NCBI GenBank assembly: GCA_029262315.1
Contig: JAJCZP010000019.1
Span: 1-35,169 of the forward strand
Source: Deltaproteobacteria bacterium
Lineage (GTDB): Bacteria > Desulfobacterota > Binatia > UTPRO1
Reading direction: 5' to 3'
Length of the DNA: 35,169 bases
How positions within the stretch are numbered: the first letter of the stretch is position 1; every line of letters starts with the position of its first letter. Below the pieces are notes generated by a model. That model made no database searches, was not told the origin of the DNA, and worked only from the letters and a program-made list of their open reading frames with translations. Shown piece by piece: positions 1 to 35,169 of this stretch. The translations under genes and the position numbers were made by a program.

Positions 1-1
1 C

Positions 2-2308
2 CTTCCGGTTCTGACCATGGAAGGGGCGGAGGGGAAGCTGTTTACACCGCTGGCGTTCACCAAGACGTTCGCGCTGATCGCGTCGATCGTCGTCGGGGTG
101 ACCCTCATCCCGCTTTTGGCGCATGTCTTCTTTGGCCGGCAGCTTTCCCGCTCCGGGCGTGTCCTCGCCGCCGGCGGTCTCCTCGCCGCGGGGGGGCTCG
201 TCGCCTGGCGTTTCGGCTGGCTCTCCGGCGGGGCGCTCCTGGCTCTTGGCGTGTATCAATTCGCGGAACTGTACGTGTCGGAGCGGGCACGAGTCCCCCT
301 GCGCTGGCTCCGGCACGCGATTGTCGTGGCTGTGGTCGCGATGGTCCTGGCGGACCACTGGCTCCCGCTCGGTCCGGCCTACGGCGCGGTGTCGAACCTG
401 GTGTTCGTGGTCTTGACGCTCGGAGGCGTTCTCCTGGCGGTTCGCGCATTTCACCTGTCATACGAGCGGGCATTGCGTTGGTGTCTGGCGCACAAGGCGT
501 TGTTCATGACCGTCCCGCTCGTGCTGACCATCTTCGGTGCGATGGCTTGGCTTGGCTTCGACCGTGTCTTCGGACTGGTGCCCGCGGGTGTGCGGGCGTT
601 CGGACCGCTCGGCGGCATGCAGCGCGCGTTCCCAGGCCTCGGCAAAGAGTTCATGCCGGCGCTCGGCGAAGGGTCGTTTCTCCACATGCCGACGACCATG
701 CCGCACGCGTCGATCGGAGAGAGCATGGATCTGCTCGATCGGCAGATCCGAGCGTTGAGTGCCATTCCCGAGGTCGCGCTGGCGGTGGGCAAGCTCGGGC
801 GGGCCGAGAGTCCCCTCGATCCAGCGCCGATCTCGATGTTCGAGAACGTCATCAACTACAAGTCCGAATACATCGCCGATGAAAGCGGGCATGTCCTGCG
901 CTTCCGCTATGACGACGCGGACGCGGCGTTTGTCCGCGACGACCAGGGGAGGCTGATTCCCGACGAGGACGGTCGTCCCTACCGTCAGTGGCGAGATGAG
1001 ATCCGTGGACCCGATGACATCTGGAATGAGATCGTCAAGGCGACGGCACTGCCGGGGCTGACCAGTGCGCCGCGCCTGCAGCCGATCGCGGCACGAATGG
1101 TCATGGTCCAGAGCGGCATGCGAGCGCCGCTGGGCGTGAAGATCAAAGGGCCGGATCTAGCGACGATCGAGAGGGTCGGGCTCACGATTGAACGGCTCCT
1201 GAAGCAGGTGCCGTCGGTCGAGGCCGCCACGGTGGTGGCCGATCGGATCATCGGCAAGCCGTATCTCGAGATCGAAATCGATCGGGAGGCGATCGCGCGC
1301 TACGGCGTGCATTTGAACGCCGTGCAGGACGTCATCGAGGTGGCCATCGGGGGCAAACGCATTACGACCACGGTCGAGGGGCGCGAGCGTTACCCGGTGC
1401 GTGTGCGCTACCTCCGGGAGCTCCGTGATCGCGTCGACACGCTCGGTGAAATCCTCGTGCCGTCGGCAGGAGGAGTGCAGATCCCACTCGGACAGCTCGC
1501 CGAGATCCGGTATACGCGAGGTCCCCAGGTCATCAAAAGCGAGGACACGTTTCTCGTCGGCTATGTCGTGTTCGACAAGCGCCCCGGCCGGGCCGAAGTC
1601 GACGTCGTCGAGGAGGCACGGGCCTATCTCCAGCAGCAGATCGCGAGCGGAGCGCTCGAGATTCCCGCTGGGGTCAGCTACGCCTTCGCCGGCAGCTACG
1701 AGAACCAGGTGCGAGCGACGCGGCGGCTTACCGTCGTCGTGCCGCTGGCGCTCTTCGTGATCTTCCTGATTCTGTATTTTCAGTTCCGAGCGGCGTCGAC
1801 GACGCTCCTGGTGTTTTCCGGTGTCATCGTGGCGTCGGCGGGGGGCTTCCTGATGCTCTGGGCGTACGGCCAGTCCTGGTTCCTGGACGTCAGTGTTCTT
1901 GGCGTCGATCTGCGTGCGCTCTTTGCCGTTCGACCCTACAATCTGAGCGTTGCCGTGTGGGTGGGGTTTCTGGCCCTGTTCGGCATCGCCACCGACAACG
2001 GGGTCATCCTCGCGACCTATATGCGTCAGACCTTCGCCGAAGAGCTCCCGGGCGACCGTGCCGCGGTGCGAGAGGCCACGGTTCGTGCGAGCTTGCGGCG
2101 CATTCGGCCGTGTCTCATGACGTCGGCGACGACGATTCTGGCGCTCATTCCCATCTTGACGTCGACGGGCCGGGGCTCCGACGTCATGGTGCCGATGGCG
2201 ATTCCCTCGTTCGGGGGGATGCTGCTCGTCGGCGTCACGGTCTTCGTCGTTCCCGTGCTGTACTGTGCGCTTGAAGAGCGTCGGGTGAGGGCTGGCGAGG
2301 ACGCGTAG
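2..2308 (+). CDS. cusA: CusA-type Cu(I)/Ag(I) efflux RND permease, C-terminal part (5' end outside window)
   Basis: This inner-membrane RND pump subunit would export Cu(I)/Ag(I) through a periplasmic adaptor and an outer-membrane channel. The frame is open to the left edge and begins inside the conserved LPVLTMEGAEGK segment near mid-protein, so the ATG at 17 is internal. Counting that Met as 1, the three CusA methionines are present: M224 (HMPTTMP), M274 (ISMFENV) and M363 (RMVMVQSG), matching E. coli M573, M623 and M672. QWRDEIRGPDDIW and GIATDNGVILATYM are also typical of the family. About 130 extra residues with roughly four hydrophobic segments sit at about 45-175, where ordinary CusA has a short loop, so the part seen is clearly longer than the matching half of E. 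coli CusA. The EXPERA-like gene converges on it 61 bp downstream. The family is secure; metal specificity is inferred from the methionines. Confidence 0.93.
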   Translation, partial: LPVLTMEGAEGKLFTPLAFTKTFALIASIVVGVTLIPLLAHVFFGRQLSRSGRVLAAGGLLAAGGLVAWRFGWLSGGALLALGVYQFAELYVSERARVPLRWLRHAIVVAVVAMVLADHWLPLGPAYGAVSNLVFVVLTLGGVLLAVRAFHLSYERALRWCLAHKALFMTVPLVLTIFGAMAWLGFDRVFGLVPAGVRAFGPLGGMQRAFPGLGKEFMPALGEGSFLHMPTTMPHASIGESMDLLDRQIRALSAIPEVALAVGKLGRAESPLDPAPISMFENVINYKSEYIADESGHVLRFRYDDADAAFVRDDQGRLIPDEDGRPYRQWRDEIRGPDDIWNEIVKATALPGLTSAPRLQPIAARMVMVQSGMRAPLGVKIKGPDLATIERVGLTIERLLKQVPSVEAATVVADRIIGKPYLEIEIDREAIARYGVHLNAVQDVIEVAIGGKRITTTVEGRERYPVRVRYLRELRDRVDTLGEILVPSAGGVQIPLGQLAEIRYTRGPQVIKSEDTFLVGYVVFDKRPGRAEVDVVEEARAYLQQQIASGALEIPAGVSYAFAGSYENQVRATRRLTVVVPLALFVIFLILYFQFRAASTTLLVFSGVIVASAGGFLMLWAYGQSWFLDVSVLGVDLRALFAVRPYNLSVAVWVGFLALFGIATDNGVILATYMRQTFAEELPGDRAAVREATVRASLRRIRPCLMTSATTILALIPILTSTGRGSDVMVPMAIPSFGGMLLVGVTVFVVPVLYCALEERRVRAGEDA

Positions 2309-2369
2309 CGGGGTGCTGCACGGCGTGGAGTTGGGCGATGCGTACGGCGCCGGATGCGATCGTCGTCTA

Positions 2370-3086
2370 CTAGGACGTCGGGGTTCGGGGAGTCGCTTCC
2401 GGCGTGCGCGTCACAAGGCCGTACCCCCACCAGAGGACGAGCCACGGCATGGTGAGCCAGGGCGAATTCGCCAAGCCGAACTTGATGAAGGTATCGGTGA
2501 AGCTCGTCGTGTCGACATTCGGCATCCCGGCGATGATTTCCGAAAGAAAATAGTACGATGTCGAGTAGAGGTGGACGACCGCGGTCGCCATCAGAAGCAG
2601 CACGGCGCGTCGATCGCGCCCGCCCGAGCGCCACCAGAGGCTGAGCCCGGTGACGCCAATCAGGCCGTTGGCCACCGAGAGCACCTCGATTGTGAGCAAC
2701 GCCACCGGTGCGGTTGCATAGCGTTGGTCACCACCGTCGATGTAGGCCCACCACGTGTAGGCCCAGGCGGCGTCGCGTCCCGCGGCGATGCGGTCGTGGA
2801 GAAGAAGCCATCCGAGCTCCCAACTGAGGTGGGTCACGTACGACACGACCAGAAAGAGGAGGACCGCCGATGCCACTCGCCGCTCGATGGTCCAGCTGCG
2901 GAGCGCCGGCAAGGGCCAGAAGGCGGTGCTGAAGGAGGCGAACAGCCCGACGGAGTAGATCCACGCAATGACGTCGGCCGTCGCTTTCCGGTCGGCCCCG
3001 AGTTGGAAGACCGCAATAGTTCCGACGGGGAAGGCGAGGACGACGGGGCCCAGGGTCAGAACCCGCGCCAGCACGAGCGCACGCAT
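2370..3086 (-). CDS. EXPERA/emopamil-binding-like multi-pass membrane protein
   Basis: This 238-residue integral membrane protein has about five to six hydrophobic segments (roughly 5-25, 40-58, 70-92, 125-145, 155-180 and 208-230). The arrangement, the motif HLSWELGWLL near the second or third helix, the YSTSYYFLSE segment and the C-terminal FGLANSPWLTMPWL resemble the EXPERA domain of emopamil-binding proteins (sterol isomerase, TMEM97 and TM6SF relatives). Bacterial members are mostly uncharacterised, so a catalytic role in sterol chemistry cannot be assumed. It is divergent from the penicillin-binding protein gene (139 bp apart) and convergent with the RND pump gene. The ATG at 3086 is the natural start, because the hydrophobic N-terminus follows at once. 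It could also simply be a DUF-type membrane protein with chance EXPERA resemblance. Confidence 0.6.
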   Translation of the reverse strand: MRALVLARVLTLGPVVLAFPVGTIAVFQLGADRKATADVIAWIYSVGLFASFSTAFWPLPALRSWTIERRVASAVLLFLVVSYVTHLSWELGWLLLHDRIAAGRDAAWAYTWWAYIDGGDQRYATAPVALLTIEVLSVANGLIGVTGLSLWWRSGGRDRRAVLLLMATAVVHLYSTSYYFLSEIIAGMPNVDTTSFTDTFIKFGLANSPWLTMPWLVLWWGYGLVTRTPEATPRTPTS

Positions 3087-3152
3087 TCGTCCATACTAGT
3101 CCACTACCGCCACAGATCGGAAGATGTGCCGCGCCGTTTCACGGTTCGGCGA

Positions 3153-3171
3153 GGTGCCCAGCGCGGGCACC
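3153..3171. other. Inverted repeat between divergent genes
   Basis: GGTGCCC and GGGCACC form a perfect 7-bp stem around a 5-nt loop (AGCGC). It lies in the 139-bp region between the divergent EXPERA-like and penicillin-binding protein genes, 54 bp before the latter's ATG. It may be an operator or a leader hairpin. There is no T-run, so it is not a standard terminator. Confidence 0.3.
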
Positions 3172-3225
3172 GAGTGCGCGCCCCTGACTCGACACCGGGG
3201 CGGATAACGCACATGCTGTTCGTGG

Positions 3226-5673
3226 GTGGAAGCGGAGCATGTAGAGGCGCCGCGGGCGTCGTCCTCGCGGTGGTGGTGGGTGCGTGCCGCGCTCGTCGGG
3301 ACGATTGTCGCACTGATCGGCATTGCTGGTGTCGTGGTGTGGCGTTTGAATCGCGACGTCAGCGTCTACCTTGCGTCTCGCGAAACGCCGCCACTTCGAT
3401 TGTTCAGTGCGCCGCTGGCGCTCCGAACGGGCATCAATGTCGAAGGGACGCGGCTCGTTTCCCGCTTGCGTCGGCTCGGATATCGCGTTGCGGAGGAGGG
3501 GCTCCCGCCGGGAACCTATCGCAGGGCGGACACGTACCTCGACGTTGGGTTCCGCGCGTTTACTGACGCGGAGGGTACGCACCCGGCCGTTGCTGTTCGG
3601 TTCGAACTCGCCGGCGGTGCAATCGTGAGCGTGGCGCGGGTCGCGAACGAGGGATCTGTTGACGATTTCCACGAGCGCCCGGCGGGAGAAGTCGCCGCGT
3701 CCGAGGATCGGTTCCTGGGCGATCCCTTGGAGGAAGTCCTGCTCGAGCCCGAGTTGCTCGCGGTGTACGGCGCGGCAGGCTCCGACGTGCGCCGCCCGGT
3801 CGGCGTCGGCGATCTTCCACCGCACGTCGTCGCGGCGTTTCTAGCGGCCGAGGACGTGCGGTTCACGGTCCATCCGGGCATCGATCCTATGGGCATCGCG
3901 CGCGCGGCCCTCGTGAACCTCACCGAGGGGGCGATCGAGCAGGGGGGAAGCACGATCACGCAGCAGCTTGCCAAGAACGTCTTCCTCTCGTCCGAGCGCC
4001 GCTGGTCGAGAAAGGCCGTGGAAGCGGTGCTGGCGCTCATTCTCGAGCTACGCCTCAGCAAGACCGACATCCTCGAGACCTACATGGACACGGTCTACTA
4101 CGGGCGTATCGGTTCGATCGGTTTGTACGGCCTCCGGCAGGCGTCGCGGGTGTTCTTTGGGCTGGAGCCGAACGAGCTGAGCGTGGGCGCCGCCGCGACC
4201 ATCGCCGGGGTGCTTCGGGGGCCGAATTTGTATTCGCCGCTCCGCCACCCCGAGCGCGCCAGGGTCCGGCGCGATCGTGTGCTGGCGACGATGGCCGACG
4301 AGGGATGGATCGACGACGCGGCCCTCGCGGCCGCGCGCGCCGAGCCCATCGTCGGCATTGATGCCGGGACACTGGGAGGGGCGTACTTCGTCGATGAGGT
4401 GCTGCGCCGATTGTCGACGTTCGGATATAGCGGAGCGAGCGCGCGTGGCTTGTCGGTGTTTACGACGCTCGACGTGGAGACGCAGCGACAGGCGGATCGC
4501 GCACTCGGGCATGGGTTGCAGGCGCTCGTGGAACGCCGTCCGGCGCTCGAGGATCCCGATGGCCCGGTTCAGGGGGCGGTGGTCGTGCTCGACGCGGAGA
4601 CGGGCGCGGTACGTGCGATGACCGGTGGCCGGGACTTCACACGCAGCCAGTTCAATCGCGCCACCCGTGCGCGTCGCCAACCCGGCTCCGCGTTCAAGCC
4701 GTTCGTCTACCTGACGGCCCTCGCTGATGCCGAGCATCCCCTGACGGCCGCTTCGCCGCTCACCGACACGCCGCATCGTCAGAAGGTCGGGACGGAACTC
4801 TGGACTCCGGCGAATTACGATGGGCGCTTCGTCGGAGCGCTGACCATGCGGCGCGCGTTGGCGGAATCCCGCAACATTCCCGCGATCCGTGTCGCCCAAC
4901 AGGTCGGCCTCGAGCGTGTAGTGGCGCTCGCCGCCGATGCCGGACTCGGCGCGCTCAGTCCCGTGCCGGCGATGGCGCTCGGGACAGAGGAGGTCTCGCT
5001 CCTGCGTCTGGTCGGCGGCTATACGGTGTTTCCCAATCTCGGTGAGGTCGCCGAGCCCATCCTGATCCGCGGGGTGATCGCGGCGGACGGATCGGTGCTG
5101 TTTCGTGGGCAGCCTGTACGGCGTCGGATCGCACCGGCGGCTCCCACGTTTGTGGCGAGTCGCCTGCTGGAGGCCGTCGTCGATGAGGGGACGGGACGGG
5201 GCGTGCGCCGCTTGGGGATGACCCGTCCGATCGCGGGGAAGACGGGGACGAGCAATGACGAGCGCGATGCCTGGTTCGTCGGGTACACGCCGGATCTCGT
5301 CGCCGGGGTGTGGGTAGGACTCGACGATGGCGCGCCGCTTGGTCTGACGGGGGGCGCGGCGGCCTTGCCGATCTGGGTCGGGCTCATGCAGCCCGCCAGC
5401 GCCGCGTTCGAGCCACGTTCGTTTCGCGTGCCACCAGGCGTGGTCTTCCGGACGGTCGACCGCGATGGACGTACCGGGCGAGGGCCGTGTCGTAGCCCGG
5501 TCCGGGAGGCGTTCGCGGCCGGGACCGAGCCGCCGGCCGACTGTGATGCGGTCCAGTACGTGCGGCGCGACCGGCCTCCGACGCGACCGGCGGAGCGCCA
5601 GGTGGAGCCTCAGCCGTCCGCCATCCGCAAGGTTGAGCGCTTCTTCCGCCGGCTATTCGGTGGTCGTGACTGA
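3226..5673 (+). CDS. Bifunctional penicillin-binding protein, class A (PBP1B-like)
   Basis: This periplasmic, membrane-anchored murein synthase polymerises glycan strands and crosslinks peptides. One TM helix at about 19-40 follows a short cytoplasmic tail. A UB2H-like regulatory region at about 55-190 suggests the PBP1B branch. The GT51 glycosyltransferase shows E209 in the motif AEDVRFTVHPGID (catalytic Glu) and GGSTITQQLAKN. The transpeptidase has S488-x-x-K491 (PGSAFKP), S548-R-N550 and K672-T-G. All catalytic motifs are intact and 815 residues is normal for the class. A GGAG lies just before the ATG at 3226. Its last 21 bp overlap the end of the convergent HlyD-family gene. The C-terminal tail is basic and carries two Cys. 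The outer-membrane lipoprotein activator of PBP1B is not in this window. Confidence 0.95.
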   Translation: MEAEHVEAPRASSSRWWWVRAALVGTIVALIGIAGVVVWRLNRDVSVYLASRETPPLRLFSAPLALRTGINVEGTRLVSRLRRLGYRVAEEGLPPGTYRRADTYLDVGFRAFTDAEGTHPAVAVRFELAGGAIVSVARVANEGSVDDFHERPAGEVAASEDRFLGDPLEEVLLEPELLAVYGAAGSDVRRPVGVGDLPPHVVAAFLAAEDVRFTVHPGIDPMGIARAALVNLTEGAIEQGGSTITQQLAKNVFLSSERRWSRKAVEAVLALILELRLSKTDILETYMDTVYYGRIGSIGLYGLRQASRVFFGLEPNELSVGAAATIAGVLRGPNLYSPLRHPERARVRRDRVLATMADEGWIDDAALAAARAEPIVGIDAGTLGGAYFVDEVLRRLSTFGYSGASARGLSVFTTLDVETQRQADRALGHGLQALVERRPALEDPDGPVQGAVVVLDAETGAVRAMTGGRDFTRSQFNRATRARRQPGSAFKPFVYLTALADAEHPLTAASPLTDTPHRQKVGTELWTPANYDGRFVGALTMRRALAESRNIPAIRVAQQVGLERVVALAADAGLGALSPVPAMALGTEEVSLLRLVGGYTVFPNLGEVAEPILIRGVIAADGSVLFRGQPVRRRIAPAAPTFVASRLLEAVVDEGTGRGVRRLGMTRPIAGKTGTSNDERDAWFVGYTPDLVAGVWVGLDDGAPLGLTGGAAALPIWVGLMQPASAAFEPRSFRVPPGVVFRTVDRDGRTGRGPCRSPVREAFAAGTEPPADCDAVQYVRRDRPPTRPAERQVEPQPSAIRKVERFFRRLFGGRD

Positions 5674-6924
5674 GGCGCCGCCCTCGGATGTTCGGTCGCG
5701 CTCGTTGGCGCGCGCGACCACCCGTACCGCGTCGCTCACACGGTCGCTCGGGTGCAAGATGACAGTATCGTGTTCGTCCAACCCGCCGAGGACCTGCGCG
5801 TAGCGCTCGTTCATCTTGCCGAGTTCCAGGCGGCGCAGGTGCGCCTGTGCGTCCTCTACGGTGAAGGCCGCCCACGCGTTACCGCTTCGGAAGAGCGCGG
5901 CTACCGGTACGCGCAGCACGTCCGCCTCGCGCCACAGGACAATGCGTACGTCGACCCGATAGCCGTGGCCCAGGCGTTGCCACTTTTCGATCGGGTCGGT
6001 GATGTCGAGGACGACGTTGACGCGCTGCTCTTCGATCCCGAGCGCTGAAACCTTGGTGAAGCCGTAGGGTTCGACGCGACGCACCACAGCGGCAAGGGCT
6101 GCATCGCCCCCCCAGCGCTCGATCAGCGCCTGGTCGCCGACACTGACCCGTACGGCGTCGGTCGAGAGGAGGTCGATGACGATCTCGAGGTCGGTGGGCT
6201 CACCGATTTCGATGAGCGGAGCGCCAGCGGTGACGACGCCTTCGCTCTCGTGGAAGATGCGAAGAATCCGTCCGCTGACGGGTGCACGCACCTCGAGGCA
6301 GCAGCCATCTTGCTCGTGTGCGTCGGTCGTGTCGCGTGTCCCAGTCGCGGGGCCCGAGAGCAGGGCGCGGACGGTTGCGAGCTCGTGATCGCGCACCCGC
6401 AGGGCGGCGCGCGCGGTCTGCAACGCGGCGTCGCGGGTGCGGGCGTCCTTGCGGGCCCGGTCCAGCTCGGCGCCCGATACGATCCCCCGTGCCGCGAGGG
6501 CCCGCGCGCGCTCGAAGTCGGACCGGGCGTAGTCGCGCTCGGCCTCGATGCGAGTGACCTCGGCCGTGGCCAGTGCGCGCGTAGCCTCGGCGGCTTCGAG
6601 ACGAGCCTCGAGCTCGGAACGGCGCCGGGTATCGAGGAGGATCGGGTCGGAGGGAAGAATGCTGGCGATGATCGTGTCGTGCGCGACGACCGCATCGCCG
6701 ACGTCGCCCGCGAAGCGCAGTACTCGGCCTGCGAGTGGGGCCGAGACGAGATAGACCTCCCGTACCCGCGTCTCGCCGTCGTCGGCGACGGTCACCATCA
6801 AAGGTCCCCGGGCGATCGGCGCAACGTCGACGGGAATGGGTTGTGGCCGAAAGATGTAGAACGCAGCCCACAGGGCAACCAGGACGGCACCACCGCGAAG
6901 AATCCAGGTTCTCGTGTCACGCAT
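5653..6924 (-). CDS. HlyD/MacA-family periplasmic adaptor of an ABC exporter
   Basis: This membrane-fusion protein would link the FtsX-type permease encoded just upstream to an outer-membrane channel. A single N-terminal TM (about 8-25) is followed by a lipoyl/barrel-sandwich half (VSAPLAGRVLRF), an Ala/Arg/Glu-rich coiled-coil hairpin (about 90-195), the second lipoyl half (VRAPVSGRILRIF) and beta-barrel and membrane-proximal domains. A C208-C209 pair just before the second lipoyl half is unusual for the family. The ATG at 6924 starts 6 bp after the permease stop, so the three genes form one operon in the order ATPase, permease, adaptor. The length (423) is normal. The substrate is unknown; DevBCA- and MacAB-type exporters carry glycolipids, peptides or macrolides. 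Confidence 0.88.
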   Translation of the reverse strand: MRDTRTWILRGGAVLVALWAAFYIFRPQPIPVDVAPIARGPLMVTVADDGETRVREVYLVSAPLAGRVLRFAGDVGDAVVAHDTIIASILPSDPILLDTRRRSELEARLEAAEATRALATAEVTRIEAERDYARSDFERARALAARGIVSGAELDRARKDARTRDAALQTARAALRVRDHELATVRALLSGPATGTRDTTDAHEQDGCCLEVRAPVSGRILRIFHESEGVVTAGAPLIEIGEPTDLEIVIDLLSTDAVRVSVGDQALIERWGGDAALAAVVRRVEPYGFTKVSALGIEEQRVNVVLDITDPIEKWQRLGHGYRVDVRIVLWREADVLRVPVAALFRSGNAWAAFTVEDAQAHLRRLELGKMNERYAQVLGGLDEHDTVILHPSDRVSDAVRVVARANERDRTSEGGASVTTTE

Positions 6925-6930
6925 GCGCGT

Positions 6931-9306
6931 CTACTCCCGGGCTTTCAGCACGGCGACCAGATCGAGTCTGGCAAGCCGTCGCGCGACCACGAGGCTCGTG
7001 ACCGTCGTGGCTGCGATGACGACCAGCATCGAGTAGCCGTAGGTGGCTGGCAGGATGACCAGCGGCAGCCGCATCAGCTCGGTGTCGAAGCTGGCCGTCA
7101 GGTAGGCCGCGATACCGTATCCGAGCAGGCAGCCGAGCGGGAGCGCGAGCAGGGTCAGGAGTGCGAGTTCGCCGAGGAGCACGTAGGCGATTTCGCCCAG
7201 CGTGAAGCCGAGCACCCGGAGGCTCGCCAGTTCCCGGGCGCGTTCCGAGAGCGAGAGGCGGCCGGCATTGTAGACGACCCCGATCGCGATCATCGACGCG
7301 AAGAGCACGTAGAAGGATGCCATGGCGCCCATCGTCTCGTCGACGATCGCCCGAAACGTTGCGAGCGTCGTTCCTTGCACAGACACGCTCTGCACCAGGG
7401 GCGTCGCTTTCAGTTGTTGGAAGAGCCTCCTCTGCGTCAGCGGATCGACGAGCAGATGGGCGCCGGACGCGGCGGGGCTTTCGCGCATCAGTTCTGTCAA
7501 GGCGCCGCGAGAGAGATAGGCCGCGGTGCCCACGAACTCTTCGACCACGGCGCCGACGGGGAGCGTCCGTGTCGGTCGGGATCCCTCCAGCACCTCGACA
7601 TCGATGGTACTGCCTGCGCCCGCACCCAAAAGCTTGGCCAGGCTCGACGTGAGTACGAGGCCGGCGGGTGGGAGCGCGACCGGGGCGTCGTGTACGTCGA
7701 CCAGACGGCTGAGGTCCGCGCCCTCGTCGATGCCGGTGAGGGCCACCAGGCGGGAGTGGTGGCCGTGGCGCAACCGCACCGGCACCGCGCGATACAGCTC
7801 TGCCGCCAACACTCCTGGGAGCGCGGCAACCTCGTACAGGACGTTCTCGCTCCGTGGCTCGGTGAAGGAGATCGTGACGTCCTGGCGCTGCGTGCGTGAG
7901 AAGAACGCATCCATCATCTCGTCGATAGCATCGAAGAAGAAAAGCGAGCTGACCAGGAGCGCGACAGCGAAAGCCATGCCGGCACACGTGAGCAGCGAGC
8001 GCGCTGGCCAGCGGGCGATGTGGCGCAGCAGCATGCGTGTCGCCGGCCGTATCCTCATCTGGGGCACGAAAGTCTGGAGGAATCCGCCCCCTGAACTTCG
8101 GCCATAGATCGTTGGTGGAGGCGGTTGCATGGCCACGGCAGGCGCGAGGCGGGTGGCGCGCCGGACGGCAAAGAGGGCGCCACCGGCTGCGGCCAGTATG
8201 CCGACGGCACCGGCGATAGCGAACACGCTCGGTGCCATGGTGTAGCGCAGGAACGGGAACCCGAAGTAATCGGCGTATAGCCCCGTCATGCCATGGCCCA
8301 TCCAGGCTCCAAGGATCCAGCCGGACACGACGCCCGCTAGCACGATCGCGAGCACGAGCTTCAAGTAGGTCCAGCCGATCGCCGCATTGCTGTACCCGAA
8401 GGCTTTCAGAATCCCAATTTGCTCGCGTTCTGTCTCCACCAGACGTGCGACGACGATGTTCAACAGGAAGGCGGCGACGCCGAGAAAGATGGGCGGCAGG
8501 ACGCGGGCCATCAGCCGCAGTTGCTCGAGCTCACTTCGCAGAAAGGCATCGGACACGTGTTCGCGCCGACTGTACCCCCCGGTGCCCCCGAAGGGCTCGA
8601 GCAGGTCGTCGAGGCGGGCCACCACATCCTCCGCGACGGCATCCCGACGCAGGGCCAGCGAGACGTCGTTGAACGCACTCTTGAGATCGAACGCCGCTTC
8701 GAGCGCCGTGCGGCTCATCCAGAGGACCCCGAACCGCCGGTTGTCGGGGACGACCTCGCCGGGGCTGATGGCGTAGACGAACTCCGGTGAGAGCGCCGTG
8801 CCGACGATGCGTAGCCGCCGTCGCTTGCCGTTGATATTGGCGCTGACCGTGTCGCCTGCGACGAGGTCGTTGGCTTCCGCGAACCGAACGTTGACGATGA
8901 CCTCATCGACGTGCCCGGTGCGCAGGCCTCGCCCCGTGCGGACGACGATGTCGTTCAGCGCTGGTCGGCCATCCGTGGGGAGAGAGAGCAGCCGGCCTCG
9001 GGCGGGCTCCGCGAGGCCGGCGACGTCGACCAACACATCGTGTGCGATCCGGGTCTGCGTCCGCATGACGCCCGGAATGTCGGCAATCCGTGGCGCGAGA
9101 TGCTGGGGCGCCCGCCGCGCCCGGGCGAAGATGTGCGCGAAGCGGTAGCGCTGATAGAAGGCAGTGCGTGTGTCCTCGAGTGAGGAGATCGTGCCGAGCG
9201 CGGTGACCAGCGTCGCCACACCACCAGCGATGACCAGCGCGATCGCGACGGCCTGGCCACGCATGCGCCCAAGGTCGCGCAGGAGCTTGCGGTTGATGGC
9301 GGTCAT
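6931..9306 (-). CDS. FtsX-like ABC exporter permease with two FtsX domains
   Basis: This large inner-membrane permease is the middle gene of the exporter operon. With the ATG at 9306 it has 791 residues: an N-terminal TM (about 17-38), a MacB-like periplasmic domain, a first FtsX domain (about 262-400, with EREQIGILKAFGYS), a further TM (about 430-450) with a second periplasmic region, and a second FtsX domain (about 660-791, with ERARELASLRVLGF). The reading frame is open to 9375, but the MTAINRKLLRDL start fits the family and lies 4 bp after the ATPase stop, whereas the longer form would run into the ATPase gene. Two FtsX repeats suggest it may act as a homodimer or as a single fused chain. 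This architecture is common next to HlyD adaptors. Confidence 0.92.
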   Translation of the reverse strand: MTAINRKLLRDLGRMRGQAVAIALVIAGGVATLVTALGTISSLEDTRTAFYQRYRFAHIFARARRAPQHLAPRIADIPGVMRTQTRIAHDVLVDVAGLAEPARGRLLSLPTDGRPALNDIVVRTGRGLRTGHVDEVIVNVRFAEANDLVAGDTVSANINGKRRRLRIVGTALSPEFVYAISPGEVVPDNRRFGVLWMSRTALEAAFDLKSAFNDVSLALRRDAVAEDVVARLDDLLEPFGGTGGYSRREHVSDAFLRSELEQLRLMARVLPPIFLGVAAFLLNIVVARLVETEREQIGILKAFGYSNAAIGWTYLKLVLAIVLAGVVSGWILGAWMGHGMTGLYADYFGFPFLRYTMAPSVFAIAGAVGILAAAGGALFAVRRATRLAPAVAMQPPPPTIYGRSSGGGFLQTFVPQMRIRPATRMLLRHIARWPARSLLTCAGMAFAVALLVSSLFFFDAIDEMMDAFFSRTQRQDVTISFTEPRSENVLYEVAALPGVLAAELYRAVPVRLRHGHHSRLVALTGIDEGADLSRLVDVHDAPVALPPAGLVLTSSLAKLLGAGAGSTIDVEVLEGSRPTRTLPVGAVVEEFVGTAAYLSRGALTELMRESPAASGAHLLVDPLTQRRLFQQLKATPLVQSVSVQGTTLATFRAIVDETMGAMASFYVLFASMIAIGVVYNAGRLSLSERARELASLRVLGFTLGEIAYVLLGELALLTLLALPLGCLLGYGIAAYLTASFDTELMRLPLVILPATYGYSMLVVIAATTVTSLVVARRLARLDLVAVLKARE

Positions 9307-9310
9307 GCGT

Positions 9311-10045
9311 CTACCAGGCGAGTTCCCGGGCTGGTCGCTTGGTGGTGTTGGTGCGCGTGTCGACGATGCGCCCATCGCCGAACGCGAGCCCGCGATCGGC
9401 CATGTCGGCGATCCCGGAGTTGTGGGTGATGACCAAGGTGGTCGTGCCGAGTTCCGCGTTCACGCGCTCGAGGATCTCCATGACCGTGATGCCTGTCGCA
9501 CTGTCGAGTGCGCCCGTCGGCTCGTCGCACAGCAGCACTTCGGGGCGTTTGGCGATCGCCCGCGCGACCGCCACCCGCTGCTGCTCACCGCCGGAGAGCT
9601 GCGAGGGGAAATGGTCGATCCGGTCGCCCATGTCCACGAGCCGAAGCGCCTCTTCTGGGGCCATCGGGTCCCGCGAGATCTCGGTGACGAGTTGAACGTT
9701 CTCGCACGCGGTGAGGCTGGGGATCAGATTGTAGAACTGGAAGATGAAGCCCACCGAGGCGCGGCGAAAGATCGTGAGCCCCTTGGCGTCGAGGGCCGAG
9801 ATCTCCCGATCCCGGAAGAAGACGGCTCCCGCGGTCGGGCGATCGAGGCCGCCCAGGATGTTCAACAGAGTCGACTTGCCGCTGCCGGATGGTCCCATCA
9901 GCACGGCGAACTCGCCGTCGAGGATCTCGATATCGACGCCCCGGAGCGCGTGCACCTCGGTCTCGCCCCGTTGATAGACTTTCGTGACACCGACCGTCCG
10001 AAAGCTGATCGCGGTCGTGGCGTCGGTCTGGTCGCTCGTCGTCAC
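9311..10045 (-). CDS. ABC exporter ATPase (MacB/LolD/DevA type)
   Basis: This cytoplasmic ATPase powers the FtsX-type permease encoded 4 bp downstream. It has Walker [10 protein letters not shown] (K57), the Q-loop region [13 protein letters not shown], signature LSGGEQQR, Walker [11 protein letters not shown]-loop ALDS and H-loop ITHN. The FQFYNLIP segment is typical of the LolD/MacB/DevA branch, which couples mechanically to FtsX-fold permeases rather than importing solutes. The length (244) is usual. It is the first gene of the leftward exporter operon. The 103 bp to the next gene upstream, which is also leftward, leave room for a promoter, though I could not pick one with confidence. Confidence 0.94.
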
Positions 10046-10148
10046 CGTTCACCTCAACGGTACCGGTGCGGCGGGGGCGATTCAACTGACGAGCTGTGAT
10101 GGACGGCGAGGGTCGAGCGACGGAGAGGATGAGGCGCGTGCCTGCTGG

Positions 10149-11075
10149 TCAGATCGGCGCTGCCACATAGGCGAGCCGTGGGAAGTGCGTCGCCATCTCG
10201 TCCAGCGAGAAGCTGGCGTGGAAGATGCGGCGTAGCTCGGCGCGGTCGAAGAGGAGGCCGACCTCGGGCAACTGGAGTGCCAGCCGGACGCTGAAGAGTC
10301 GAAAGAGCGTCCGCGTCAGCCGGCGACCGCGCGGCCCCATCTGGGCCGCGATGTAGCCCACGTGGCTGATCTCGTCGCCAATGATCTCGTCGTACAGGCG
10401 CCGAATGCGTGTGACGACCGGGGGATCGTCCGCGAAGAGCGCGAGGCCGCGGTCGCGGAGCGCGCGGAAGAGTACGCAGCCCACCATCTCGGCCATGCCT
10501 GTCACTGGGAGCTGCCAAGCGACGGGAGCGGCGAGCAGGTATTTGACGAGCGCGCGCGCCATCAGCGGCGGCGCCTGCGCCCGTACCGGCAGGTCGAACA
10601 TATGGACGACCTGCGCGAGCAGCCGGGTGTGGTACACTTCCTGTAGCTGGACATGCATGCGGATCGGGTCGCTTTCCTCGGTGACATGCCCGAAGAGGTC
10701 AGCTAGTCCGACGGCGAAGCGCTCGGCGTTGTTGGCTTTGGCCGTCGCCAGTAGCCACAGAGTGCGCGCGTCGAGGCCGTGCTCCGGGCGTCGCCGCCCG
10801 GCGTTTCTCAGATACGCCTGGCGGTTCACCGTGCCCGCTGCGCGCACGGGGTCCGACGTCAAGTCCTCGAAGAATGTCTCGCGAGTGGATAGCTGGCGAC
10901 ACTCGAAGGTCAGGTGCCCATCGCGTCCCGCCAGAAAGGCGAGATACCCCTCGTGGGGAGCGAGCCCGGTGCTCCGCCCATCGGTGAGCGTCCGGCGGGT
11001 CGTGTCGTGAGCGTGGAGAGAGACGTCCATGGCTCGCTGGAATATGGAAGCGACGGGACCAGCGGCAATCGGCAC
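10149..11075 (-). CDS. Ferritin-like diiron protein (AurF/oxygenase-like)
   Basis: This probable soluble four-helix-bundle diiron protein shows the paired ligand pattern of ferritin-like oxygenases: E146-x-x-H149 (QEVYHTRL), E196 (GMAEMVG) and E235-x-x-H238 (GDEISHVGY), with a possible first-helix Glu in NNAERFA. Such proteins oxidise small molecules or thioester-bound substrates; the substrate here is unknown. The start is uncertain. GTG at 11075 has a GAG five bases upstream, and ATG at 11030 (MDVSLHAHD) is the alternative, without a clear Shine-Dalgarno. It is divergent from the response regulator gene about 100 bp away, so the two-component pair may control it. The recognition rests on motif spacing rather than on a named family. 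Confidence 0.7.
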   Translation of the reverse strand: MPIAAGPVASIFQRAMDVSLHAHDTTRRTLTDGRSTGLAPHEGYLAFLAGRDGHLTFECRQLSTRETFFEDLTSDPVRAAGTVNRQAYLRNAGRRRPEHGLDARTLWLLATAKANNAERFAVGLADLFGHVTEESDPIRMHVQLQEVYHTRLLAQVVHMFDLPVRAQAPPLMARALVKYLLAAPVAWQLPVTGMAEMVGCVLFRALRDRGLALFADDPPVVTRIRRLYDEIIGDEISHVGYIAAQMGPRGRRLTRTLFRLFSVRLALQLPEVGLLFDRAELRRIFHASFSLDEMATHFPRLAYVAAPI

Positions 11076-11173
11076 CCGGGCTCATTTTCTCCGGGCTCCT
11101 GGTCCTGGTACCGGGGGCTAGTGTCTCCAGTACCGACGGACTATTCCGTGCTTGGGGGTCGGACCTGCTATTG

Positions 11174-11860
11174 ATGGCTGAGGAGTCGGGCGTGGCGCAC
11201 GAGACCATCAAGCTGGTGATCATCGATGACCATCCCGTTTTCCGTGAGGGCCTGCGCCAATGTCTCGATGCCCGGAAGGGGTTGAAACTCCTCGCCGCGG
11301 TCGCGGGCGGCGACGCGATGTGGCAGGCGTTCGAGACGCACGGCCTGCCCGACATCGTGCTCATGGATGTCGAGATGCCGGGAGCGAGCGGTATCGAGCT
11401 CACTCAGCAGCTCCGCCAGCGCTATCCCGAAGTGCGGGTGATCATGTTGACGGCCTTCTCGGACACCGAGCGCGTCTTCGCGGCATTGAAAGCCGGGGCG
11501 ATCGGCTACCTGCTGAAGAATGTTTCACCCGATGAGATCCGGGCGACCGTCGAGCGGGCTGCCACCGGAGAGCCCATGCTCTCGGGCGAGATCGCCGGGC
11601 GTGTGCTTCAGGAGTTCGAGCGCGAACGCGCGGAGGAACGTGACCGCGCGCAGCTCTCGACGCTCACGGACCGCGAGGAGGAGATCCTGCGGCTGCTTGC
11701 TACGGGCGAGCCGAATCGGGCGATCGGGGAGCGGCTCTTCATCTCCCAGCAGACCGTCAAGAATCACGTTGCGAGTATCTTCCGGAAACTGCAGGTGAAC
11801 GATCGCACCAAGGCCGCGTTGCTCGCGGTCAAGCTTGGCTTGGGCGAGCGGCGGTCGTGA
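11174..11860 (+). CDS. NarL/FixJ-family response regulator (REC + LuxR-type HTH)
   Basis: This DNA-binding response regulator has an N-terminal receiver domain with the acidic pair IIDDHP, phospho-acceptor D65 (VLMDVEMPG), the T in MLTAFS and K in YLLKNVSP, then a C-terminal LuxR HTH (about 155-215) with LTDREEEILRLLATG and SQQTVKNHVASIFRKL. The ATG at 11174 is preceded directly by an in-frame TTG; GTG at 11192 is a further alternative. The stop overlaps the GTG start of the downstream kinase gene by 4 bp, so the two are translationally coupled. The divergent diiron protein gene is an obvious possible target, by inference only. Confidence 0.93.
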   Translation: MAEESGVAHETIKLVIIDDHPVFREGLRQCLDARKGLKLLAAVAGGDAMWQAFETHGLPDIVLMDVEMPGASGIELTQQLRQRYPEVRVIMLTAFSDTERVFAALKAGAIGYLLKNVSPDEIRATVERAATGEPMLSGEIAGRVLQEFERERAEERDRAQLSTLTDREEEILRLLATGEPNRAIGERLFISQQTVKNHVASIFRKLQVNDRTKAALLAVKLGLGERRS

Positions 11861-13356
11861 GCGCGCGATGGAGTTCGCTCGTACGCGGGCTCGTCATTGC
11901 GGCTGGCGCGCTCGTCGTCGTCGCGAGTCTGCGCGCGTTCCGGCTCGACGACTGGCCGCTCTATCTCGCCTACGTGCTGACCGCGCTCGTCTTGTATCCG
12001 CCACGCGTCGAGGTGCTTCCGGGTATGCATCTGACGATCCCCGCGCTCGCGGTGACGATCGGCTTCGTGTACATCGCGGGACTTCCGATCGTCGTGCTTT
12101 GCACCGTGCCGGCCATGGTATTCGCCGGACTGCATCGTGTGTTGCCCGAACGATGGCGGATCTGGTTGCCCCACGTACCGTCTGGCCGCCCTGGGGTGGA
12201 CGGTGGGCACGGGTCGTGGCTCGGGGAGTTCTCCCCGAGTCGCGAGGCTCTGGTCGACTGGGGGTCGTTTGCCGTGGGGCTCGGGATTCGCTGGTGGGCG
12301 GCCTCGGCGGTGATGTCGGAGGGGCGGCCGTACACCGAGGCGTATGCGATCACGGTGGGGGAGTTCGCCGGGTACGCGTTCTGGAGTCTGCTGGCGATGC
12401 TGCCGGTCTATTCGTTCATCCGGCCCGTGCTCACTCCCGACCAGAAGCAGCGCGCGGCGCAGCAGGATCTCGGGCTGATCATGCCGTTGGCGCTGACACC
12501 GTTTGTCTTCCTGATCGCCTACGGCTACCACACGCACGGATTGGAGGGGGCGATCGGGTGGTCGCTCGGATCGTGTGGCGTGCATTTGCTCCTCAAGCGG
12601 CTGACAGAGCGGCGGCGCACCGTCGAGGAGCAGAACCGCAGCCTCGAGGCACTGAATCGCGAACTCGCGGATCGAGAGCGGTTGTCGGCCATCGGCAAGA
12701 TGTCGTCGGTCGTGTCCCATCAAATTCTTCACCAGCTCGGGGTCATTGGTATCTACGCCGACCTCATCAGGAACGCCGAAGCGCCGAGCGGTGCGGGTGA
12801 TGCTCTCGCGGAAGCCCGGACGCACGCTGGTGCCATCGAAGGCGCGCTTGGCGACGTCAATCGGGTGCTTCGGGAACTGCTGGTGTTTGGCGGGGATCTG
12901 CGTGTGAATCTCTACGAGCATCCGCTGGCAAGTGTGATCGCTGAGTGTGTGGCCGGTTGTCGGGCCGAGACCGACGAGCGCGGGGTCGCGGTGCGGGTCG
13001 AGTGCCCGGCGGAGCTGAACGTAAGTCTCGACAAGCTCAAGATGACCCACGTGTTTACGAATCTGCTTCGGAACGCGATGCAGGTCTCGCCGTCTGGGAG
13101 CGAGATCGTCATTCGGGGGAGCGCTCACGAGGATGCGGTTGAGATCTCCGTCAGCGATGCGGGCCCGGGGGTCACCGCGGAGCATCGCGACAAGGTATTC
13201 GCGCCTTTCTTTACCACCAAGGATGAGGGTATCGGGCTCGGGCTCGCGATCGCACGCGAGTTCACCGAGGCTCATGGCGGTAACATTCGGGTCGAGGACA
13301 CGCCTGGGCGTGGTGCGTCGTTCGTCGTCCGCCTGCCGTGCGACCGTGGACTCTGA
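11857..13356 (+). CDS. Membrane sensor histidine kinase with atypical H-box
   Basis: This inner-membrane sensor kinase is the partner of the preceding regulator. The N-terminal half (about 1-250) has some six to eight hydrophobic segments and no recognisable periplasmic sensor domain. A short coiled coil (about 255-280) leads to the H-box SHQILHQLG with H288, followed by Gln rather than the usual Glu/Asp. The HATPase domain has an N box (NLLRNAMQVS), DAGPG, the F-box-like FAPFFTTK and GIGLGLAIA. The GTG start at 11857 overlaps the regulator stop. NarL-type regulators usually pair with HisKA_3 kinases, but this dimerisation helix looks different. The signal sensed is unknown; a membrane or lipid cue is possible given the many TM segments. 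Confidence 0.9.
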   Translation: MSARWSSLVRGLVIAAGALVVVASLRAFRLDDWPLYLAYVLTALVLYPPRVEVLPGMHLTIPALAVTIGFVYIAGLPIVVLCTVPAMVFAGLHRVLPERWRIWLPHVPSGRPGVDGGHGSWLGEFSPSREALVDWGSFAVGLGIRWWAASAVMSEGRPYTEAYAITVGEFAGYAFWSLLAMLPVYSFIRPVLTPDQKQRAAQQDLGLIMPLALTPFVFLIAYGYHTHGLEGAIGWSLGSCGVHLLLKRLTERRRTVEEQNRSLEALNRELADRERLSAIGKMSSVVSHQILHQLGVIGIYADLIRNAEAPSGAGDALAEARTHAGAIEGALGDVNRVLRELLVFGGDLRVNLYEHPLASVIAECVAGCRAETDERGVAVRVECPAELNVSLDKLKMTHVFTNLLRNAMQVSPSGSEIVIRGSAHEDAVEISVSDAGPGVTAEHRDKVFAPFFTTKDEGIGLGLAIAREFTEAHGGNIRVEDTPGRGASFVVRLPCDRGL

Positions 13357-13545
13357 GCGCCGCGCCGCGCTGCGCTGCGCTGCGTGCGTTCGGGCGGGGG
13401 CCCGCGGGGCGACCGCTGCCCACGGTGGCAGAATCCGAGCCGTCATTGGCGCGGCGCGGGCGTTCCCATCGCGCGGCGCGTACGGTAGCCTCCCCCACGA
13501 CGGCGAGAGAGACACCGATTCCGCGAGCTGAAAAAGGAGAGCCTT

Positions 13546-14205
13546 GTGAGTGACGCCCATGTTTCCCGTACCCTCGGCGCAGTATTCTTTCCGAACTTCG
13601 AACTGCTCGACATCTTCGGACCGCTGGAGATGTTCGGGTCCGTCGGTCCGGAGGTCCGGATTGCCACCATCGCGGAGGAGGCCGGGCCGGTACGCTCAAC
13701 GCAGGGGCCCGCGGTGTCTGTGGATCACAGCTTCGGCGACTGTCCGAAACTCGATCTGCTGATCGTCCCCGGGGGGATCGGCACGATGACCGAAGGCGCC
13801 AATCCCCGGATGCTGGAGTTCCTGCGTACGCGGGTCGCGGAGGCCGAGTTGGTGATGAGCGTGTGCTCCGGATCGGGCTTGCTCGGCAAAGCGGGCGTAC
13901 TCGACGGTATACGCGCCACGACCAACAAACAGTTCTTCTCGCTCGTTTCAGCCGAGGGCCCGAAGGTCGAATGGGTACGTGAGGCGCGCTGGGTCGATGC
14001 TGGCAAATTCGTGACGTCGTCCGGTGTCGCCGCCGGAACCGACATGGCCCTTGCCGTGATCGGACGCCTCTGGGGTGTGGAGCGAGCGGAGAAGATCGCG
14101 GCGCTGACCGAGTTCACCTGGCATCGCGATGCCGACTCCGACCCCTTCACCCGCTACCTCGATCAGGGCGACGTCGGTGAGATGGCTGCGGCGCTCGAGG
14201 CGTAG
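13546..14205 (+). CDS. DJ-1/PfpI-superfamily protein (isonitrile hydratase-like)
   Basis: This cytoplasmic class-I glutamine-amidotransferase-like protein of 219 residues has the nucleophile-elbow cysteine C107 in VCSGSGLL, the acidic residue near the N-terminus (FELLDIFGPLEMF) and LLIVPGGIGT. The FEL-LD-GP-E-F pattern and the C-terminal EFTWHRDADSDPF match the InhA/isonitrile hydratase-like and ThiJ/PfpI branch, which lacks the AraC HTH. Its reaction may be hydration, deglycation or something else; this cannot be told from sequence. The GTG start at 13546 is set by a strong AAGGAGA eight bases upstream. The 189 bp upstream hold a short GCGCT run after the kinase gene. It converges on the secreted protein gene. 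Confidence 0.87.
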   Translation: MSDAHVSRTLGAVFFPNFELLDIFGPLEMFGSVGPEVRIATIAEEAGPVRSTQGPAVSVDHSFGDCPKLDLLIVPGGIGTMTEGANPRMLEFLRTRVAEAELVMSVCSGSGLLGKAGVLDGIRATTNKQFFSLVSAEGPKVEWVREARWVDAGKFVTSSGVAAGTDMALAVIGRLWGVERAEKIAALTEFTWHRDADSDPFTRYLDQGDVGEMAAALEA

Positions 14206-14305
14206 CGTCGTCGTGAGTCCGTTGGGCTTAGTGTCGAGCTCGCCGGGGCCCGGCTGGCTCGGGGCGACTAGACGCTGCGGGCTGTGCCCGGGACGCGTGC
14301 CGTGT

Positions 14306-14324
14306 GCGCCTCCCGAGGAGGCGC
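14306..14324. other. Hairpin between convergent genes, possible weak terminator
   Basis: GCGCCTCC and GGAGGCGC form a perfect 8-bp stem with loop CGA. It sits between the convergent DJ-1-like gene and the secreted protein gene, where a shared terminator would be expected. There is no T-run on either side, so intrinsic termination is doubtful. Confidence 0.35.
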
Positions 14325-14337
14325 GGCGTCGCCGGAT

Positions 14338-14979
14338 CTAGAAGATGACGCCCTGAACCGCCAGGACGAATGTCGGTGGAGCCGGGACGTAGTTGCTCGA
14401 GAGGACGCACAATCCCTGGCTCGGATCCGTTGCGAAGGGTGCGAAGGTGCCACTAGCGGAGGCGCACGCTCCGGCCGCGGTGTAGGTCAACGTGGGCTCG
14501 GGTTCATAGCATTCGACGGTGGTGATGTGGATCTTGTCGCCCGGGGGGGGCGGACAGAGGCCCGGGAGTTCGGTTGAGCCCGCGAACTTGATCTTCGCCT
14601 TTTGGCTCGCCACGCTCCCAGATACCTCGCCGCGCAGAATGAATCCGCCGCAGCTTCCCGCGGCACTGTCGATGAAGTTCATCAGGCAGATCACCTCGTC
14701 ACCGGTGCCCGGCAGGCCATCGCCAGGAGGCAGGCCGGCCATCTTCTTGAGCTGGATCTGCGCTTTGCACTTGTCGTCGAACTTGAACTTTGCGCCGCTC
14801 ACTCCTGGTACGAACAGCCCGCTGGCGACTACGGGCGTGAACCCCGCGTTGCAGAGGTCGCGGTCGTAACCGACGGGTCCGTGATTGACCATGTTGCCCT
14901 GGATCTTCTCGCCCGCGAACGCGTGGGGCGACAGAAGGAGCAGGGCGATCAGGACGCTTGTACTGGCGGCGGGTCTCAT
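14338..14979 (-). CDS. Secreted Cys-containing protein of unknown family
   Basis: The gene encodes 213 residues beginning MRPAASTSVLIALLLL, a clear signal peptide with likely cleavage after HAFA. The mature part is rich in Gly, Pro and Lys and has about ten Cys, suggesting disulfides in the periplasm or outside the cell. The segments FKFDDKCKAQIQLKKM, GDEVICLMNF and AKIKFAGSTELPGLCPPPPG look like beta-strand-rich sequence. I do not recognise the family. The frame is open upstream to 15468, but the ATG at 14979 has a strong GGAGGACC Shine-Dalgarno seven bases ahead and is followed directly by the signal peptide. It is divergent from the HugZ-like gene (148 bp apart). Confidence 0.82.
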   Translation of the reverse strand: MRPAASTSVLIALLLLSPHAFAGEKIQGNMVNHGPVGYDRDLCNAGFTPVVASGLFVPGVSGAKFKFDDKCKAQIQLKKMAGLPPGDGLPGTGDEVICLMNFIDSAAGSCGGFILRGEVSGSVASQKAKIKFAGSTELPGLCPPPPGDKIHITTVECYEPEPTLTYTAAGACASASGTFAPFATDPSQGLCVLSSNYVPAPPTFVLAVQGVIF

Positions 14980-15127
14980 GGTGGTCCTCCGTTGTGGGCC
15001 GATGCGGTTGCGGATGACGAGCGTAACGGCGATCGTACTACCGTCGACGCGGGGATGTCCATGAGGTTGCGGCGGGATGACGCTGTGCGCCATGCGCGCT
15101 ACACTCCTGGGTACGGAGGACAGTACT

Positions 15128-15943
15128 ATGAGTAGCGACGCCCATACGCGTACCGAAGCGCAGGCCGAGGAGTTGCTGTACGATCCGAGCGTTCCGACGC
15201 TCACCCATGGCGAGCGAGCCCGGACGCTGACCGCCGGCATCCGGACGGGCACGCTCTGCACGATTGCCAAGGAACCGGCGGGTTTCCCGTATGGCTCGTT
15301 CGTCACGTTCGCGATGGCCGAGGCCAGCCCGGTCTTTTTCATCAGCGAGTTGGCCGAGCACACGAAGAACCTGCATGGAGATCCGCGTGCGTCGTTGCTC
15401 GTGGCGGAAGGTGGAGAGGCCGATCCGCTGGCGAACGGGCGCGTCACCCTGCTCGGGAGCGTGCGCAAGCTGGAGGAGGGGCCGGAACGCGAAGCGGCGA
15501 AAGGCGCCTACCTGCAGGCCCATCCAAACGCGGCGTACTACATCGACTATGCCGACTTCGGCTTGTGGCGGTTGGATGTCGAGGGGATCCGCTACATAGG
15601 CGGCTACGGGCGCATGTCGTGGGTGGATGCGAAGGAGTGGCGCGAGGGCGAACCCGATGCGATCGCGCCGCACGCACGCGCGATCATCGATCACATGAAT
15701 GCCGACCACAGCACGACCATGGCCGACTACTGCCGAGCCTTGACGAAGGCGACAGATGTGACGGCGGCCACGATGACGAGCGTCGACCGCTATGGGTTCG
15801 AGATGTCGGCGGAGACCGGGCGTGGTCCGCGCCCGATTCGCCTGGCGTTCTCGGCACCAATTGCGACGCCCGACGAAGCGCGTCGTGAGATGGTCGCCCT
15901 GGCGAAGCGCGCTCGGGAAGCGCTCGGTGTTTCGGAGGGCTGA
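15128..15943 (+). CDS. HugZ-like pyridoxamine-5'-phosphate-oxidase-fold protein with DUF2470 domain
   Basis: The protein (271 residues) has an N-terminal split-barrel flavin/heme-binding fold (about 30-165, including GFPYGSFVTFAM and HTKNLHGDPRASLLV) and a C-terminal DUF2470 domain (about 185-265) with IIDHMNADHSTTMADYCRAL. This layout is that of HugZ-family heme oxygenases and of related FMN-binding proteins. The HMNADH histidine region is where HugZ binds heme, so heme binding or degradation is possible, but many homologues are only annotated as PPOX-like. The ATG at 15128 follows GGAGG at a proper distance; an upstream in-frame start at 15077 has no such site. A strong bidirectional terminator follows. 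Confidence 0.85.
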   Translation: MSSDAHTRTEAQAEELLYDPSVPTLTHGERARTLTAGIRTGTLCTIAKEPAGFPYGSFVTFAMAEASPVFFISELAEHTKNLHGDPRASLLVAEGGEADPLANGRVTLLGSVRKLEEGPEREAAKGAYLQAHPNAAYYIDYADFGLWRLDVEGIRYIGGYGRMSWVDAKEWREGEPDAIAPHARAIIDHMNADHSTTMADYCRALTKATDVTAATMTSVDRYGFEMSAETGRGPRPIRLAFSAPIATPDEARREMVALAKRAREALGVSEG

Positions 15944-15946
15944 AAC

Positions 15947-15986
15947 GAGAAAGGCCCCACCAGCGTGAGCCGGCGGGGCCTTTCTC
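15947..15986. terminator. Bidirectional intrinsic terminator
   Basis: GAGAAAGGCCCC (15947-15958) and GGGGCCTTTCTC (15975-15986) pair perfectly over 12 bp around a 16-nt loop. The outer A/T-rich part gives a short U stretch on both strands. It lies between the convergent HugZ-like gene (ending 15943) and the cold shock gene (ending 16008) and can end both transcripts. Confidence 0.88.
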
Positions 15987-16007
15987 AGTGTAGCTGAGGC
16001 TTCCTTA

Positions 16008-16214
16008 CTACAGCGTTACCACGTTGGCGGCAGCGGGGCCTTTGGGACCATCCGCAACCTCGAATTCTACCTTGGCGCCTTCGGCGAGGCTCTTGAAGCC
16101 TTCACCAGAGATGGCGCTGAAATGACAGAAGACATCCTTCTCACCGTCGTCCCGCGTGAGGAAACCGAAGCCCTTGTCGTCGTTGAACCACTTCACTGTT
16201 CCTGTAACTCGCAC
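16008..16214 (-). CDS. Cold shock protein (CspA family)
   Basis: This single cold-shock-domain, single-stranded nucleic-acid-binding RNA chaperone has 68 residues, the usual length. RNP1 is KGFGFL (about 14-19) and RNP2 is VFCHFS, where the more usual residue before His is Val. The segment [14 protein letters not shown] is diagnostic. The GTG start at 16214 is preceded by AGGAGT at good spacing. About 290 bp without a gene lie upstream, enough for the long regulatory leader typical of csp genes. That region holds AT-richer stretches near 16370-16440, where a promoter could lie, but I could not choose one. Confidence 0.96.
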
Positions 16215-16501
16215 TGCCGTACTCCTAGTTCTCGAATCGCCGGAGTGCGGCTCTGCTACTTTGCTGCATCGTCCGTACCCTTCCGACTACTCGTCTTGCT
16301 GGGAAACCGTCCCATCGGTGGCGCCACCACCATCGCGCGCCGTATGCGAGGGCCCACCCTGGGCACCTCTAGATTTATGGTCCAGAAGCATAGCCGATCA
16401 TGAGGCGTTTGGACACACCAACTAGGGAAATATACCGGTAGTTGTTGGAATCACTGGGGAAATCTCTTGCCGAGAGGCGGTGCCAGCGGCGTGTACGCCG
16501 G

Positions 16502-17002
16502 TCACGGCTCGGAGAAGGTGGAGGGGGGCGCATCGACACGCGCCCGCTGCAGGAGCTCGGCACGCTCCTTTACCGCGTTGGTCATCGCCTCGAAGCCAGC
16601 GCGCAGCCTGCCGCCGAGGATGGTCATGACCACGGGAGCGAGCCAGCCGGCCAACGCAAAGTCGGAAACGTAGCGCGTGCGCGCGTCTCCGTCGGCATGC
16701 ATTTCTTGGCAACGCCGGCTCCGGATGGGTGAGCCCGCGTGTCCGGGGACACCCCAGCAGACGCGCGTCTGGGGGGCGAGGTCTAGGATGGTCTCGCGTT
16801 GAGGCTGCGCGAAGAAGGGGAGCACCCGGACGTGCATCGCGATCGGGTCGCCCACAGCCAGGCTCGAGACGGCTCGCACCACGAACGGGTTCCATTCCCC
16901 GTAGCGCGGGAGATCCGTGACGACCTCCCAGACGAGACTGATGGGCGCCTCGATGTCGAGTGCGAGGTGGATACCGGCGGGCATGGAGAGCCCATAGCGC
17001 AC
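16502..17002 (-). CDS. SRPBCC-fold (START/polyketide cyclase-like) protein
   Basis: This 166-residue, probably cytoplasmic, hydrophobic-pocket protein shows the family pattern: an N-terminal strand with LDIEAPISLVWEVVTD, YGEWNPFV, a central strand region, then a C-terminal helix (GGRLRAGFEAMTNAVKERAELL) that would line the pocket. Such proteins bind or convert lipids, polyketides or aromatic compounds. No catalytic residue can be named. The GTG at 17002 and the ATG at 16984 are both possible starts, neither with a clear Shine-Dalgarno. It is divergent from the DUF1214-sulfotransferase-SDR operon (134 bp apart) and may take part in the same lipid handling, by inference only. Confidence 0.75.
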   Translation of the reverse strand: MRYGLSMPAGIHLALDIEAPISLVWEVVTDLPRYGEWNPFVVRAVSSLAVGDPIAMHVRVLPFFAQPQRETILDLAPQTRVCWGVPGHAGSPIRSRRCQEMHADGDARTRYVSDFALAGWLAPVVMTILGGRLRAGFEAMTNAVKERAELLQRARVDAPPSTFSEP

Positions 17003-17136
17003 CGATGCTCTCTGGCCCAGCGTGGGAGTCCGGCTTTGGCGCCATGCACCGGGTCTGGCTGCCCCATAGGACTCCCGCTATTGTTCCTGGCGGTCGCGCC
17101 TCTGGTGCGCCGAATTCAGGAACAGGGAGATCGCAC

Positions 17137-18246
17137 GTGCCTGACGACAACGAGCAGTCCTCCGCCGAGCGCATCGCCAGCGGCAAGTCGTGGGAGGAGT
17201 TCTGCGACACGCTGAAGAGTGCTGGCGCGACGATTTTGGACGAGGGGGGACCGACGAGCGAGCTCGATCGGGCCGAGGGCTTTCGCTATCTCAGTCGGCT
17301 CACCCGGGCGGCGCTCGAGGCCTTCGTCGAGTACGCGGATCCGCTCGCGCCGGTCTTGCATCGGCCGGTGCATGAGACGGCGAAGATCGGTGCCGATAAT
17401 CCCGACAACTACTATCAGACCGCCGCGATTAGTGGTGCGCACGAGTACCGCATCAGTGGCGTGCGGGGGACGATCCACTATCTCGACTTCGCCACGCAAA
17501 CGAGCGGCGTTGCCAGTTCGGGGGATTCGAAGCAGGGCGGACACCTCGATGGGCAGGCGCTCGCGATTGCGCCCGATGGGAGCTTCGAGATTCTTTTGAG
17601 CGTTGAGAAGCGGCCTGGCAACTGGTTGCCGATGACGCCCGATACGTCATCGCTGATCGTCCGCCAGACCTTCCTCGATCGCGAGACGGAGAAGCCCGCG
17701 ACGCTTCGCATCGAGCGTATCGGTGGTGATGGCAAGCCGACACCACTTACCGCGTCCGCGCTCGACGTTGGCTTCCTGTCGGCGGCCGGTCTTGTCGTGT
17801 CCTGTGCATCGCTCTTCTCGATGTGGGCCCAGGGCTTCCAGAAGCACACCAACGTGTTGCCGAAGTTCGACGACTCGGTGTCGATGGGCGCGGGCGGCGA
17901 TCCGAACATTTGTTACTACCATAGCTACTGGAAGCTGGCGCCCGACGAGGCGCTGGTCATCGAGGCGACCCCGCCGACATGCGAAGCCTGGAACTTCCAG
18001 CTCGACAACCATTGGATGGAATCGCTCGACTATCGGTATCATCGCATTCACGTAAACAAGCACACCGCGCGCTATCGCTCCGATGGCTCGGTACGGATCG
18101 TGGTTGCGCATGAGGACCCCGGCGTCGACAACTGGATCGACACTGCCGGGCATTCACAGGGAACGATGTGCTTCCGGTGGATTCGTGCCGATGCGCAGCC
18201 GCAGCCGCAGACGCGCGTCGTCAAAGTCTCGGAACTCGAGGTTTGA
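17137..18246 (+). CDS. DUF1214 domain protein, first gene of sulfotransferase/SDR operon
   Basis: The 369-residue protein matches the DUF1214 family in its NYYQTAAISGAHEYRISGVRGTIHYLDF segments and C-terminal region with WNFQLDNHWMESLDY and DPGVDNWIDTAGHSQGTMCFRW. The biochemical function of DUF1214 is not established; members often sit near lipid or steroid genes. There is no signal peptide or TM helix of note. The GTG at 17137 follows GGGAGA at proper spacing; the frame is open from 16960, but that extension lies inside the divergent SRPBCC gene. Its TGA overlaps the TTG start of the sulfotransferase gene by 4 bp, so the two are coupled. Confidence 0.85.
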   Translation: MPDDNEQSSAERIASGKSWEEFCDTLKSAGATILDEGGPTSELDRAEGFRYLSRLTRAALEAFVEYADPLAPVLHRPVHETAKIGADNPDNYYQTAAISGAHEYRISGVRGTIHYLDFATQTSGVASSGDSKQGGHLDGQALAIAPDGSFEILLSVEKRPGNWLPMTPDTSSLIVRQTFLDRETEKPATLRIERIGGDGKPTPLTASALDVGFLSAAGLVVSCASLFSMWAQGFQKHTNVLPKFDDSVSMGAGGDPNICYYHSYWKLAPDEALVIEATPPTCEAWNFQLDNHWMESLDYRYHRIHVNKHTARYRSDGSVRIVVAHEDPGVDNWIDTAGHSQGTMCFRWIRADAQPQPQTRVVKVSELEV

Positions 18247-19508
18247 GCGCGGCGGCAACGCCGGGGTTCCGCCCGCCGCCGTTTCCTGGGCCAGTCCGGA
18301 TCGGACTCGCCGCCTGGCGCGGACTGGAGCGCGTCGGGCTCCCGCGCGCGTCACTCGGGATCGACGACCTCATTGCCGCGGCACGCCGCGCCAGCGGATT
18401 GCACGACTTCATCGACGAGTCATTTCACGAACCACTTCGTCGCCTTGCCGGTAGCGCCGATGAGGAGGCCCATCTGCACCCGCTCGGACGGGTGGCGTTC
18501 CGCCAGGGGCTGATCCGGAACCTCGTGAACCGGCTGCGGTTCGAGAACCTCGCCGCCCGCCACCCTGACATCTCCGCCCAGCCCGTGACGGCACCCGTGT
18601 TCATCCTCGGCTTGCAGCGGACAGGGACGACCATGTTGCACCGGCTGCTCACCTGCGAGCCCGCCTTGCGTCCGCTACTCTCTTGGGAGGCGATGAATCC
18701 GGCGCCACTCTCGGATCGCCCCGACGAGCGGGCCGCGAGGATTCGGCAAGCCGAAGTGGCCGAGCGGGCGCTCCGCTATCTGGCACCGGACTTCTTCGCG
18801 ATCCATCCCGTGGAGGCGCGCGCGCCCGAAGAGGACGTGCTGTTGCTCGACCTGAGTTTCGTGAGTCCGACGGCCGATGCCACGATGCGCGTCCCGCGAT
18901 ATTCGGCATGGACGCGCGCGATCGATCAGCGGCCGGCCTATCGCTACTTCCGTCGCGTCATTCAGCTCCTGCTCTGGCAACGGGGCGGAACCTGGCTCGG
19001 CAAGACCCCGCATCACCTGGAGAACCTCGATGCACTCCTCGATGTCTTTCCCGACGCGCGTATCATTCATACGCATCGCGACCCGACGCGTGTCGTGGCG
19101 TCGTTCTGCAGCATGATGGCGCACGGACGGGCGATCTTCAGCGAACGCGTCGACCCTCACGAAGTGGGGGCCGCCCTGGCGGAGCGCGCGGTACGTGCGG
19201 TCACACGGGCCATGGCGGTCCGTGATCGGGTCGCTCCCACCGCCTTCCACGATGTCGCGTACGAGAATCTCGTGGCGGATCCCATGGGGGAGATGCGGCG
19301 CATCTACGCCTTTCTCGGCCTTGATCTCACGCCGGGGACCGAGGCGGCCATGTCCGCTTGGCGCATGGGCAACCCGCAGAACAAGCATGGCGTGCACCGC
19401 TACCGCCTCGAGGATTTCGGGCTCGACCGTGCTGCCTTGCGGGCGGAGTTCGATCCCTATTGTCGGCGGTTTGGTATCCAGTGCGACCGAAGGGGGGAGC
19501 ATGAGTGA
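18243..19508 (+). CDS. PAPS-dependent sulfotransferase family protein
   Basis: This predicted cytoplasmic sulfotransferase would transfer sulfate from PAPS to a small-molecule or lipid hydroxyl. The 5'-phosphosulfate loop is GLQRTGTTMLHR (R126), and the 3'-phosphate segment is HRDPTRVVASFCSM. KTPHHLENLDALL and the C-terminal YENLVADPMGEMRRIYAFLGL are typical of Sulfotransfer_3-type bacterial enzymes. The most likely start is TTG at 18243, which overlaps the upstream stop by 4 bp and follows GAGG closely; the frame remains open to 18168 with no better start. With this start it has 421 residues. The last 8 bp overlap the SDR gene. The acceptor is unknown; the SDR and DUF1214 partners suggest a hydroxylated lipid or sterol-like compound. 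Confidence 0.88.
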   Translation: MSAAATPGFRPPPFPGPVRIGLAAWRGLERVGLPRASLGIDDLIAAARRASGLHDFIDESFHEPLRRLAGSADEEAHLHPLGRVAFRQGLIRNLVNRLRFENLAARHPDISAQPVTAPVFILGLQRTGTTMLHRLLTCEPALRPLLSWEAMNPAPLSDRPDERAARIRQAEVAERALRYLAPDFFAIHPVEARAPEEDVLLLDLSFVSPTADATMRVPRYSAWTRAIDQRPAYRYFRRVIQLLLWQRGGTWLGKTPHHLENLDALLDVFPDARIIHTHRDPTRVVASFCSMMAHGRAIFSERVDPHEVGAALAERAVRAVTRAMAVRDRVAPTAFHDVAYENLVADPMGEMRRIYAFLGLDLTPGTEAAMSAWRMGNPQNKHGVHRYRLEDFGLDRAALRAEFDPYCRRFGIQCDRRGEHE

Positions 19509-20349
19509 CATGACCGGTCGGGTGTGTCTCGTCACCGGGGCGACCGACGGGCACGGGCGGGCCGTGGCGCTCGAACTCGCGCGCCGCGGTGCCGACATCG
19601 TCCTGCTCGGGCGCTCGCCCGAGAAGAGTCGCCGGGTTCAGGAGGCCATCGCCAACGAGAGCGGTAAACGCCCCGAAGTCCTCCTGTGCGATCTGTCGTC
19701 ACGCGCGGAGATCGACCGCGTCGCGAGCGACTATCTGGCTAGCGGGCGGCCGCTGCATGTCCTGATCAACAACGCCGGACAGGTCAGTCAGACGCGCCAG
19801 CAGAATGCGGACGGTATCGAACTCACCTTCGCGGTGAACTATCTCGCCAGTTTTCAACTGACGCTCCGTCTGCTGCCTCGACTGATCGAAAGCGCACCAG
19901 CGCGCGTCGTCAACATCGCCTCGGACACGTACAAGATCGCCTCGCTCGACTTCGACGACCTCATGTACGAGCAGGGGTACTCGTTCATGCGCGCCTACGG
20001 GCGTTCAAAGCTCGCGATGGTGTACTTCACCATTGAGCTGGCGCGTCGTATCGACGGCCGCGGCGTTGCTGTGAATGCCGTCGATCCCGGGCCGATCGCG
20101 TCCAACATCGGCGCCAACAATCCCGGTCTCGCGTATCGCATCATGGGGCCGGTGATCCGATCGTTGTTTCCCAGTCCCGCGCGCGCAGCTCGTACGGCCT
20201 TACTGGTCGCGACCGATCCGAGGCTCGCGGAAGTGTCGGGGGCGTACTACCGTTCGCAGAAGCGGCGCGCGCATGTGCTCGACTTCGACGCCGAGACGAG
20301 CGCCCAGCTCTGGCAGCGGAGCGTCGAGCTTACAGGGGTCGATCTGTAG
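19501..20349 (+). CDS. SDR-family oxidoreductase (retinol-dehydrogenase-like)
   Basis: This 282-residue NAD(P)-dependent short-chain dehydrogenase/reductase has the nucleotide-binding TGATDGHG near the N-terminus, NNAG, the catalytic Ser in NIASDTYK, and Y166-x-x-x-K170 (YGRSK). The DGIELTFAVNYLASFQLT segment and overall pattern resemble the retinol dehydrogenase/WW-oxidoreductase-like branch, which acts on lipid or retinoid alcohols. The ATG at 19501 lies behind AGGGGGGAGC and inside the end of the sulfotransferase gene (8-bp overlap), making it the third coupled gene. A plausible job is to make or remove the hydroxyl group that the sulfotransferase uses; that is inference. Confidence 0.9.
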   Translation: MSDMTGRVCLVTGATDGHGRAVALELARRGADIVLLGRSPEKSRRVQEAIANESGKRPEVLLCDLSSRAEIDRVASDYLASGRPLHVLINNAGQVSQTRQQNADGIELTFAVNYLASFQLTLRLLPRLIESAPARVVNIASDTYKIASLDFDDLMYEQGYSFMRAYGRSKLAMVYFTIELARRIDGRGVAVNAVDPGPIASNIGANNPGLAYRIMGPVIRSLFPSPARAARTALLVATDPRLAEVSGAYYRSQKRRAHVLDFDAETSAQLWQRSVELTGVDL

Positions 20350-20355
20350 CGGCAG

Positions 20356-20464
20356 CTATCGTTCGCGGTAGGAGATCCGACGCTCGATCTCACCCTGCCA
20401 GGGGTGTCCGTCGATCTCTACGTGTGGGTAGACGAGGTAATTGAGCGGTCGCGCCCGTTGGAAC
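20356..20464 (-). other. Possible frameshifted C-terminal tail of the HD-domain gene
   Basis: Just after the HD gene stop (TGA at 20465-20467), the frame one base on continues open for 36 codons to a TAG at 20356. It reads EFQRARPLNYLVYPHVEIDG and then HPWQGEIERRISYRER. The residue mix is protein-like, unlike the Arg/Ser-rich shadow upstream in that frame, and 26 of 36 codons end in G or C. The TAG lies 6 bp from the convergent SDR stop, like other tight gene ends here. It may be a true extension reached by a +1 shift at TTC-TGA, a sequencing indel, or chance. Confidence 0.35.
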
Positions 20465-21049
20465 TCAGAATCCCGGCCAGTCCTTGTGGGGCTGCGCCAG
20501 GATGCGTCGGACCGCTGGCTCGAAATGCTGGAGGGGCAGGGCGTCGGCGTTCGGGTCGAACGCGCGCTGATCGTACTTGGCACAGAACTCTTCCGTGTAG
20601 TCGAACCACGGGCTGTCGCGGTAGCGTTCACGGAGGTCGCGATCGCCGCCGAGCAGGTGGAAGTAGTAGTAGCCCTGAAACACGAAGTGCTTGGCGACCA
20701 TCCAATGGTTCTGCTCAGAGACGAAGGGGCGGAGCATAGCGGCCGCGACATCGGCGTGATTGTACGCCCCGAGGGTGTCGCCGATGTCGTGCAGCAACGC
20801 GCAGACGACGTACTCCTCGTCGCGGCCGTCACGCTCGGCGAGCGTTGCGGTTTGGAGGCAGTGCGTCAGTCGATCGACCGCGAAGCCGCCGTAGTCGCCG
20901 CCGAGCAGGCGAAGATGGTCGAGGATCCGGTCTGGCAGTGACTCGCGAAAAGGTGCGCTCGCATCGACGATGCGCTGCCAATCCTCGGCAGTGCCTTCGG
21001 TCATTGCGTGGAACTGGGCCCTGGGTCTCGGTGCGGATGATTGCGACAT
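20465..21049 (-). CDS. HD-domain protein, PhnZ-like (diiron oxygenase or phosphohydrolase)
   Basis: This soluble metal-dependent HD-fold protein has 194 residues from the ATG at 21049, which has GGGAG ten bases upstream; the ATG at 21004 is an alternative without such a site. The metal ligands are visible: H in RLTHCLQTATLA, H87-D88 in LLHDIGD, and later His in YNHAD and NHWMVAKH. The layout (DYGG, HD, DQRAFDPNADALPLQHFEP) matches PhnZ-type mixed-valence diiron proteins rather than nucleotidases. PhnZ has Tyr and Glu three residues apart; here they are Y53 and F56, so the substrate probably differs. A possible out-of-frame tail follows the stop. It is divergent from the FkbM gene. Confidence 0.78.
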   Translation of the reverse strand: MSQSSAPRPRAQFHAMTEGTAEDWQRIVDASAPFRESLPDRILDHLRLLGGDYGGFAVDRLTHCLQTATLAERDGRDEEYVVCALLHDIGDTLGAYNHADVAAAMLRPFVSEQNHWMVAKHFVFQGYYYFHLLGGDRDLRERYRDSPWFDYTEEFCAKYDQRAFDPNADALPLQHFEPAVRRILAQPHKDWPGF

Positions 21050-21179
21050 GGACGGCGTGCTCCCGTCCAGTTCTCGCACGCGGTCCTCTTTCTGTAAATG
21101 GCGTCTCGATGGTATTCCCTCGGGGCATGGCTCGGATGTCCTTGCTGGTGAGGCGCGCCGGTCGCATGCGGCACTCGCG

Positions 21180-22256
21180 ATGCTGAAGCGCCGGCGATAC
21201 TGGCTGCTCGCCGTACTGCTCGTGTGTGTGCTCGCGGCCGCTTTTCTGTTCGAGAGGCGGCAGCAGTCGCAGCTGCGACAGGCGCTGCAACAGCGGTTCG
21301 AGGAGTCCCCTAGTGTCGCGACACTCGAGATTGATCCCGCGGGGACGATCCGGATGTTCCTGAATCCCGACGACAGCATCATTACGCCACGCATCCAGCG
21401 AGATGGAGTCTGGGAGCCGAACGAGACGCATTGGTTCACCCGTTTCATTGGCCGCGGCGACACCGTCATCGATATCGGCGCCAACGTTGGCTACTACACG
21501 CTGCTGGCCTCGCGGCTCGTCGGTGAGCACGGACGCGTCTACGCGTTCGAACCCGACCCCATCGCCTTCGCACTGCTCGAGCAGAACGTGCGCCTGAACG
21601 AAGCGCGGAACGTCGTGCTGGAGCAGAAGGCCGTCTCGAACGAGAACGGCTCGATTCAGCTCTTCCTGGCCCCGGACAACAAGGGCGATCATCGGATCTA
21701 TCAGACCGCCGAAGGACGCCCCGCAATCGATATCGATGCGGTGCGGCTCGATGACTACCTGGCGGAAGTCGATGGGCGGGTGGATTTCGTGAAGATCGAT
21801 ACGCAGGGTGCCGAGGCGTTGATCATCGCAGGGATGCGGCAGACGATCGACGCGCATCCGAACATCGTGATGGCAGTGGAGTTCTGGCCGCAAGGCTTGC
21901 AGGGCCTAGGCTCGGACGCGGCCGAGCTGCTGCAGCAATTGAGCGCGCACGACTTCCGGATGTTCGATCTCGGGCCCGGCCTTCCGGGAGTCAAGGACCT
22001 CTGGGAGGTCTCACCCGCGGGCATGCTGCGCACGCATACCGTGACCAGTCGAACCTTTACGAACCTGCTCGTGTTCAGGAGTTTCGAAGAGCTGCAGGCG
22101 CTGGCGACGAACGTGGACAGGGCACGCCGTGAGCTGGCGGCGGTCGTTGCCCGTGAGCTACCGCGGAGCGATGCGGAGCGCAGCGCTCGCGCGGCGCTCG
22201 AAGGAGCCGAGGCGGCGTTTCTGGCCTATCGCAACGACATTCCTGTTCGGCGCTAG
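21180..22256 (+). CDS. Membrane-anchored FkbM-family methyltransferase
   Basis: This SAM-dependent methyltransferase has 358 residues. An N-terminal TM anchor (about 7-22, after MLKRRR) is followed by a Gln/Arg-rich linker. The Rossmann-like domain has VIDIGANVGYYTLLA (SAM motif I), VYAFEPDP (motif II acidic residue), LDDYL, VDFVKIDTQGAE and the C-terminal region with PAGMLRTHTVTS. FkbM enzymes O-methylate sugars, lipids or polyketides. A helical Ala/Glu/Arg tail (about 300-350) is extra. The ATG at 21180 has no clear Shine-Dalgarno, but no other in-frame start suits the TM anchor. The methyl acceptor is unknown; anchoring suggests a membrane or envelope substrate. Confidence 0.88.
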   Translation: MLKRRRYWLLAVLLVCVLAAAFLFERRQQSQLRQALQQRFEESPSVATLEIDPAGTIRMFLNPDDSIITPRIQRDGVWEPNETHWFTRFIGRGDTVIDIGANVGYYTLLASRLVGEHGRVYAFEPDPIAFALLEQNVRLNEARNVVLEQKAVSNENGSIQLFLAPDNKGDHRIYQTAEGRPAIDIDAVRLDDYLAEVDGRVDFVKIDTQGAEALIIAGMRQTIDAHPNIVMAVEFWPQGLQGLGSDAAELLQQLSAHDFRMFDLGPGLPGVKDLWEVSPAGMLRTHTVTSRTFTNLLVFRSFEELQALATNVDRARRELAAVVARELPRSDAERSARAALEGAEAAFLAYRNDIPVRR

Positions 22257-22327
22257 ACCGATCCCGCGCTGGATCGAGGCCCCGGTGCGTTGAGCCGCAG
22301 CTGTGCCTCATGGTACGGTCCCGGCCC

Positions 22328-23302
22328 ATGGACGTTGCCGTACAGCTTGCAGGGATGACCGCCGACCGTCTTCTCGTCACCGCTCGCGAAACGGAGGAGT
22401 TGGGATTCTCCTCCATATACGTGCCCGATCATTTCGCCGATGAGCCCCCGGGGACGTCGACCTTGAGCGACACGACGCCGATGCCCGAGGCGTTGACCGC
22501 ACTCGCTGGCATCGCCGCGGCGACCTCGCGGGTGCGGATCGGCGGCCACGTGCTGTGCAATCTCTTCCGGCACCCCGCGGTCACCGCGCAGGCCATGGCC
22601 ACGATCGACCAGATTTCGGGCGGGCGCGCGCTCCTCGGTCTGGGCGCGGGCTGGACCAAGAACGAGTTCGACATGACGGGCATCCCGTACCCGGACATCA
22701 AGCCTCGGCTCCGGATGTTGGACGAGGCCCTGCAAGTAATCACCTCGCTCTGGAGTCGGCCTCGAACGACTTTTCGGGGCGAGTTCTACGAGCTCGCGGA
22801 TGCGTTCCTCACCGTGCAGCCGGTCAACCGGCAGCCGCTGCCCGTACTCCTTGGCGGGAGCGGGAAGGGCTTGCTTCGCATAGCGGCGCGCCATGCCGAC
22901 ATCGTGAACGTGATCGTCGAACTCGGAAGCGCGGGCACGGTGCGCATCGAAGAGGTGGCCAAGCTGACGCAAGATGCCTACCAGGCGAAGCTCGATTTCG
23001 TGCGAGCGGAAGCGCAGAAGCTCGGTCGCGAGATCGCGTTGTCATCGACGCTATTCGTGCTTGCGATCACCGACGACGAGGCGGAGGCACAGGCAACGCT
23101 CGAGGGCTTCGCCGCCGGATTCGGGCTCGACCCCGGTCTCGTGGGTTCGCTGCCGATGGCGCTGATCGGGACGCCGGAGCAGTGCGTCGCGGAGTTGCAG
23201 CGCCGCGAGCGCGAGTGGGGTATCAGTCATCTCGTCCTCTCCGCCGCGGGCGGCTCCGAGATGATTCAGCGCTTCGGTCGCGACGTGCTGCCGAGGCTCT
23301 GA
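22328..23302 (+). CDS. LLM-class oxidoreductase, probably F420-dependent
   Basis: This TIM-barrel luciferase-like monooxygenase-family enzyme has 324 residues. The N-terminal DVAVQLAGM, IYVPDHFAD, RVRIGGHVLCNLFRHP, GGRALLGLGAGWTKNEFDMTGI and the C-terminal LIGTPEQCVAELQRRE match the F420-dependent MSMEG_2516-like group. FMN instead of F420 cannot be excluded from sequence alone, and the substrate is not evident. The ATG at 22328 (MDVAVQ) fits the family N-terminus; the ATG at 22310 is an alternative, and neither has a clear Shine-Dalgarno. The VOC gene starts 6 bp after its stop, so they are co-transcribed. Confidence 0.88.
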   Translation: MDVAVQLAGMTADRLLVTARETEELGFSSIYVPDHFADEPPGTSTLSDTTPMPEALTALAGIAAATSRVRIGGHVLCNLFRHPAVTAQAMATIDQISGGRALLGLGAGWTKNEFDMTGIPYPDIKPRLRMLDEALQVITSLWSRPRTTFRGEFYELADAFLTVQPVNRQPLPVLLGGSGKGLLRIAARHADIVNVIVELGSAGTVRIEEVAKLTQDAYQAKLDFVRAEAQKLGREIALSSTLFVLAITDDEAEAQATLEGFAAGFGLDPGLVGSLPMALIGTPEQCVAELQRREREWGISHLVLSAAGGSEMIQRFGRDVLPRL

Positions 23303-23308
23303 GGACCC

Positions 23309-23833
23309 ATGAGCCGTCTGTTCGGACCCATTCGTCAGAACGGCTATGTCGTTCGCGATCTCGAGTCGGCCATGCGGCACTGGGCCGAGGTCCTGCACGT
23401 TGGCCCGTTCTTCCACTTGCCGCACGTTCAGGCCGACGAGTTCGTCTACCGTGGCGAGCCCTCGCCGGTGGATATCTCGATCGGGCTGGCCTTCTCGGGA
23501 GATCTCCAGATCGAGCTCATCCAGCAGCACAACGACGCGCCGAGTGTGTACAAGGATTTCCTCGACGCTGGCCGAGAGGGATTGCAGCACGTGTCGGCCT
23601 GGACGCCTGACTATGAGGACGCGGTCCGTAGGTTCGAAGCGGCGGGGCAGCGGGTCTTGCAGCACGGGACGCTCCCTGGCGGTCTCCGCTTCGCCTATTT
23701 CGATACCGAGCTGCATCCGGGGACCGTCTTCGAGATCTCCAACCTGACGGCGGAACCCTTCAAGCCGATGCTCGACGCGATGCAGGACGCCGCGCGCACC
23801 TGGGATGGAACCGATCCCATTCGAGGCGTGTAG
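23309..23833 (+). CDS. VOC-superfamily (glyoxalase-like) protein
   Basis: This 174-residue small metalloenzyme-fold protein has two beta-alpha-beta-beta-beta modules: NGYVVRDLESAMRHWAEVLHVGPFF at the start and GLQHVSAWTPDYEDAVRRF in the second half. Likely metal ligands are E in IELIQQHN, H in LQHVSAW and E near FEISN. The position usually held by the first His is Gln/Asn (RQNGY), so the metal site may be incomplete or three-coordinate. It is co-transcribed with the LLM gene (6-bp gap). Members include glyoxalases, dioxygenases and epimerases; the reaction here is not known. Confidence 0.85.
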   Translation: MSRLFGPIRQNGYVVRDLESAMRHWAEVLHVGPFFHLPHVQADEFVYRGEPSPVDISIGLAFSGDLQIELIQQHNDAPSVYKDFLDAGREGLQHVSAWTPDYEDAVRRFEAAGQRVLQHGTLPGGLRFAYFDTELHPGTVFEISNLTAEPFKPMLDAMQDAARTWDGTDPIRGV

Positions 23834-23919
23834 GTCGGACGCCGAGTCGGAAGGAGCCCGCCGCAGCCGTCTCCTCAGTCGCGGTTGCAGCGGCTATCCC
23901 TCTGCGGCATAGGCCAGTC

Positions 23920-24531
23920 ATGCCTACGCTCAAGTTGACGTACTTCGATATGCATGGCGGTCGGGGTGAGGCCGCCCGCTTGGCTCTTTTCATCGGTGGG
24001 ATCCCGTTCGAAGATCGCCGAGTTCCCTTCGGTGAGTGGGGGGCCATGAAGCCCCAGACGCCGTACGGTGCCATTCCGATTCTCGAGGTCGACGGCGAGG
24101 TCATTGCGCACTCGAACGGGATCAATCGCTTCGTCGGGAAGCTCGCCGGCCTCTACCCGACTGATCCTCTACAAGCGGCGCTCTGCGACGAGGCTATGGG
24201 CGTCGTAGAGGACATTGCGGTCCCGATCGTGGCGACGTTCGGCATCAGCGATCCCGCCGAGCTGAAGTCCACGCGGGAGGCGCTCGTCGACGGGCCGCTC
24301 AGCTTCTATCTCGATCGGCTGGCGAAACGGTTGGCCAAGCGAGGCGGGCAGTACTTCGCCGATGGTCGCCTCACGGTGGCCGACTTGAAAGTCTTCGTGT
24401 GGATCAGGCATCTCCGCTCGGGGAACCTCGACCATGTGCCCGCCGACCTGGTGCCGCGAGTCGCGCCGCTACTCGTTGAGCATTGCGACCGCGTGCGCGA
24501 CCATGTGCAGGTGAGGGCGTACTACCAGTGA
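23920..24531 (+). CDS. Glutathione S-transferase, sigma/alpha-like
   Basis: This 203-residue cytosolic GST has an N-terminal thioredoxin-fold half with KLTYFDMHG, where Y8 is the likely catalytic tyrosine, the cis-Pro segment GAIPILEVDG and the Ser/Asn of IAHSNGINRF. A helical C-terminal half contains LTVADLKVFVWI, the hydrophobic-core and N-capping motif region. A Tyr-class enzyme of this sort is uncommon in bacteria compared with the beta and Ser/Cys types. It would conjugate glutathione or act as a peroxidase or isomerase. The stop overlaps the FHA gene start (TGATG), so they form an operon. The ATG at 23920 has no strong Shine-Dalgarno, but the N-terminus is canonical. Confidence 0.92.
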   Translation: MPTLKLTYFDMHGGRGEAARLALFIGGIPFEDRRVPFGEWGAMKPQTPYGAIPILEVDGEVIAHSNGINRFVGKLAGLYPTDPLQAALCDEAMGVVEDIAVPIVATFGISDPAELKSTREALVDGPLSFYLDRLAKRLAKRGGQYFADGRLTVADLKVFVWIRHLRSGNLDHVPADLVPRVAPLLVEHCDRVRDHVQVRAYYQ

Positions 24532-25553
24532 TGGACGAGGAGCCGACGAGACTCCTTACGCTGCCGAAAGCGACCTTGCGTGCGCGTGTGCAGCTGCGCT
24601 GCGGAGAGCACAGCTGGACGGTCGACGAGGGCTTTCCGGCGTTGCGATTCGGCCGCTCCGAGGAGTGTGAGCTCCGGATCGAGCACGATTTCGTTTCTCG
24701 GATGCACGGCGAGGTGTTTCACAAAAATGGGCGCCCGTACCTCCGTGATCAGAGCTTGAACGGAACGCTCGTGGTGCGACGGCAGGGGCCCATGACCGCG
24801 CTCGAGGACGAGACCGTTCTGCTCGAAGGCGCGGGCAGTCTGCGGCTCGGGCATCGCGACGGACCCGAGATCATCTTCAGTGTGGAAACGCTCGATCCCG
24901 ACGGTGAGACCTGGGCGGGCGAACGGATGGAGGCGCCGTCCGAGGAGGCGTTGACGGTTGAGCGCAGTGTCTTCCACCGCGAGGGAGAGTACTGGACCCT
25001 AGGCTACGCGGGCGAGGTGCTGCGCCTGAAGGATGTGAAGGGGCTCCGGTGCCTGGCGCATCTGCTGCGACATCCCGCGCAGGAGTTTCACGCCCTCGAC
25101 CTCGCGTTGGTCGCGACCGATGCCGCGGTGCCGGACGCTGGCGTCGTTGCGCGTGAGGAGGCCGCGAGCATGCACGTGTCGGAGGGCGGGAGCGCAGGGC
25201 CGATGCTCGACGCCCAGGCGAAGGCCGCGTACCGGGCGCGCGTTGGCGAACTGCGCGACGACCTCGCCGAGGCCGAACGCAACAACGATGCTGGTCGCAA
25301 GGAGCTGATCCAGGAAGAGCTGGAGCAGATTGCGACCCAACTCGCGGGGGCCGTCGGCCTTGGCGGTCGCGACCGCGAGGCGGCCTCGGATGCCGAGCGC
25401 GCAAGGGTCATGGTGACGATGCGCGTTCGCGACGTCGTCAAGAAGTTGCTCCACCACCACCCGAAGCTCGGGGGGCATCTCCAAGCCAGCGTGAAGACCG
25501 GCCGTTTCTGCTCCTACGAACCTCGCGAGCACGTGCCCGACTGGGAACTGTAG
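24531..25553 (+). CDS. FHA-domain protein with coiled coil and conserved C-terminal domain
   Basis: This 340-residue soluble protein has three parts. The FHA phosphothreonine-binding domain (about 20-115) has FGRSEECELRIEHDFVSRMHGEVF and LRDQSLNGTLV, with the key R, S and N visible. A middle domain (about 145-190; EYWTLGYAGEVLRLKDVKGL then RCLAHLLRHPAQEFHALDL) looks like the winged-helix-like module seen after ATPases and regulators. A coiled-coil and C-terminal domain (about 225-335; ARVGELRDDLAEAERNNDAG and then LGGRDREAASDAERARV) completes it. No kinase or output enzyme is fused. It overlaps the GST gene by 1 bp. I infer a role in Ser/Thr-kinase signalling; the partner is not here. Confidence 0.82.
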   Translation: MDEEPTRLLTLPKATLRARVQLRCGEHSWTVDEGFPALRFGRSEECELRIEHDFVSRMHGEVFHKNGRPYLRDQSLNGTLVVRRQGPMTALEDETVLLEGAGSLRLGHRDGPEIIFSVETLDPDGETWAGERMEAPSEEALTVERSVFHREGEYWTLGYAGEVLRLKDVKGLRCLAHLLRHPAQEFHALDLALVATDAAVPDAGVVAREEAASMHVSEGGSAGPMLDAQAKAAYRARVGELRDDLAEAERNNDAGRKELIQEELEQIATQLAGAVGLGGRDREAASDAERARVMVTMRVRDVVKKLLHHHPKLGGHLQASVKTGRFCSYEPREHVPDWEL

Positions 25554-25591
25554 GGCCCCCTAAGATCCGGATATCGCAGGGGATACCTGTC

Positions 25592-25643
25592 TGTCACGGT
25601 CGCCGTGACATCGTCACGGTCGTTGTTACTCCCTCCCTGTAAC
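25592..25643. promoter_or_regulatory. Operator-like repeat cluster before the secreted protein gene
   Basis: TGTCACGG-TCG-CCGTGACA (25592-25610) is a perfect 8-bp inverted repeat. The string GTCACGGTCG occurs at 25593 and again at 25613, 20 bp apart, so further half-sites lie two helical turns on. GTTAC (25625-25629) and GTAAC (25639-25643) form another short inverted pair. The cluster ends about 50 bp before the ATG at 25695, a natural site for a dimeric regulator. Confidence 0.5.
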
Positions 25644-25694
25644 TCAACGGCATCGGGCCATGCGGTCCGGCCGAATCGGAAGGAGTACAGGACC

Positions 25695-26753
25695 ATGAAC
25701 AACAGAATCCAGAAGCTCATCGGCCGATTGGCCGTCGCAGGCACCGTCGGACTTTTCTTCTGCACGATGGCCTACGCGCAGGACCTCGATGGGACCGCCT
25801 CGCTGCTTCAGCCGGCGGGTACCCTCATCATGCCGTTCGATCAGACGGAGAACCACGCCAGCTTTCAGCTGGTCACCCGTGTTGGCGCGGGGACGGGCGG
25901 TGGCGCGCCGGTGGCGACCCATTGGTCGTACTGGTCGGAGGACTGCCGGCATCTGGTCGACGTCTTCGTCTGTCTGACTCCGCAGGACACCAAGGTGATG
26001 GATCCGACGCATGTGCAGGGTGAGCTCCAGTCGCCCAATCCTCCGACCAACAACACGGTGGGGAGCATCACCGACCTGACCGGCGAACGCGGGATGGTGA
26101 CCGTGACCGCGTTCGAGGCCGATTCCGGCCCGTCCGGTCTCGAGTGCAACGTCATCGACACCGAGGCCGTTCTGGCCAATGAGATCTTTGGCGGCTGGGT
26201 GATCGCCAACACGACGACGAACGCGGCGTTCGGTGCCGACGCGGTTGGTGTGGCCCCGGACACGCTTCCGGATCCAGCACTCATCGTTGAGAGCGGGATC
26301 TTCATTCAGACCTTCAATCCGCAGAGTCTCGCGGATTCCGAGGTCATCGTCATGACGGCGGAAGTCGGCGCCGGGAACGGGAGCTTCCTGGAGACCGAGA
26401 TCGGTCCGATCCAGCGCGACCGACCGGATGGCGATCATGTGTGCTGCAATGTTTCTTTCACCGACAATCTCGAGATTACCACCTCGCTTCCCGACCTCTG
26501 CTTTCAGTGTGTCGGCTTCAATCCGATCTCGGCCCTCCAGGCGGAGGCCGGCGAGGTGTCGATCATTCCTCCGAATACGACTGTCGAGTCGCCCGGTTTC
26601 CTGACACTGCGCAACTGCGAAACCGTGACGGCTGATGGCGTCACGGACGAGATTGGAGTCGATTTCGACCAGTTCCTGTTCGCGGTGCACGGGCAGTCGA
26701 TCGGCGCCTTCGGCGCAGCGATCCACGGCAAGTACTCAGGCGAGGCTTTCTAA
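25695..26753 (+). CDS. Secreted protein of unknown family, operator-controlled
   Basis: The gene encodes 352 residues with a clear signal peptide (MNNRIQKLIGRLAVAGTVGL and following hydrophobic core), cleaved probably after AYA before QDLDG. The mature protein is acidic, rich in Thr, Gly and Asn, with several Cys including CCNVSF and CFQCVGF, and looks beta-rich (many alternating hydrophobic strands). It may be periplasmic, cell-surface or a spore/coat-like material. I do not recognise a family. The ATG at 25695 follows AAGGAGT at about nine bases; the frame is open from 25605 but the signal peptide sets this start. A repeat cluster lies upstream and a strong terminator downstream, so it is a single-gene unit, perhaps highly expressed. 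Confidence 0.85.
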   Translation: MNNRIQKLIGRLAVAGTVGLFFCTMAYAQDLDGTASLLQPAGTLIMPFDQTENHASFQLVTRVGAGTGGGAPVATHWSYWSEDCRHLVDVFVCLTPQDTKVMDPTHVQGELQSPNPPTNNTVGSITDLTGERGMVTVTAFEADSGPSGLECNVIDTEAVLANEIFGGWVIANTTTNAAFGADAVGVAPDTLPDPALIVESGIFIQTFNPQSLADSEVIVMTAEVGAGNGSFLETEIGPIQRDRPDGDHVCCNVSFTDNLEITTSLPDLCFQCVGFNPISALQAEAGEVSIIPPNTTVESPGFLTLRNCETVTADGVTDEIGVDFDQFLFAVHGQSIGAFGAAIHGKYSGEAF

Positions 26754-26788
26754 CGGAAGGCGCGCTTGCCGCACGCTGTGGCCGAACG

Positions 26789-26822
26789 AGGGGGGCCGGG
26801 TGACAAACCCGGTCCCCCTTTT
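26789..26822 (+). terminator. Rho-independent terminator after the secreted protein gene
   Basis: AGGGGGGCCGGGT pairs with ACCCGGTCCCCCT over 13 bp with one G-T pair and a 5-nt loop (GACAA), followed by four T residues (26819-26822). It lies 35 bp after the secreted protein stop and before the end of the convergent SDR gene. Confidence 0.9.
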
Positions 26823-26913
26823 CGCGTGCAAGAGCGAGCTCGCGTGTGCTGCGGACGCGGAAGAGACCTTCCCATCTCTGGTGCTGGGGAGTGACCAGCT
26901 GACCGCGACGGCG

Positions 26914-27690
26914 CTAGAAATAGTCGGTGAAGATGGGCTGGCCGGTGTGTGCGGTGAGACCGCCGTCGACGACCAGCATGGCGCCCGTGATGTAGGCCGC
27001 CTCGTCCGAGGCCAGAAAGGCGGCGGCCGCGGCGACCTCCTCGGGTTGGCCGACCCGTCCCATCGGGATGCGGCGGGCGTACTCCTTGGCGATCTCCGGA
27101 TGCTCGATCAGCGGTGCGGCAAGTGGCGTCGCGATCGGGCCCGGGCAGACGGCGTTTACGCGAATGCCCTCGCGGGCATGGTCGAGGGCCAGCGAGCGCG
27201 TGTAGTTCACGACCGCGCCTTTGGCCGCATTGTAGGGGCCGAGTCCGTAGTCACCGTGGGTGCCAGAGATCGAGGCGGTGTTGACGATGGCGCCGCCCCC
27301 GACCTCGCGCATTCTCGGAATGGCGGCCTTGCAGCCGAAGAAGACCGAGTCGACGTCGACCGCAAGCACACGCTTCCATTCCTGGACGTCCAGGTCGGGG
27401 GCGCGTCCGAGGGTGCCGATACCGGCGTTGTTGAGGAGGATGTCGAGGCGGCCGAAGGCGTTGACTGTTTCGGCGACAGTCGCCTCGACTTGATCGTAGT
27501 CGGCGACGTCGAGTACCGCGGACGCCGCGCCGGTGCCGATCTCCTGTGCGAGCGCGGCCGCGCCCTCGGCATTCAAGTCGGCGATCATGACCCGGGCACC
27601 TCCCGCCGCCAGCAATCGTGCCGTCGCAGCACCTATCCCCGACGCGCCTCCCGTAATCAGCGCGACTTTGCCTTCGAAGCGATTCTGCAC
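26914..27690 (-). CDS. SDR-family oxidoreductase, classical (FabG/glucose-dehydrogenase-like)
   Basis: This 258-residue classical short-chain dehydrogenase/reductase has the coenzyme motif TGGASGIG, an Asp after the second strand (MIADLN) pointing to NAD preference, NNAG, the catalytic Ser in NTASISG and Y153-x-x-x-K157 (YNAAK). PGPIATPL and the C-terminal VVDGGLTAHTG are typical. The GTG start at 27690 follows GGAGGA at proper spacing. The substrate cannot be told, but the family oxidises alcohols, including steroid hydroxyls and sugars. It is divergent from the TetR gene; an ACTGAC hexamer at 27749, the same half-site as the palindrome by the TetR start, suggests possible shared control. 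Confidence 0.93.
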   Translation of the reverse strand: MQNRFEGKVALITGGASGIGAATARLLAAGGARVMIADLNAEGAAALAQEIGTGAASAVLDVADYDQVEATVAETVNAFGRLDILLNNAGIGTLGRAPDLDVQEWKRVLAVDVDSVFFGCKAAIPRMREVGGGAIVNTASISGTHGDYGLGPYNAAKGAVVNYTRSLALDHAREGIRVNAVCPGPIATPLAAPLIEHPEIAKEYARRIPMGRVGQPEEVAAAAAFLASDEAAYITGAMLVVDGGLTAHTGQPIFTDYF

Positions 27691-27816
27691 CGTGGATGTC
27701 CTCCGGGAGCGTAGTAGCCGGCATCAGCCTGGCCGGCCCTGGGGAGAACTGACAGCTCATCGAGGACAGGGCAACAGACGCCGTCGTCCACCCGCGGGAC
27801 GAGAGGCCGGGGCGAT

Positions 27817-27845
27817 TTGACCCGGGGCTGAGGGTCTCGTATAAA
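27817..27845 (+). promoter_or_regulatory. Sigma70-type promoter of the TetR-desaturase operon
   Basis: A -35 box TTGACC (27817-27822) and a -10 box TATAAA (27840-27845) stand exactly 17 bp apart, close to consensus. Transcription would start near 27852, inside the palindrome that follows, and leave a leader of only about 12 nt before the ATG at 27864. Confidence 0.75.
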
Positions 27846-27859
27846 ACTGACGAGTCAGT
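27846..27859. promoter_or_regulatory. Palindromic TetR-family operator
   Basis: ACTGAC-GA-GTCAGT is a perfect 6-bp inverted repeat with a 2-bp spacer, the form typical of TetR-family binding sites. It directly follows the -10 box and covers the predicted transcription start, so the TetR protein encoded 5 bp downstream would repress its own operon. Binding by this protein is inferred from position. Confidence 0.75.
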
Positions 27860-27863
27860 CCTA

Positions 27864-28496
27864 ATGGAACAGGCACCGAACAGCATGAACGAGACGCCCA
27901 TTCTTCGCCGGCGGGGCACGCGGCACGCTCCAGCCGAAACGCGGCGGGCCCAGATTCTCACCGCGGCGCTCGGATGCTTCGCGCAGTCGGGGTACGAGCG
28001 GGCGACGATCGATCAGGTGGCGCGTGATGCGGGGCTGTCGAAGGGCAGTGTCTATCGCTTCTTCGACAGCAAGGATGCCCTGTTGTTCGCGCTCTTCGAC
28101 GAGTTCGAGCGGCTGGTCCTCGTTGAACTCGACGGCGACGATGGGGACGAAATTCTGCCTAAGCTCGAGCGCACCGGCGCAATGGTCGCCGATCTCCTCG
28201 GTGGCCAGCGGGATCTCATGCAGACCTGGATCGAGTTCTTCGGGCATCGCGGCAGTCGCGAGCGCATGAGTGGGCTCTACACACGAATGCGCCAGCGTAT
28301 TGCGCGTATGGTGCGCGCCGGAGTGCGCTCGGGGGAACTCGCCAGGGTGACACCCGCCGATGCCGCGGCCACGGTCGTAGGCGCCTTCGAGGGCCTGCTG
28401 TTGCAAGCCATGGTCGATCCGGATTTCGATGCGGGCCGACACTATCCCGGCATGTGGCGATTGCTCGAGCGCGGTCTCAAAAGGAGGGACGTCTGA
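27864..28496 (+). CDS. TetR-family transcriptional regulator
   Basis: The 210-residue regulator has an N-terminal HTH (about 25-75; ILTAALGCFAQSGYERATID and then LSKGSVYRFFDSKDALL) and a mostly helical ligand-binding domain. It is the first gene of an operon with the fatty acid desaturase; the TGA overlaps the desaturase ATG (TGATG). The ligand is probably a lipid, fatty acyl compound or related small molecule, an inference from the desaturase. Two Met starts are possible, at 27864 and 27885; the predicted leader is very short for the first. A near-consensus promoter with an operator over its start site lies directly upstream, so autorepression is likely. Confidence 0.94.
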   Translation: MEQAPNSMNETPILRRRGTRHAPAETRRAQILTAALGCFAQSGYERATIDQVARDAGLSKGSVYRFFDSKDALLFALFDEFERLVLVELDGDDGDEILPKLERTGAMVADLLGGQRDLMQTWIEFFGHRGSRERMSGLYTRMRQRIARMVRAGVRSGELARVTPADAAATVVGAFEGLLLQAMVDPDFDAGRHYPGMWRLLERGLKRRDV

Positions 28497-29413
28497 TGCA
28501 GGGCGCTACAACGTACGACACGCGGGCAGAGGAGGGCCGTGCGATCGATCCGACGGCGGGCGAGTCCGAAGCTCTCGCGGCCCAGACGTCGGACGAGTTA
28601 CGGGCGTGGCGGCATCACCTTGTCGCGTTTGCGTGGCCCACGGTCGCGTTCGCGGTCGTCATTCTCGCCGCCTTTGCCACGGTTGTGGCTGTCGCCCTGG
28701 CGGGCGCAATTCCGCTCTGGCTCGGATTCCTGCTGAACGCGGTTGTCGCCTACGCGGCTTTCACGCCGGGACACGAGGCGGCGCACTGGAACATCGCCGG
28801 GCGACACAGTCGGCTCCGTTGGCTGAACGAGGCCTGCGGCTGGATCAGCATGGCGATCATGTTCGACAACTTTGCCGTGCTGCGCGCCGCTCACATGCAG
28901 CATCACGCTCACACGAACGATCCCGAGAAGGACCCCGACTACTTCGTACCCGACTCCGGTGCGATCCGAGTCCTGCTGCGCTCGTTCGTGCTCTTTAGCG
29001 GATATTTCCGCAGCTACCTTGCGGACACCAAGCGCAAGTCGAATGGCCGTCGTCGTCGGCTCGGCGCGCTGGCGTTCTCTGGAAGCTTGTTCGCGATTGC
29101 GATCGGATTGAGCGCCGCCGGCTATCTGCGTGAGGTCCTGGCGCTCTGGGTGCTTCCCGCTCCCGCGGCGTTCCTCATCCTCGCGTTGGTGTTCGACTAC
29201 CTCCCGCACCGACCGCACCGCAGTGTCGATCGCTACACAAACACGAAGATCATTTTATTCCCAGGTCTGAACACACTCCTGCTGGGGCAGAACTACCACC
29301 TGATCCACCACCTCTACCCGGCGGTGCCGTTCTATCGCATGGGCGCGTGTTTCCGTGAGATCAGGCAAGGCCTCGCCGCGCGCGGCGCGCCCATTATCGA
29401 TCTCAGAGGTTAG
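28496..29413 (+). CDS. Membrane fatty acid desaturase-family protein
   Basis: This integral-membrane diiron desaturase/hydroxylase has 305 residues. The three histidine boxes are complete: H93-E-A-A-H97, H133-M-Q-H136-H137 and H268-L-I-H271-H272. TM segments lie at about 40-85 and 175-230 (two in each). The sequence DYLPHRPH between the second and third box suggests the branch that also includes ketolases and hydroxylases, so the reaction may be desaturation, hydroxylation or ketolation of a lipid or carotenoid. The ATG at 28496 follows AGGAGGG and overlaps the TetR stop. It shares the last 4 bp with the convergent KSI-like gene. It is likely controlled by the adjacent TetR repressor. Confidence 0.92.
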   Translation: MQGATTYDTRAEEGRAIDPTAGESEALAAQTSDELRAWRHHLVAFAWPTVAFAVVILAAFATVVAVALAGAIPLWLGFLLNAVVAYAAFTPGHEAAHWNIAGRHSRLRWLNEACGWISMAIMFDNFAVLRAAHMQHHAHTNDPEKDPDYFVPDSGAIRVLLRSFVLFSGYFRSYLADTKRKSNGRRRRLGALAFSGSLFAIAIGLSAAGYLREVLALWVLPAPAAFLILALVFDYLPHRPHRSVDRYTNTKIILFPGLNTLLLGQNYHLIHHLYPAVPFYRMGACFREIRQGLAARGAPIIDLRG

Positions 29414-29796
29414 TCTTCGGGCGTGGCTGGGCGCATCGAGTCCGGGCCCCAGAAGGCGCGCATCGATGTGATGAGTCCCTTCTCGTCGAACGACATGACG
29501 TCGATGACGTCGAGGGCCTGCCGCGCGGGGCCTTCCGGTCCGATGAGGACCAGGAGCGGGGCAGCCGCCTCGGAACCAGCCACCCGGACGGGTCCGGTGA
29601 GCTTCATTGTCACGGTACCCGCGGACGCTTTGTAGAACTCGCTGATCGCGGCACGGCCTTTCAACGGCGCGGTACCTACCGGATCCTCGATTGTTGCGTC
29701 CTCGTGGTACATGGCCACGATCGCTTCGTGGTCACCGCTCGTGAGGAGTTGGGGGTAGCGTTCGAGTACACTGCGGACATGATTGGCGTCGGGCAT
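29410..29796 (-). CDS. Ketosteroid-isomerase-like protein (SnoaL/NTF2 fold), catalytic triad intact
   Basis: This 128-residue cone-shaped NTF2-like protein carries the delta5-3-ketosteroid isomerase catalytic residues at the classic numbers: Y14 (LERYPQL), D38 (TIEDPVG) and D99 (DVIDVMSF). The C-terminal SMRAFWGP also matches. The expected reaction is isomerisation of a double bond in a 3-keto compound, but the fold accepts other substrates. The ATG at 29796 follows GGAG; an upstream TTG at 29808 is less likely. It is the last gene of the leftward 2OG-VOC-KSI operon and shares 4 bp with the convergent desaturase end. Steroid chemistry is plausible, not proven. Confidence 0.9.
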   Translation of the reverse strand: MPDANHVRSVLERYPQLLTSGDHEAIVAMYHEDATIEDPVGTAPLKGRAAISEFYKASAGTVTMKLTGPVRVAGSEAAAPLLVLIGPEGPARQALDVIDVMSFDEKGLITSMRAFWGPDSMRPATPED

Positions 29797-29842
29797 AGTG
29801 GTCTCCAAGTCGATGTGATGAATGTGATGCCAGTGAGCCTCG

Positions 29843-30451
29843 TCAGCTCGCGGGCGTGGGTACGACAGATCTCTTTGGTTTCGGGACGTCGCCCGCGATC
29901 TCCTGGGCCTGCAATTCGATGGCTTGGCCGAGCGTGCCGAGGCCCGAGAACGCGATGTCGGTGGCGATGAACGCCTGCATCAGGTCGTCGGTCATCGATT
30001 GGCCATCGCCAGGGCGCAGCACGATCGGGCCGTCGATGCGCTCCCGTAGGTTTCCCTCGAGTGACTCGATGCGCGCGATGACTTCCTCCAGGGCGGCGAA
30101 ACTCGGATAGCGAATGCCGAAGTGTGGAATGCCATGGGGACGCGTGCGTCGCTTCTCACGATATCCCTCGAGGCTCTCCGCCAATGTCGTATCAGCGCGG
30201 AGCGCCTCGCGGAGAGCGTGCTCGAGCGCCAGCTGCTCGGGGCGGATCTCGGACAGGTAGAGGACGTTGTTCACGATGTCGCGATCCTCGGGATTGATGA
30301 AGGCGAACGCGTAGGTCGGATGTGCGGTCGTGTCGACGACGCATCCCAGGGTACGGAGGAAGGTTGCGGCCAGCTCACGTTCGCCCGGATGATAGAGCAT
30401 TTCGACGTGATTGAGCATAGTGCCGGGGTAGCGTGCGATGGGGGCATGCAT
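29843..30451 (-). CDS. VOC-like protein of unknown function
   Basis: The 202-residue protein shows VOC-type segments: LNHVEMLYHPGERELAATFL near the N-terminus and IPHFGIRYPSFAALEEVI in the middle, each starting with a His where VOC metal ligands lie. The central part is helical (LALEHALREALRADTTLAES) and longer than in typical VOC proteins, and the C-terminus is Pro/Lys-rich. The assignment is by pattern only. The ATG at 30451 follows GGGAG six bases upstream and lies 12 bp after the 2OG oxygenase stop, so the genes are one operon; the KSI-like gene follows 46 bp later. It may process the same substrate, by inference. Confidence 0.72.
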   Translation of the reverse strand: MHAPIARYPGTMLNHVEMLYHPGERELAATFLRTLGCVVDTTAHPTYAFAFINPEDRDIVNNVLYLSEIRPEQLALEHALREALRADTTLAESLEGYREKRRTRPHGIPHFGIRYPSFAALEEVIARIESLEGNLRERIDGPIVLRPGDGQSMTDDLMQAFIATDIAFSGLGTLGQAIELQAQEIAGDVPKPKRSVVPTPAS

Positions 30452-30463
30452 GGGGTCTCCCGG

Positions 30464-31501
30464 TTACGTCTTCTTGCCCGCCGCGCTCGAGCCGAGGCGT
30501 TGCTCGATCGGCGCGATCAACTCTTCCGTGACCGCGCTCGCACCGAGATGAATGAGCATACGCCGCTGGCGCTCGAAGTCCGCGACGCGCACCGAGGGGT
30601 AGGGGCTGCTCGCGCTGGCTGGAACGAGCGGGGCCACCTGGCTGTCGTAGCGCGGGTGCTCGAAGTAGGCGAGGCTGAACCGATCGTCCCCACTGTCGGT
30701 ATCGGTGCCTTCGTGCGGGGGCGCCTGGACCTTGTGGCTGGTCGCCAGCCATCGATCGTTCGTATGGCGCTGCATCAGATCACCGACGTTCACGATCAGC
30801 CCGTCGGGAACTGCGGAGACCTCGTTCCAGTGGTCGTGACGATCGAGGAACAGGAGGTCGGTGCGCGCGCTCCCCGAGATCCAGAGGATCGTGTACAGAT
30901 CGACGTCGTTGTGGGCCATGATCCGGACGTCGCCCGGAACGGTTCGCGGCCCGCCCGGGTAGCGGATCGCCGTTGCGGTTCCGGTACTGCCAAAGAGAGG
31001 GTCGACCAAGGTCCCCTCGGGGAGGGAGAGCGCAAGCTCGAAGAGGATGGCGAGCTTGCGCGAGACGTCCTGCACGCAGCCGAAGTAGGTACGTGCGGCT
31101 TTGTCGAACGCGGCGTGCTCGGCGGGAAACATGTTGGGCGGGAAGTGCTCCCGGCCTTCGGGCGACCCGTAGTACGGATCGGAGGTGTCGCAGTCCCAGG
31201 CCCCAAAGCTGAAGCGCTCCATCCCCATGACGCTGACTTCGTTCGGCGGGACGTTGAAGTAGCCCCGCGCCACGGCGGGCTGCTGGGGTCGTGCCGCACG
31301 ACGCTTGGTCGACGACGGCTCGTCGAAGAAGCCCCGCGCGGTGGTCTCGACGGCGTGCAGCGTGCTCTGCGGAATTCCGTGCCCAACGACGACGAAGGTT
31401 CCGACGTCGGAGAGAGCGGCGTCCACCGCGTGTCCCAGGGCGGTCGCGTCGCGTAGCGCGTCAGCCGAGAGGCCAGTGAGGTCGAGTATCGGGATATCCA
31501 T
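30464..31501 (-). CDS. 2-oxoglutarate/Fe(II)-dependent dioxygenase (isopenicillin-N-synthase-like)
   Basis: This soluble non-heme iron oxygenase has 345 residues. The N-terminal DIOX_N region has IPILDLTGL and GTFVVVGHGIP. The iron triad is H197-x-D199 (MAHNDVD) and H256 (ATSHKVQ), followed by the R-x-S motif (DRFSLAYF) that would bind 2-oxoglutarate. LIVNVGDLMQRHTNDRW is diagnostic of the superfamily. It would hydroxylate, desaturate or cyclise a small molecule; related enzymes act on gibberellins, flavonoids, alkaloids and beta-lactam precursors. It is the first gene of the leftward operon with the VOC-like and KSI-like genes. A candidate promoter lies 27-55 bp upstream of the ATG. Confidence 0.93.
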   Translation of the reverse strand: MDIPILDLTGLSADALRDATALGHAVDAALSDVGTFVVVGHGIPQSTLHAVETTARGFFDEPSSTKRRAARPQQPAVARGYFNVPPNEVSVMGMERFSFGAWDCDTSDPYYGSPEGREHFPPNMFPAEHAAFDKAARTYFGCVQDVSRKLAILFELALSLPEGTLVDPLFGSTGTATAIRYPGGPRTVPGDVRIMAHNDVDLYTILWISGSARTDLLFLDRHDHWNEVSAVPDGLIVNVGDLMQRHTNDRWLATSHKVQAPPHEGTDTDSGDDRFSLAYFEHPRYDSQVAPLVPASASSPYPSVRVADFERQRRMLIHLGASAVTEELIAPIEQRLGSSAAGKKT

Positions 31502-31527
31502 TGGACGCTTCTCTGAGTGTGGGGCCG

Positions 31528-31556
31528 ATTGTCATCGGTCCTGCGCAATCTGTCCA
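31528..31556 (-). promoter_or_regulatory. Candidate promoter of the 2OG-VOC-KSI operon
   Basis: On the minus strand TGGACA (31556-31551) and GACAAT (31533-31528) are 17 bp apart, fair matches to -35 and -10 boxes. Transcription would start near 31521, about 20 bases before the ATG at 31501. The rest of the 259-bp gap upstream holds no gene that I can support. Confidence 0.45.
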
Positions 31557-31760
31557 GGGCCAGGGGTTCGGGCCGGCTTGCCCCGTACGCGCGGACGGGC
31601 TCTAATTCGAAGCCTCGACAGGCTGACCTGGGGGTAACGAGGTGAACGGACCGGAGGGTGGGCATTGACGGAGGTGCGGCAGCATCGTTTCTGCTCGAGA
31701 CGCGCACGCGACGATGTGGAGACGCGGAATCGCTCGGTTCGTGGGAGGCGGTACGGATAG

Positions 31761-32258
31761 GTGGACGTTCTCGGCGCACTCCAGAATCTCGCAGAGGTCG
31801 GTGTCGCTATTACCGGCTTCTCCGGAATCGTCGCGGTCGTGGGCTATTCGTCGGCCGGTTCTTGGACGACTGCCGACCGCGACGGCTTCCGCGCCCTCGT
31901 CGTATGGAGTCTTGGCGCAGCCTTCCTCGCGTATGTGCCCGTCGTGCTCTCGAGCCTTGGTCCCCACGTATCGATGCCATGGAGACTCTCAAACGGCGTC
32001 AGCGCCGTGTTTCACGGCTACATTCTCCTCGGATCGTTTCGGGGCTATCGGGCCCACCCTGAGATCCGCACTCGCTACCATTTCTCTCTTTTTTCGATCG
32101 GATCCGTCGTCCTGGCGGCCGAGATCGCGGCGGCCCTGGGGCCGCTCGCCTCTGTTGCTCCATCTGTCTACCTCATCGCCGTGCTCTGGTTCCTCTTCAT
32201 TGCCGCCTCGTGTTTCCTGCACCTCGTGGACCGATCCTTTGGTTCGTCCACTACCTAG
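31761..32258 (+). CDS. Small four-helix membrane protein of unknown function
   Basis: The 165-residue protein has four hydrophobic segments (about 8-30, 45-65, 78-95 and 108-160, the last probably a pair), short loops and a basic turn ([15 protein letters not shown]). The N-terminal [23 protein letters not shown] pattern is common to small uncharacterised inner-membrane proteins. I do not recognise a family. The GTG at 31761 is the best start; the nearest GGAGG is about 12 bases upstream, which is far. It lies 95 bp before the copper ATPase gene on the same strand and may be co-transcribed with it, but a role in metal handling is not shown by the sequence. Confidence 0.68.
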
Positions 32259-32353
32259 CGGACGGGAGCGCGAAGCGTGGGTGTCCAAGTCCTCGAAGGT
32301 CGACAGTTTCTTTGGCCCGTGGGTCGTATGGCTCGGGGCCTCTGGCGGCGTTC

Positions 32354-34510
32354 ATGATGGGTGAGGCGTCTCACGACGGGCGCAGTAGCGATGGGGGCGA
32401 GCATACGTGCCCCATGCATCCCGAGGTGCGACAGCAGGGTCCCGGCATCTGCCCGTCGTGCGGCATGGCGCTCGAGCCCGTCGTCGTGACGGCAGCGGCT
32501 GGTCCGGATCCCGAGTTGCTCGACATGCGGCGGCGCTTGTGGGGCAGCCTCGCGCTGGCGGTGCCCCTGATGGTGCTGGCGATGACGGAGATGGCCTCCG
32601 ATGGCTGGCTCCATGCATGGGCGTCCGCCCGGGTGCTCGGCTGGATACAACTTGTGCTTGCGACGCCAGTTGTCCTGTGGGGCGGTTGGCCGTTTTTCGA
32701 GCGCGGGGCTCGATCGTTCGTGTCGGGCCAACTCAACATGTTTACGTTGGTCGCGCTCGGTACGGGGACGGCCTACGGCTACAGTATCGTGGCTACGCTG
32801 GCCCCGGAGATCTTCCCGGCGTCCTTTCGGGGCTTGGATGGTCGCGTGGCGGTCTATTTCGAGGCGGCAGCCGTCATCGTGACCCTGGTGTTGCTCGGCC
32901 AGGTACTGGAACTCCGGGCGCGCGAGCGGACGGGCGTGGCGATCAAGCGTCTGCTCGGACTGGCGCCGACGACGGCCCGCCAGGTCGGCGACGACGGTAC
33001 GGAGTGCGACGTTGCACTCGACGCCGTGCGGGTCGGTGATCGCTTGCGCGTGCGTCCTGGCGAGAAGGTTCCCGTCGACGGGGTGATCGTCGCGGGCACA
33101 AGTAGCGTCGATGAGTCCGTTGTGACTGGAGAGCCGATGCCGGTCGCGAAGGAGCCCGATGCCGACGTCATTGGCGGTACGCTGAATACCACCGGGAGTT
33201 TCGTCATGCGCGCCGAGCGCGTTGGTGCGGCACCGGTGCTGGCGCGCGTCGTGCAGATGGTGGCCGATGCACAGCGGACACGGGCGCCGGTGCAGCGACT
33301 CGCCGACGTCGTGGCAGCGTACTTCGTACCGTCGGTCATGCTCGCATCGCTGCTGGCGTTCGGGGCATGGGCATGGCTCGGGCCCGATCCGCGTTTTGCG
33401 CATGCGCTCGTCAGTGCCGTCGCGGTGTTGATCATCGCCTGCCCGTGCGCCCTGGGGTTGGCGACTCCGATGTCGATCATGGTCGCGACTGGGCGCGGCG
33501 CTTCCGCAGGGGTGCTCTTCAAGGAAGCGGCGGCCATCGAACTGATGCACCAGGTGGATACCCTCGTGGTCGACAAGACCGGTACCCTGACGGAAGGGCG
33601 GCCGACGTTACGCGCTGTCGTGACAGCGCCGGGATGGGATGAGGCGGCCGTGCTCGCGGCTGCGGCGGGCGTTGAACGCGGCAGCGAGCATCCTCTTGCC
33701 GATGCGATCGTGTCCGGGGCGCTCGCGCGTGGGGTGACGCCCGCCAGCCCGGAAGATTTCGGTGTGTCGCCCGGCAAGGGGGCTCGGGCCCGGGTGGCCG
33801 GGCGCGAGGTCGCCCTTGGCAATGCGGCCTTGTTACGACATCTCGGAGTAACGATCGCCACGCTGACGACGGAAGCCGCGGCGCTTCGAACGGCGGGGCA
33901 GACGGTGACCTACGTCGTCATCGATGGTGCGCTCGCCGGTCTCCTCGGGATCGGAGACGCGATCAAAGCTACGACGCGCGAGGCACTCGACGCGCTGCGT
34001 GCGGAGGGCGTCCAGATCATCATCCTGACCGGTGACGACGAGGGGACAGCGCGTGTCGTGGCAGGCGAGCTCGGAATCGACGATGTCATCGCCGGTGTTT
34101 TGCCACACGAGAAGGGTGAAGTCGTGGCACGATTACAGCGCGAAGGCCGCACGGTGGCAATGGCGGGCGATGGCATCAACGACGCGCCAGCGCTGGCCAC
34201 CGCCGATGTCGGTATCGCCATGGGGACGGGAACTGATGTCGCCATGGAGAGCGCCGGGGTGACGCTCGTCCGCGGTGACCTCCGCGGCATCGTGCGCGCC
34301 CGGCGACTCAGTCGGGCGACGATGCGGAACATCAAGCAAAATCTCTTTTTTGCGTTTGCGTACAACGCGCTTGGCGTGCCGGTGGCCGCGGGCGTCCTGT
34401 ATCCGTTCACCGGGCTCCTGTTGAACCCGATGTTTGCGGCCGCCGCCATGAGTCTGAGTTCCGTCTCGGTGATCGGGAACGCACTCCGACTCCGGCGCGC
34501 CGTGCTCTGA
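32354..34510 (+). CDS. Copper/silver-type P1B ATPase with N-terminal heavy-metal-binding domain
   Basis: This inner-membrane ATPase exports Cu(I) or Ag(I) from the cytoplasm. The start at 32354 (an ATG-ATG pair; 32357 is equally possible) gives 718 residues. A short Cys/Met-type metal-binding domain lies at about 17-40 ([17 protein letters not shown]), as in SilP- and CopB-like proteins, with no HMA domain. The core has the actuator motif VTGEPMP, C363-P364-C365 in TM6, D407-KTGT (phosphorylated Asp), the nucleotide-domain HP in GSEHPLAD and [25 protein letters not shown] and [21 protein letters not shown] form the last membrane segments. CPC and the final-helix Met-Ser-Ser motif fit the Cu(I)/Ag(I) class. 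Confidence 0.95.
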
Positions 34511-34526
34511 GTCCGCGTGCCGCGTC

Positions 34527-35169
34527 TCAGAACAGTGTCGCCATCGACGCGTAGAGTCCCGGACTGGCTTCGGAGTTTCGACGGTCCGCGATCACGTATT
34601 CGGTCTTGAGGACTACCGCCGGAAACGGACGAAACGCGAGCCCCAGGGTGATCAGGTTCACGTGTGGATCGGGGGCCGGTAGTGCATAGTGCTCGTACCG
34701 CTGTACGAGCGAGAGCCGATCGGTCAGGCTGTAGACCCCCTGCACGTACGCGCCCCACTGGCTGTTGCCCGCGCCTTCGCTGACGACGAGTTCCCCCATG
34801 ATCTCGAAGCGGTCGTGACGCCAAAGCAGATCCAATCCGCCGAGATGGTTCCACCCATCGTCGCGACGGCTGGCGAGATAGCTCGCCCCAACAGACCAGC
34901 CCGCGTCGGCGTCGTACTCGAGCCGGCCGCCGAGGCTGTGCTCGGCGGCCTCGAACTCGGGGTTGCCCTCGATCGGGTCGGCGAACTGATCGTAGAGCGC
35001 GTATCGCAGAACGCCACCGGTGGGGAAGATCGCACCGTGAATCATGACGCCCGTCAGGTTCGGGTCGAATGGCAGTTCCGTGAGGATCGGCTGTTCGGTG
35101 GTCCAGACGAGCGGGGCGATGTGGATGACGTTCCACCGACCGACGGGGGTCAGGAACACACCGGCTCGG
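34527..35169 (-). CDS. Outer-membrane beta-barrel protein, C-terminal part (5' end outside window)
   Basis: The frame is open through the right edge and ends in LYASMATLF, with the terminal Phe of many outer-membrane barrels. Upstream of the first in-frame GTG (35159) the reading continues as RAG, so the true start lies outside. The visible 210-residue part has alternating strands with aromatic girdle residues (LGGRLEYDADAGWSVGASYL, DRFEIMGELVV, LSLVQRYEHYAL) and begins with VFLTPVGRWN, a motif of porin-like proteins of the phosphate-selective or similar type. It converges on the copper ATPase gene, 16 bp apart. Whether it is a porin or a channel partner in metal efflux cannot be told. Confidence 0.82.
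   Translation of the reverse strand, partial: RAGVFLTPVGRWNVIHIAPLVWTTEQPILTELPFDPNLTGVMIHGAIFPTGGVLRYALYDQFADPIEGNPEFEAAEHSLGGRLEYDADAGWSVGASYLASRRDDGWNHLGGLDLLWRHDRFEIMGELVVSEGAGNSQWGAYVQGVYSLTDRLSLVQRYEHYALPAPDPHVNLITLGLAFRPFPAVVLKTEYVIADRRNSEASPGLYASMATLF

Follow-up and report, generated by a model that had tools for sequence, protein, structure and literature searches.

The 35,169-nucleotide stretch of DNA analysed here (the window) carries on its minus strand three co-directional open reading frames, which encode, in this order, an Fe(II)/2OG oxygenase, a VOC-like protein and a homologue of ketosteroid delta-isomerase (KSI). We tentatively propose that they form a compact three-enzyme operon modifying one hydrophobic cyclic ketone, that is, a steroid-, terpenoid- or similar polycyclic substrate. 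The features that bear on this proposal are collected in Table 1.

Operon organization

The intergenic gaps amount to 12 nt between the oxygenase and VOC-like genes and 46 nt between the VOC-like and KSI genes, and each ATG is preceded by a purine-rich ribosome-binding site. The GC content of the operon is 0.650, that of the window 0.658. At the downstream end the stop codon of the KSI gene overlaps that of a convergent fatty-acid-desaturase-like gene by 4 nt. Upstream of the oxygenase gene a single promoter-type match (TGGACA-17-GACAAT, 9/12) was found by consensus scan; it is weak, one such match being observed against 0.4 expected in shuffles. All three frames of the operon described in the initial annotation are present, and the order is kept in a second genome (L003, see below), a synteny which supports the gene set as a real operon.

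Table 1. Features of the three-gene operon, in window coordinates.
Feature	Position	Strand	Basis
Sigma-70-like promoter match, single, weak	31528-31556	minus	Consensus scan only, upstream of the 2OG gene
Fe(II)/2OG oxygenase, isopenicillin N synthase-like, 345 aa	31501-30464	minus	Pfam, PDB match, motif residues, L003 orthologue
2OG iron-site codon His197	30913-30911	minus	Motif residues
2OG iron-site codon Asp199	30907-30905	minus	Motif residues
2OG iron-site codon His256	30736-30734	minus	Motif residues
Probable VOC-fold protein (modest model confidence), unmodelled family, 202 aa	30451-29843	minus	19-member alignment, AF2 models, structural matches
Ketosteroid delta-isomerase homologue, 128 aa from ATG	29796-29410	minus	phmmer against KSI structures, residue-by-residue alignment
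KSI active-site codon Tyr14	29757-29755	minus	Alignment
KSI active-site codon Asp38	29685-29683	minus	Alignment
KSI active-site codon Asp99	29502-29500	minus	Alignment

The ketosteroid isomerase homologue

Counted from the ATG at 29796, the alignment places Tyr14, Asp38 and Asp99 of the KSI homologue at exactly those positions of the C. testosteroni numbering, in agreement with the initial annotation. The TTG at 29808, from which that annotation had started the gene, is less likely as the start codon than this ATG, which has a GGAG ribosome-binding site; the gene itself stands. The match of the protein to P. putida KSI (PDB code 1w6y) by phmmer has an E-value of 6e-25, with 45% identity and the same length, and a chance occurrence of the triad is therefore ruled out in favour of homology. 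The best phmmer matches are true steroid delta-isomerases (1e-24 to 1e-25). Besides the triad the active-site network comprises Tyr30, Phe54, Tyr55 and Trp116, so that equivalents of Tyr16, Tyr32, Asp40, Phe56, Tyr57, Asp103 and Trp120 of the P. putida enzyme are all present. The same triad is found in steroid delta-isomerases encoded on sphingomonad plasmids (Novosphingobium ES2-1, Sphingobium herbicidovorans), which are about 40% identical to the window KSI.

The surroundings of these enzymes differ from those found here. In contrast to the P. putida and C. testosteroni KSIs, the window KSI lies outside a steroid ring-degradation cluster and shares its operon with the oxygenase and the VOC-like protein, whereas genes for acyl-CoA dehydrogenase, MaoC and thiolase, joined in ES2-1 by FadD3, surround the sphingomonad isomerases; none of these genes adjoins the window operon.

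The KSI of the syntenic L003 locus is 53% identical to the window protein and retains every other listed active-site residue but carries a serine in place of Asp99, unlike P. putida KSI at the equivalent position 103. The complete triad proposed earlier thus holds for the window KSI and fails for its syntenic homologue. Among KSIs position 103 (P. putida numbering) is naturally Asp, Ser or Glu, and each of the 20 putative KSIs that were assayed, among them Ser103 forms, isomerises 5(10)-estrene-3,17-dione (PMC8754429). Since Ser103 enzymes are active, the exchange was dropped as an argument for an inactive KSI in L003. Because its active site is intact and all 20 assayed KSIs are active (PMC8754429), the window KSI is itself likely to be an active isomerase.

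A different use of the KSI scaffold has to be weighed at this point, namely in epoxide opening, cyclisation or dehydration of the MonB or SnoaL type within a 2OG-initiated tailoring or catabolic step. The phmmer search with the window KSI does extend to the polyether epoxide hydrolases MonBI and MonBII (E about 1e-17), and the serine of the L003 homologue could be read in the same direction. We nevertheless consider such a reaction unlikely, given that true steroid delta-isomerases are the best matches, that the whole hydrogen-bond network is kept, and that serine occurs naturally at this position in active KSIs (PMC8754429).

In a tree of KSI sequences the window protein clusters with lone KSIs of its own class (85/87 support), and the L003 protein joins next. 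As the window KSI thus groups with lone enzymes and not with that of L003, the history of the KSI gene, judged from the tree, may differ from that of the two other genes; KSI is also the least conserved operon member between the two loci. A close lone homologue from the window's class (L090:4593-9374) lies beside genes read from the sequence as P450-like and alpha/beta-hydrolase-like, which offers this KSI group another candidate context.

The Fe(II)/2OG oxygenase

The first gene product matches the Pfam families DIOX_N (E=3e-15) and 2OG-FeII_Oxy (E=6e-9), both above cut-offs, and PDB entry 3oox (E=2.8e-19). Its residues 197, 199 and 256 read His, Asp and His, which together with the Pfam result bears out the earlier assignment as an Fe(II)/2OG oxygenase. 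The 2OG site is completed by Arg274-Phe275-Ser276, the RxS cosubstrate motif. Both domains, the HxD...H motif and RxS are shared with the DIOX_N/2OG-FeII_Oxy oxygenases, among them 3oox, gibberellin 3-oxidase and isopenicillin N synthase, whereas identity to plasmid-borne homologues is only about 30% or less.

The orthologue in L003 is 65% identical. Among 239 relatives of the L003 genome none beyond that genome itself has a match at E<=1e-40, and among 118 relatives of the window genome, searched at E<=1e-30, the window gene is the sole strong match (1e-222), the next being 1e-48 or weaker. No further 2OG orthologue of comparable strength appeared in these 239 and 118 genomes, and the closest one was found only in L003.

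The VOC-like protein

Searches of Pfam, NCBIfam and the PDB sequences gave no match for the 202-residue product of the middle gene. A family of 19 members was assembled; they come from the window's class, the genomes of L003 and L004, relatives of these two genomes, and two plasmids. In its alignment His15, His110 and Glu179 are invariant (19/19), and position 68 is Glu in 17 members and Gln in two.

For the window protein itself AlphaFold gave a weak model (pLDDT 55), which at this low confidence yielded no usable Foldseek match. The model of the homologue from L004 is better (pLDDT 63, pTM 0.61) and depicts two beta-alpha-beta-beta-beta modules separated by a helical insertion of about 40-50 residues. 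The first module consists of strand 14-19, helix 24-33 and strands 36-40, 45-49 and 61-66, followed by helices, the second of strand 125-128, helix 131-144 and strands 154-160, 172-179 and 192-198. With this model the top Foldseek matches are VOC proteins (probability 0.99-1.00, E 2.7e-3 to 8e-3), and the rows listed by VIA-align are VOC-fold chains with Z-scores of 7.9-9.7, the best superposing at 2.5 Å over 112 residues.

In VOC metalloenzymes such as glyoxalase I and the extradiol dioxygenases the metal ligands are located on the first and last strand of each module. The conserved residues His15, Glu/Gln68, His110 and Glu179 are placed by the models on strands 1, 4, 5 and 8 and are hence candidate metal ligands.

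Sequence profiles failed to prove VOC membership: the window protein has no Pfam match, the Glyoxalase profile is matched by just three of the 19 members (best E=0.012) and not by the window protein, and hhalign of the family against two shallow VOC sets is not significant. The VOC assignment made for the second gene from the start is accordingly carried by the paired-module fold of the structure models, from which the protein probably adopts a VOC fold, at modest model confidence. With the VOC superfamily (glyoxalase I, FosX, extradiol dioxygenases) it shares the paired-module model and His and Glu residues on the expected strands; in contrast to that superfamily it has no sequence-level match, contains the extra helical insertion and belongs to a family absent from Pfam and NCBIfam.

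The family has two distant homologues on plasmids, and none was found in phages or viral contigs. In genome G717 the homologue (L039:2782-3406) is read in two frames that are separated by an ambiguous base; either the gene is broken or the assembly is in error.

Conservation of the gene set

L003 (JAPPPQ010000016.1) is a metagenome-assembled genome labelled 'Deltaproteobacteria' which the tree tool assigns to Myxococcota. It carries the oxygenase, VOC-like and KSI genes in the same order as the window, spaced 10 and 16 nt apart. As no 16S gene was found in the window genome, the genomes were compared by RpoB, leaving out the mis-framed row of genome G543. RpoB of the window genome is 64.6% identical to that of L003, compared with 74.4% within the window's class. 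The VOC-like protein (70%) and the oxygenase (65%) are therefore conserved as well as RpoB between the two genomes.

Because the same genes occur in the same order in so distant a genome, the set has probably been selected as a unit. The RpoB-like conservation of the oxygenase and VOC-like proteins, taken with the patchy distribution of the genes, suggests horizontal transfer or strong retention of the set as a unit. Among the loci examined all three genes occur together only in the window and L003, and no nucleotide-level relatives of the operon were found on plasmids. The expectation that homologues would not sit in unrelated contexts was borne out in part: KSI and VOC-like homologues also occur elsewhere alone, while the set is intact in L003.

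These contexts bear on the question of whether the three enzymes share a substrate at all. They might be general detoxification or lipid-modifying enzymes that are loosely co-transcribed, as the unrelated contexts of KSI and VOC-like homologues and the lack of a pathway among the nearby window genes would permit. The exact gene order across a large phylogenetic distance, with gaps of 10-46 nt, speaks against this reading, which we regard as distinctly improbable.

Neighbouring genes

Neighbour genes in the other loci were called by crude GC-position scoring, so that some genes may be missing from the lists or wrongly placed in them. The window genes that were scanned form no catabolic cluster for steroids or terpenoids around the operon; FadD3, acyl-CoA dehydrogenases, thiolases and KstD are absent from them, and none was seen around the L003 operon.

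Convergent with the operon, a TetR (ScbR-like) regulator gene overlaps the fatty-acid-desaturase-family gene (27864-29413), whose product matches the beta-carotene hydroxylase CrtR at E=3e-40, below its cut-off. About 5.6 kb from the operon the window encodes a Glyoxalase_4 protein (23309-23833), beside a luciferase-like monooxygenase (22310-23302). The Glyoxalase_4 protein is related to the VOC partners at two loci from relatives of the Myxococcota genome (L029:8011-9240 and L035:7067-8223), where a Glyoxalase_4 VOC gene follows immediately on the VOC-like gene with an overlap or a few nt between them, an arrangement which suggests a two-VOC partnership.

In L003 the region upstream of the operon (L003:1092-6963) encodes 2-oxoacid:ferredoxin oxidoreductase subunits and a TonB receptor; 13 nt before the oxygenase gene lies a 3-hydroxyisobutyrate-dehydrogenase-like gene. 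It is possible that these genes provide import and further steps of the operon's pathway.

In two further loci, L038 and the R. wittichii MPO218 plasmid pUPO218 (L006), the VOC-like gene adjoins a TauD oxygenase gene, an independent link of the VOC-like family to 2OG chemistry. The plasmid array (L006:10365-18654) encodes an AMP ligase, a thiolase, the TauD oxygenase, the VOC-like protein (33% identical), an NADH:flavin oxidoreductase and a SnoaL_4 protein, and has the look of a catabolic cluster that is still uncharacterised. In the paper on the plasmid's host, R. wittichii MPO218, the VOC-like gene is not discussed under its locus tag.

Such associations raise the question of whether the oxygenase and the VOC-like protein alone form the core, the latter processing or binding the oxygenase product or serving the oxygenase, with KSI as an accessory recruited in this lineage. 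The VOC-like family is found next to TauD in L006 and L038 and next to a DIOX_N-type oxygenase in the window and L003, both proteins are more conserved than KSI, and the KSI tree separates the window protein from that of L003. Most VOC-like homologues, however, have no adjoining 2OG gene, and KSI is still present in L003 in the same order, which leaves such a two-protein core improbable.

Proposed function

In the three-enzyme operon tentatively proposed above, the 2OG enzyme would hydroxylate or desaturate the cyclic-ketone substrate, and KSI would move a beta,gamma double bond into conjugation with the ketone, with Asp38 as the base and Tyr14 and Asp99 forming the oxyanion hole. The VOC protein would be a mononuclear-metal enzyme; it would take up the oxygenated intermediate for an isomerisation, a hydrolysis or, as in extradiol dioxygenases, a C-C cleavage. 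Against this account speak the lack of a steroid or terpenoid catabolic cluster among the window genes scanned around the operon, the restriction of the full set to two genomes, the lower conservation and possibly separate history of KSI, and the modest confidence of the VOC models (pLDDT 55 and 63). Rather doubtful is the more far-reaching proposal of an undescribed pathway module of uncultured bacteria that has moved as a unit between distant lineages and whose members, a 2OG oxygenase, a VOC metalloenzyme of a new family recurrently linked to 2OG oxygenases and a true KSI, oxidise and rearrange a ketone resembling a steroid or terpenoid.

All three enzyme types are known, and the 2OG and KSI families are well known; the VOC-like family is without a curated model. 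In agreement with the initial annotation, which knew of no named pathway with this gene set, searches of open-access papers found no described pathway or other report of the combination of 2OG oxygenase, VOC protein and KSI. The operon is small enough to be expressed whole, and for KSI a standard spectrophotometric assay is available. If the proposal is true, an anonymous VOC-fold family would be tied to the chemistry of 2OG enzymes, and new reactions of steroids or terpenoids might come to light in uncultured bacteria.
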